This document shows positions 1 through 46,735 of a stretch of DNA of 46,735 bases, one piece after another. Origin of the DNA: Planctomycetia bacterium (GTDB lineage: Bacteria > Planctomycetota > Planctomycetia > Gemmatales > Gemmataceae); contig SYCV01000106.1 of assembly GCA_005786805.1 (NCBI GenBank), positions 1 through 46,735 of the forward strand, given 5' to 3'. The translations under genes and the position numbers were made by a program. Position 1 is the stretch's first letter. Each line of letters begins with the position of its first letter. The notes below the pieces were generated by a model. It saw nothing but the letters and a program-made list of their open reading frames with translations. It did no database searches and was not told the origin of the DNA.

Positions 1-1130
1 ATTGCTGTATAGGTGATCACACCAATCATTACCAAAATCATCATCCCAGTTTTGGGAAGCCAGTTGGGATAACCATTAGGCTCGTTTTTCCATGCCAGCA
101 TCGCCCTTGATGTAAGGATCGCGACTGCGGGGTACAGTGGAAGAATGTAATTTGGAAGCTTGGTGCTTGATATCGAGAAAAAAAGAAACACTACCGCCGC
201 CCAGATGACCAATAGTCGAATGCCGCCGCGCTCATTGGTGGATTCCTTTGAAGCTTTAATTCCCAAAAGTTCTTTTTTCGCATTCAAGAAAGTCATGCCG
301 ATAAATGCCGACCATGGTGCAGCGCCCACGGCGAGCACCAATAGATAATAAAACCATGGTCCGGAGTGATTCTCCATGGCGGTGCTGAATCTTCCAAGGT
401 TATGGGTGAAGAAAAATCCCCTGTGCCACTGGAACTTAGTTTCCACTCCGACCCAAATGTACCAAGGGCCGGAAACCAACAAGAATAAAAAAAGGGCACC
501 CAGCAGATTGATTGAAAGCAAACGCGAGGTTTGTTTTTCCCATATTAAAAACAAAAGAATGATCAGCAGTGGAAGCGCGAGTGCGATGGGGCCCTTGGCC
601 AGCATGCCAATACCAGTGATTATCCCACCCCAAAGCAGCCAGGATGAATTTTTACCCTGATAACCCCTGAAGAAAATAAAGAAAGACCATGCCACACAGG
701 CGTTAAGAAGAGAATCGGGATTTGCGAAATGGGCAGCGCCCGCCCATGCAGGCATTGCCAGCAAAATAAGCGATGCGAGGAAACCAGTTGAATTGCCAAA
801 CATGATCGATCCCAGGGCATAGGTTGCAAAAAGGGAAAAGAGTCCACCCAAGGCCGAGGGAAACCGCGCCGCAAATTCGTTCACGCCGAAAATGTTGTAG
901 GATGCAATCTGCAGCCAGTACAGCAAAGCAGGTTTATCTACACGAAGATTGTAATTATAGGTGGGGACAATCCAATTTCCCGATTCCATCATTTCATATG
1001 CAGCTTCCGCATTGTTACCTTCATCAATGTCCCAAAGGCTGGAAACACCAAGGTTTGGAAGGCAGACCAAGGCCCATGCCAGCAAAATGCAGGCAATTTG
1101 AATTGTTGGTTTCTTGAATAGCTCTAGCAT
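1..1130 (-). CDS. ArnT/PMT-like glycosyltransferase, C-terminus cut by window edge
   Basis: The minus frame is open from an ATG at 1130 to the window edge, so the C-terminal part is missing. It encodes an integral membrane protein of the ArnT/PMT (GT39/GT83) type, which moves sugars from polyprenyl-phosphate donors to lipids or proteins at the outer face of the inner membrane. After the first membrane segment (residues about 8-24) comes the acidic loop WDIDEGNNAEAAYEMMESG and then NWIVPTYN, the family's catalytic-loop pattern; many hydrophobic helices follow. The divergent neighbour is a HEAT protein. A second, complete member of the broad family lies at 34050-35669. The acceptor and sugar cannot be told from the sequence. 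Confidence 0.85.
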   Translation of the reverse strand, partial: MLELFKKPTIQIACILLAWALVCLPNLGVSSLWDIDEGNNAEAAYEMMESGNWIVPTYNYNLRVDKPALLYWLQIASYNIFGVNEFAARFPSALGGLFSLFATYALGSIMFGNSTGFLASLILLAMPAWAGAAHFANPDSLLNACVAWSFFIFFRGYQGKNSSWLLWGGIITGIGMLAKGPIALALPLLIILLFLIWEKQTSRLLSINLLGALFLFLLVSGPWYIWVGVETKFQWHRGFFFTHNLGRFSTAMENHSGPWFYYLLVLAVGAAPWSAFIGMTFLNAKKELLGIKASKESTNERGGIRLLVIWAAVVFLFFSISSTKLPNYILPLYPAVAILTSRAMLAWKNEPNGYPNWLPKTGMMILVMIGVITYTA

Positions 1131-1290
1131 TAAGCCTTCCTTAGCTTTGCAAATACGAACTTGCTCAATGGAAAACATACTCAAATCCAAAAATTTAGGC
1201 GATACCAACCTTGTTGAATCGAGGTTGACTGGATATTCGCAAGTGGTTATGGTTCCGCCCCTTGGGATTTTATTTACCACGGAATATTTC

Positions 1291-3258
1291 ATGAGCTCAG
1301 GTTTGATTCTAACTCTGCTATTCATGGCAGGCCAGGTTCAGCAACCTGCCTCCGATATAGCTCGCCTGAGAGAACTCCTTGCGGATAAAAAACAACCCCA
1401 GTTGCAGGCACAAGCCGCCTATTCCATCCTTCAACAGCAAACACCACTGGCAACTGAAACTGTCAGGCAATATTTGCGTGATCCCAGAAATGTCGAGGTA
1501 TTCACAGCGTTTGCGGGTGCTATAAAGTTGCGAAGAGACGGGCGCTTTTCTGATGAATTGATCGATGCCCTATCCATTGAACTTAATATTGTGCGCCAGG
1601 CGGCATGTGAGGCATTGGGTGCAAGCGCGGATGGGAAAGCCGCGTTTAAATTAAAACAAATCGCTGAAAATAGCTCGCAGGAGGAATCATTAAGAATCCA
1701 AGCCATGGCTGCCCTTGGCAAGACAGGTAGAAAAAATGCCGCTGAGACATTGCTCAATCTTTTAGCCGATCCAAAACCGGGCATCAGGATGGCGAGCAGG
1801 TCAGCTTTGGCGGAAATTGTGGGTGAGGACCTTGGCCGTGATCACGCGGCTTGGCAGGTTTGGTTTGATGAACGAAAAAATCTATCCCCGGAAGCATGGC
1901 TTGAAGAAAGATTGGCCCAACGAAATGCAAGGTTGACAAGGCTTGATGGTGAACTTGATTCCTTGAGAACTCGTAACCGCACTCTTTACCAGCAAATTTA
2001 TGTGCGCCTCGGGCCCACCGAGAAAATTCCTTTCTTCCAAGGGTTACTCGATCACGAGGACCCCGCAGTACGCATTTTGCTGGCTGGTTGGTTGTCGGAA
2101 GCCATGAATGAAGAATCATTCCGCAAGCCCGCTGGAGAAATGCTGCTCAATTTCAGCAGGGATACCGTGGAGGAAGTCCGGAGGCAGGCGGTGCTTGGCA
2201 TGGGCCGATGTAATGACAAGGCCTGCCTGGATCGACTTCTCCTAATTATCCAGTCAGATCAAATTTCTGTTCGTGCCGCCGCCGCACGATCGCTTGCCAT
2301 GCAGGCGAAGGGAAATGATGGGGCAGCCAGAATGGTTCTGGTTCTTCCCGCATTACAAAATGCGTTGGCGGATCCAGCTTTGGAAGTCGTGGTGGAAGCG
2401 GCTGAAGACCTTGGATCGCTTGGCGTGCCCGCGGCGGTTCCACTGCTTGCGGGGTTGCTAAGGCATAAGGCGGTCGCGGTAAGGAAAACCGCTGCCCAGG
2501 CTTTGGAAAGAATCGCGGATATATCGGTTCTTGAAGAATTAATGGCAGGCTTGGAAGATCCTGATATCGGGGTAAGACTTGGGGTGCTTGGCGCGGTATC
2601 ACGCGCTGTAAACCAGGCGAAAGTCATCAAGGAAGATGACAGGCTGAGGTTGCAATCACGCATGGAAATGATTCTTTTGAAGGATCCGGATGCGGGTGTC
2701 AGGGCAAGGAGTGCCACGCTTTTGGGTGATTTTGGCACTCCCATGCATCTTCTGAATTTATGGAAAGCCGCGATCACCGAAGGCGATCCCCGAATCCAAG
2801 AGAAATCCTGGCAGGCGTTCCTTGAGATTTTATCAAGAAGCAAGGATATGAAGCTCATCCATGAATGGAACCTTGTGGTTCGCAGGGAAGCCCCGCTTCG
2901 AAGGGTAAATTTTTTGGTTGAACTACTTGCGAAAATGCAGCCCTCCGGGATGAACCCAAAAATAGAACTCGCCCCGGTGCGGGAATTGTTGGTGCAGTGC
3001 GGAATTGAGAATCAAAAATGGCTTCCTGCATGGAGCGCCCTGAGGGAGCTTCCCCAGGCGTTGGAACCGGAGGATGTCGAGAGGCGATTGAGCCTGTTAT
3101 TGCAAATAGCCGAAATCGCATTGAAGGAACAGGCCGCACCTGATGTGCTTCAAATGGTTGATTTTGCAAGGCCATTGTTTGTGGGGAGAAAAAAGCTGCA
3201 GGCGGACTTTGAGGAATTATATCGCAAGGCAAATTTCATCACTGGCACTAAAAACTGA
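1291..3258 (+). CDS. Secreted HEAT-repeat protein
   Basis: I start this 655-residue protein at the ATG at 1291, because it gives a clean signal peptide (MSSGLILTLLFMAGQVQQ). Upstream in-frame starts reach back to 1114, which overlaps the divergent glycosyltransferase start. From about residue 25 on, alternating amphipathic helices with recurring V/L-R-xAA-xALG patterns (for example AACEALGASAD, RTAAARSLAMQ-like) mark HEAT/PBS-lyase-type repeats. A probable coiled coil (EERLAQRNARLTRLDGELD) interrupts them at about residues 210-240. The family serves as a protein-binding scaffold and has no catalytic motif. Its partner is unknown. It ends 14 bases from the convergent deaminase gene. Confidence 0.8.
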   Translation: MSSGLILTLLFMAGQVQQPASDIARLRELLADKKQPQLQAQAAYSILQQQTPLATETVRQYLRDPRNVEVFTAFAGAIKLRRDGRFSDELIDALSIELNIVRQAACEALGASADGKAAFKLKQIAENSSQEESLRIQAMAALGKTGRKNAAETLLNLLADPKPGIRMASRSALAEIVGEDLGRDHAAWQVWFDERKNLSPEAWLEERLAQRNARLTRLDGELDSLRTRNRTLYQQIYVRLGPTEKIPFFQGLLDHEDPAVRILLAGWLSEAMNEESFRKPAGEMLLNFSRDTVEEVRRQAVLGMGRCNDKACLDRLLLIIQSDQISVRAAAARSLAMQAKGNDGAARMVLVLPALQNALADPALEVVVEAAEDLGSLGVPAAVPLLAGLLRHKAVAVRKTAAQALERIADISVLEELMAGLEDPDIGVRLGVLGAVSRAVNQAKVIKEDDRLRLQSRMEMILLKDPDAGVRARSATLLGDFGTPMHLLNLWKAAITEGDPRIQEKSWQAFLEILSRSKDMKLIHEWNLVVRREAPLRRVNFLVELLAKMQPSGMNPKIELAPVRELLVQCGIENQKWLPAWSALRELPQALEPEDVERRLSLLLQIAEIALKEQAAPDVLQMVDFARPLFVGRKKLQADFEELYRKANFITGTKN

Positions 3259-3272
3259 TTTTCACACATGTC

Positions 3273-4283
3273 TTAATTCAAGTGTTCATCACAATAGGAT
3301 TCAAGTTTTTGCAGGTAAGCCGCCTTGGTGTTCGCATCAAGAAACGATCCCATGAAAGAATTCCTAGCTGCAAGAATGGTTTCAGCTTTTGTGAGGCTTA
3401 ATGCCGTGCCACAGGCCTCGAAGTTATCAGCTATATAGCCGCCGAAATAGGCGGGGTCATCTGAATTGATGCTCGCCATGATCCCGCAAGCAAGCATTTT
3501 CTTAAAGGGATGCTCCTGAAGATTATTCACCACCTTTAATTTCAGGTTTGAAAGCGGGCAGACAGTGAGAGGTATTTTTTCGCGTACCAACCTGTTGGTC
3601 AGTTTCTCATCTTCGAGGCAACGAACCCCATGGTCGATCCGTTCAGCGTGCAATAGGTCCAGGGATTGCTCAATGAAGGAAGGCGGCCCCTCTTCGCCCG
3701 CATGAGCGGTGATGCGGAACCCCTCCTGCCTGGCTTGCGAGAATACTTTTTGAAATTTTGAGGGCGGATTACCCACTTCGGAGGAATCGAGTCCAAATCC
3801 AGTGATCACCTTTTTAAATTTCAAACACATTGCAAAAGTATCGAGCGCGGAATCTTCAGATAAATGCCTTAGGAAGCAGGGGATAAGAAACACACTCAAT
3901 CGCATTTCTTTTTTTGCCTTCTCCACCGCGTTGCATAGGCCATCACTCACGGTATCCAAAGTAAGTCCCCGCTCGATATGGGCCTGGGGATCAAAGAATA
4001 TGTCGGCGTGCAATACTCCTTGCGCATGTGCTTTTTGAAAGTAGCGCCAGGCCAGGTCGTGAAAGTCAGTTTCATCCCTTAGAACCGCCATGCCTTGGTA
4101 ATAAATGTCCAAAAAAGATTGCAGGTTGGAAAAATTGTAGGCTTGTTGGATTTCATTGATGGAATGAAAGGGCAGAGTGATGAGATGTTTTTTAGCTTTT
4201 TCAAGAAGAAAGTCAGGTTCTAAAGTGCCTTCGATATGAAGGTGAAGTTCAGCTTTTGGCAATTGGTTGATGAATTGGTTCAT
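3273..4283 (-). CDS. add: Adenosine/adenine deaminase family protein (Add/Aah1 type)
   Basis: This 336-residue metal-dependent purine deaminase releases ammonia from adenosine or adenine for purine salvage in the cytosol. The zinc ligands H14 and H16 sit in AELHLHIEGT, the later histidine and acid in TAHAGEEG, and the C-terminal aspartates in SINSDDPAYFGGY. Length is normal for the family. The SDDPAYFGGY form with a following N-F is what I associate with the adenine deaminase (Aah1-like) branch; classical adenosine deaminases carry TDDP-type variants. The base rather than the nucleoside may therefore be the substrate, which is an inference. It is convergent with the HEAT gene and stands alone on its strand. 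Confidence 0.88.
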   Translation of the reverse strand: MNQFINQLPKAELHLHIEGTLEPDFLLEKAKKHLITLPFHSINEIQQAYNFSNLQSFLDIYYQGMAVLRDETDFHDLAWRYFQKAHAQGVLHADIFFDPQAHIERGLTLDTVSDGLCNAVEKAKKEMRLSVFLIPCFLRHLSEDSALDTFAMCLKFKKVITGFGLDSSEVGNPPSKFQKVFSQARQEGFRITAHAGEEGPPSFIEQSLDLLHAERIDHGVRCLEDEKLTNRLVREKIPLTVCPLSNLKLKVVNNLQEHPFKKMLACGIMASINSDDPAYFGGYIADNFEACGTALSLTKAETILAARNSFMGSFLDANTKAAYLQKLESYCDEHLN

Positions 4284-4489
4284 GAAGGAAATCCTTTTTA
4301 GGATTATACGCTGTTGGAATATAAATGTTCAAAATGAATGAAAAAGAAGCTGCAGCGATTCTTTCTAAGTTCCCTAGATGCCCCTTTTTGAAGGGTTAAT
4401 AATCGGAAATATCGTAATGTTCGATATATTTTGAAGGTTTAGCTTTAAATGGTCGATAGAACAAAGGGAATATTGCGTAAAAAAAGCAA

Positions 4490-4522
4490 AGTTTCCCCAC
4501 CTTATGGAGGGTGGGAAAAGCT
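4490..4522 (+). promoter_or_regulatory. Hairpin in the leader of the BBP7 gene
   Basis: TTTCCC and GGGAAA arms, extended by ACC/GGT around a one-base bulge, can form a hairpin with its last base about 40 bases before the start codon at 4560. It has no T-run after it, so a role in leader stability or control is more likely than termination. This is a pattern-level observation only. Confidence 0.3.
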
Positions 4523-4559
4523 TGGTAACAAGGATTAAAAGTCAGAGGGGTGGCAGAAA

Positions 4560-6122
4560 ATGAAACGAGAAAAGCTTTTGGCATCCGGTGCCTGGCTGCT
4601 CATGGTGTCTGCCATTGTTGCGCAATCCCCTGTGGATGGTGGAAAGGTGCCTTCACCTCTTAGTCCGTATGGTCAGATAGGTTCAGCGGCAATCAAAAAG
4701 GACCAGACAATCAACGAAAAGAAGGATTTGGAATTACCAGCGATGGAAGTGGATAAAGTTCCCATGGGGGCGATTCCAAGGGAAGAAACTCCCCCGTTGT
4801 ATCCAAGGTTTTTCCTGGGCGGTGAATACCTGGCTTGGAAGTTGAATAATGCGACATTAAACCCGATCTTTTTTAATGTTCCTGAAGGATTGTTACAAAC
4901 ATCACCCACTACCATTACTTTTAATCAAAATGGTGTGGTGAGTTCGAATGTGAGCGTGTCCAATAATTCCAGCTTATTACTGCAATCGCAGGCCCAATTA
5001 TCCCAAAACGGAATCATAGATTATGGCATGCAATCCGGCGTTAGAATTTCCGCGGGATATTATCTTGAGCAAGAATCCGGTTTGTCAATCAATGGTAATT
5101 TTATCTTGGTGCCAAAGAACAGCTATTATTTATCCAGTGTGACTGGTCTTAATGATTTTCCAATATTGCTTCAAACCGGTTTTGAAAACACCTTGAACTT
5201 TGTGATACCAGCGGTAGTGGTTGGGGATTCACCAACATTATCCACACAGAATTATGCGATCGTGCTTTCCCGACAGGTGGATTCCTCTATTTTTGCAAAT
5301 GCCAGCACCTATATTGCTGGCGGTGAATTAAATGTCAGGGGTAGGGATTTTCTGGTTGGTGACATGAATTTCAGTGGCTTACTTGGTTTCAGATATTTTC
5401 AATTCAAGGAAGCACTTGGTGTTAATAGTGAGTACACCATTTTCAGACCCAATGGTGTGACTGATACCCAAACATTCACCTTGGGAAATGGAACTGGAAC
5501 CTCCACAACCCAGCAGGTCCCGATATCGCTAAATTATCCCACACCAATAAACATTCAGTCCGCGAGCAATGACCAGATAAAAGTTTATAATCACTTCATT
5601 GGGCCACAGATAGGAATTAATGCGGATTTCAACCATAATCGCTGGTCTGTAAACACAGGGTTTAACCTTGGTATTGGGGTGATGCACCAGGTGGCAAAAA
5701 TTTCCTCGAACACAACCCAGACTGTGGTGACAGAAACCTCCACGCAAAACGCCGCTGGGCAGATTAACACAACCACCAATACAGCCACCACAAACTCGGC
5801 TGGTGGTCTTTTGTTTTCACCCACTGATGTTGGGCAGTATTCTAGAAACCAATTTGGTTTGCTACCGGAAATCAACGCCAAGTTGGGTTTTAGGGCAACT
5901 GAAAGGATAAAGCTTACCGTGGGGTATGATTTTCTTTTGCTTGCAAATGTGCTTCGCGCACCCAATCAAACACAGTTGATACCCTATAGCAACAATCTCA
6001 ATTACACTGCAAATAACCAGACTCAATCAGCGAATCAGACATTGCAGATACCGGCATTCCAATACAACACCAGCAACTTGATAATCAATGGTGTGACCGC
6101 GGGAATGCAGTTGGATTTCTAA
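4560..6122 (+). CDS. BBP7 family outer-membrane beta-barrel protein
   Basis: The 520-residue product starts with a signal peptide (MKREKLLASGAWLLMVSAIVAQ). After a linker comes FFLGGEYLAWKLNNA, the entry motif of the planctomycete BBP7 (formerly DUF1551) barrels. Many amphipathic strands rich in N, T, Q and S follow, and the last residue is phenylalanine (AGMQLDF), as expected of substrates of the BAM machinery. It probably sits in the outer membrane; transport or adhesion roles are unproven. Residues about 390-425 are unusually rich in T and N, suggesting a long surface loop. The gene overlaps the convergent BON gene by four bases. A paralogue lies at 39851-41050. Confidence 0.85.
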   Translation: MKREKLLASGAWLLMVSAIVAQSPVDGGKVPSPLSPYGQIGSAAIKKDQTINEKKDLELPAMEVDKVPMGAIPREETPPLYPRFFLGGEYLAWKLNNATLNPIFFNVPEGLLQTSPTTITFNQNGVVSSNVSVSNNSSLLLQSQAQLSQNGIIDYGMQSGVRISAGYYLEQESGLSINGNFILVPKNSYYLSSVTGLNDFPILLQTGFENTLNFVIPAVVVGDSPTLSTQNYAIVLSRQVDSSIFANASTYIAGGELNVRGRDFLVGDMNFSGLLGFRYFQFKEALGVNSEYTIFRPNGVTDTQTFTLGNGTGTSTTQQVPISLNYPTPINIQSASNDQIKVYNHFIGPQIGINADFNHNRWSVNTGFNLGIGVMHQVAKISSNTTQTVVTETSTQNAAGQINTTTNTATTNSAGGLLFSPTDVGQYSRNQFGLLPEINAKLGFRATERIKLTVGYDFLLLANVLRAPNQTQLIPYSNNLNYTANNQTQSANQTLQIPAFQYNTSNLIINGVTAGMQLDF

Positions 6123-6364
6123 ACGGCTTTTTCCTTGATAACCTGGATTTGATTTTCCAGGTTTCTTCCCGCGAGCGCGGGGATCACCGCCTCCTGTGCG
6201 ATCTGTTTTAAATAATAACTGTTGACGGTGCCATGAATGATGACTCTGTCGCAGAGTTCTTCCAAGACCACATTACGCAAAGCTGAAAAGGGGCAACTTC
6301 TGAGTGCATTCCCTGCGGAAGAAGTATTTGAGGAAGGTGAAAATGACATAGGAAAATCCTCCAT
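6119..6364 (-). CDS. Small BON-domain-like protein
   Basis: This 81-residue protein has a disordered serine/asparagine-rich start (residues 1-20) and then a single alpha/beta unit: ALRNVVLEELCDRVIIHGTVNSYYLKQIAQEA followed by a closing strand (NQIQVI). That order, with G-x-V-x-S-x-Y and then a helix, fits the BON fold, which is thought to bind phospholipids or other ligands at membranes. There is no signal peptide, so a cytosolic location is likely. Its stop codon overlaps the stop of the convergent BBP7 gene (CTAA shared). It is a common small planctomycete gene type, judged by pattern only. Confidence 0.65.
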   Translation of the reverse strand: MEDFPMSFSPSSNTSSAGNALRSCPFSALRNVVLEELCDRVIIHGTVNSYYLKQIAQEAVIPALAGRNLENQIQVIKEKAV

Positions 6365-6511
6365 GATTGCCTAAGCCGCAGAATTGATAATAATTGTAGT
6401 TTAATATCCATATTTATGCAAATGAATTCCAGTGCGTGTTTGTGATGACAATGAAGTAAATTTGCAATAAGATGTTGCGAACAAGTCCGTTTGCTGTTTT
6501 ATGAGGATCTT

Positions 6512-7681
6512 GTGAAAATATCGGAAGTTTCAATCATCCATGTTCGGATACCCTTGAAGCGCGTGATCAAGCATGCTTCCCATGCCCGCACCGATACCGA
6601 TAATATCCTTGTTCGTTGTACTTTGGAGGATGGCACAACCGGATTTGGTGAAGGGCTGCCCCGTGAATATGTGACCGGGGAAACCATAGATTCTTCCTTG
6701 GATATTTTGCGTGGATCACAGATTCCATCGCAGTTGGTGCCGTGCTCGGATTTTTTTCAAGCGGTGCAGATGGCGGAAAGATTGCATCTGCCAACCGTGG
6801 CTGAAGATGATCGGAAATGCAGTGCCAATGCCGCCCGATGCGCCTTGGAAATCGCGGTGCTCGACGCGTATGGAAAAAAATTCAGGGAACCCCTCTCCTC
6901 GGTCACGAAGTTGATTGCGGGCGACCTTTTCAACCCTTTGAACAGTGTTCGGTATAGTGGGGCTATAACCTCAGCTTCCGGTTTTAAAATGAAAATCCTG
7001 GCACTGCTATACAAGCTATATGGCTTCAAGCAGATGAAGGTGAAAGTCGGCATAAAAGGTCATGATGATGCCAGGCGTATCCTGGAGGCCAGGAAATGGC
7101 TTGGTCAAAAAATGGATATCAGGGCTGATGCAAATGAGGCATGGTCCATAGAGGAGGCAGTGGAGCGAATCAAGGAACTTGAGCACGCGGGAATCACCTC
7201 CATGGAGCAACCAGTGCCCCATGAGCAGGTTTATCAATTGAAAAAAGTCCGCGCTCAGGTTCGAACTCCGATCATGCTTGACGAATCCCTTTGTTCCATG
7301 ATCGACGCCGAACGCGCGATTGAGCATGAAGCATGCGATTATTTCAATATCAGGCTCTCCAAATGTGGTGGATTCATACCTTCATTAAGACTGGCCCAGT
7401 ATGGTCGAAGGCATGGCATAAAATATCAATTGGGCTGCCAGGTTGGTGAGACTGCGATTCTCTCCGCGGCAGGCAGGCATTTCGCATGTTCCGTATCAGA
7501 CATTCGTTTTCTCGAGGGATCTTACGATAAGCACCTGGTAAGGGAGAACCTTTCGAAAAAGGATATCTCCTTTGGCTGGGGCGGAGTTGCTCCCGCCATC
7601 ACAGGCCATGGATTGGGGATCGCCATTGATGAAGCAGCATTGGCGCGAGTATCCATCAGGCAGGAGATTCTCCGTGGTTGA
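6512..7681 (+). CDS. Enolase-superfamily protein, muconate lactonizing/dipeptide epimerase-like
   Basis: I prefer the GTG at 6512, preceded closely by GAGGA, over the TTG at 6491; it gives a 389-residue protein beginning with the usual first strand. The barrel keeps the MLE-subgroup active site: K176-x-K178 in MKVKVG, metal ligands D206 (DANEAW), E232 (MEQP) and D257 (LDES), and K284 (LSKCGG). This is the arrangement of cycloisomerases, o-succinylbenzoate synthases and L-Ala-D/L-Glu epimerases, which all abstract an alpha-proton next to a carboxylate. The substrate is open. The next gene overlaps it by eight bases, so the two are translationally coupled. Confidence 0.85.
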   Translation: MKISEVSIIHVRIPLKRVIKHASHARTDTDNILVRCTLEDGTTGFGEGLPREYVTGETIDSSLDILRGSQIPSQLVPCSDFFQAVQMAERLHLPTVAEDDRKCSANAARCALEIAVLDAYGKKFREPLSSVTKLIAGDLFNPLNSVRYSGAITSASGFKMKILALLYKLYGFKQMKVKVGIKGHDDARRILEARKWLGQKMDIRADANEAWSIEEAVERIKELEHAGITSMEQPVPHEQVYQLKKVRAQVRTPIMLDESLCSMIDAERAIEHEACDYFNIRLSKCGGFIPSLRLAQYGRRHGIKYQLGCQVGETAILSAAGRHFACSVSDIRFLEGSYDKHLVRENLSKKDISFGWGGVAPAITGHGLGIAIDEAALARVSIRQEILRG

Positions 7682-8528
7682 TAATGCTTTTGAAATCAAA
7701 TCCTTCACCACTTCCACCGGGTATAAACTTCATTTTCGCGATTTTGTTCCTATCGGGATACATAGGGGGACAATCCTTTTTATTCATGGAATTCAAAGCC
7801 ATGGTGGTTGGTATGAAACCTCATGTGGGAAATTGGCCAAGGCAGGGTACAGGGTGTTGTTTTTAGACAGGCGTGGCAGTGGGCTTAATGATGAATCAAG
7901 GGGTGATAGTCCCTCTTTTCGCACATTGCTTGACGACCTCAAGGAATTCGTGCAGCTTCAAAGGAAAGAAATCGATGGTGCAACCCCGTTGATTCTCGGG
8001 GCGATATCGTGGGGTGGGAAAATCGCATTCGGGCTGGAAATTCGAATGGCAAACCTGGTGGATGGGTTTATTCTGCTGGCTCCTGGATTCTGCCCCAAGG
8101 TTCATCCGACCCGCAAGGAACGATTTTTCATAGCCTTGGGAAGTTTGTTCGCTCCCCGCAGGCTCTTTGAGATTCCCTTGAATGACCCGGAACTTTTCAC
8201 TTCAAACCCCGCAGCCCAGAAGTTTCTCAGGGAAGATCCCTTGGCATTACGGAAGGCCACCGCAAGATTTTTACTGGGAAGCGTGCGACTGGATTTTTAC
8301 CTGCGAATTTTCAGGACTAAAATCAGAAAACCTGTCTTGTTGCTCATAGCAGGCCAGGACAGGATCATTGATAATCAAAAAACAATTGAGTTTGTCAAAA
8401 GCTTTGCAGCGGGTTCCCTGGTGGTCAAAGAGTACCCGGACGCCCATCACACTTTGGAATTTGAACCTGAACCACAAAAGCACTTGGAAGACATCAAAGA
8501 TTGGCTGGATGATCAATTCAAAAAATAA
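7674..8528 (+). CDS. Alpha/beta hydrolase, lysophospholipase/monoacylglycerol lipase-like
   Basis: The start is set at GTG 7674, eight bases inside the upstream gene and seven bases after AGGAG; the longer ATG start at 7572 would overlap that gene by 110 bases. The 284-residue protein has the oxyanion region LFIHGIQSHGGW, nucleophile S112 in GAISWGG, acid D229 in AGQDR, and H258 or H259 in DAHHT. The nucleophile elbow has alanine where glycine is usual. The layout matches lysophospholipase-type (Hydrolase_4) enzymes acting on acyl esters; no signal peptide is seen. Its partner is the coupled enolase-superfamily gene, and a strong terminator follows at once. Confidence 0.85.
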   Translation: MVDNAFEIKSFTTSTGYKLHFRDFVPIGIHRGTILFIHGIQSHGGWYETSCGKLAKAGYRVLFLDRRGSGLNDESRGDSPSFRTLLDDLKEFVQLQRKEIDGATPLILGAISWGGKIAFGLEIRMANLVDGFILLAPGFCPKVHPTRKERFFIALGSLFAPRRLFEIPLNDPELFTSNPAAQKFLREDPLALRKATARFLLGSVRLDFYLRIFRTKIRKPVLLLIAGQDRIIDNQKTIEFVKSFAAGSLVVKEYPDAHHTLEFEPEPQKHLEDIKDWLDDQFKK

Positions 8529-8559
8529 AGGCCCCATGCGGTAAAGCACGGGGCCTTTT
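8527..8559 (+). terminator. Intrinsic terminator after the hydrolase gene
   Basis: AAAGGCCCC pairs perfectly with GGGGCCTTT around a 14-base loop, followed by a short T-run. It overlaps the hydrolase stop region and separates it from the convergent exported-protein gene at 8575. Because A precedes the left arm, it may work on both strands. Confidence 0.85.
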
Positions 8560-8574
8560 CATTATCTCAGGCTT

Positions 8575-10719
8575 TTATTCGAGGTCTTTCCATACTGAGA
8601 TCGAGCGATTAACCCAGACACCATTCTCCAGGAAGGTGGAGCAGACGGTTCCCTTGCATGTCCCGAGGACTTCAAAGAAAGTTTGAACCTGTTTTTTAAC
8701 GCCGAACGCCTCATCGATGCCCGGAGGCATCATTTCAAATCCGAATTCAACCCATGGGTTGATCATCGCGAGCAAGGCGGTGTTGTCAAAGACACAGAAC
8801 CCGGCAAGGTTCTTTTCAGGATCAGCAAGCTTGGAAATATCAGACTTAAGGGGGGTCTTATTCAGCAACCTTTCAGCATGCTCAAAGGAGAGGGTGATTG
8901 CGGAAAAATTCTCCCCGACGACCGCTGCGGGTTGCAGCTTTTTGGATACATCTTCAAGCATGGGGATGCTGTAAAAATACGCCTTGCCATCTTTCAGGGC
9001 TTTTTCTTCAGGAGCTGGGATTTTTAATGTCGCCAGCGTGCCTGTTGGATCAAATCCCGCTGCATCCTTGATGATTTGGTTGATTCCCTCGCGGTAACCT
9101 TTTATTGCTGCCCCGAATTTGGCTGCGTCGCTTATGCCCAGAATGAATGCAGGCTCGGGGACATAAAGATCCTTTTTAGATTTTGGAAGCATCGCGCTCC
9201 ATTGCTTGCTTCCCAATTTTCCATCGAGGACAAACGCGATTTGCGCGTCTTTCATCGAGGGTATTAAATCGGATGCGGTGATTTTCGCAAGTTTGGCAAG
9301 GGTGGGTTCAAGCTTCTTAAGAAATGCAGTCACCTGCTCCTTTTGGTCAGCGGGAACATTGGGGAGTGCGAATTCAGTGAAGTAACCATAGGCGACTGCA
9401 CCCCACTTTGAAAAAAAGTTCCAGCTTTTTTCAACATCTTTGCCTCGAAGCACCGATGCGAAAATCGGGTTCCCACCAAAGTTTTGCAGCAGACCGAGTG
9501 GTTTGGAACCATCAATTGGCATATTTGTGCTGTAATCATAATTGATTGATTCGCATCCCTTGTCACCAAGGAAAGTGACTCCGACCCTTGCGCCAACCTT
9601 TGGCATGAACTCGAAAGCTTCCTTGATTAATTGATCAACATCTTTTTCGACCCGCTTGCCGATATCTTTGGGTAAGCTCGCCCCCGCGATAAGCTCTTTC
9701 ACCTGGGTGCTTGCCTCTTCTGGATTAGTCGTATAACCCTGGACTGATTCCAGATATTCCTTGTTCAAATATTGCAGCCCAATGATGTTCTTGCCCGCAT
9801 ATTTTGCGATGGGAGCAAATTCTTTAATCGAGGCTATCGAATCCCCCTTACCCAAGCTTGAAATGTAGGATAAATCAGGGCCCATGCTTGCAATCAGGTA
9901 GTCATCCTTGATGCCGATAGCCGCTGCAAAGGTTAGCTTTGAAAGGTCAGCCTTGAATTTTTTAAGTTGGCCTTCCTCAACCCCAGGAATCTGGTCGATT
10001 TGTTCGACAGGAAACATGCTTCCCTTGAGTTTAATGGTCAGGAATTCAGCACCGTCAACTTTCTCTTTCTTTATGGCACCCTTAAGCTTTGGCTCAGCAG
10101 CCTCGACCATGGGAACTTTGTCTTCAAGTCTTTTGATGAGCCCTTCGCCTGTTTTTTTGTCTTTTAATTTAAATGCCAGCAACACTTCGGGAACTTTAAG
10201 ATCACCGGAGGATTCAACCAATGCCTGGATGATGCTTTCACCCTGTGCCTTGCTGATTGCATCCTTGTCGAAATTCCCCTGCATCATAAGGGTGAAAGGC
10301 GCGGTCTGCCCGGCACTCATTGCACTGAAGAGGGCACTTAAGGATTTGGGGGCGTTGGGGCCACTTGCGATAACCACTTCATGGGAGAAAAGTTCGCCAG
10401 CAACCTTGAGCACTTCCATCAATTGTTCTTTGCTGGCACCTTCAAGGTTGCCATTGAATCCCTCGTTGAACTTTTCAACCAACATCTTTGTTGCGCCAAG
10501 CTCTGAAAGTTTTTTAAATGCCTTGCTTTTTAAAACAAGGTCGAGTTGCTCCTTGTTTTTGAGCATGATGCCCAGGCCGGTGGTATTTTTTGGAAGCCAA
10601 TCAATGGCACAATTTGTCTTAAGGAGGTTTTCAGCGGCGATTGACTTTGTGGTCGGAGAGGGCAGCAGAAAACCCAGAAAAGACGCGGCCAGAACAAATG
10701 CGAGTAACTTTTTGAACAT
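8575..10719 (-). CDS. Large exported protein of unknown function (DUF3352-like pattern)
   Basis: The 714-residue product has a clear signal peptide (MFKKLLAFVLAASFLGFLLPS, cleavage probably near residues 28-30) and a good ribosome site (GGAGAG). The rest is a soluble lysine-rich chain with repeated mixed alpha/beta units of the kind FDKDAISKAQGE, KKTGEGLIKRLEDKVPM and DGAEFLTIKLKG, ending in AIGIKDDYLIASM. This rhythm recalls DUF3352-type extracytoplasmic proteins, though I cannot confirm membership. Two cysteines near the C-terminus (CKGTVC) could form a disulfide. No catalytic motif is visible. It stands alone between two terminated or divergent units. Confidence 0.75.
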   Translation of the reverse strand: MFKKLLAFVLAASFLGFLLPSPTTKSIAAENLLKTNCAIDWLPKNTTGLGIMLKNKEQLDLVLKSKAFKKLSELGATKMLVEKFNEGFNGNLEGASKEQLMEVLKVAGELFSHEVVIASGPNAPKSLSALFSAMSAGQTAPFTLMMQGNFDKDAISKAQGESIIQALVESSGDLKVPEVLLAFKLKDKKTGEGLIKRLEDKVPMVEAAEPKLKGAIKKEKVDGAEFLTIKLKGSMFPVEQIDQIPGVEEGQLKKFKADLSKLTFAAAIGIKDDYLIASMGPDLSYISSLGKGDSIASIKEFAPIAKYAGKNIIGLQYLNKEYLESVQGYTTNPEEASTQVKELIAGASLPKDIGKRVEKDVDQLIKEAFEFMPKVGARVGVTFLGDKGCESINYDYSTNMPIDGSKPLGLLQNFGGNPIFASVLRGKDVEKSWNFFSKWGAVAYGYFTEFALPNVPADQKEQVTAFLKKLEPTLAKLAKITASDLIPSMKDAQIAFVLDGKLGSKQWSAMLPKSKKDLYVPEPAFILGISDAAKFGAAIKGYREGINQIIKDAAGFDPTGTLATLKIPAPEEKALKDGKAYFYSIPMLEDVSKKLQPAAVVGENFSAITLSFEHAERLLNKTPLKSDISKLADPEKNLAGFCVFDNTALLAMINPWVEFGFEMMPPGIDEAFGVKKQVQTFFEVLGTCKGTVCSTFLENGVWVNRSISVWKDLE

Positions 10720-10818
10720 GATTCACTCTCCGGGAAAATTCAACAGGGATACTTTAATAATAGACTAGTAATCGAGTATGGTAACAAATTGGGTAAATTA
10801 ACACAATAAAAGTTGGCA

Positions 10819-11601
10819 CTAAAAATCCCCGGTTCCCCTTTTGGACCACCAGGGAAGCATTCCTCCGCCATCGATGGTGAGTAAACTTCCCGTGATGTAA
10901 GCCGAGTCCGGGTCGGAGAGAAACACAATGCCCCTTGCGATTTCCTCGGGCTTGGCCAGCCTTCCCATGGGGAGGAAAGAACTGGCTTTCTGGAGTGTTT
11001 CCTCGGTGAAAAATTTTCGCTCTCCCGGGGTGTCGGTCCAGCCGGGGTAGACAATGTTGACGCGAATATTGTGCTTGATTAGTTCGATGGCGGCGGTTTT
11101 TGCCATCATGTCCAGTCCCGCCTTTGCCATGTTGTATGCCATGCAGGACGGGTAGGGCACCACCGCATGAGGCGAACTTACAATCACAACATTGCCGCCT
11201 TTTCCTTTTTCCAGCATCTTGGTGGTGCAGGCCCTGAGCGCGTGAAAAGCGCCCCACATGGTGACATCAATGGTCTTGTGAAAGCCTTTCATATCCGCGA
11301 TATGAAACATTTCCCGGTCGCTGAAAACCGCGCTAGATACAAGGGTGTCGATTTTTCCAAGTTTTTTGACCACATCATCAACCATTTTTTCAACCGCACC
11401 CTGGTCCACGAGGTCGACGGGGTACAGGATGCATTTTCTTCCCAACGCCTCGATTTCTTTTTTCGCGGTCTCGGCTGATTCAGGCATGGTGAGGTAATTT
11501 AAGGCGATATCCGCGCCTTCCTTGGCGAGGGCGATCGCGGAAGCCCGGCCGATTCCTGACGAAGCCCCGGTTACCAGCGCCACTTTTCCTGATAGTTTCA
11601 T
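10819..11601 (-). CDS. SDR family NAD(P)-dependent oxidoreductase
   Basis: This 260-residue classical short-chain dehydrogenase has the nucleotide site TGASSGIGRA (residues 11-20), a strand ending in VVIVSS with the catalytic serine, and Y-N-M-A-K holding the catalytic Tyr and Lys. The C-terminus carries the usual ITGSLLTIDGGG. The length is typical. Members reduce 3-ketoacyl groups, sugars or steroids; the substrate cannot be read here. The start is supported by AAGGAG eight bases upstream. It is divergent from hemW across about 80 bases, which should hold both promoters. Confidence 0.9.
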   Translation of the reverse strand: MKLSGKVALVTGASSGIGRASAIALAKEGADIALNYLTMPESAETAKKEIEALGRKCILYPVDLVDQGAVEKMVDDVVKKLGKIDTLVSSAVFSDREMFHIADMKGFHKTIDVTMWGAFHALRACTTKMLEKGKGGNVVIVSSPHAVVPYPSCMAYNMAKAGLDMMAKTAAIELIKHNIRVNIVYPGWTDTPGERKFFTEETLQKASSFLPMGRLAKPEEIARGIVFLSDPDSAYITGSLLTIDGGGMLPWWSKRGTGDF

Positions 11602-11682
11602 TCTTTTTTCTCCTTGGTTTTTGTTACATTAATGATTGTCATTACCATTTTCGATGGATTTTTTCAAACTGGAACTTCAAGA

Positions 11683-12846
11683 GTGCATTCCAACCTGCAG
11701 AATAATCCCATTCCAAATTGGCGTCAGCCTGAGGCCGCTTATATTCATATTCCCTTTTGTGCCCAACAATGTGGCTACTGCGACTTTGCAATCGCAACGG
11801 GAAAAGACTCATCACGGGATGCCTACCTCGATGCCCTTGAAAAGGAAATATCCCGCTTGGGAAAGCCGCATCCGGTCCGGTCCTGGTTCATCGGGGGTGG
11901 AACCCCGACCGAACTCACCGAATCCCAGTTGGAACGATTGTGCCGGATCTTGAAGCAATGGCTTCCCTTGACGGGTGAGGCTGAGTTCTCGATTGAAGCC
12001 AACCCGGATTCCACCACGATGGAAAAACTTGCGGTGCTTTCAAGCCATGGATTGACAAGACTCAGCCTTGGTGTGCAATCCTTCCAGGAACCTGTGTTGA
12101 AACTGCTTGATCGCAGGCATGACAATCCCCAGGTCGAACGAGTTGTTGAGAATGCCAGGAAATTGAAAATCTCCTCAATCAGCATTGATTTGATATTTGG
12201 CTCGGCAGGGCAATCTCTCGAATCCTGGAAATATGATCTCACTCGTGGCATGGCACTTAAGCCTGATCATTTCTCCACTTATGGTCTTACTTATGAAAAA
12301 GGAACGCCGCTTTGGAAAAAAATGAACCGGGGGCAAATCATTCCGCTTGAAGATAATGAGGAACTGGCGCATTACGAGGCAGCCATCGATATGCTTGAGG
12401 CCCATGGGATGGAACACTATGAAATTTCCAGTTTTGCAAACATGGGCAAAAGATGCTGGCATAACCAGGTTTACTGGGAAAACGGCGCTTATCATGGATT
12501 CGGCATGGGGGCTGCGAGGTATGTCGATGGCAGGCGCGAGGTGAATGTCCGCAACCTTGAATCCTACATTCAGAAGGTTCTTTCAGGGCAGGAGACCACT
12601 TTCCAATCCGAGCAACTTGAACCACGCGAGGAAGCGGTGGAAACCCTCGGACTTAATTTAAGAAGGATGCAGGGTGCCAATCGGGTAAGGTTTCTAAAGC
12701 GAACGGGATTTAACATTGATGACATCACAGGGCCCCGCAAAGACTACCTGGTTCAGCAGGGGTTGTTGAAGGATGATGGCGAGAATTTAAGCCTCACAAG
12801 GCGGGGGCGTCATCTGGCGGATTGGGTCGTGACCAGGTTGTTCTGA
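11683..12846 (+). CDS. hemW: Radical SAM family haem chaperone HemW
   Basis: The protein has YIHIPFCAQQCGYCDF, the CxxxCxxC site for a radical-SAM [4Fe-4S] cluster. It also has WHNQVYW, the HNxxYW signature that separates HemW from the coproporphyrinogen dehydrogenase HemN. HemW binds haem and delivers it to respiratory proteins in the cytosol. I favour the GTG at 11683 (387 residues, GGAA upstream), since the alternative starts at 11614 (TTG) and 11632 (ATG) have no ribosome site and eat into the promoter space of the divergent SDR gene. The 3' end overlaps the convergent kinase gene by 37 bases. Confidence 0.9.
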   Translation: MHSNLQNNPIPNWRQPEAAYIHIPFCAQQCGYCDFAIATGKDSSRDAYLDALEKEISRLGKPHPVRSWFIGGGTPTELTESQLERLCRILKQWLPLTGEAEFSIEANPDSTTMEKLAVLSSHGLTRLSLGVQSFQEPVLKLLDRRHDNPQVERVVENARKLKISSISIDLIFGSAGQSLESWKYDLTRGMALKPDHFSTYGLTYEKGTPLWKKMNRGQIIPLEDNEELAHYEAAIDMLEAHGMEHYEISSFANMGKRCWHNQVYWENGAYHGFGMGAARYVDGRREVNVRNLESYIQKVLSGQETTFQSEQLEPREEAVETLGLNLRRMQGANRVRFLKRTGFNIDDITGPRKDYLVQQGLLKDDGENLSLTRRGRHLADWVVTRLF

Positions 12847-14546
12847 GAACTTGCCCCTGATGGATCTCCCCCATTGGTCGCAAGGCGCGAGCGCAGTCGT
12901 AATTTGTGGTATTTCAATCCGGGGATGAAGAAACAGAGCGCGCTTACAACGCCAAAGATAAGCTGGCAGTACTCAGGCCAGATTGCCATCGGGATGGTGG
13001 TGAGGTAAAGGGCGATGGCGGGGGGGTAGAATTCGCCACTCAATATCCCAGCCTTGGTGAAAAAAACGGTTCCCGCTATGATCGCAAGAATGGGTGAAAG
13101 AGTAAGCACGGGCATTCCCAAAAATATTTCGGTGAAAAAAACCCCGATGGTGGAGATTACAGCGGCGGCCCAGATGTGGCCCACCTGCCTTTCAACAAAA
13201 AGAACCGGACCGCCCTGCTTGCGTAGTTCCCAGAATATCGCGCCCCATAGCGCCAAGCCTCCGCCCCACAGCAGGATGTACCACCATGGACTGCTGATAC
13301 CAGCCCTGCCCATGTACCAGGTCGCGATGCATTGTAAAAAAATCATCGCGCTGTGCATCATCCATAGCAAACCCCAGTTCTCCAGCACGATGGCGTGATG
13401 GGTGTCCCTCAGGATCCTGCTGAAAATGTTGGAGAAAGAACCAAGGCTTCCTGAGCGAACCGAGGTGTTCTCACCTCGAACCCAGGCCTCGAGGTCGATG
13501 GCCAGTTCCAGTGCGCTGCCATAACGAAGATCAGCTTGTTTCTGGAGGCACTTAAGGCAGATCATTTCCAGGTCGGGATCCACCTTTGGGTTTAGAAGCC
13601 TTGGCCTCACAGGGTCTTGTTCCAATACCAGTAATAATGTGTCGACAGGCGATGCCGCCCTGAAGGGTGGCCTGCCTGTGAGTGTTTCATAAAGAATGAT
13701 GCCGAGGCTGTACACATCGCTTGCGGGCCCGACGGTTCCACGGCTGCTGCTTACCTGCTCCGGTGCCATGTAGGAGGGTGTGCCAAGAATCGCCCCCGGC
13801 TGGGTCAATGAGATCTCATCGGGGATGTCAATTCTTTTGGCTAGTCCGAAATCGGTCACAAGTGGATTGTTTTCACGATCGATGATCACATTGGAAGGTT
13901 TGAGATCTCGATGAAGGACACCCCTTTCATGGGCATGATGAACGGCGCGGGTAATCTTGGCGATGAGGGAGGCGGCATCCCTTGGCTTGATCGGGCCCTG
14001 GGTTAGAACATTCGCAAGGGTCTGCCCCTCGACAAATCTCATGCTAAAGTAAGGCTGCTCCTCGTAAACACCCGCTTCATGCACGGGAACGATGTTGGGG
14101 TGTTCAAGCAAGGCGATGGCTTTTGCCTCGGCTTGGAACCTTGCGGTTTCCTCGGGCCTTGCGTGGTCTGCCCTGAGAACCATTTTCAGGGCAACCATTC
14201 GCCCCAGGTTCTTCTGCCAGGCCTTGTACACCACACCCATCCCGCCCCTGCCCAATTCCTCGAGAAGTTCAAACTCCCCAAACAACCTGGGTAGGGGGGG
14301 CTTGGTTGAATTGGATGGCCTATGGTTTTTTTGAAACTCATTTGAATCAGTGCGAACGAAAACATCCGCAAACTGGCTGGCGGCCCATAGTTCCCTTAAC
14401 TCCTGCGAGAGATCAGGGTTTTCCCTGCAAAGTTGCTCGAGGTTGTTGTTGCCCTTGCGCGATTGTTTCAATAACTCTTCCAGGAGCGATGCCAGCAATT
14501 CATCTTCAGCTTTGTTTAATGGCGATGGCACCTTGGATGTTTCCAT
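12810..14546 (-). CDS. Membrane serine/threonine protein kinase
   Basis: The 578-residue Hanks-type kinase has an acidic helical N-terminus, then the kinase domain: GRGGMG loop (99-104), K121 in VALKMV, HRDLKPSN (212-219), DFG (232-234) and APEQ (261-264). All catalytic residues are present. The last third (about 390-560) holds five to six hydrophobic helices, so the enzyme is anchored by a polytopic C-terminal domain with no large extracellular sensor. The kinase starts one base after the stop of the ECF sigma gene. That suggests coupled translation and a shared signalling role, as is common in planctomycetes. Confidence 0.93.
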   Translation of the reverse strand: METSKVPSPLNKAEDELLASLLEELLKQSRKGNNNLEQLCRENPDLSQELRELWAASQFADVFVRTDSNEFQKNHRPSNSTKPPLPRLFGEFELLEELGRGGMGVVYKAWQKNLGRMVALKMVLRADHARPEETARFQAEAKAIALLEHPNIVPVHEAGVYEEQPYFSMRFVEGQTLANVLTQGPIKPRDAASLIAKITRAVHHAHERGVLHRDLKPSNVIIDRENNPLVTDFGLAKRIDIPDEISLTQPGAILGTPSYMAPEQVSSSRGTVGPASDVYSLGIILYETLTGRPPFRAASPVDTLLLVLEQDPVRPRLLNPKVDPDLEMICLKCLQKQADLRYGSALELAIDLEAWVRGENTSVRSGSLGSFSNIFSRILRDTHHAIVLENWGLLWMMHSAMIFLQCIATWYMGRAGISSPWWYILLWGGGLALWGAIFWELRKQGGPVLFVERQVGHIWAAAVISTIGVFFTEIFLGMPVLTLSPILAIIAGTVFFTKAGILSGEFYPPAIALYLTTIPMAIWPEYCQLIFGVVSALCFFIPGLKYHKLRLRSRLATNGGDPSGASSQNNLVTTQSAR

Positions 14547-14547
14547 G

Positions 14548-15174
14548 CTAAAGCCCCCCGGGCAGCAGACCGCTGCGAAGCTTCCTTACTGCGCGCAGGT
14601 AACGCATTGATGCCGCCGCCTCTGTTAGACCCAGCAATTCGGATACCTCCTGGTTTGTCATTTGCTCCGCATGGCGCATGAGCACTATTTCGCGATCATC
14701 GGGTTCAAGAAGGGCGATGGCGGCATCCAGCCTTCCCTTAAGCTCCGCATGAATCGCCGCTGATGCGGGAGTCACCTCATTTGCTAGTAACTGGCCAGCC
14801 AGTTCAATCGAGGATTGATCATTCAAACCTGATATCACCAGGGGTTTTTCCCGATCAAGGCTTCTTCTTTTCGCAAGCCTGTGCTTGCGGTGGGCATCAA
14901 TGATATGGTCAAGTGCTATGTGCCTAAGCCAAAGGTGAAAAGGCATTGCTTCTGGGTTTCGCAGGTAGTCACTTAGTCTGCGATGCGCCTCGAGCATCAC
15001 ATCCTGGACAATATCGCTTGCATCCACACGGGCGGATAGCGCGGGGTCAATCCGACTTCCAATCATTCGCCTAAGGGGTTCCCTGTGATGGGAAATTAAA
15101 CGATCCACCGCGTCAGGATTGCCAGACTTGGCATCATTGAGTAATCGGTCCTGGATCGGATTGTTTTCATCCAT
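14548..15174 (-). CDS. ECF-type RNA polymerase sigma factor
   Basis: The 208-residue protein has sigma region 2 (about residues 20-95; the -10 recognition part is HLWLRHIALDHIIDAHRKHR) and region 4 (about 140-205) with the helix-turn-helix MTNQEVSELLGLTEAAASMR. The phrase ADSASDIVQDV-like (SDIVQDVMLEAHRRL) places it with planctomycete ECF groups that sit next to protein kinases. It would direct RNA polymerase to a small regulon. No anti-sigma gene is nearby, and the following kinase, one base away, is the likely controller. Confidence 0.9.
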   Translation of the reverse strand: MDENNPIQDRLLNDAKSGNPDAVDRLISHHREPLRRMIGSRIDPALSARVDASDIVQDVMLEAHRRLSDYLRNPEAMPFHLWLRHIALDHIIDAHRKHRLAKRRSLDREKPLVISGLNDQSSIELAGQLLANEVTPASAAIHAELKGRLDAAIALLEPDDREIVLMRHAEQMTNQEVSELLGLTEAAASMRYLRAVRKLRSGLLPGGL

Positions 15175-15298
15175 CGTAATTCCCCCGTACTGAATACTAC
15201 TTCATTTTAGTGAATTTCGACCATAATAACCCAATCAATACCGTGGAATGTGGTTTGCTGGAGGGAAGCATGGCTGGATGGGGGGAATACGCATTAAG

Positions 15299-15943
15299 TT
15301 AGAACATGTCGTCAGGATATGAGTCTTCGATTTCTTCATCTGCAATCGGTGCTTTTTCCTCGTTAGGGTAGGGGCTCCAAACCCGGGTGAGGTAGATGAG
15401 CGCGAAAGCATCGTAAAGGAAATGCACCATCATCGGGGTTATCAGGTTTCCTGTCCAATAAAAGAGAAACCCAAGATAAGCCCCTATCAGGGTGGCAAGC
15501 ACAAAGTAGCTTTTACTCATCGAATGCATCATGCCGAATGAAATGCTGGAGGCGATTATCGCGGCCCATGCGGGGCTGTCCTGGGCAAGCCAGGATTGCA
15601 GCACGCCGCGGAAAATCATTTCCTCGCCCACTCCCGCCAGCATGCTTATGCCAATAAGGTCGGGGATGGTGCATCTGCGCATCATGGGCCTGATGGTGTC
15701 TTTGCTGATGGATTTCAACTTGCTTAAAAATGGAATGGAGCCATGAACCATGATCAGGAAAATCGGTATCAGGGGAATTGTCGCGACCATTCCCAGCCAG
15801 GCATCATGCCAGTTGATTATAAAGGAAGCCAGTGGATGATGGCCAAGCATCCAACCGAGGGGATATGAACCCAGGACCAAACCTCCTTCGATAATGATGG
15901 AAATGGTGACTACTTCAGATCTGGTTTTTGGAAGTTGGTCCAT
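15299..15943 (-). CDS. CPBP family intramembrane metalloprotease
   Basis: The ATG at 15943 gives 214 residues; a GTG at 15994 would add 17 without a better ribosome site. Several membrane helices carry the three CPBP (Abi/CAAX-like) motifs: EEMIFRG, FGMMHS and HFLYDAF, which supply the glutamates and histidines of the intramembrane metal site. Bacterial members process prenylated or small peptides and often serve bacteriocin immunity or regulated proteolysis. The acidic tail (DEEIEDSYPDDMF) is cytosolic. It is separated from the sigma gene by about 125 bases and stands as a single gene. Confidence 0.88.
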   Translation of the reverse strand: MDQLPKTRSEVVTISIIIEGGLVLGSYPLGWMLGHHPLASFIINWHDAWLGMVATIPLIPIFLIMVHGSIPFLSKLKSISKDTIRPMMRRCTIPDLIGISMLAGVGEEMIFRGVLQSWLAQDSPAWAAIIASSISFGMMHSMSKSYFVLATLIGAYLGFLFYWTGNLITPMMVHFLYDAFALIYLTRVWSPYPNEEKAPIADEEIEDSYPDDMF

Positions 15944-16030
15944 CGTGATTGGGCGGCCCAGCAGTAATAATTGGAATGCCTGACAATGGGGCACCCATTA
16001 AATTGTTATAGCGATTCCTGATCAATTGGA

Positions 16031-17428
16031 TCAGGCGATAATTTCATTTATAACCCTGCCATGCACATCAGTCAGGCGGAAATCCCGGCCCGCGTAGCGA
16101 TAGGTGAACTGTTCATGGTCAAAGCCCAGAAGTTGCAGCATGGTGGCATGAAGGTCGTGGACATGCACCTTGTTATCCTGGGCGGCGAATCCAAACTCAT
16201 CGGTGTTGCCTATGATTGTTCCCCCCTTCACACCGCCCCCTGCCAGCCACATTGAAAAACCATGATGGTTGTGGTCGCGGCCATTGATTTTGCCCGCATT
16301 CGCGCCCGGGGTTGGTAGTTCCACGGTGGGTGTGCGTCCAAATTCGCCTCCCCAGATCACAAGGGTGTCTTCAAGCATGCCCCGTTGTTTCAAATCGGAT
16401 AGCAGGGCCCAGATCGCCCGGTCACATTCTTTTGCGAGTCTGCGGTGATTAAGCTCGATATCATCATGGCTATCCCATGGTTGGCCGGCACCATGCCAAA
16501 CCTGGACAAAACGAACGCCCCGTTCCAGCAGCCTACGGGCGATTAATATTTGCCTCGCCTGAACACCCGGCCCATACATTTCAAGCACATGCTTTGATTC
16601 CTTGCTCACATCAAAGGCGTCCGCGGCATCCATCTGCATGCGATAGGCAAGTTCAAATGATTGAATCCTGGATTCAAGGAGGGGGTCGGAAGGACGGTTG
16701 TTGGAATGGAGCGAATTGAGTTTTTGCAAAAGATCAAGTTGTTGCCTTTGTTTTTGCAGTGGGAGATCCTTGTTCCGGATGTTTTCGATAAGTTTGTTGA
16801 TGTCTGTCTGGTTGGTGTCGATATAAGTGCCCTGATAGATGCCGGGAAGAAAACCCGCCTGCCAGTTTTGGGATTCTTGGATGGGATAACCCCCCGGGCA
16901 CATCGCGATAAAGCCCGGAAGATTCTGGTTCTCGGTTCCAAGCCCATAAGTGAGCCAACTTCCCATGCTGGGCCTTATGAGCCTGGCCTCTCCACAGTTC
17001 ATCAGCAAAAGTGAGGGCTCATGGTTGGGAACATTGGCATGCATCGACCTGATGATGCACATGTCGTCAACATGCTGGGCGGTCTTTGAGAATATCTCAC
17101 TGACCTCAATGCCTGACTGGCCATACTTTTGGAATTTGAATGGAGAGGGGAATGCAGCCCCTGTTTTTCTCTCAGTTTTGGGATTCTCAACAGGCAGAGC
17201 CTTCCCAGCGTATTTTTCCAACAGGGGCTTCGGGTCGAATGTATCCACATGGGAGGGGCCGCCATTCATGAACAAATGAATGACCCGCTTGGCTTTTGCA
17301 GCAAAATGGGGCTTTCGCACGGCCAACGGGTTGGATTCGGCGGCTCTTGCGGCCTGCATCATTCCACCCAGCGCTAGCGCACCCATCCCCATTGCTGATC
17401 TTTCCAACATCATTCTTCGGTTTAACAT
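16031..17428 (-). CDS. DUF1501 domain-containing exported protein
   Basis: The 465-residue protein begins with a twin-arginine-type leader (NRRMMLERSAMGMGALALGG). The body is DUF1501, an alkaline-phosphatase/sulfatase-like fold: HLFMNGGPSHVDTFDPKP near the start, WGGEFGRTP in the middle and GRDHNHHGFSMWLAGGGVKGG late, which supply metal-binding Asp and His. Planctomycetes carry many copies, nearly always beside a PSD1 protein as here (14-base gap, same strand). A role in breaking down sulfated or other complex polysaccharides is often proposed but unproven. Folding before export by Tat would suit a metalloprotein. Confidence 0.93.
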   Translation of the reverse strand: MLNRRMMLERSAMGMGALALGGMMQAARAAESNPLAVRKPHFAAKAKRVIHLFMNGGPSHVDTFDPKPLLEKYAGKALPVENPKTERKTGAAFPSPFKFQKYGQSGIEVSEIFSKTAQHVDDMCIIRSMHANVPNHEPSLLLMNCGEARLIRPSMGSWLTYGLGTENQNLPGFIAMCPGGYPIQESQNWQAGFLPGIYQGTYIDTNQTDINKLIENIRNKDLPLQKQRQQLDLLQKLNSLHSNNRPSDPLLESRIQSFELAYRMQMDAADAFDVSKESKHVLEMYGPGVQARQILIARRLLERGVRFVQVWHGAGQPWDSHDDIELNHRRLAKECDRAIWALLSDLKQRGMLEDTLVIWGGEFGRTPTVELPTPGANAGKINGRDHNHHGFSMWLAGGGVKGGTIIGNTDEFGFAAQDNKVHVHDLHATMLQLLGFDHEQFTYRYAGRDFRLTDVHGRVINEIIA

Positions 17429-17442
17429 CGTGAATACCTTTG

Positions 17443-19671
17443 TTAATCAATGAATTGGAATGAATTGCCCGCTAAAAGCGCTTGTGCCAGTTGAATGAAG
17501 CCATCGGCACCTGATACTTTTACGAATTCCATGGCGGTATCCATCTCTTCAGCCGAGGCAGGGCGCTGCAAAGCAAACCGGTACATCGCCCCGATTTTTT
17601 CAGCAGGGTCATCAGTATTTTTAAAACGAAGCGCGAACTTCTGGGATTGCTCCCGCACGAAAGGGGAGTTCAACAGATATAATGCCTGTTGGGGAACGCT
17701 GGTGATGAATCGCTGGGGACTATGCGTGTCGGGCAGTGCGAAATCGAAAGTCCGCAGGACGCCTGGGAGGTTCTGTCTGTCAATGAAGGCGTAAAGTGCC
17801 CTCTTGTTACTGAAGGGGGCGGTGAACATTTCAACGGATCTTCCTCCCACGCTGGGATCAATGGAGCCTGCCATCGCAAGCAAGCTGTCATGCATGGTTT
17901 CAAAATCCAGCCTTCTTCGATTCATGCGAATGAGAAGGGAATTATCCGGGTCAATATTTTGGAGTTCAGTCCTTGGGGAGCTTGATTGCCTGAAGGTTGA
18001 TGACAAAAGCATCTGCCTGATAAGGTTCTTGGTAGACCAGTGGTCCTCCATGAGATTGGAGGCAAGAAAATCCAGGAGTTCAGGGTGAGTGGGGGGATCG
18101 CTGCGAACACCGAAGTCGCTGGGGGTTTTTACCAGTGCGTTTCCAAATACATGTGCCCAGACTCGATTGACCCAGACCCTTGCGGTAAATGTGTTTTGGG
18201 GCGAGACAATGGCTTGGGCCACTTCCAACCTGCCACTACCCTGCTTGAACGGGATGCGATTGGCACCACTCACAACCTCAAGAAATTGCCTTGGCACTTG
18301 GGGACCACGGTTTCCTTGATTACCTCGGATGAATACCACCGGTTCCACTGGTGAGGGCTTATCCAGCAGGACCATGCCCTTGGGAGGAGACCCCGGATGT
18401 TTGGCTTTTAGTTGTTTTATTCGGTTGTCATATGGCTTGATGGATTCAGAGAACTTTCGTGGTTCCTTCTTTTTGATTTCCGCATTGTCTGTTTCGAACT
18501 TTTCCTTTTCCCTGATAAGTTTTGCAAGTTCCATTTGGAAGCTCTGGGCGTCCGGTCCCGTGGAGTCAATTCCCAAGTCAGGTAATTCCTCGGGTTCCTG
18601 CGAACTGGCAAACACGCCATATAGGGAATAATAATCCTTGGTGGGGATGGGGTCATACTTATGATCATGGCAACGAGCGCAAGTGACGGTAAGGCCCATG
18701 GTTGTCCTGCATAAAACATCAATCCGATCATCAATGATGTCGTTTTGATTATTGATGAACCTTCTGCCAACGGTGAAGAAACCAAGTGCTGCCAGGTCGG
18801 ACTTGGAGGCGCCGGATTTCGGGTTGTCTGCTGCGATTTGATAAGTGAGGAATTTATCGTAGGGCAGATCATTGTTGAAGGACTGGATCACCCAGTCACG
18901 GAAGGTATACGCGTAGGGGTAGGTGCGATCGACGCCAACGCCGATGTAACCACGGTTATCAGCGTAGCGCGCCAGATCAAGCCAATGCCTGGCCCAGCGT
19001 TCGCCAAAGTGTGGGGAGTCCAAAAGCTTATTGACCAACCTTGGGTATGCCTCGGGGTTAGGATCGTTTAAAAACGATTCCACTTCCTGGGGAGTCGGGG
19101 GTAACCCCAATAGAACGAAATAAAGTCTTCGGATGAGGGTTCGCTTGTCTGCCTGGGGAGAAAGGGAAACTTTGTTTTGTTCAAGTTTGGCTTGGATGAA
19201 AAAGTCGATGCTGTTGTTGGCGAGGGAAGGCTGAGTGATCTTGGGAGGAGCAGGTTTTATTACGGGCTTAAAGGCCCAATGATCTGTTGCAGAACTGGCA
19301 ACGAGGTTTTGGTTCTTCTTTGCCTCAGCAGGCCAGGGCGCACCTTTTTTTATCCATTCAGATATATCGCTGATCATTTGATCGGGAAGCTTGCCCTTCG
19401 GGGGCATTTTGAGCTCACCTTGATAATGCAATAACTTGAGTAATTTACTATCCGCAGGATTGGTTGGGTTGAAAACAGCGCCGGAGTCGGAACCTTTGAG
19501 AAAGTTTTCCTTGGAATCCAGCCGAAACCCACCTTGCTGCTTGCCACTACCATGACATTTTTCACAGTGTTCAATGAAAACCGGTCGAACTTTTGCTTCA
19601 AAAAAATCCAAGCTTGCTGGATCTGCATTCAGCATTAGCAAAGTCAGTTGGCAGGCAAATAAGCTGTTCAT
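17443..19671 (-). CDS. PSD1 / planctomycete cytochrome c (DUF1549-DUF1553) protein
   Basis: The 742-residue protein has a short signal region, a PSCyt1-type cytochrome domain with the haem site CEKCH (about residues 36-40), then DUF1549 (FGERWARHWLDLARYADNRGY) and, after a helical spacer, DUF1553 (VNRVWAHVFGNALVKTPSDFG). A second CxxCH, CARCH, lies within DUF1549. It is shorter than many family members of 800-1000 residues, because the region between the two DUFs is compact. It is the first gene of the PSD1-DUF1501 operon and probably acts outside the cytoplasm in electron transfer tied to its partner. Confidence 0.93.
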   Translation of the reverse strand: MNSLFACQLTLLMLNADPASLDFFEAKVRPVFIEHCEKCHGSGKQQGGFRLDSKENFLKGSDSGAVFNPTNPADSKLLKLLHYQGELKMPPKGKLPDQMISDISEWIKKGAPWPAEAKKNQNLVASSATDHWAFKPVIKPAPPKITQPSLANNSIDFFIQAKLEQNKVSLSPQADKRTLIRRLYFVLLGLPPTPQEVESFLNDPNPEAYPRLVNKLLDSPHFGERWARHWLDLARYADNRGYIGVGVDRTYPYAYTFRDWVIQSFNNDLPYDKFLTYQIAADNPKSGASKSDLAALGFFTVGRRFINNQNDIIDDRIDVLCRTTMGLTVTCARCHDHKYDPIPTKDYYSLYGVFASSQEPEELPDLGIDSTGPDAQSFQMELAKLIREKEKFETDNAEIKKKEPRKFSESIKPYDNRIKQLKAKHPGSPPKGMVLLDKPSPVEPVVFIRGNQGNRGPQVPRQFLEVVSGANRIPFKQGSGRLEVAQAIVSPQNTFTARVWVNRVWAHVFGNALVKTPSDFGVRSDPPTHPELLDFLASNLMEDHWSTKNLIRQMLLSSTFRQSSSPRTELQNIDPDNSLLIRMNRRRLDFETMHDSLLAMAGSIDPSVGGRSVEMFTAPFSNKRALYAFIDRQNLPGVLRTFDFALPDTHSPQRFITSVPQQALYLLNSPFVREQSQKFALRFKNTDDPAEKIGAMYRFALQRPASAEEMDTAMEFVKVSGADGFIQLAQALLAGNSFQFID

Positions 19672-20233
19672 GGTGTTACAATATTATCGTCAAACTAAGT
19701 AATGCTGGAATAGTGTAATTGTAAAAACCCTCAGGTTTGCTTCGCAAAGTGCTGCGCTCAGAATTATTTTAGTGTGGATTAGGCCCTTTGCCCTAAGAAA
19801 TCATTGGTTTTTAGAATAAAGGGCGAAAAAAGCGCTTCTAGACCAAAATAAGGTATGCTTTCCTTTTTGGAAAATCACCATGGTGATTTTTGAATTAAAT
19901 TAGCACCATCCCAATGAAGCCAGGGCTTTGTTTTGTAATCGTTTAAATCAGGAATGATTGATTTCTCAGAAAGTCCTAAAAAGTATTGTTTCAAAAATTT
20001 CAACTTTAAAAGTAATTTTGGAGCCACTGAATAATAACTTTTAATAAAGAATTGGTTAAACTGGCTATCAAATGGTGACGGCAATTTTTTATTGTTTGTT
20101 GCCATGTGACTGCCGAATTTTTGTGATTGAGTTGTGATCTTTTGTGATTAATAAAATCCGCTGACCAATTTGGCAATATGTGCATTTAAACAAGAATTGT
20201 AAAAGTCAGCCTAAATAGTTTTTTCAAATAGTC
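19672..20233. other. AT-rich intergenic stretch, possible small minus-strand ORF
   Basis: This stretch separates the PSD1 operon from a small membrane-protein gene. It holds a perfect 20-base palindrome (19871-19890) and, at 19875-20105 on the minus strand, an open frame of 76 codons that ends KPWLHWDGANLIQKSPW. The frame has no ribosome site and matches nothing I recognise, so I do not call it a gene. Nothing else is evident. Confidence 0.5.
19871..19890. repeat. Perfect 20-base palindrome
   Basis: AAAATCACCATGGTGATTTT is identical to its reverse complement. It could be a protein-binding dyad or a cruciform or terminator-like stem; the flanks lack a clear T-run beyond the arm itself. It lies about 200 bases beyond the start of the PSD1 operon and 340 bases before the next plus-strand gene. 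Confidence 0.9.
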
Positions 20234-20608
20234 ATGATGTACGAAAATTTGCATGGCCCGATAACAACGACGGTCAGGATCTACCTTGCGAGCCGTATCT
20301 TGGTCCTTGCCTTTTTGTTTTTGCTCGTTGGTCTTGTATTTCTTTATTTAATTGGTCGTTCATCCAAGAGTCGTCGCCGACACGGTGGATTTGTGCTGGG
20401 ATGGATGATTGCAGGTTGGCTGGCTGCCGGTTTGGTATCCATGCCTTATATTGACGGAGATCGATATTGGCCCGGGGAAGCTGATTTAGGTGCTGCCGGT
20501 TTCGGCATGCTCGCTGGGTGGGTTATTGGGATGATTCATGGTGCCTTAGTTCTTTGGATTTGGCCTGAGGCAGGGGCAAAACCAGTTGCTGAATCTGATG
20601 ATGGATAG
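20234..20608 (+). CDS. Small membrane protein of unknown function
   Basis: The 124-residue protein has three predicted membrane helices (about residues 18-42, 52-70 and 87-112). A basic loop (GRSSKSRRRH) follows the first helix and a conserved-looking segment, YIDGDRYWPGEADLGAAG, lies between helices two and three. I recognise no family. The basic loop should face the cytosol. It is the first of three small membrane-protein genes on the plus strand in an AT-rich, loosely packed region, with no operon-like spacing. Confidence 0.6.
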   Translation: MMYENLHGPITTTVRIYLASRILVLAFLFLLVGLVFLYLIGRSSKSRRRHGGFVLGWMIAGWLAAGLVSMPYIDGDRYWPGEADLGAAGFGMLAGWVIGMIHGALVLWIWPEAGAKPVAESDDG

Positions 20609-21014
20609 ATTCCTATGGTGTGGCTAAGCCGATGGCCCTATCGCTGATAAGGTTCAATCGTTTTGTGAGGTCTATGGTTTTTTAAAACAACTTAATCCGA
20701 AGGGTACACGGTAGAATGTCATCTTTAAGGGCGTAAGTTGTAGCCTTTTTTGCACGGGCTTATAAATCTTGATTTTCTGGGGTAATGGTTGGTGGGAATA
20801 TCGGCCTTTCAAGTTGAGTATGTGTGCATTGGCAGGTTGCAGAAGATGATGGTATAGATTTTGCAAATGGCGAATAAACCAAGTAAGAGAACCCGCTATA
20901 AAATCCGGTGTTGAGGTTTTTATAGTTTGAAGTTGATCCCGCGTGTCGGTAATCAAGGGAAATGCGGGAACTTATGCTAAAATTGATCACTTCTTGGCTG
21001 GGGCTTTGAAAAGT
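20609..21014. other. Intergenic stretch without a supported gene
   Basis: Two overlapping minus-strand open frames cover 20672-20990 in different phases, but neither has a ribosome site or a recognisable pattern. I see no repeat or clear promoter. A degraded gene cannot be excluded. Confidence 0.5.
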
Positions 21015-21425
21015 ATGACTGAAAAAAAATTCAATCCCGGGTTTCGTATTTCTATCATGGATTCTTTTGTTTTAATGGTTGGTGTACTTGCAACTTGTTA
21101 TTTCGGAATGCGAATTTGGCAGGTTGGCCTCGTGATTGCGTTTTCAGTAACTCATTTTTTTCTGTTTTGCAATGTTTTTAGAATTCGACGAATACCGGAA
21201 TTAATTTGGGCTGCATCTTTCATGGTTCTGGTTTTTCTGACAATTTTTTTTGATTTTCCTAGTTGGTTTGTGTCGATGATGCTTTCCTTGGTGGTTTCAA
21301 TTGTCATAGTTTTCCTTGAGTTTCGTCAGCCCAGCTATCATGGCGTATTTTGGTGGAAGTTCAATCCGCAGTTGGAGAACTGGTGGAACTCTGAAATGAA
21401 ACGGAAGTTAAAGCCTCCAAGTTGA
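21015..21425 (+). CDS. Conserved planctomycete membrane protein, unknown function
   Basis: I start at the ATG at 21015 (136 residues); the longer frame from GTG 20943 adds an unlikely tail. The start FNPGFRIS, the core HFFLFCNVFRIRRIPELIWA and the end PSYHGVFWWKFNP are a pattern I associate with small membrane proteins that are widespread in planctomycetes and relatives. Two or three helices lie between about residues 14 and 105. There is no catalytic motif, and the C-terminus is tryptophan-rich (ENWWNSEM). Function is unknown. Confidence 0.7.
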   Translation: MTEKKFNPGFRISIMDSFVLMVGVLATCYFGMRIWQVGLVIAFSVTHFFLFCNVFRIRRIPELIWAASFMVLVFLTIFFDFPSWFVSMMLSLVVSIVIVFLEFRQPSYHGVFWWKFNPQLENWWNSEMKRKLKPPS

Positions 21426-21428
21426 GCC

Positions 21429-21779
21429 AAACTTCAACATATTTTTAATACCAAGTTAAATTGTCAAACAAGCAAAATTGCCTTTGTGGCGGATCAGGTT
21501 TTAATGTCGGTTTAAGGGCCTTGTAATTTTTAGTTTTGATCCTACAAAATGATGGGTGTTCGTAAAATTTGATATTTGAAGACTCGGTACAAATGAATTT
21601 TCAAGTTGATTAAAATATCCCTGTATTCCCGGATTGATAACAAGATAGTGCAAATTTTTACACGAAGTCTTCAAGTGAAAATTAGAAATCTCATCGTCCG
21701 ATATCATAATTTTTAAAATGGAATGGTTGTTAAAAATGTTTGAAGAAAACACAGTTCGTCCAGAATTATCGTGATCATC
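21429..21779. other. AT-rich gap with a possible leucine-rich-repeat remnant on the minus strand
   Basis: On the minus strand 21501-21707 encodes 68 residues starting MISDDEISNFHLK, with NLHYLVINPGIQ and SLQISNFTNT. The spacing resembles one or two leucine-rich repeats of the kind common in planctomycete proteins. It lacks a ribosome site, a signal and any continuation, so I treat it as a possible gene remnant, not a gene. Confidence 0.25.
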
Positions 21780-22268
21780 ATGGCAGTTCAAACTCAGCAC
21801 ACCGTAGCAAAGTGGCACATTGTATTTTGCACTCTGGTAGCTATGGTATTAATGGCATTGGGCGCGGTTGATTTATTTAAAAATGTAAACCTTTATCTTA
21901 GTGAGTCCGTGGCAGTGGCTCGGGTGGTCGAGTCTCGAAAAATCCCAAACCGTCGTGGGGGAGTTTCGTTTGAGGTTCGTTATGTTTTTGCACCTGCGCC
22001 GGGATTTCCCGAATTTGAGCGATGCGATTTTCTGGGCCGCACAAACCTCTGGTCTTCGCTTTCAGAACCAGACTGGCAAGCAGCAATCGCGGCCAAGCAA
22101 GTAAAGGTCCGTTTCGACCCGGTCGACCCAAACAACAATGCCCCAGATGCCTCACTTCCTAGTTGTTTGGGAGATTCGAGTGCCCTATTATTGCTTGGGT
22201 TCGGTTTCGGTGTCGCGGCGGTTTATGGCGAAGTGGTTAGAAGGCGGCAGATGTCCAAAACAACATGA
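21780..22268 (+). CDS. DUF3592 domain-containing membrane protein
   Basis: The ATG at 21780 gives 162 residues. An N-terminal helix (about residues 12-32) and a C-terminal helix (about 135-152) enclose a beta-rich loop: AVARVVESRKIPNRRGGVSFEVRYVF, then VKVRFDPVDPNNNAP. Two helices around a strand-rich domain with a V-x-Y-D/F-P-x-x-P element is the DUF3592 layout. Function is not established; members are often encoded in accessory regions. The cysteines in FERCDFLG and PSCLG are noted without known meaning. It is the last gene of the AT-rich stretch. Confidence 0.7.
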   Translation: MAVQTQHTVAKWHIVFCTLVAMVLMALGAVDLFKNVNLYLSESVAVARVVESRKIPNRRGGVSFEVRYVFAPAPGFPEFERCDFLGRTNLWSSLSEPDWQAAIAAKQVKVRFDPVDPNNNAPDASLPSCLGDSSALLLLGFGFGVAAVYGEVVRRRQMSKTT

Positions 22269-22360
22269 GCATTTTAAGCAATTCTGTTTAAAACCACTAT
22301 GAAAGCACGCATTGGGCTATTTGTGTCAAATTTGAATATCAACTTTCCCATATGACATTC

Positions 22361-22376
22361 TTGATTATTCAATCAA
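22361..22376. promoter_or_regulatory. Operator-like dyad upstream of the sugar epimerase-like gene
   Basis: TTGATTATTCAATCAA forms two perfect six-base arms around four bases, about 50 bases before the gene start at 22429. Position and symmetry suit a repressor or activator site, but no consensus is recognised. Confidence 0.3.
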
Positions 22377-22428
22377 CTTAGGCCACAATACCTTTTTAAT
22401 TTTTCACCTACAAACCAAGGGGTCTTTG

Positions 22429-23277
22429 ATGAAAGTTGGAATGAATTTATTGTTGTGGACCGCTCATGTGACTGAAGAGCAATTTCCTGTGATGGAGAAG
22501 ATCAAGAAGACTGGTTACGACGGGGTTGAAATCCCGTTGTTTGATGGAAATGCGGAACATTATTCAAAAATAAAAAAAGAGCTCGACAAGCAGGGGCTTG
22601 GTTGCACCACGGTAACCGTGGTAAATGCGGATACCAATCCCATCAGCCCTGATGCAGGTATTAGGAAGGCAGCTTTGGATCGGATCAAATGGGCGCTGGA
22701 TATGACAAGCGTCCTCGGTGGTGATGTTTTAGCGGGGCCATACCATTCAGCTTTGGGCGTTTTCTCGGGCCAACCACCGACCGCGGACGAAAGAAAAAGG
22801 GCTGTGGAAGTTTTAACCCAGGCTGCGGAGCATGCTAAAAAAGTTAAAGTCAAAATTGCAATCGAGTACCTCAATCGATTCGAATGCTATTTTTTGACCA
22901 ATGCCTTGGATGCAAAAAACCTTGTCCGGGAAATCAACCACCCTTACTTCGGCACCATGTATGATACTTTCCACGCAAACATTGAAGAAAAGAACATCTC
23001 CAAGGCAATCGCCTCGATGGAAGATACCTATGTTCATGTGCATATCAGTGAAAATGATCGAGGGACTCCCGGAAGCGGCCATGTTCATTGGGATGAGACT
23101 TTTAAGGCGTTGAGAAAAGCAAAATACGATGGATGGCTGACGATAGAGGCCTTTGGCCGTGCTTTACCCGATTTGGCAGCTGCCACCAAGATTTGGCGCG
23201 ACATGTTTCCTTCGCCGGAAGATGTTTATGTCAATGGCTTTAAGTTTATCAAGGAGAAATGGGAAGCCCATAAGTAG
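22429..23277 (+). CDS. Sugar phosphate isomerase/epimerase family protein (tagatose/psicose 3-epimerase-like)
   Basis: The 282-residue TIM-barrel starts at ATG 22429 after AAGGGG. It has the ketose 3-epimerase pattern: TGYDGVEIPLFDG near the N-terminus, metal glutamate in AIEYLNRFECYF, MYDTFHANIEE with the metal Asp and His, HVHISENDRGTPGSGHVHW, and LTIEAFG with the second glutamate. These enzymes move the C3 hydroxyl of free ketoses by a metal-bound enediolate. The HxSENDRGxPGxGxxxW block is what points to the tagatose/allulose 3-epimerase branch. The true sugar is unknown. A palindromic site upstream and a strong terminator downstream suggest a single-gene unit. Confidence 0.85.
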   Translation: MKVGMNLLLWTAHVTEEQFPVMEKIKKTGYDGVEIPLFDGNAEHYSKIKKELDKQGLGCTTVTVVNADTNPISPDAGIRKAALDRIKWALDMTSVLGGDVLAGPYHSALGVFSGQPPTADERKRAVEVLTQAAEHAKKVKVKIAIEYLNRFECYFLTNALDAKNLVREINHPYFGTMYDTFHANIEEKNISKAIASMEDTYVHVHISENDRGTPGSGHVHWDETFKALRKAKYDGWLTIEAFGRALPDLAAATKIWRDMFPSPEDVYVNGFKFIKEKWEAHK

Positions 23278-23287
23278 TCAGATTTTT

Positions 23288-23330
23288 GGGTGTTTGGGGG
23301 AATCAGTCTTTCCCCAAATACCCGTTTTTA
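23288..23330 (+). terminator. Intrinsic terminator after the epimerase-like gene
   Basis: GGGTGTTTGGGG pairs with CCCCAAATACCC over 12 bases with a single G-U wobble, around a 12-base loop, and is followed by GTTTTTATT. It ends the epimerase-like transcript before the DUF1573 gene. Confidence 0.9.
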
Positions 23331-23380
23331 TTAAATATTGTTTTATTAGGACTAATTTGGGTTGATCCAAGGAGGGGCTA

Positions 23381-24373
23381 GTGGCAATTATTCGCCATGC
23401 TTTCATAGCATTATTGCTGGGTTTGGTAACGACAAATACTGTTTCAGCACAGGCTTGGGCCGACAAGATGTTCAAGGATGGCCTGGTGCATGATTTTGGC
23501 GTTGTGCCAAAAGGCGCGCAACTTTTTCATCGCTTTACCATCACCAATATTTACGCTGTTAAAATGGAAATCGTGAACATTCGCAGTGGATGTGGCTGCA
23601 CGAGTGCGACATCATCCGTGAAAGTTCTTGAACCCAGGGAATCCGCGACCATCGATGTCACGATGGATGCACGAAGGTTTTCCGGGCCGAAAACGGTGAT
23701 AGTTTATGTGACGGTGGGCCCTGAATATGTTTCGACTGCTGAAATCAGGGTAACAGGAAACAGTCGAAGTGATGTGGTGTTTAATCCCGGTCAGGTTTCA
23801 TTCGGTGTGGTATCCCAGGGGCAGAAAGCCGAACAATCCATTGAGGTTGAATATGCCGGGTCACAGAATTGGCAAATTGCCGAAGTGATCACAAAAGATA
23901 CGCCTTTGGAGGCCACCTTCAAGGAAAACTACCGTAAGCCCGGCCAGGTTGGTTATGTGGTTAGTGTCACTTTGAAGCCTGATACTCCCCCTGGTAACTT
24001 GAAAGAGTTCATTCATTTAAAGACCAACGATCCCGCGACTCCATTGCTATCTGTGCTTGTGGAGGCTGCGGTTCAATCGTCAATAAGTGTTTCCCCCGCG
24101 ATGCTCTCATTAGGGATGATAAAGCCTGAGGACAGCCTGACTCGCAGGGTTGTGGTGCGCGCAAGCAAACCTTTCAAGGTCTTGGGCGTGGATGGACTGG
24201 GAGAGGGAATAGAGTTGGGCGCGCAGCCCGCGAGTGAACCCTCCATGGTCCAGACTGTGACATTCAAGTGTTCAGTAAAACAGGAAGGCCAGTTCAAGAA
24301 ACAGCTAAAGATCAAGACCGATATTCAAGAAACACCTGTCCTGGTGACCATTGAGGGAACAACAGTTCCTTGA
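23381..24373 (+). CDS. DUF1573 domain-containing exported protein
   Basis: The GTG start at 23381 lies four bases after AAGGAGGGG, one of the strongest ribosome sites in the window. The 330-residue protein has a signal peptide (to about residue 24, VSAQA) and then DUF1573: HDFGVVPKGAQLFHRFTITN with SGCGCTSA. At least two more immunoglobulin-like units follow (FGVVSQGQKAEQSIEV; LGMIKPEDSLTRRVVV). Such ASPM/MSP-like beta-sandwich domains bind other proteins; the exact job in planctomycetes is unknown. It ends seven bases from the convergent gene at 24381. Confidence 0.85.
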   Translation: MAIIRHAFIALLLGLVTTNTVSAQAWADKMFKDGLVHDFGVVPKGAQLFHRFTITNIYAVKMEIVNIRSGCGCTSATSSVKVLEPRESATIDVTMDARRFSGPKTVIVYVTVGPEYVSTAEIRVTGNSRSDVVFNPGQVSFGVVSQGQKAEQSIEVEYAGSQNWQIAEVITKDTPLEATFKENYRKPGQVGYVVSVTLKPDTPPGNLKEFIHLKTNDPATPLLSVLVEAAVQSSISVSPAMLSLGMIKPEDSLTRRVVVRASKPFKVLGVDGLGEGIELGAQPASEPSMVQTVTFKCSVKQEGQFKKQLKIKTDIQETPVLVTIEGTTVP

Positions 24374-24380
24374 TGATGGA

Positions 24381-24920
24381 TCAAGCAGCGGTTGAAGAGC
24401 GGTTTGAGGATTTTCTGGTTTCCTGAACCGCATCCCGGATGCGGATAAAGGGTTCTGCCAGGTCGATATCCATACCTTCAAACAGATTTGTGAAAAGAGT
24501 TGCTTCCTCGTTATTTCCCGCGAAGTGTAATCCTATGCCTCTTGGGCCCGCGATCACCAGGGTTCCCTGGGGAACCGGGTCTTCAGCCTTTGCCAGGCAA
24601 ACAACAGGAATATCCAACTTTTTTCGCAGTCCAAGAACCTCAGGAAGATCGGTAACCACCAGGTCAACCTGCTGGGAACTTTTTTCCACCAGTGTTTTTG
24701 CGATAACCTCTGAAAAAATGACTGGTTTTAAACCCTCACCGTAGAGAATATGCTGAACTTTGTTTGGTTGGACGGCGCTGGTTACCCTGAATTCAATGGG
24801 TCTTGCCCAACGATTGGTGACTAGATAGGCCCCGAAAAAGCCACTGGTATCCTGATTGACCGTAAGGAAACCATAATGAATGGAATGTTGGGGGTTGAGC
24901 AAATCCTTCGTCACAGTCAC
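24381..24920 (-). CDS. Conserved hypothetical protein, probably planctomycete-specific
   Basis: This 179-residue cytosolic protein has a GTG start after GAGG. It begins with an alpha/beta unit (YGFLTVNQDTSGFFGAYLVTNRWARPIEFRVTSAVQPNKVQHILYG) that I associate with an uncharacterised planctomycete family. A Rossmann-like middle follows (VDLVVTDLPEVLGLRK, IPVVCLA), and the chain ends with a charged, serine-rich tail. No catalytic residues stand out. The first part asserts a ligand- or partner-binding role only by its well-packed pattern, which is inference. It is convergent with the DUF1573 gene. Confidence 0.65.
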   Translation of the reverse strand: MTVTKDLLNPQHSIHYGFLTVNQDTSGFFGAYLVTNRWARPIEFRVTSAVQPNKVQHILYGEGLKPVIFSEVIAKTLVEKSSQQVDLVVTDLPEVLGLRKKLDIPVVCLAKAEDPVPQGTLVIAGPRGIGLHFAGNNEEATLFTNLFEGMDIDLAEPFIRIRDAVQETRKSSNRSSTAA

Positions 24921-25222
24921 CTCATGCCTCTAAATCTTATGTTGTAAATCGTTACAGGTGAATAGTTTCCCCGCTTACTAATCAATTTCGGATGATCTCG
25001 ATTGGAACTTGAATAGTATGAAAACAGCATGGAAAAATAAAAAAATCTAGGGTTTAATAAGTCTTGTATCGATTCATTCATTAAAGTTGATTCATTCTTG
25101 GACTAGAAATTGACGATTAATCCGCCTAAATTGACTGAGTAGAAGTTTCGGGTTTTTTCTAAGTTAGTAATTGGGATTGTTGTTTGTTTAAATTATGCTT
25201 TTTAACCTTCGGAAAATAAATA
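24921..25222. other. Upstream region of cysI
   Basis: An AT-rich 300-base gap between divergent genes, presumably holding both promoters. GATTCATTC occurs twice about 20 bases apart near 25073 and 25092, and two TTGAC hexamer-like words lie near 25108 and 25130. No riboswitch-like structure is evident. Confidence 0.4.
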
Positions 25223-26947
25223 ATGGCAAATGAAAAAGAGACAGTTGCGGAAGAAACTCCTTCAAGCGGCCGATCTGCCGTTGAGGTAATCAAGGAAAAC
25301 AGCAGGTCCTTGCGAGGCACCTTGAGCCTCGAATTGGCCGGTCCGGATGATCACTTTTCTGATGATTCCAAGCAATTGTTAAAGTTTCACGGTTCCTACC
25401 AGCAGGAAGACCGGGACGCTCGAAAAAACCGAAGGTCCGAGGGCCTAGGAAAACACTATATGTTCATGGTGCGGGGCAGAATTCCGGGTGGGAAGTTGAC
25501 TGCGGGCCAATATCTGGCGCTAGACCGGTTGGCTGAATCCCACGCCAATGGCACCATCCGGTTGACCAGCAGGCAAAGCATCCAGTTTCATGGAATCTTG
25601 AAAAACAACCTCAAGGGCGTGATTGCTGGGATCAATGAATGCATGCTTTCCACATTGTCGGCTTGTGGCGATGTGAATCGTAATGTGATGGCATGCCCTG
25701 CGCCCATGAAAAATGACAAGGTTCATCAATCTCTTCAGGATGATGCCAACGCTATCGCAATGCACCTTGCTCCAAAATCCACGGCTTATCATGAGATTTG
25801 GCTGAATGGGAAACCTTTGAATGAGCAGGTCAAGGAAGAATTTGAACCCATCTACGGCAAAGTTTACCTGCCCAGGAAATTCAAGACCGGCCTGACAGCA
25901 CCCCAAGATAATTGCATTGATGTTTTCAGTCAGGACCTCGGTTTTGTCGCTGACATCAAAAATGGTGAGATAGTGGGTTATGATGTGCTCGTTGGTGGTG
26001 GCATGGGCATGACCCATGGAAAAGCCACGACTTTCCCCCATTTATCCAAGGCCATTTGTTATGTGTCTCGGGAAGATTTGCTCATGGGTGCGGAAGCGGT
26101 GATAACCCTCTACCGAGATCATGGTAATCGCGCCGATCGCAAGCGAGCAAGGATCAAGTACCTGGTCGCCGACTGGGGCGTGGACAAGTTTCGTGAAGTT
26201 CTCAAAGGTTATCTTCGCAAGCCATTGGTGTTGCCGAAAAACATAAAGATCACAGGTTATGAAACCCATCTGGGTTGGAATGCCCAGGGCGATGGGAAGT
26301 TTTTTTATGGTATCAGTGTTGAAAGCGGACGCATCAAGGATGAGGGCGATTTCAAGCTTCGTACCGCCTTGCGAAAGATTGTTGAAAAATTTGACACCGA
26401 AGTCAGGCTCACCGCAATCCAGGATATTCTTATTTGTGATCTTCCTGAAAGCGCGAGAGCTGAGATCGAAGCGATTTTGTCCAGCCATGGGGTCGCGAAA
26501 CCCCAGGATATTTCGAATGTCCAGAAATACAGCCTCGCATGCCCCGCGATTCCAACCTGCGGACTTGCGATTTCAGAATCTGAAAGAGCCTTGCCCGGGG
26601 TGATCGACGAGATGGAAAAAGTCCTGAAGGAACTGGGTTTGGCTGATGAGGTAATCAATGTCCGGATGACGGGCTGCCCCAATGGATGTGTGCGCCCCTA
26701 CCAAAGTGAAATCGGCTTTGTCGGGAGAAGCGGTGAGAAATACATGGTTTTTGTCGGTGGTCATGTCAATGGCACCAGGCTTAATTTCATGTTGAAAGAC
26801 CTGGTTCTCAAGTCTGACATCGTTCCTTTGTTTCGCCCATTGTTTGTTGATTTCAAGGCGAAAAAGAATTCCGGTGAGACTTTTGGAGATTACTGCAATC
26901 GGTTGGGCAAGGATTATCTGCTAACCCTTCTCCCCTCAAAGGCATAA
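25223..26947 (+). CDS. cysI: Assimilatory sulfite reductase, siroheme hemoprotein subunit
   Basis: The 574-residue protein reduces sulfite to sulfide with six electrons in cysteine biosynthesis. The siroheme-[4Fe-4S] ligands are C440, C446, C485 and C489, in ACPAIPTCGLA and TGCPNGC. The N-terminal half carries the first ferredoxin-like repeat with LTSRQSIQFHGI, which binds siroheme carboxylates, and NVMACPAP. Length matches bacterial CysI and ferredoxin-dependent enzymes. There is no CysJ flavoprotein in the window, so the electron donor (NADPH via CysJ, or ferredoxin) is unresolved. purD follows after 20 bases on the same strand and may be co-transcribed. Confidence 0.93.
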   Translation: MANEKETVAEETPSSGRSAVEVIKENSRSLRGTLSLELAGPDDHFSDDSKQLLKFHGSYQQEDRDARKNRRSEGLGKHYMFMVRGRIPGGKLTAGQYLALDRLAESHANGTIRLTSRQSIQFHGILKNNLKGVIAGINECMLSTLSACGDVNRNVMACPAPMKNDKVHQSLQDDANAIAMHLAPKSTAYHEIWLNGKPLNEQVKEEFEPIYGKVYLPRKFKTGLTAPQDNCIDVFSQDLGFVADIKNGEIVGYDVLVGGGMGMTHGKATTFPHLSKAICYVSREDLLMGAEAVITLYRDHGNRADRKRARIKYLVADWGVDKFREVLKGYLRKPLVLPKNIKITGYETHLGWNAQGDGKFFYGISVESGRIKDEGDFKLRTALRKIVEKFDTEVRLTAIQDILICDLPESARAEIEAILSSHGVAKPQDISNVQKYSLACPAIPTCGLAISESERALPGVIDEMEKVLKELGLADEVINVRMTGCPNGCVRPYQSEIGFVGRSGEKYMVFVGGHVNGTRLNFMLKDLVLKSDIVPLFRPLFVDFKAKKNSGETFGDYCNRLGKDYLLTLLPSKA

Positions 26948-26967
26948 CTAAGAACGCGAGAACCGCA

Positions 26968-28302
26968 ATGAAAGTTTTAGTAATAGGCAAAGGCGGTCGA
27001 GAACATGCCTTGGCCTGGAAGTTGTCGCTTTCACCACGCGCAAAGGCGGTTTTTTGTGCCCCGGGTAACCCAGGAACCGCCTCCATTGGCACGAATGTTC
27101 CCATCGCATCGGATGATATCAAAGGGTTGGTTGAATTCGCAAAGGCTGAGAATATAGGGCTCACAGTGGTGGGCCCCGAGGATTCCCTGGCCCTTGGGGT
27201 TGTGGATGCTTTCAAAAAAGAGGGTCTTCGCATCTTCGGCCCCTCCAAGATGGCGGCGAGGTTGGAATCCAGCAAGGCCTTTGCCAAGGCTGTGATGCAT
27301 GATGCGAATGTGCCCACCGCCGACTTCAAGATTTGCGATCATCCAGACCAGGCGAAAACTTGGATTGCAACCAGGAGATATCCGCTTGTGGTCAAGGCCG
27401 ATGGCTTGGCTGCCGGTAAAGGCGTGATTGTCTGCTCCACCCAGGAGGAGGCCCTCAAGGCGGTTGAGCGTATCATGGTGAAAGAGGAGTTCGGTAGAGC
27501 GGCGGGCCGCCAGGTCGTGCTTGAAAAACGAATGGCCGGCCAGGAATTAAGCTTGCTATCTATTGTTTCAGGTAGAACCATCATCCCGCTGGAACCCTGC
27601 CAGGATCACAAGGCGATTTTTGATAACGACCTCGGTCCCAACACGGGAGGTATGGGTGCATATTGTCCCGCTCCTCTTGGAACCAAGGAGATACTTGACC
27701 AGATCGATACCGAGGTGCTAGTGCCCACGGTTCATGCGATGAAACGCAGAAGAATGCCATTTCATGGGATTCTTTATGCCGGGATAATGGTTACTTCACA
27801 GGGGCCGCGAGTTTTGGAATTTAATTGCAGGATGGGTGACCCTGAAACCCAGCCCTTGATGATGCGTTTAAAGACAGACCTGCTGGACTTGCTGGACGCC
27901 GCGGTGGACAATCGACTGGATGAATTTGAGGGGAAGATAGATTGGGACCCAAGACCTGCCGTCTGTGTGATACTGGCAGCCAAGGGTTATCCAGGCACCA
28001 TAGAAAAGAACAGTCCTATCACAGGCCTGCATGAAGCGTCCAAGTTGAAGGATGTTCAGGTTTTTCATGCCGGAACCCGGTTTGATTCCAGGAATATTGT
28101 CACGGATGGTGGCAGAGTCTTGGGAGTCACAGCGCTGGGTGATGATATGGTCGCTGCAAGGGCAAAGGCTTATGAGGCCGTGAACCTGATCAAGTTCAAT
28201 GGAATGCAATACAGGACTGATATTGGTTTGAAAGCGCTTTCACCTCTTCCTTTCCCCACCAAAGATTCAAGCATTGATGAGGATGTTGATCTGAAGATGT
28301 AG
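26968..28302 (+). CDS. purD: Phosphoribosylamine--glycine ligase
   Basis: The 444-residue ATP-grasp enzyme joins glycine to phosphoribosylamine in the second step of purine synthesis. The N-terminal domain has VLVIGKGGREHALAWKL and CAPGNPGTA. The ATP-grasp part has PLVVKADGLAAGKGVIVC, DHKAIFDNDLGPNTGGMGAYCP and EFNCRMGDPETQ. The family's usual length is about 420-430, and this copy has a slightly longer tail. It lies 20 bases after cysI on the same strand and is convergent with the phosphodiesterase gene at 28336. Confidence 0.96.
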   Translation: MKVLVIGKGGREHALAWKLSLSPRAKAVFCAPGNPGTASIGTNVPIASDDIKGLVEFAKAENIGLTVVGPEDSLALGVVDAFKKEGLRIFGPSKMAARLESSKAFAKAVMHDANVPTADFKICDHPDQAKTWIATRRYPLVVKADGLAAGKGVIVCSTQEEALKAVERIMVKEEFGRAAGRQVVLEKRMAGQELSLLSIVSGRTIIPLEPCQDHKAIFDNDLGPNTGGMGAYCPAPLGTKEILDQIDTEVLVPTVHAMKRRRMPFHGILYAGIMVTSQGPRVLEFNCRMGDPETQPLMMRLKTDLLDLLDAAVDNRLDEFEGKIDWDPRPAVCVILAAKGYPGTIEKNSPITGLHEASKLKDVQVFHAGTRFDSRNIVTDGGRVLGVTALGDDMVAARAKAYEAVNLIKFNGMQYRTDIGLKALSPLPFPTKDSSIDEDVDLKM

Positions 28303-28335
28303 TTTGATGGTTCTGTAATTTCAGCATCAAAGAAT

Positions 28336-29727
28336 TTATGCGAATCCCAAAGCCTCCATTAACAGGGGATGAACCTGAGTCATTGCCAATTTACCCGGCA
28401 GTGGCGCGGGGCCATTTCCCACTAAAAGTGCGCAATCCTCATCATTGGTGGAAACAAGTCCATGACTCCCCCTCACGATGGAGTGATCCAGTGGGATCAC
28501 ATCCATCAATGTTCGGAACCCAAGTTTTTTACCCAGAAGTTTTCTGATGACTTTAAGTTTGGGGAAAAGTAGGCGGGGGTCGAAGAACAATTCGCAGGGA
28601 TCGTATCCCGGTTTTCGATGGATATCGACGGTTCGGGCGAAATCTGGTGCCCTTTTCTCATCCAGCCAGTAATTGTACGCGAACCATTTGCTCGAGTCGG
28701 AAAGTGCCACTAGCTCACCTGAGCGAGGATGTGCCAGTCCCATGTTTTTCTTTTCCTCCCCGCACAGGATCATTTTGATATCCGGGTCTTGGCAGAGTAT
28801 ATCCTTGACTTTTGGTATGTCATCAGCGTTTCGCACATAAATGTGGGCCAATTGGTGGTCGCAAACAGCAAAGGCCCTGCTTTCAAAGAAGTCGATCGTT
28901 TCGCCAAAGGGGCCATTCCTACAGGTAAGAAGACCGTTTTTCCTAAGAAGTTTGTTGGGTTCGATCGCACCATTGACATCGCAATGTCCATATTCACTCA
29001 CAACCCAAACCCTGGCCCCTTTGGACTTGGCGGCTTCCAAAATTGGTTCGCAAGCTTGGTCCAGTTCGGCTGTCAGTTTTTCCATGTTGGAGCCTGAAGG
29101 CCCAAACCTTTGCGGGTCATAATCGAGATGAGGGAGGTAGGCCAAGGTTAGGTCCGGGTTTTCCTTTGATATCACTTCGGCAGTGGCCAAGGCGATCCAC
29201 TGGGTGCTGGGTAATCCCGCCATTGGACCCCAGAAAGAAGGAAAGGGGAAAGCTCCCAGTTTTTTTTCCAGATGGGTTGTTAAATCAGTGGAAGAGCCAG
29301 TTATTCCGAACGCCTTATTGCCATCAGCCCCGTAGTAAGGTTTTGGGGTCACGCTGATATCAACATCCGCCCCTTGGTTGAACCACCAGAACATTTTCGC
29401 GCATTTAAAGTTCCTACCCTGGGCTTTTGCGAGGTTTTTAGCGGTTTTGTAGATTGGTTCCGCTTGGATGAGTTGGTTGGATTGCTGCCAGAATCTTACT
29501 TCGCCCGTATCTCTGAAAAACCAGCCATTTCCAACAATTCCATGGACAGAGGGGTCTTTTCCGGTAAGGATAGTCGCCTGGCAGGTTGTGGTCACGGCGG
29601 GAAGAGATTCTTTCAAGGGGCGAAACCAGCCATTGGATGCGATTTGTCGCAGTTTTGGCGCGTATTTGAGAAGTCTGGGGGTAAGACCTACAGCATTGAT
29701 CAAGACGAGTGGTTGAAGGGTTTTCAT
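28336..29727 (-). CDS. Alkaline phosphatase family protein, type I phosphodiesterase/nucleotide pyrophosphatase
   Basis: The 463-residue enzyme has the metal- and nucleophile-bearing segment PAVTTTCQATILTGKDPSVHGIVGNGW, where a threonine of TTTCQA is the likely nucleophile. It also has PHLDYDPQRFGP and VVSEYGHCDV with a late HQLAH. These supply the two zinc sites of the NPP/phosphonoacetate-hydrolase superfamily. No signal peptide is seen, so it should act in the cytosol on a phosphodiester, pyrophosphate or phosphonate; the substrate is not determined. It is divergent from metK over about 100 bases. Confidence 0.87.
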   Translation of the reverse strand: MKTLQPLVLINAVGLTPRLLKYAPKLRQIASNGWFRPLKESLPAVTTTCQATILTGKDPSVHGIVGNGWFFRDTGEVRFWQQSNQLIQAEPIYKTAKNLAKAQGRNFKCAKMFWWFNQGADVDISVTPKPYYGADGNKAFGITGSSTDLTTHLEKKLGAFPFPSFWGPMAGLPSTQWIALATAEVISKENPDLTLAYLPHLDYDPQRFGPSGSNMEKLTAELDQACEPILEAAKSKGARVWVVSEYGHCDVNGAIEPNKLLRKNGLLTCRNGPFGETIDFFESRAFAVCDHQLAHIYVRNADDIPKVKDILCQDPDIKMILCGEEKKNMGLAHPRSGELVALSDSSKWFAYNYWLDEKRAPDFARTVDIHRKPGYDPCELFFDPRLLFPKLKVIRKLLGKKLGFRTLMDVIPLDHSIVRGSHGLVSTNDEDCALLVGNGPAPLPGKLAMTQVHPLLMEALGFA

Positions 29728-29831
29728 AATTACCTTTTTTCTGCAACTCTGATATTGGTTTTATACCCAATCTTTTCTTATAATCTCGACACCGTGACGG
29801 AATATGATTGTTTAACAAAACGAGGAAGATT

Positions 29832-31091
29832 GTGAACCAGAATTATCTTTTTACCAGTGAATCCGTTTCCATGGGGCATCCTGACAAGGTTGCCGACCAG
29901 ATTAGTGATACCATATTGGACTTCTGCTTGCACCATGATCCCAAAAGCAGGGTGGCATGCGAAACCCTGGTGACAACGGATTATGTTTGTGTCGCAGGGG
30001 AAATCACCACCACCGCCCCTCTTACCCGGACCGTTGTTGACAAGCTTGTAAGGGGAATAATCCGGGAAATCGGCTATGTTGATCCAACCATCGGCTTTGC
30101 CGCGGACACCTGCCAGATTGAATGCAAGTTGCACTCCCAATCCCCTGATATTTCTGTTGGCGTGGATGGAGGCGGTGCAGGCGACCAAGGGATGATGTTT
30201 GGTTTTGCCTGTGAAGAAACCAAGTCCCTTATGCCCCTGCCTATTTACCTGGCGCACAGATTGGTTGAAAACCATGCCAAGTTGAGGGAGAACGGCAAGC
30301 TTAAGTTTGTCCGACCTGATGCGAAGAGTCAGGTCACCATTGAATACAAGCCTGATGGCACTCCAAATCGCATTCATACTGTTGTGCTTTCTACCCAGCA
30401 TGATGACAGTGTTGTTGAGATTAAAAAGAAGAAGAAAGTATTTTCCGACAAGGCGCGGGAGGAAATCCTCAATACCTTGATCATTCCAACCTTGAAGGCC
30501 GAACGCCCTGACCTGGTTGATGGGAAAAGCAAGTTTCATTTTGTTCCCGTTGGTGAATCAGGGAAGAAATACCCCAATGATGTTATTTTGGTGCATATCA
30601 ACCCTACAGGTATTTTCCTTGAAGGTGGGCCTCATGGAGACTGCGGACTTACCGGAAGGAAGATCATAGTGGATACCTACGGTGGGCGTGGTCGTCACGG
30701 CGGCGGAGCATTCAGCGGCAAAGATCCCACCAAGGTTGATCGTTCCGCGGCTTACATGTGCCGTTATATTGCCAAAAATGTTGTCAAAGCCGGGCTCGCC
30801 AGCCAGTGTGAAGTTCAGCTTTCCTATGCGATTGGCTACCCTGATCCCATCAACATATGGGTAAGCACCTTTGGTACTGCAAAGCATGGTTTGACTGATG
30901 ATAAAATCGCCGGCCTCATCAGCAAAACATTCCACCTCACTCCAAAGGGTATTATTGAAACGCTGAATTTGCGCAGGCCCATTTACAAGGAAACAGCTCG
31001 AAACGGCCATTTCGGGCGTGAGCTTTCCAACTTCACTTGGGAAAAAACCGACAAGGCTGCAGCTTTGCGCTCCGCGGCAGGGTTGAAGTAA
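29832..31091 (+). CDS. metK: Methionine adenosyltransferase (S-adenosylmethionine synthetase)
   Basis: I start at GTG 29832, five bases after CGAGGAAG, giving 419 residues; the TTG at 29808 is poorer. The enzyme makes S-adenosylmethionine from methionine and ATP. It keeps [18 protein letters not shown] at the start, [15 protein letters not shown] for methionine and ATP, and [20 protein letters not shown] near the end. It carries a lysine-rich insertion ([14 protein letters not shown]) and is longer than the E. coli enzyme (384), as in several planctomycetes. No SAM riboswitch precedes it. A strong hairpin follows the stop. Confidence 0.97.
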
Positions 31092-31106
31092 ATCAAGTTT
31101 GACAAA

Positions 31107-31754
31107 CTAAAGCAAAGGCCTGCGTTGAAGGTTTGAATCCTTTGAAGCGGGCCTTTTTTCTTTTTTTGCCCCACAAGTTCCGCAACCACCACTTTCACAA
31201 GACCCACAACCACCCGGCTTGGAATTGCAATTGGTCGATCCACAGGTTTCTCCGCAATTATTCGCGGAGTCCTCTTTAATTGTTTGGTTTTGACTTAAAT
31301 TTTCAACATATATGTGAAGTTTAAAATTGTCGGATAGACTTGAAATCAATTCCCCAAGGTCTTTTGTGGCTGGGTTGGTTGCAAGATGAATTACAGCATG
31401 TTTTTCATCAAGTAAAACCTCGGCATCCATGACCGATACATCCATCCCTGATGCGATGCAATACTCATTGGCGGCATTGATTAATTGAGTGGCTTTCAAT
31501 TGGATTTCATGGGGCCTGTGATCATCTGGGGAGAGGAGATCAAAAATTTTACCTACTGTGGAATTGGGGAGAAAGGTTGCGATGTTGGTGGTTGAGGGGG
31601 AAATGACTTCACCGATTTCCCGTCCCCTATGGGATTCAATTATTACAAGGTCACCCCTGGAAAGCTCGAGTGGTTTCTGGGAGCGAAACCTGCCGAAACC
31701 ACCCGTTTTTCCATAGCGGACCAAGTATTCCATTCGGGGACTTTCCATGTTCAC
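31107..31754 (-). CDS. PSP1-domain (RicT/YaaT-like) protein with cysteine-rich tail
   Basis: The 215-residue protein has the short PSP1 architecture: YLVRYGKTGGFGRFRS, then LSRGDLVIIESHRGREIGEV, then the C-terminal PSP1 region (about 85-155). RicT/YaaT of Bacillus belongs to this family and acts with partners in an Fe-S-carrying complex that affects RNA processing. Here the tail (167-194) packs seven cysteines (C167, 171, 176, 183, 186, 191, 194) in CxxxC, CxxC and CxxC spacings with many glycines, a likely metal or Fe-S site. The GTG start overlaps the stop of the upstream TPR-YggX gene by four bases (GTGA), so the two are translationally coupled. Confidence 0.82.
   Translation of the reverse strand: MNMESPRMEYLVRYGKTGGFGRFRSQKPLELSRGDLVIIESHRGREIGEVISPSTTNIATFLPNSTVGKIFDLLSPDDHRPHEIQLKATQLINAANEYCIASGMDVSVMDAEVLLDEKHAVIHLATNPATKDLGELISSLSDNFKLHIYVENLSQNQTIKEDSANNCGETCGSTNCNSKPGGCGSCESGGCGTCGAKKEKRPASKDSNLQRRPLL
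31114..31159 (+). terminator. Intrinsic terminator of metK inside the convergent gene's 3' end
   Basis: AAAGGCCTGC pairs with GCGGGCCTTT (one wobble), with seven more inner pairs (two G-U), a seven-base loop and a six-T run. It lies inside the last codons of the convergent PSP1 gene, whose tail must therefore encode it. Confidence 0.85.
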
Positions 31755-32380
31755 ACCTGTGGAAGTCCCAGAAATTCATGCATGTACTTGTCGTATTCGG
31801 ATTGTCCCCGCTCGGAACTGAGGTCAAGCCTGAGTTCATTGATAACCTTGATGCTGTAATTGCGAACCCAATCCGTCCAGCAGTCCGCGCAGATTGATTC
31901 GAAAATACGCTTTCCAAGATCATCGTTAAGGGGTGGAGCGGGTAGTTTTCTCGCTCTTGATCCAACCATGCAACCCGGCCTGGTGCATTGCATGTTTCCC
32001 GGGCCGGCCGAGGCGCCTCCCGTCACGGGGGGAGCTTGTTTTTTTGATTCAGGGACAGGTTCTCCCAGTTCCTTGAGCATCCTTGCCATCTCGTCACGGG
32101 GCATATTGTCGCCCCGTTCATCAGCAATTGTAAATCCTTTTTGAAGTGTGGTTATAGCGTCAGTTTTTTTATCAAGGGCCAGCAGGGAGGTTCCAAGAAG
32201 TTGAAATACTTTTGAAAATTGCGGGCTTAGTTCAAGAGTTCTGTTGAATGATGCGGCGGCTTTATCGAATTGTTTGTTTTCCATGTAGAGTTGGCCAAGC
32301 CGATAATGGCCTAGTTCGTTGTCGGGATCATCGTTGGCCATCTTTTGGAATTGCGCAATCCGGTTTTCTAAATCAGACAT
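31751..32380 (-). CDS. TPR protein fused to a YggX-like (Fe(II)-trafficking) domain
   Basis: The ATG at 32380 follows AGGAG; an in-frame start at 32473 gives an implausible 31-residue extension. The 209-residue protein has two or three tetratricopeptide repeats (residues about 5-105: GHYRLGQLYMENKQFDKAAASFNRTLELSPQ), a proline/glycine linker, and from about 130 a region matching YggX: LGKRIFESI, W-x-x-W, INELRLDL and HEFL in order. YggX protects Fe-S clusters and handles Fe(II). This copy has four cysteines, C132/C137 (CTRPGC) and C164/C167 (CADC), suggesting a bound metal. It couples to the PSP1-Cys gene and follows an exported-protein gene by 96 bases. Confidence 0.8.
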   Translation of the reverse strand: MSDLENRIAQFQKMANDDPDNELGHYRLGQLYMENKQFDKAAASFNRTLELSPQFSKVFQLLGTSLLALDKKTDAITTLQKGFTIADERGDNMPRDEMARMLKELGEPVPESKKQAPPVTGGASAGPGNMQCTRPGCMVGSRARKLPAPPLNDDLGKRIFESICADCWTDWVRNYSIKVINELRLDLSSERGQSEYDKYMHEFLGLPQV

Positions 32381-32476
32381 TATGAAAAACTCCTGGGTCT
32401 TTAATTGATGAAAATCAAGGGAAGGTCTGTCGACCCACCCTTTGATATTGTAAAGAACTATGAGTAAACGCAAAAA

Positions 32477-33286
32477 CTATTTGGGCTCAAGCACAAGAAA
32501 AGGTGTTTCCTGCTTGATGGTAGTTTTGGTCCTGGTCAGGTTGTCGGTTACCGAGGCCTCGATTCTGAACCTGCCCGGCCTGTTTGGCCTGATTGGAATT
32601 GAGACTGGGAAAATGTCCTTGAATTCCTCGGGTAGATCCTTGGCTTCCCCGGTGAATGGCTTGGACAAAGTTGGAATCCCGGCTTCATCGAGGATCCGCA
32701 CGGAAAAGGAAACATTTGGTTTTCTGGTTTGTGGATCGGTTGCAAATCCGGTCACACAAAATCTCAGGATAAACTCCTGGCCTGGCACCCCGACAGGAGG
32801 GGCGGGTAAATTATTCTCATAGGTCATATGCCATAAGACAAAACCCAGTGATTTTGGCAAAACCTCGAAAGATTGCGTCAGCAGGTTGGTTCTTTTATCG
32901 GTAAGATCCGTGAGGGTGAGCTTGTAAGTGTAGGTTCCCGCGGGCATTTCCAAGTTTATTGGGACTGCGGCGTATGCCGGCAATCTCGCTCCGCCCAGGG
33001 GATTAAAAGCTGCGGTTTCCTTGGGTGAGGTCTTTATGATGCTTTTGCCATCCTTGTCAAAAAGTTCACCTGCAAGACTGTAAAACGCCTGGCCGATAGC
33101 ATCCACCTTTAAGCCGTTGATATCAAATGCCAAAATGAAATTGTCGCCCGGATGATATTTCTTTGAGTCGGGCCTGTTGGCTCCGTAGATTCCCATTGGT
33201 GCGCGAATATTCAAGAACTCCAGTGGAGGAGTTGCCACCTGTTGACCGACTGTCATTAACGCCATGAATGCGAAAGTCTGCCACAT
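32477..33286 (-). CDS. Exported beta-sandwich-like protein of unknown function
   Basis: I start at ATG 33286 after GAGG (269 residues), which leaves a signal peptide MWQTFAFMALMTVGQQVA. The mature protein is strand-rich with two similar units: an N-terminal one with YHPGDNFILAFDINGL and AGTYTYKLTLTD, and a C-terminal one with GVPGQEFILRFCVTGF and PGRFRIEASVTDN. Both have the P-G-x-x-F-I-L-x-F and P-G-x-Y/F-x strand pattern, so they look like an internal duplication of an immunoglobulin-like sandwich. No catalytic residues are seen. It may be the first gene of a set with TPR-YggX and PSP1 downstream. Confidence 0.72.
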   Translation of the reverse strand: MWQTFAFMALMTVGQQVATPPLEFLNIRAPMGIYGANRPDSKKYHPGDNFILAFDINGLKVDAIGQAFYSLAGELFDKDGKSIIKTSPKETAAFNPLGGARLPAYAAVPINLEMPAGTYTYKLTLTDLTDKRTNLLTQSFEVLPKSLGFVLWHMTYENNLPAPPVGVPGQEFILRFCVTGFATDPQTRKPNVSFSVRILDEAGIPTLSKPFTGEAKDLPEEFKDIFPVSIPIRPNRPGRFRIEASVTDNLTRTKTTIKQETPFLVLEPK

Positions 33287-33406
33287 GCCTGTAACCTCTT
33301 GTCCTTTAAAATAAATTACACACATATTGTGTTCTGTTGGGTTGAAATATAGCTAGATCAGTTTTGATTTTCAAATCGTCAAAATGTAAAAATATTCCAA
33401 CATAAC

Positions 33407-33439
33407 TTGTCAAACCCCATATCCGGGTGTTATTAATAC
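33407..33439 (+). promoter_or_regulatory. Candidate promoter of the structured RNA
   Basis: A TTGTCA -35-like hexamer (33407-33412) and TATTAA (33431-33436) are 18 bases apart, just before the structured region that starts near 33444. The match to a sigma-70 pattern is modest. Confidence 0.35.
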
Positions 33440-33575
33440 ATATGTGTGCGGGTGGGACTAATCCATCGGCATACTCGGATCGCACTAGCGTGGTGTGATT
33501 TACAGAAGTCCTGAGTCAGGGCAACTGGGTTTAGCCCGGACAAAGGAATGTTCTAGCGAAAGGGAGGTGTTCAGA

Positions 33576-33608
33576 ATGTGTAAAAAGATCCAGGTAAGGC
33601 TGCTTTAA
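33576..33608 (+). CDS. Ten-residue mini-ORF in the structured RNA
   Basis: ATG at 33576 encodes MCKKIQVRLL and stops at TAA 33606-33608. A near-perfect ribosome site, AGGGAGGTG, lies six bases upstream, which is better than most real genes in this window. The last codons overlap the left arm of the next hairpin (GCTGCTT, 33599-33605), so a translating ribosome would open it, as in attenuator leaders. Whether the peptide itself matters is unknown. Confidence 0.35.
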   Translation: MCKKIQVRLL

Positions 33609-33648
33609 GGCGGCTGACGGGCTGCCCGTCAAAGCAGCTACGATAGAT

Positions 33649-33682
33649 AAGACCCCGGGCGTATCTACCCGGGGTCTTTGGT
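33649..33682 (+). terminator. GC-rich intrinsic terminator of the structured RNA
   Basis: AAGACCCCGGG pairs with CCCGGGGTCTT over 11 perfect bases around an eight-base loop, then TGGTTTT. The loop word TATCTA (33662-33667) is complementary to TAGATA (33644-33649) just before the stem, allowing a competing pairing. Confidence 0.8.
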
Positions 33683-33697
33683 TTTAATGGGGATGTT

Positions 33698-33907
33698 TCA
33701 GGATGCGGTGGCAAGGGGAGATTCCCCTGCACCCTTTTCAAGCAAAATTCTTTTGATCAGTTTTTCCTGATAGGAAAGAGTGTAGGATCCACATTGAGGG
33801 CATGGACAGGATTCCTGCCTTTGTTTTTCAAATATGGAATTATATTTGGGGACGTCCCAATTCTTCCCACAATCAGAACAAACAATACGGCTTTTAGAGA
33901 TACCCAT
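33698..33907 (-). CDS. Small zinc-ribbon protein
   Basis: The 69-residue protein has CSDCGKNW (residues 10-17) and CPCPQCGS (about 34-41), four or five cysteines in two knuckles that suit a structural zinc ribbon. The rest is a basic and hydrophobic C-terminal helix (QEKLIKRILLEKG). There is no signal peptide. Such single-ribbon proteins bind nucleic acid or partner proteins, but the role cannot be told. It has a ribosome site (GGTGG) and is convergent with the structured RNA terminator. Confidence 0.65.
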   Translation of the reverse strand: MGISKSRIVCSDCGKNWDVPKYNSIFEKQRQESCPCPQCGSYTLSYQEKLIKRILLEKGAGESPLATAS

Positions 33908-34049
33908 TTACCACCATGAAAAAATCCAGCACCATGAATTAATCGAGGTGCGTATATACTTTTCATCGGGATTTTGCAATCGATTCTTGAGCCTGAAAAT
34001 AAAATAACCGGGTTATTTAAACTGGAGAACAGGACTGGCTCAGGATGTT

Positions 34050-35669
34050 TTAAAAATGTCCCGGATTTCCCTCGATTTTAAAGCCTTTGAAACCTTTGCA
34101 ATATTGAAACTGCCAGACACTTATCGGTTGCCCGTTTTCGTAATAATAATAGGAAGGCAGTTCCTCGACACTTTCGAAAGCTTTTCTGGCCTTTGGCGAA
34201 ACAATTCCAATTACAAGAAAATCCTTCCCTAGAAATTCCTGTGGGTTATCAATGGGATTAAGCCATAGGTCGTACTGGCTGTGTCTGTCACCGTTGACCA
34301 AACCAATCGAATACGCCTGAGGGTGGCCCTTGCAATAAAATCCAATTTCTCCTGGTACATTCCAACTGCCTCCTGCAAGGACAGGGTCCCGGCCTGTGGT
34401 GGATGAAATATTTTCGCGTAATCTGTCAATTTCCCCTGCGACTGACACCCAACCCCTAAGCCTGCAAGTGGGATCGAATTTTCTTAATGGGAATGGATTT
34501 GACTTGGATGGCTTTTCAGCGATCATCAAGAAGACGGGCCTGATCCATTCACTTTGGTGCATAAAAACTGAAATCAAAAGACCGAGTATCACGAATGAGG
34601 GTACAAAAATCTTGCAGCAGTTCTTGAGGAATTGATTTTGTCCTGAGATAAGTTCCCCTAGGTGAAAAATAATAAGTACCAGCCCGGAGAGGTAAGCCGT
34701 CACCGGCCAATTCATTTCCCCGCCACCGGTTTTTGGACTGAATCCAAAGAAAACAAGAAATGTTATGGCTGACATCCACCATAAATATTGTTTGACAGGG
34801 TTTTCCTGCAGCCATGGCCTGAAATGCCACATCGCCCAAGTCCAGAGGATGAACCAGTATCCAAGCAAAAGACCGAATTGCTGGCCGAGGTACGCCAGCG
34901 GACCAAGCCATTGGATTCTTGGCCCCTCATGCATTCCCGCCAGGGCGCTGACATGGTGAAATGAAACCCAGTTGTTTTGAATGTTCCAAATAAGGATGGG
35001 GAGCGAGAAAAATGCCGCTGTTAATCCAAGAATCCATGGACCAGGCTTCAAAAAATAGCCTCGGTATTTCGGGGTGAAAAGGAAAAAGCAAGCCAGCGAG
35101 CCTATCCATAAAATCATCGTGTATTTTGCAAGAATTCCAAATCCGACGGTCGCACCAGCGGCGACCCAGGCCCATTTTTTCTCCTCGAACAAGGCAATGT
35201 ATCCAAAAACCAGCGACCATATCCATGCGCAAGTGTATGGGGCATCGATTGTGATCAATGATGAGGCGGCAGCGATTGGTGGCAGGGAAATCGCGATGAT
35301 CACTGAAACAACGGCGGCGCGTGCATTAAGGGTTGTTTTTAGTGTGAGGGTGAAAATGCCCCAGATGAGCATGGTGCCGCAAATAACCGCGGGAAATCTG
35401 ACCGCAGGCATTTCGGATCCACATAGCATGATGCTGATCGGGCCAAAAAGTTCGCGCCCCAAGCGTATCAGCCAGGAAACCATCGGGCCCTTGCTGTAAT
35501 AACTCCAATCCAAATGTCGTGACCAATCCCAATAATGAGCCTCATCAGGCGCGAGGTTCAAAGGGCAGAAGTAAAGCAGGTAAAGCAGATGCAACAAACC
35601 GGAACCGATGATCAGGGCATAAGCGATCCGTTTGAATATATTTTGTTCTTCTTGTTTATCCGGTGTCAT
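34050..35669 (-). CDS. Glycosyltransferase family 39 (ArnT/PMT-like) protein
   Basis: The complete 539-residue protein has about 11 membrane helices. The first extracytoplasmic loop reads LNLAPDEAHYWDWSRHLDWSYYSKGPMVSWLIRLG; the D-E-A-H-Y-W-D-W pattern is the catalytic-loop signature of bacterial GT39 enzymes. A soluble C-terminal domain of about 110 residues follows (DPVLAGGSWNVPGEIGFYCKGHPQAYSIG). It would transfer a sugar from a polyprenyl-phosphate donor at the outer face of the inner membrane. It is only distantly similar in pattern to the partial gene at 1-1130. It is a single gene between two small convergent or divergent genes. Confidence 0.9.
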   Translation of the reverse strand: MTPDKQEEQNIFKRIAYALIIGSGLLHLLYLLYFCPLNLAPDEAHYWDWSRHLDWSYYSKGPMVSWLIRLGRELFGPISIMLCGSEMPAVRFPAVICGTMLIWGIFTLTLKTTLNARAAVVSVIIAISLPPIAAASSLITIDAPYTCAWIWSLVFGYIALFEEKKWAWVAAGATVGFGILAKYTMILWIGSLACFFLFTPKYRGYFLKPGPWILGLTAAFFSLPILIWNIQNNWVSFHHVSALAGMHEGPRIQWLGPLAYLGQQFGLLLGYWFILWTWAMWHFRPWLQENPVKQYLWWMSAITFLVFFGFSPKTGGGEMNWPVTAYLSGLVLIIFHLGELISGQNQFLKNCCKIFVPSFVILGLLISVFMHQSEWIRPVFLMIAEKPSKSNPFPLRKFDPTCRLRGWVSVAGEIDRLRENISSTTGRDPVLAGGSWNVPGEIGFYCKGHPQAYSIGLVNGDRHSQYDLWLNPIDNPQEFLGKDFLVIGIVSPKARKAFESVEELPSYYYYENGQPISVWQFQYCKGFKGFKIEGNPGHF

Positions 35670-35926
35670 GGGGTCCCAGTGATTATTGCCAATTAAGAAT
35701 GCAACGGCCGTAAAATCAAGCCGATGCTGCTTTTACGAAACCTGTTTGGGAAAGGTCAATACCGGGAAGTTTGAACACATGTGAATATGGGTGGATGGGC
35801 TGAAATGGGTGTATGACGGTTGGTTTTAAAGTGGTCTGGCAATTGAAAGATGCCTTTGGTAAAAATCGCAAATTGTCAGGCTAAGTTGCATCATTAAAAC
35901 TTGTTGAAATATAGGGGCGGTCAAAC

Positions 35927-36187
35927 ATGCGGAATTTATTGGCATTTGCGGCTTTTTGTGTGCTGGCCTTTGTCACCATTGGATATTTTCAGGGTTGGTA
36001 CATGGTGAAGGCGAATATTTCCACGGATGGTAATCGCAATGTGAACATTGATTTTAACACCAAAAAGATCACCGCTGATATCGGCAAGGGGACCGAGTTT
36101 GTCCAGGAAAAAATAAAGACCTTGGAAGAAAACGAGAAGAAGAATGTTTCCGCACATGAGGAAACCGGATCCAAGGCCCAGCGCTAG
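35927..36187 (+). CDS. Small single-span membrane protein, unknown function
   Basis: The 86-residue protein has one N-terminal helix (MRNLLAFAAFCVLAFVTIGYF), which is either a membrane anchor or an uncleaved signal. A short strand-rich part (VNIDFNTKKITADIG) and a charged coiled-coil tail (FVQEKIKTLEENEKKN) follow. Its topology suggests a small extracytoplasmic domain. I recognise no family. Its stop overlaps the stop of the convergent Tm-1-like gene by four bases. Confidence 0.6.
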   Translation: MRNLLAFAAFCVLAFVTIGYFQGWYMVKANISTDGNRNVNIDFNTKKITADIGKGTEFVQEKIKTLEENEKKNVSAHEETGSKAQR

Positions 36188-37389
36188 ACTTCCAGGTAGC
36201 TCATTAGTTTGTCGGCGCATGCCTTCGCAAACTCAACATCATTGATATGCATATCTAATTCGATGTATTCCACATCAGGGCTTAGAAATTGTCTCAGGCT
36301 TTCCCTCAAGGCTTGATTGGCCTCAGGCCAGAAAAAAGGCTGGTTGCTCGCATCCAATGCGGATACCCCGCGGAGTGGGAATAGCAGACACTTTGCCCCC
36401 TTGGAAGCGTTTGCTTTCAAGGCTATTTCCCTTCCCAACAACTTATTCTCCTCCGGGGTGGTTCGCATGAGGGTCACATTTGAATTATGTGCGTACAGCC
36501 TGCGATTACGAAATTTCTCTGGAACCGTGGCGATGGGGCCAAAATTGACCATGTCCAGGGCCCCGACGGAAATGACCTGTGGAATCCCCATGATACCCGC
36601 GGCGGTCAACCTATCGTTTCCCGCACTTAATATTCCACCAACCAATTCATCCGCAAGCTCGGTTGTGGTTATGTCCAAAACTCCCTTGATCAATCCATCC
36701 CTTATGAAAGATTCCATCGTCATGCCCCCAGTTCCGGTGGCATGAAAAACCAGGACTTCATTTCCGGATTGTTCAAGAATACTCCTGCCAACCTCAACGC
36801 AGGGCGTTGTGACCCCGAACATGGTTGCGGCAAGTAAAGTTTTTTCCTGAGATGTTTGAATGGGTGGCGCATTAAGCATACCCACCATCGCATGAGCCGC
36901 GTTTGCAAGAACTTTGATGCTGATGCGATTCAATCCACTAATGTCAACTACCGAGTGCATCATGGTGATATCTTTGACACCAACAAAAGGGCGGACCTGC
37001 CCGCTTGCAAGTGTGCTGACCATGATCTTGGGAATACCGAAAGGTAGGGCGCGCATCACGGATGTTCCGAGCGTGGTTCCTGCGGACCCACCCATTCCCA
37101 GTACACCCTGGATTTTGCCTTGGTTGAAAAGTTCCATGGCGATGGATGTCAAACCCCTGGCCGCGGACTCAATGGCTTTGCCACGGTCTTTTTCTGCCAA
37201 AACTTTATGGAGTGATGTTCCGCCCGCAGCGTAGACTTTCTCACGGGTAATGTCAGGAATCAGCAGGGGGGCGCTTAAAACACCCGCATCCGCGCAAATG
37301 CAATTTATACCCTGCTTCTCCAGCATTGATTTAAGAAAGGCGAATTCCCCGCCCTTGGTGTCGAAAGTTCCCGGTAGAAATATGTTCAT
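36184..37389 (-). CDS. Tm-1-like ATP-binding domain protein (UPF0261)
   Basis: The 401-residue protein starts with FLPGTFDTKGGEFAFL, the signature of the Tm-1-like/UPF0261 family, and contains GVLGMGGSAGTTLGTSVMRALPFGIPKIMVSTLASG and HATGTGGMTMESFI, the glycine-rich ATP-binding parts. Tomato Tm-1 of this family binds a viral replicase; the bacterial role is unknown, though the two-domain layout resembles sugar-phosphate or nucleotide-binding enzymes. Length is normal. A short upstream gap of about 90 bases separates it from the barrel gene. Confidence 0.9.
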   Translation of the reverse strand: MNIFLPGTFDTKGGEFAFLKSMLEKQGINCICADAGVLSAPLLIPDITREKVYAAGGTSLHKVLAEKDRGKAIESAARGLTSIAMELFNQGKIQGVLGMGGSAGTTLGTSVMRALPFGIPKIMVSTLASGQVRPFVGVKDITMMHSVVDISGLNRISIKVLANAAHAMVGMLNAPPIQTSQEKTLLAATMFGVTTPCVEVGRSILEQSGNEVLVFHATGTGGMTMESFIRDGLIKGVLDITTTELADELVGGILSAGNDRLTAAGIMGIPQVISVGALDMVNFGPIATVPEKFRNRRLYAHNSNVTLMRTTPEENKLLGREIALKANASKGAKCLLFPLRGVSALDASNQPFFWPEANQALRESLRQFLSPDVEYIELDMHINDVEFAKACADKLMSYLEV

Positions 37390-37476
37390 GCGCCTACCTT
37401 TTCTGCTTATCCAGGGAAAGTATACGCGTCTTAGCCTGGGATTTCGGCTAAAAAATCAATGAAAAGGTGGTTGTCT

Positions 37477-38754
37477 CTAATATCGAATGATGGTGTCTAT
37501 GCTCATTCTGAAATCCTGCAGGAATTGATTGCCAACGACAGCCCAATCCAAGCCGATCCCTGATTGTACTTTTTCAGTCCATTTGTACCGGAGACCAGGT
37601 CCAAGTGTTACCACACTTTTGCCACCGATGGACTGCCCGCCAAAGTTAACGAGATCCACCCCATCAAAATTGAATTGGCTCTGGCCACCCTTGGTGTAGA
37701 TGAACCAGTTGAAATTCACCATCGGGTAGAAACGGTGCCAGTTTAAAACGTCGTAGTCAAGTTGCGCCGACAGGTTCAAATAATTTGACCTTGCGTTGGT
37801 GGTGGAAATATTCCAGTTAAGAACGCTGAGCACATCAAAGCTTCCGTATGAACTTCGACCAAAACTATGGGCGGCGGAGATGTAAGGTGTAAGTGAAAGG
37901 TTGCCCGTGTTTTGAAATGCCCGCTGTGGGCCGCTTGGTATTTCAAAAGTAAGGCCTGTGGCTGCGACCAGGTTGTTTTTTTCATCGCGCCAGAATGTCC
38001 ATTTTGGTCCAAGCCATAATTCCGAAAAGCTGAGGTCACCATTGAATCCATCCTGTTGATCGGTTGGATTAAGAGAAATCCAGCCAAATTTATTTATAAC
38101 GAAGGAAATACGCTCGGTGATCGCAACCCTGGCTTGAGCGCCCAGATAATTCACCGTGCCTCCTTGGAGGGTGGCATTACTTCCGGGAATGGTCTGGAAC
38201 ATGTACAATGGGCGTATTTCTGTAAGCGCCCTTGGATCTTCAAACAGGAAAAGATTCGTGGTGGGGCTTGCGAAGTTATCGAACGCGTGGTCACTTTCGA
38301 ATAATTTTCTGCTGGTGGATCCTGAAAAAGGGCCGTTACCAGTGTACTCACGGACTGAATCAAGAAAATTAAGGTTGTTGTTCGCTGGCCTATCCAAAGG
38401 CATACCCGTGGAACCTGGTATGAAAGGTTGGTTGTTTCCAAAACCCGAGGGTGGTGGTGAACCAAAACCCGAGGGTGGAGGAGGGGGAGGTGGTGGATTT
38501 CCTGGAACCGCAGGCGGAACACCCGGGGTCAACGCTCCCGGAGGCACAGGTGATGGATCCACGCCCTGAGTTAGAATAATCGGGTTACTGTTTGTTTTCA
38601 CAGGCATGGAAATAGGAGCGCCTATTGAAGCGCCCCCCGCTGTAAGCACAGGCCTGCTGGCACCATTCCATACCCCTTCCTGTCCGAAAACAGTGGAGGA
38701 AAGAAAAATCCCCATGCATGCAACCGCTTTTTTAAGGTTGATTTTGTCGTTCAT
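37477..38754 (-). CDS. Proline-rich outer-membrane beta-barrel protein
   Basis: I start at ATG 38754 (425 residues), which gives a signal peptide up to about residue 25 (SSTVFGQ); a GTG at 38820 adds an implausible tail. A linker with eight consecutive prolines and two near-identical PPPSGFG units (DNA repeat 38438-38478) precedes a barrel of about 270 residues with alternating strands and aromatic girdle residues, ending in IDTIIRY. The terminal Tyr fits a beta-barrel signal. I see LNPTDQQDGFNGDLSFSELWLGPKW, typical of porin-like proteins. It is divergent from the phospholipase-like gene, about 180 bases apart. Confidence 0.75.
   Translation of the reverse strand: MNDKINLKKAVACMGIFLSSTVFGQEGVWNGASRPVLTAGGASIGAPISMPVKTNSNPIILTQGVDPSPVPPGALTPGVPPAVPGNPPPPPPPPSGFGSPPPSGFGNNQPFIPGSTGMPLDRPANNNLNFLDSVREYTGNGPFSGSTSRKLFESDHAFDNFASPTTNLFLFEDPRALTEIRPLYMFQTIPGSNATLQGGTVNYLGAQARVAITERISFVINKFGWISLNPTDQQDGFNGDLSFSELWLGPKWTFWRDEKNNLVAATGLTFEIPSGPQRAFQNTGNLSLTPYISAAHSFGRSSYGSFDVLSVLNWNISTTNARSNYLNLSAQLDYDVLNWHRFYPMVNFNWFIYTKGGQSQFNFDGVDLVNFGGQSIGGKSVVTLGPGLRYKWTEKVQSGIGLDWAVVGNQFLQDFRMSIDTIIRY
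38438..38478 (+). repeat. Short tandem repeat encoding a proline/glycine linker
   Basis: CCAAAACCCGAGGGTGG occurs at 38438-38454 and again at 38462-38478, with a 24-base period. On the minus strand it encodes a repeated PPPSGFG unit in the linker of the barrel protein. Confidence 0.85.
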
Positions 38755-38934
38755 TTCAAATCTCCATCGGGATTCACCCAATCCCAAGATATTCGAGCCA
38801 TTTAAAATTACTGTTTTCACCAGCTCTTTTGATTTTCACAATTGAATCCGTTGGATTATCAATTACTTGTAACACCAGTTCTTGTAAACTATCCCAAGAG
38901 GTGGCCATTTAACTTTTTCTTAAGGTTTGACAAG

Positions 38935-39798
38935 ATGAAAAAGCATTTAATTTTGAGACTTTTACTTCTTTTGGCAATTGGGGCAGGATTGGCAAACCTG
39001 GCCCGGGCCTGGTGGGTTAACGGACATGCCACTCTTGTTGAAGCTGCCGCCTCCGCTTTGCCAGAAGACATGCCTGAATTCTTTCGCAAGGGGGGCAAGG
39101 CGATGGGGCATTTTGTTGGTGACCCTGACCGCTGGAAAAATCCCACATCCAAATTTCTTCGCGCAGGCACATCCGCGGATCATTTCCTCGATCTCGAGGA
39201 TGTCGAGGGCAAGGATCTTCCCTCGGACAGATACCAAGCGATTGAGTTGATGCAATCCATCAAAAAGCGGCCTGAAAAAGTCGGCATGCTTCCATATGCC
39301 ATCATGGAAAATTACGAACGACTTGCCTGCGCCTTTTATGATCACAGGCAGGATCCCATGAATGATGCCATTCGTTGGAAGTGCCTTCTTCATGCTGGTG
39401 TCATGGCTCATTACACCACGGACTTATGCATGCCTTTGCATACCACGGTAAATTATGATGGCATGAAGATTGATGGTAAAATCAAGCAAAAAGGTATTCA
39501 CGCCAGGCTGGATGGCTTTCCTGAAAAATTTGATTTTAAAGCCTTGGATCTCGCCAAGGGGTTGAAGGCTGGCAAAATGGACCCTGACTTGGTTTGGAAC
39601 AAGGTAATTGAATCGATCCGAGACTCTCATCGTCATATCGCGACATGCTACGAGTTTGATCTTAAAAATGAATTCACCCAGCCTACTGATGATTGTAAAA
39701 AGTTTGTTTCCGAGCGTTGCAGGATGGGAATTCAACTTACGATGGATATCTGGTACAGCGCGTGGTTGAAAAGCGCGACGATGCCCAAGCATTATTAA
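38935..39798 (+). CDS. Zinc-dependent phospholipase C/P1 nuclease-like protein
   Basis: I start at ATG 38935 (287 residues), giving a signal peptide that ends ANLARA, so the mature chain begins with W26-W27-x-x-G-H31. In the phospholipase C/S1-P1 nuclease fold the mature N-terminal tryptophan itself binds zinc, and this fits. More zinc-site candidates lie in GTSADHFLDLED and HAGVMAHYTTDLCMPLHTT, the H-x-x-x-H-x-x-x-D pattern of the trinuclear zinc site. The protein would act outside the inner membrane on phospholipids or single-stranded nucleic acids. The family is fairly sure, the substrate is not. A strong terminator follows. Confidence 0.8.
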   Translation: MKKHLILRLLLLLAIGAGLANLARAWWVNGHATLVEAAASALPEDMPEFFRKGGKAMGHFVGDPDRWKNPTSKFLRAGTSADHFLDLEDVEGKDLPSDRYQAIELMQSIKKRPEKVGMLPYAIMENYERLACAFYDHRQDPMNDAIRWKCLLHAGVMAHYTTDLCMPLHTTVNYDGMKIDGKIKQKGIHARLDGFPEKFDFKALDLAKGLKAGKMDPDLVWNKVIESIRDSHRHIATCYEFDLKNEFTQPTDDCKKFVSERCRMGIQLTMDIWYSAWLKSATMPKHY

Positions 39799-39800
39799 AA

Positions 39801-39833
39801 AAAGAACCCCCAAGGGAGATGGGGGTTCTTTTT
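39801..39833 (+). terminator. Bidirectional terminator between phospholipase-like and BBP7 genes
   Basis: AAAGAACCCCC pairs perfectly with GGGGGTTCTTT around a nine-base loop. T-runs lie on the plus side and A-runs on the other, so it can serve both convergent genes. Confidence 0.92.
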
Positions 39834-39850
39834 CGGGCGAGGGGGGTCGG

Positions 39851-41050
39851 TTAAAAATTGATTTCCATGCCCAGGGTTATCCCCTGCATCCATAGGTCGG
39901 TGCTGTTGAAACTGAAGGTGGGTTGCCCGTTTCCAACATTTAGATCGATGGTCGATCCCGGCCTCGAGACGCTGGACCAGTAAATGATGTTGTAACCGGC
40001 ATAAGCCCTGATCCAGTCCCTGAAGGAGTACCCCACATTGACTCCCAATTCGGGAACGAATGTGAATTTTTCCTTTGAGTACTGTCCAATATTGGAATCA
40101 GCAGCCAGGAAGCCCGTAGGAGCCGTGGAAGATATCCCATTGGTGGTGGTGTTGGTAATACCCGTGATGTTTACTGATTGCTGGGTTCCACCGATCGCAA
40201 GCTTGGGAAGAACATTGGCAAACCACTTGTCCCTGCGAAATTCAACGCTTGCGCCAATCTGCCCGCCGTAGAAATCACTTGTGGTCTTGAAGTTGTCCGT
40301 CGAGCTTGAAATGACCGGCCCGGGCAGGGGATTGAAGGAGCTACCAGTAATATCAAGGCTTTCCTTCAAGCCGAGATACCTGAATCCAAATAAACCATCC
40401 ACTGACATGGAAACCCCACTGATGAAATTATGCCTGAGGTTTCCCTCCGCACCCCAGAGTTTGCTGTCGAAACGGGATGAAAATGACCCCGCGTTGGTTG
40501 ATGCGGATGATAGCACCAGGGCTGTTTGGGTTCCGGTGCTGGCATTGGTGAAAGGCCTTGCAAGTAATGGCGCGCCCGGAGAGGAAAGGTCATATTGGTT
40601 GACCTGGGTCTCAAGAAACAGGAAGTTTGCCTCAAAAGCCAGGTTGTGTTCCCTGGATAGCCAGTAATCCATGTTGAATCTTGCACCGCTTCTAAGATCA
40701 CTTCCAAAAGATGTGTTGCCAAAAAGGATCTCAGTCCCGGGACTGTTTAATACTCCTGTGGTACCGGAAGTCGAGAGAGGGGCGATTTTGTCTCCTTTCA
40801 TCCACCAAAGAAGGTATTCCGCATTGAAGGAAATACGCTCGGTGTCGGCGGGGTGTGATGGAATTTCCAAGGGGGCCGCTTCCTGGGCTTCCTTTGGTTT
40901 TGCATCTTTCCCGACATCGAGGTCTATTTTTTTTGCCTCAGATGATGCCTTTGGTTCCGTTGGTGACTTGGTGGGTTGATCATCGGCAATCAATACTGAT
41001 GACCCCGCACCCAAAGATAACGCCAGTAGTAAACTCCAATGCTTGCGCAT
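39851..41050 (-). CDS. BBP7 family outer-membrane beta-barrel protein
   Basis: The 399-residue protein has a signal peptide (MRKHWSLLLALSLGAGSSVLIA), a charged, disordered linker rich in K, E, A and P (residues 25-60), and then FNAEYLLWWMKGDKI, the BBP7 entry motif. The barrel ends in phenylalanine (TLGMEINF), a BAM-type terminal signal. GGGAGGG provides a strong ribosome site. It is a paralogue of the barrel at 4560-6122 and shares the same terminal strand style, but the central loop sequences differ. Role unknown; outer-membrane location is likely. Confidence 0.87.
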   Translation of the reverse strand: MRKHWSLLLALSLGAGSSVLIADDQPTKSPTEPKASSEAKKIDLDVGKDAKPKEAQEAAPLEIPSHPADTERISFNAEYLLWWMKGDKIAPLSTSGTTGVLNSPGTEILFGNTSFGSDLRSGARFNMDYWLSREHNLAFEANFLFLETQVNQYDLSSPGAPLLARPFTNASTGTQTALVLSSASTNAGSFSSRFDSKLWGAEGNLRHNFISGVSMSVDGLFGFRYLGLKESLDITGSSFNPLPGPVISSSTDNFKTTSDFYGGQIGASVEFRRDKWFANVLPKLAIGGTQQSVNITGITNTTTNGISSTAPTGFLAADSNIGQYSKEKFTFVPELGVNVGYSFRDWIRAYAGYNIIYWSSVSRPGSTIDLNVGNGQPTFSFNSTDLWMQGITLGMEINF

Positions 41051-41394
41051 GGAAATGCCCTCCCTTAATTACAGTCCATCGTCCATGATGGAATGCTGAA
41101 AAATAAACCCCGGCTGTCAGATTCCCCCCGGAACCAGTCAGGGTTCTATATCTGCCATGTAAATCGACTTTGAGGTTGGGGTGGAATCATCTGAAAAGGT
41201 GATAGGCCCTGTAGGAATTATGCAGGGCGAGTGTTTAATCATTCGATTCAATAGAAATGGCATGCCCGCTAATTAAGTTAAAGGCGTAAAGCCCGTTAAA
41301 GTTTACCAAAATTGGATCATATATGGGTGACTTTCACGGTTATGCAGGGTATACTCAAGTCCTTGCCAGTTTTCCCAAGGAAGAAGTGAACTCC
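41051..41394. other. Divergent upstream region between the barrel and a small conserved gene
   Basis: The gap holds a CCATC/GATGG hairpin near 41087 and a GCCCTG/CAGGGC inverted repeat near 41209-41228. Neither has a T-run. Both promoters should be here. I see no other gene. Confidence 0.4.
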
Positions 41395-41658
41395 ATGGAT
41401 ACAAATATTCCATCAAGCCCGCTGGATCCAAAACAGGTAAAAACAGCTTTTAAAGCCTTTAAAAAGCGATTGAAACTGACCCAACTTGATGAGGATTCGA
41501 AATTAGGCGGTGGTCCAATGTCCGGGGGTAGTCATTCTTCGATAGTTGCAATTCAGCCTCCATCAGAATTTTCACAAGAGGTGTGGCAGGAATTGGTTAG
41601 GCAGGGCAAATTAAAGCCCGCCGGCAGGGGGATGTTTGAATTGGTCAAGGATCTCTAA
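41395..41658 (+). CDS. Small conserved planctomycete protein, unknown function
   Basis: I start at ATG 41395 (87 residues) rather than 41323. The protein begins with a charged helix (KTAFKAFKKRLKLTQLDEDSKLGGGP) and continues with SSIVAIQPPSEFSQEVWQELVRQGKLKPAGRGMFELV. I recall this arrangement, L-x-x-x-D-E-x-S-x-L-G-G-G-P and V-W-x-E-L-V-R-Q-G-K-L, as a repeated small planctomycete family with no known role. The tail looks like a winged-helix-type strand-turn. It lies 20 bases before the PQQ gene on the same strand, so co-transcription is likely. Confidence 0.68.
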   Translation: MDTNIPSSPLDPKQVKTAFKAFKKRLKLTQLDEDSKLGGGPMSGGSHSSIVAIQPPSEFSQEVWQELVRQGKLKPAGRGMFELVKDL

Positions 41659-41678
41659 CTTAAACCCAGAGGAAACCC

Positions 41679-42944
41679 ATGAAAAAAGCAATCTTTTCTT
41701 TGTCTGTTGCCAGTGCGATGTTTCTTTCTCAGGCCAATGCCGAATCCTGGCCAAGTTTTCGCGGACCTTCGGGTGATGGTCATGTGAAGGGGGAAAAACT
41801 TCCCGATTCATTCAAGCCTGGTCAGGAATTGTGGAAGCAGAATATACCCGGGAAAGGTTGGTCCACCCCGGCGGTAGTGGCTGGAAAGATTTACCTTACC
41901 ACTGCAATACCGGGCGGCGAGGGGCCGATGGCTAATCAATCACTGGAGGCAATCTGCATTGGTGCCGCTGACGGGAAAATCCTTTGGAAGACCCCCATCT
42001 TTGAGCAAAAGGGTGAAACAGCTCCAAAAATTCATTCCAAAAACAGTCATGCAAGCCCTTCCCCGATTTGGAATGATGGTAAACTATATGTGCATTTTGG
42101 CCATATGGGTACCGCATGTCTTGATGAGCAGGGTAAGATCCTCTGGAAAATCCCCGGACTTTATTCGAAGCCTGTCCATGGTAATGGCGGTTCACCCATC
42201 CTTGTTGATGACATGTTGATTTTTAGCTGTGATGGTACTGATGCCCAGAAGGTTGTTGCAATTAAAACCAAGGATGGTTCACAGGTTTGGAGCACCGACA
42301 GGAAGGCAAGTCCTGGCAAACCTTTCTCATTTTCCACCCCTGCTTTGATAGAAGTTGATGGGAAAAAAATGGTCATCAGTCCTGCCAGCGACATGGTGGG
42401 CGCTTATGACCCCAAGACCGGCAAGGAAATCTGGCGCGTCAAGTACAAGGGGTATTCCGTTATTCCCAAGCCTTTGTTTGTCAATGGGCTCGTTTTTGTC
42501 TCCACCAGTTACGACCGCCCGGTCTTATACGCGATCAAGCCAAATGGCGAGGGTGATGTGACTGAAACCCATGTGGCATGGAAGTTGGAAAAAAATATCC
42601 CCCATACTCCAAGCCTCATCGCGGAAGGTCCTGATCTTTTCATGGTTGCCGATAATGGCATGGCTAGCTGCGTGGAAGCTGCAACGGGCAAGGTTCACTG
42701 GGGGCCTGAGCGTATAGATGGTGCCTATTCCGCCTCCCCTGTAATTTCCGATGGCAAAATATACTTCCAAAGCGAGGAAGGTAAAACCACCGTTGTAAAA
42801 GCTGCAAGAACATTTCAGAAAATCGCGACTTCTGACATGGGTGAAAGAACCCTTGCTTCATTTGCGGTGGCGGATGGGAAGCTGTTTGTCAGGACTGAAA
42901 AAAATCTCTTCGCCTTCAATCTCAAGAGTGTCGCTTCGAGATGA
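41679..42944 (+). CDS. PQQ-binding-like beta-propeller repeat protein
   Basis: The 421-residue protein has a signal peptide (MKKAIFSLSVASAMFLSQANA) and then SWPSFRGPSGDG, a planctomycete-typical entry to eight-bladed propellers. Repeats of the A-D-G-K-I-L-W-K type occur (AADGKILWKTPIF; PKTGKEIWRVKYKG; AATGKVHWGPE). No quinoprotein catalytic residues are clear, so it may be a binding scaffold rather than a PQQ dehydrogenase. A good ribosome site (AGAGGAAACCC) precedes the ATG. It follows a small conserved gene closely and is ended by a hairpin at 42957. Confidence 0.9.
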   Translation: MKKAIFSLSVASAMFLSQANAESWPSFRGPSGDGHVKGEKLPDSFKPGQELWKQNIPGKGWSTPAVVAGKIYLTTAIPGGEGPMANQSLEAICIGAADGKILWKTPIFEQKGETAPKIHSKNSHASPSPIWNDGKLYVHFGHMGTACLDEQGKILWKIPGLYSKPVHGNGGSPILVDDMLIFSCDGTDAQKVVAIKTKDGSQVWSTDRKASPGKPFSFSTPALIEVDGKKMVISPASDMVGAYDPKTGKEIWRVKYKGYSVIPKPLFVNGLVFVSTSYDRPVLYAIKPNGEGDVTETHVAWKLEKNIPHTPSLIAEGPDLFMVADNGMASCVEAATGKVHWGPERIDGAYSASPVISDGKIYFQSEEGKTTVVKAARTFQKIATSDMGERTLASFAVADGKLFVRTEKNLFAFNLKSVASR

Positions 42945-42956
42945 TTTTTTTTAAAC

Positions 42957-42993
42957 AAAAAAGGAGTGGGGGATCAACCCTCACTCCTTTTTC
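42957..42993 (+). terminator. Bidirectional terminator after the beta-propeller gene
   Basis: AAAAGGAGTG-GGG pairs with CCC-T-CACTCCTTTT with one unpaired base, and has T-runs after each arm direction. It separates the propeller gene from the convergent protease gene. Confidence 0.85.
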
Positions 42994-43007
42994 TTTTTAA
43001 AACACCT

Positions 43008-44498
43008 TTAGCTCTTCTTGACCAGGATATAATCCTTTGAGCCATCCGGTGTTTGAATTTGAAACAGAACACCCTCATCGTAATTGGCCTTTTCAGTCAT
43101 GGACTTGACCTCGGAGGATGAAGAGACTTCTTTCTTGTCCACTTTTGAAATGACCATTCCAACTCGCAAACCTGCCTGATACCCAAGGTTTTCACGGTCA
43201 ACCTTGATGATCACGACTCCCTTGGTGCCGGGTTTGTAGCCAAATTTGTCAGCAAGATCATCATTAAGCTGGCCGACCTCGATACCTAGTTTATCAAGGT
43301 TGGTATCACCCTCGATGTTTGGTTTTTCCTGCGATCTGGGATTGATGCGGGACATGCCAAACTGCTTGGGTTGCTCCACAATGGTGATGTTGACCTTTAA
43401 TTCCTTGCCATCACGGACCAGCTTGAATTCCGAGGATTTTTCAAGGGGCAAAGATGCAACAGAAAATTGCAGGTCCTTGCTATCCTTTACGGGCCTGCCT
43501 GCAACCTCGATGATTATATCACCTGATTGAATGCCACCCTTGCCAGCGGGACCATCTTCCATTACCTGGGTGATGATCACTCCTTTGGGGCTCTTCAAGC
43601 CGAGTTTCATTGCAACCTGCTCATCCTCGATATCCTTGATGGCGACACCAAGGTAACCCCTGCGGACAATACCGTTTTTCAGCAATTGCTCCTTGATGGT
43701 TTTCGCAAGGTTCGATGTGATAGCCATGCCAACGCCTTGGAATCCGCCGGATCGTGTCTTGATCGCGGAATTCACACCGATCACCTGCCCATCAAGATTG
43801 ACAAGCGGTCCACCACTATTGCCGGGATTGATGGCGGCATCAGTCTGGAGGAAGTCCTCGTAAAAATTCAATTTCAAACTTCGGCCTTTGGCACTGATAA
43901 TCCCAGATGTCACAGAACCTGTGAGTCCGAAGGGCGCTCCCAGGGCAAGAACCCTGTCACCTATTTCAGCGGTATCGGAATCCCCGAACTCCAACGCGGG
44001 AAGATTCTTTGCGTTGATCTTTACTATGGCAAGGTCGGTCTTTGGATCCCCTTTAATATCCACTGAAGTGAACTTACGGCCATCATTCAGGGTGATATCC
44101 ACTTTGTCAGCACCTTCAACCACATGGTTGTTGGTGACAATCACGCCATTAGATTCGATGATAAATCCTGAGCCAAATCCACCAGGACTTTCATCAGGGC
44201 CATCCTCGCCACCTCGTTTTTTGAATTCTTCAAAGAATTTCCTGAACTCTTCAGGGATCTGAGGGTTATCAGGAAGCTGGTTTTTCCTTTTCTGCCCCTG
44301 TTCTTTAAGACGCATCGGTTTTGCCTTCGATTCAATGCTTACGACCGAAGGCAACACTTTTTTAACCACATCACGGTAGGAAACCAGATCTTTACCCTTG
44401 GTTACTGATGGGGGTGCGGATTGCCCTTGTATCCAGGGAGATACCACAAAACCGGTCAAGCCTGAGAATAATACCGCAAGCACAAATAACTTTTTCAT
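43008..44498 (-). CDS. htrA: Do family serine endopeptidase (DegP/HtrA-like)
   Basis: The 496-residue protein has a signal peptide or anchor (MKKLFVLAVLFSGLTGFVVS) and a trypsin-like domain with H125 (TNNHVV), D155 (DLAIVK) and S228 (GNSGGPL), the intact triad. Two PDZ domains follow (about 280-375 and 400-495: GYLGVAIKDIEDEQVA and GVVIIKVDRENLGYQAG). It would degrade or refold misfolded envelope proteins in the periplasm. The insert KFFEEFKKRGGEDGPDESPG before the domain is a loop typical of the family. Ribosome site AAGGAG is ideal. The abundant barrels in the window make natural clients. Confidence 0.95.
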   Translation of the reverse strand: MKKLFVLAVLFSGLTGFVVSPWIQGQSAPPSVTKGKDLVSYRDVVKKVLPSVVSIESKAKPMRLKEQGQKRKNQLPDNPQIPEEFRKFFEEFKKRGGEDGPDESPGGFGSGFIIESNGVIVTNNHVVEGADKVDITLNDGRKFTSVDIKGDPKTDLAIVKINAKNLPALEFGDSDTAEIGDRVLALGAPFGLTGSVTSGIISAKGRSLKLNFYEDFLQTDAAINPGNSGGPLVNLDGQVIGVNSAIKTRSGGFQGVGMAITSNLAKTIKEQLLKNGIVRRGYLGVAIKDIEDEQVAMKLGLKSPKGVIITQVMEDGPAGKGGIQSGDIIIEVAGRPVKDSKDLQFSVASLPLEKSSEFKLVRDGKELKVNITIVEQPKQFGMSRINPRSQEKPNIEGDTNLDKLGIEVGQLNDDLADKFGYKPGTKGVVIIKVDRENLGYQAGLRVGMVISKVDKKEVSSSSEVKSMTEKANYDEGVLFQIQTPDGSKDYILVKKS

Positions 44499-44708
44499 AA
44501 AGCTCCTTTAATTATGAGTTTAAGTCGCTTTTACAACCTGTCCAAATTCTGGAATTAACATACCAGATGGAACACCGTTTTAACACTACGAATAAACATC
44601 ACTGAAAGTTCGAAAAAAAATAAAAATATCTTTTCCTTCAATTTCTTAAATTGTTGGAACTTAACTTCATTTATAGTCAACAAACATTAGGCAGATAGGA
44701 CTTTTGTA

Positions 44709-44730
44709 ATGATATTTTATTCAATATCAT
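44709..44730 (+). promoter_or_regulatory. Inverted repeat in the rnc upstream region
   Basis: ATGATATT pairs with AATATCAT over eight bases around a six-base loop, 43 bases before the rnc start codon. In E. coli rnc is autoregulated by cleavage of an upstream hairpin, but this stem is shorter and A/T-only. Confidence 0.3.
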
Positions 44731-44772
44731 CATTATGTCTCTTTATCACCCAAAAGGTATAACTTTATCATC

Positions 44773-45486
44773 ATGGATGGCGAGAATAATTCGATCGAAG
44801 AATGTCAGAAAGCCTTGGGCTACTTTTTTAAGAAAAGTGAACTGCTCAAATCCGCACTTTCCCACGCATCTGGCGTAGACAGTAGGCAGGCCTCCAATGA
44901 AAGGCTGGAATTCCTTGGGGATTCGATTCTTGGTTTGATTTGTTGTGAATTTCTTTACCATCGCTTTCCTGATTTGCAGGAAGGCGAAATGACAAAAATC
45001 AAATCCGTTGTGGTCAGCAGGCCCACTTGTGCGAAAATCAGCGGGCAGTTGAATCTTGGAGCATTCATGGTGCTTGGCAGAGGCGTTCCTTATGAAATCG
45101 GATCAATACCAGCCAATATTCTTGCTGATGTGTTTGAAGCGATTCTTGGTGCAATGTACCTGGATGGTGGTTGGGACATTGTGAGGGACTTTGCATTGAG
45201 GCATCTTTCCCCCGTCATCGAAGAAGTTGCATGCAGCGATTTGAAAAATAACGCAAAATCTTTGCTTCAGCAGATTGTCCAGCGGGAATTTGGCACAACA
45301 CCCCAATATGTGCTTGTCGATGAGAAAGGTCCTGACCACAGCAAATGTTTCATGATGGCGGTGACTATCAAGGGGCAAAGTTATAATGGGGAGTGGGCCA
45401 AGAATAAAAAAGATGCTGAACAATCGGCGGCACTCAGTGCTTTGACAAAAATCCAGGGCCCCGTCGCAGACGCCCCCCAAGGTTGA
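44773..45486 (+). CDS. rnc: Ribonuclease III
   Basis: The 237-residue enzyme cuts double-stranded RNA in rRNA and mRNA processing. The catalytic domain (about 8-140) has NERLEFLGDSILGL, the nine-residue signature with the metal Glu and Asp, and a second acidic site in ADVFEAILGAMYLDGG. The C-terminal double-stranded-RNA-binding domain (about 160-230) has KCFMMAVTIKGQSYNGEWAKNKKDAEQSAA. Length is typical. The gene is followed six bases later by a small cysteine protein on the same strand, so an operon of rnc with two downstream genes is likely. Confidence 0.97.
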   Translation: MDGENNSIEECQKALGYFFKKSELLKSALSHASGVDSRQASNERLEFLGDSILGLICCEFLYHRFPDLQEGEMTKIKSVVVSRPTCAKISGQLNLGAFMVLGRGVPYEIGSIPANILADVFEAILGAMYLDGGWDIVRDFALRHLSPVIEEVACSDLKNNAKSLLQQIVQREFGTTPQYVLVDEKGPDHSKCFMMAVTIKGQSYNGEWAKNKKDAEQSAALSALTKIQGPVADAPQG

Positions 45487-45492
45487 TTTGAT

Positions 45493-45786
45493 ATGCCCAT
45501 GAAACCCTACAAAATAATGTGCCAGCAGATTAATTGTAAGAATTGCGCTAATTTTAAGATAGCTTCACGCTGGAGTGATGGGGGGGTGGAGGAACTTAAA
45601 ACCTACGCTCTTGTTTGTGAGGATTGTTTAAGGGATGCATTCAGAACCAGCAATTTTAAACACAAAAAGTGCAGGACGATTGCCGGGGAAGTTCTTGTGC
45701 CTCCGATGATTTTTGAACTGCAAACCGGGGTGCACTCCGGGCAGTTGGTCCGAAGAATTGACATTGAAAATTCCATGGTTTCCTGA
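45493..45786 (+). CDS. Small cysteine-containing conserved protein, unknown function
   Basis: The 97-residue protein has C-x4-C-x2-C (CQQINCKNC, residues 10-18) and later CEDC. Between these is KIASRWSDGGVEELKTYALVCEDCL, a beta-hairpin with a zinc-type C-x2-C. I associate this with a planctomycete family whose N-terminus has C-x3-C-x-x-P or A. A metal-binding fold is likely, function unknown. It lies six bases after rnc and about 22 bases before the next gene, in a probable operon. Confidence 0.66.
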   Translation: MPMKPYKIMCQQINCKNCANFKIASRWSDGGVEELKTYALVCEDCLRDAFRTSNFKHKKCRTIAGEVLVPPMIFELQTGVHSGQLVRRIDIENSMVS

Positions 45787-45808
45787 CTTTCACTCGAGGC
45801 CCATTTTT

Positions 45809-46558
45809 TTGCAATCCATTATCTTTTTGCTGATTGGTTTTTTGCCGATGCAATTGAACCCTAAACCGGGGTTTCATTCCCACAATGATTATGTTCATTC
45901 ACGACCCCTGGTTGAAGCCTTGGAACAGGGTTTTGACAGCGTGGAGGCGGATGTTTTTTTAGTGAAAAATGATTTGTTGGTCGGGCATTACCCTTGGGAA
46001 ATCAAACCTGGCAGAACCTTGGAAAGCCTTTATCTTTCGCCACTATCAAAGTTGCATAAAGATGGAAAATTAAAAAAAACATGGCTAATGATCGATATCA
46101 AATCTTCCGAGGCGGAGGCTTCCGCGATTTTAATTGACCAGCAACTAAGGCGTTTTCCTGGATTGATTGCAAAGATTGCCGACAAGGATGATGAAGCGCC
46201 AGTCAAGGTGTTGCTCTCCGGCAACATACCCAGGCAGTGGGTGTTTTCAGGCAAAAGCAATTTGTTGCGAATGGACGGCAGGCTTGCTGACCTGGGAGAT
46301 TTGGCGCATTCTGAAATCATTCCCTGGGTTAGTGAACCGTGGTCGAAGCATTTCTCTTGGAAAGGAAAGGGGCCTATTTCTGAAAATGAGAAAAACAAAT
46401 TAAAAGACATGGCACGAAAAGCCGCTTCTGCCAAGCAGGAACTAAGGTTTTGGGGTGCTCCTGATTTGCCCGAATGCTGGAAGATTCAGGCTGAAACCGG
46501 AGTGCAACGCATAGGCACAGACAATCTAAAGGGCCTAGCTGGGGTTAAATTTAATTGA
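45809..46558 (+). CDS. Glycerophosphodiester phosphodiesterase/PI-PLC-like (AIM6-type) protein
   Basis: The open frame runs back to 45713, overlapping the upstream gene by 74 bases; I prefer the TTG at 45809, nine bases after GAGG, which yields a signal-like N-terminus (MQSIIFLLIGFLPMQLN) and 249 residues. The next in-frame ATG is 45848. The mature start, PGFHSHNDYVHSRPLVEALEQGFDSVEADVFLV, is the HxHND and E-x-D entry of the phosphodiesterase TIM barrel. Later TWLMIDIKSSEAEA and LSGNIPRQWVF keep the rim residues. It likely hydrolyses glycerophospho- or inositol-type esters; the natural substrate is not known. It ends 177 bases before the window edge. Confidence 0.72.
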   Translation: MQSIIFLLIGFLPMQLNPKPGFHSHNDYVHSRPLVEALEQGFDSVEADVFLVKNDLLVGHYPWEIKPGRTLESLYLSPLSKLHKDGKLKKTWLMIDIKSSEAEASAILIDQQLRRFPGLIAKIADKDDEAPVKVLLSGNIPRQWVFSGKSNLLRMDGRLADLGDLAHSEIIPWVSEPWSKHFSWKGKGPISENEKNKLKDMARKAASAKQELRFWGAPDLPECWKIQAETGVQRIGTDNLKGLAGVKFN

Positions 46559-46735
46559 AAACTTCAGGAATTGGTGCAATTTTAAACTTGGATTGGAAAA
46601 TTTTCAAATGATGTAATCCCAAATCAGCGGCATTATCCTGCATTGTTACATTGATACTATGGTCTGGGTTTTGTAGTATACTTCTAGGATCAGCTTGTAC
46701 TATCAGCAGTGCTTGGACACGATGATTCTTTTGGG

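Follow-up and report, generated by a model that had tools for sequence, protein, structure and literature searches.

The window analyzed here is the whole stretch of 46,735 nucleotides of contig SYCV01000106.1 (assembly GCA_005786805.1) from a Planctomycetia bacterium of the family Gemmataceae. Positions 33444-33682 of its plus strand lie between two ORFs, 32477-33325 and 33698-33907, both on the minus strand. This region was re-read, and its sequence, ORF, Shine-Dalgarno (SD) sequence, compound hairpin, and terminator were as first described. The arrangement set out in the earlier note, in which an SD leads the ORF MCKKIQVRLL into a compound hairpin followed by an 11-pair terminator between two minus-strand genes, is thus borne out by the sequence. 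The features are collected in Table 1. The predicted fold of the 249-nt stretch has an energy of -97.6 kcal/mol and beats 200/200 dinucleotide shuffles (z -4.2). The SD core ends six bases upstream of the ATG in the window copy. The extra 5' hairpin P0 differs in sequence in the other same-genus copies and falls outside the model match (33476-33685). The loop of P1 carries CGTGG, which is invariant across the 14 sequences of alignment A1. In the predicted fold, the alternative early hairpin holds the stop codon in its loop and is mutually exclusive with P3 and P4; we infer that it would serve as an alternative during transcription. The RNA is single-copy in its own genome, and a comparison with phage and plasmid DNA gave no match.

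Table 1. Features of the RNA locus in the window.
Feature	Position	Strand	Basis or remark
Putative promoter, TTGTCA-18-TATTAAT	33407..33437	+	Read from sequence; fails consensus scan
P0, extra 5' hairpin outside the family core	33444..33474	+	Fold
P1 hairpin (33479-33485 with 33493-33499)	33479..33499	+	Fold and covariation
P2 hairpin, large apical loop 33523-33533	33504..33554	+	Fold; alone z only -1.5
P2-loop half of pseudoknot (CTGGGTTT)	33525..33532	+	Pairs with ORF 33586-33593; permutation test
Extended SD, core AAGGGAGGTG at 33560-33569	33558..33573	+	Sequence, 16S pairing
Ten-codon ORF MCKKIQVRLL, ATG at 33576, stop TAA 33606-33608	33576..33608	+	
ORF half of pseudoknot (AGATCCAG)	33586..33593	+	Permutation test
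P3/P4 compound hairpin	33598..33639	+	Fold -24.8 kcal/mol, z -2.9; helices 4 and 6 of covariation test
P3	33598-33606 with 33631-33639	+	Holds ORF end and first stop base
P4	33609-33615 with 33620-33626	+	Fold
Alternative early hairpin (33598-33604 with 33609-33615)	33598..33615	+	Fold -9.1 kcal/mol, z -2.0
Putative intrinsic terminator, 11-bp stem 33649-33678 and T-rich tail	33649..33688	+	Terminator scan; helix 7

The two ends of the putative transcription unit were compared across loci, with single-base rather than dinucleotide shuffles as the control for the promoter, terminator, wide pseudoknot, and ORF tests. The promoter-like pair of the earlier note is visible in the sequence, but no plus-strand promoter in the window passes the consensus scan. 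Of the other same-genus copies, the four long enough to cover this stretch (L002-L005) show the pattern TTGTCA-18-TAT[TG]AAT. Promoter-like sites upstream of P1 are clearer in other members. Among 116 of the 117 loci (one was dropped for a short flank), 46 (39.7%) have a promoter-like site matching at least 9 of 12 positions, versus 2.3% of shuffles. The distance from the end of the best -10 box to P1 is 10-18 nt in 70/116 loci and 39-47 nt in the 17 Isosphaeraceae-type loci. Promoter scores are mostly poor in members outside the class, and five loci have no site. A terminator-like hairpin lies on the 3' side in 88/100 relatives' loci, versus 82/500 shuffled segments, counting a few loci (L071, L117, and L120) in which the script picks P3/P4 instead. 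The earlier note had also paired the terminator loop, TATCTA, with TAGATA just before the stem (33644-33649). This pairing is missing in all five other same-genus copies (L002-L006) and is therefore probably a chance match. The loop itself (window 33662-33667) reads TATCT in many loci of the window's own order and in L152, despite the changing stem.

No match at the gathering score was found in Rfam 15, either at the window or for 12 class members with their flanks. When E values up to 10 were allowed for the window, two poor matches appeared, ncr1015 and SCARNA7, both far under their gathering scores. A DNA search of 59 genomes, its own included, found the RNA in five of the six other same-genus genomes at 87-93% identity over most of its length; the genome without a match (G002) is 73% complete. 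Five other genera share a core corresponding to window 33550-33644 at E < 1e-6. Two covariance models were built, R1 on the fourteen sequences of A1 and the broader R2 on 44 members (alignment A5). With R1, the RNA was found in 70/95 genomes of the family (52/66 good ones), in 74/102 of the order, and in 249/397 of the class at E <= 0.1. Each genome of the family with a match has one copy, except one in which the RNA is split over two contigs. R2 raised the count for the class to 310/397 genomes, leaving 87/397 without a match. Across the phylum it matched 116/342 genomes, of which 72 lie outside the class. Weak matches with E around 0.01 could be spurious, and diverged copies may have been missed in the genomes that lack a match. 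Nine class genomes have two or three R2 matches, which are possible duplicates, and the remainder have one. In one genome, two R2 matches are adjacent (G422:C11:44961-45181) and may likewise be duplicates. The sequence GRCGGG in the P4 loop region, just 3' of the stop, is near-invariant in the 44 A5 members and recurs in the wider set. No description of this RNA was found in open-licence papers among the matches listed. The RNA is almost certainly a real family.

The earlier note had asked for compensatory changes in the stems, and the hairpins do covary. In A1, 92.3% of the cells are paired and 20/43 pairs show changes on both sides, which are distributed over the terminator (8), P1 (4), P2 (4), P3 (3), and P4 (1). 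P1 is paired in 100% of the cells, with both-sided changes at 4/7 pairs, and the two helices of P2 (helices 2 and 3 of the test) are 84-88% paired. The covariation score of A1 is 0.418, versus 0.234 for shuffles and at most 0.132 for slid structures; none of 500 shuffles reaches the real value on any of five covariation measures, the scored structure having been derived from the same alignment. The apical loop of P2 is complementary to codons in the middle of the ORF, and the two halves covary across families, with some G-U pairs. The loop/ORF pairs read CTGTTT/AAACAG in L010, TGATTGCCG/TGGCAATCA in L014, TTGGTAAT/GTTACCAA in L065, GCTGGTTAC/GTAGCCAGC in L103, GCTACAA/TTGTAGC in L161, TCCGGTTTG/TGAACCGGA in L152, and GGACTTC/GAAGTCC in L155. 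When each loop was scored with its own ORF versus permuted partners, the difference was large (z 7.7, 0/5000) for 99 of 101 members, two too-short ones being dropped, and it was similar for 38 representatives (z 7.3, 0/20,000 permutations). The narrow windows of these tests were chosen after the result of an earlier test with wider windows was known. That earlier test was weak (z 2.8, 23/5000), and its scores were 15.15 for the real ORF, 15.07 for the reversed ORF, and 13.88 for the shuffled ORF. The pseudoknot is only 4-5 bp in the Isosphaeraceae-type members, and the best pairing of the P2 loop is weak or located elsewhere in several members.

The reading frame was examined in 117 members (58 less the duplicate L001, plus 40, plus 20). 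By rule, an ORF follows the SD in 117/117, with a script count of 7-15 codons; the seven-codon calls (L161 and L163) result from a wrong choice of start, and both frames have 13 codons from a GTG five bases past the SD. The covariance models include the SD and start columns, so the presence of these two elements is partly built in, but the length of the frame and its stop are not. Since the ORF is open by definition, only its length, the place of its stop, and its rarity in shuffles count as evidence. The ORF rule is satisfied by 887/5850 shuffles of the 3' part (15%), and 1243/5850 shuffles yield 7-15 codons when the real start is kept. The 101 distinct ORFs are 8-15 codons long, start with GTG (71), ATG (15), or TTG (15), and stop at TAA (42), TGA (32), or TAG (27). 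Within the ORF span, stops occur in the +1 frame of 49/101 and the +2 frame of 91/101, which the recurrent TGTAGT explains in part. In our judgment, the frame is very probably translated. Chance structure in an intergenic region would be a hardly conceivable source of this RNA; in our view, it is refuted by the covariation, the distribution, and the ORF statistics.

If the frame is translated, the peptide itself could be the product, the RNA being the mRNA of a phylum-wide micro-peptide and the fold serving to stabilize it. The ORF in 117/117 members and local motifs within families, such as NQ-RL and SQRGG, agree with this idea, but the codons do not. The earlier note had proposed that conservation of the mini-ORF codons would support its reading; among 37 ten-codon ORFs, the codon-difference test gave no sign of selection on amino acids. 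Single-base codon differences fall at the three positions in the numbers 244/166/192, with no excess at the third, and 183/602 are synonymous (a raw count over overlapping pairs, without a neutral expectation). In addition, the frame has just 8 to 15 codons, the peptides of distant families are unlike one another, and the repeated residues are encoded in the part of the RNA that is constrained by P3 and the pseudoknot. The peptide as product was not favored after the codon test, and we consider it quite improbable. The suggestion of a dual-function sRNA with a functional peptide is also not supported, because the peptide shows no sign of conservation. The frame and its stop appear, from the sequence comparison, to be kept and the peptide not.

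The SD is unusually strong. Of the 117 members, 113 match AAAGGAGGTG at 9 or more of its 10 bases, and the others match at 7 or 8. Further along, A or G stands at position 10 in 108/117 and C or T at position 12 in 115/117, and this variation preserves pairing with 16S rRNA through wobble. The pattern of the 16S tail gave no match in the window's own assembly, so the 16S 3' end seems to be missing there and the ends of relatives were substituted. Their 16S genes end in GGATCACCTCCTTTCT, and pairing was counted on these gene ends. At least 13 consecutive pairs with the 14-base tail GGATCACCTCCTTT are possible in 100/117 members, and in 102/117 when two further gene bases are allowed; the window copy is weaker, with 10 consecutive pairs. 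In 100 loci comprising 2,171,182 bases with both strands counted, 90 sites with at least 13 pairs lie in the RNAs and 4 elsewhere. The exact 13-mer GGATCACCTCCTT occurs in 20/24 genomes. Twelve places outside the RNAs were checked: nine are 16S ends, and the other three have no 16S match. For G007, G014, G092, and G606, one of the places corresponds to the RNA itself; the rest are 16S ends, save one in G014. Extended SDs are also known from initiation in S. aureus (PMC13009471). A further element, GGATCACC or a near form of it, lies 3' of the ORF in L103, L109, L136, L161, and L163, and less exactly in L110 and L166, all from other families of the class. It mimics the 16S 3' end and might base-pair with the SD of the same RNA.

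The length of this complementarity, its concentration in the RNAs (90 sites versus 4 in 2.17 Mb of strand sequence), and the wobble-preserving changes at positions 10 and 12 would all fit an RNA that acts on the ribosome itself, as a decoy, a hibernation partner, or an RNA for maturation or quality check of the 16S 3' end. However, a pure decoy needs neither a start codon nor an in-frame stop, and the genus of the window reaches only 10 consecutive pairs. We regard this explanation as unlikely.

The genes around the RNA vary. Upstream and divergent from it, the window has a group consisting of 32477-33325, a TPR/Iron_traffic protein (31751-32473), and a PSP1-like protein (31107-31754), whose match is under Pfam's cut-off. 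This group, judged by its 282-aa protein, is kept in 20/40 own-order relatives' loci. The product of 31751-32473 (minus strand) combines TPR repeats with a bacterial Fe(2+) trafficking (Iron_traffic) domain in one protein, and it stands beside the PSP1-like protein and the unassigned 282-aa protein in roughly half of the loci from the own order. On the 3' side, a same-strand gene for DAHP synthase (aroF type) is found in 17/17 Isosphaeraceae-type (family f3) loci (L099-L102 and L119-L131) and in 10/41 own-order loci, window counted in (L070, L072, and L077-L084). From the match to the called start, the distance is 229-608 nt in the former and 99-390 nt in the latter. The gene caller was crude and composition-based; in L083 and L101 it missed or reversed the DAHP synthase gene that tblastn detects. 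No DAHP synthase was found within the flank examined in any of the 43 loci (23 + 20) of other families. Of the 53 loci without DAHP synthase, 35 have a convergent gene as the first one called on the 3' side, 17 have a same-strand gene there, and 1 has none. Since downstream and upstream genes differ between loci, the RNA travels without its neighbors and is no general cis leader. The earlier note had set the conservation of the region against that of its flanks; the RNA proved to be class- and phylum-wide and the neighbors to differ. Its reading as a stand-alone structured RNA therefore holds on the promoter- and terminator-like sites, the varying neighbors, and the covariation.

DAHP synthase catalyzes the first step of aromatic amino acid synthesis, and the RNA could have arisen as a cis attenuator of aroF that later became detached in other lineages, including the genus of the window. 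Its position ahead of aroF in all Isosphaeraceae-type loci and in 10/41 own-order loci, and the layout of an ORF plus a terminator, speak for this origin. On the other hand, the loci of the other families lack DAHP synthase in the flank, the RNA stands without it in 30/40 loci of own-order relatives and in the window, and terminator-like hairpins are present in loci without aroF too. No run of Trp, Phe, or Tyr codons was seen in the 101 distinct ORFs, and no conserved anti-terminator was seen. As a general reading, the aroF attenuator was dropped because DAHP synthase is confined to part of the loci, and the detached form seems to us rather improbable. The orphaned leader of the earlier note is possible in origin only; DAHP synthase lies downstream in the Isosphaeraceae-type loci and in some own-order loci, and in none of the 43 loci examined from other families.

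Our preferred reading is that the locus holds an autonomous RNA gene of ~200-240 nt that is gated by translation, following the logic of a leader peptide without a downstream gene, phylum-wide and nearly always single-copy; on the sequence comparisons, we give it about an even chance of being right. Its parts, namely its own transcription unit, the predicted P1-P2-P3/P4 fold, a long SD complementary to most of the free 16S 3' end, a frame of 7-15 codons ending in P3, and the pseudoknot, are supported by these comparisons. The combination of a strong SD and a tiny frame within the fold suggests an RNA that is switched by its translating ribosome. We infer from the modeled fold that translation would gate the structure and that the output would act in trans. 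In the proposed mechanism, the very long SD would capture a 30S subunit. Translation of the frame would melt the pseudoknot between the P2 loop and the ORF, and then P3. The terminating ribosome would leave a fold unlike that of the untranslated RNA, with the P2 loop and the P4/3' segments freed. The selected trait would be this fold switch, not the peptide, and the RNA could signal the capacity for initiation, or how far the ribosome has progressed, to a trans partner, which might be an mRNA, a protein, or the ribosome itself. A narrower and more tentative version is that of a phylum-wide housekeeping RNA gauging free, mature 30S subunits, in which a hybrid with most of the free 16S 3' end and a ten-codon test frame run by the captured ribosome would be followed by a refolding that signals success or failure; this is possible but doubtful.

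If true, a 30S-gauging RNA would form a ribosome-sensing class apart from tmRNA, 6S, and attenuators. It is rare for a structured RNA to occur about once per genome across a large part of a phylum and to have no Rfam entry. Selection seems to keep the reading frame rather than the peptide, together with the long complementarity to the 16S 3' end. The question raised is whether a free-standing RNA can use translation itself as its signal, and it is approachable in culturable planctomycetes.

Several known RNAs share features with the planctomycete RNA. The earlier note could not match the RNA to a known family, and this holds for the families of Rfam. Rhodopirellula-1, a published motif that has no Rfam entry, is listed in a table row for Proteobacteria and Planctomycetes, with 'y' in the second column and no Rfam accession (PMC2864571). 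The 'y' reportedly stands for cis-regulatory. Judged by this row, the two are alike in their occurrence in Planctomycetes and differ in that Rhodopirellula-1 is also given for Proteobacteria and is marked 'y'. No second paper naming it was found among the open-licence papers listed. The planctomycete RNA may overlap this motif. The Downstream-peptide motif/yfr6 (RF01704) of cyanobacteria is a structured RNA with a short conserved ORF, yfr6 being ~250 nt; only the 5' UTR motif is conserved, and the ORFs are typically 17-100 aa (PMC2864571). The likeness lies in a structured RNA tied to a short ORF, and the differences in the 7-15-codon ORF and the lack of an Rfam match here.

The planctomycete RNA also resembles two classes of RNA that combine a short ORF with structure. 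Dual-function sRNAs of the SgrS, RNAIII, and Spot 42 type are stand-alone RNAs with a short ORF and a terminator, as is the present RNA. They differ from it in having a functional, conserved peptide, of which no sign was found here, and the ORF lies within the RNA fold in the planctomycete RNA. tmRNA has a mini-ORF of about ten codons, pseudoknots, and a stop codon in a hairpin region. The planctomycete RNA shares a frame of about ten codons, a pseudoknot, and a stop in a hairpin region, but it has its own SD and start codon. Rfam (RF00023) gave no match at the locus, ARAGORN found no tRNA or tmRNA in the window, and a tmRNA over the cut-off sits on another contig of the same genome. Identity with tmRNA was dropped in view of this separate gene.

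Attenuator leader RNAs have a short ORF after an SD, with the ORF end or stop in competing hairpins, and an intrinsic terminator that releases a small RNA. In its predicted logic, the planctomycete RNA is closest to these leaders. An SD-led short ORF that overlaps mutually exclusive hairpins is present in the modeled fold, followed by a terminator, which would yield a small RNA. The leader-peptide-like layout pointed out in the earlier note is retained in this form, with the end of the ORF and the stop within P3, the P2 loop paired with mid-ORF codons, and the alternative hairpin bearing the stop in its loop. Unlike in attenuator leaders, no controlled gene follows on the same strand in the window, where both flanks are on the minus strand, and a shared downstream gene is limited to the Isosphaeraceae-type loci and some own-order loci. 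No run of regulatory codons for a sensed amino acid was seen in the 101 distinct ORFs. The extended 16S pairing and the pseudoknot that binds the ORF to an upstream loop are further differences. With regard to an anti-terminator, no conserved competitor of the final hairpin was seen, and TATCTA:TAGATA is not conserved. A leader RNA acting in trans is described for rnTrpL/peTrpL of Sinorhizobium meliloti (PMC7298713).
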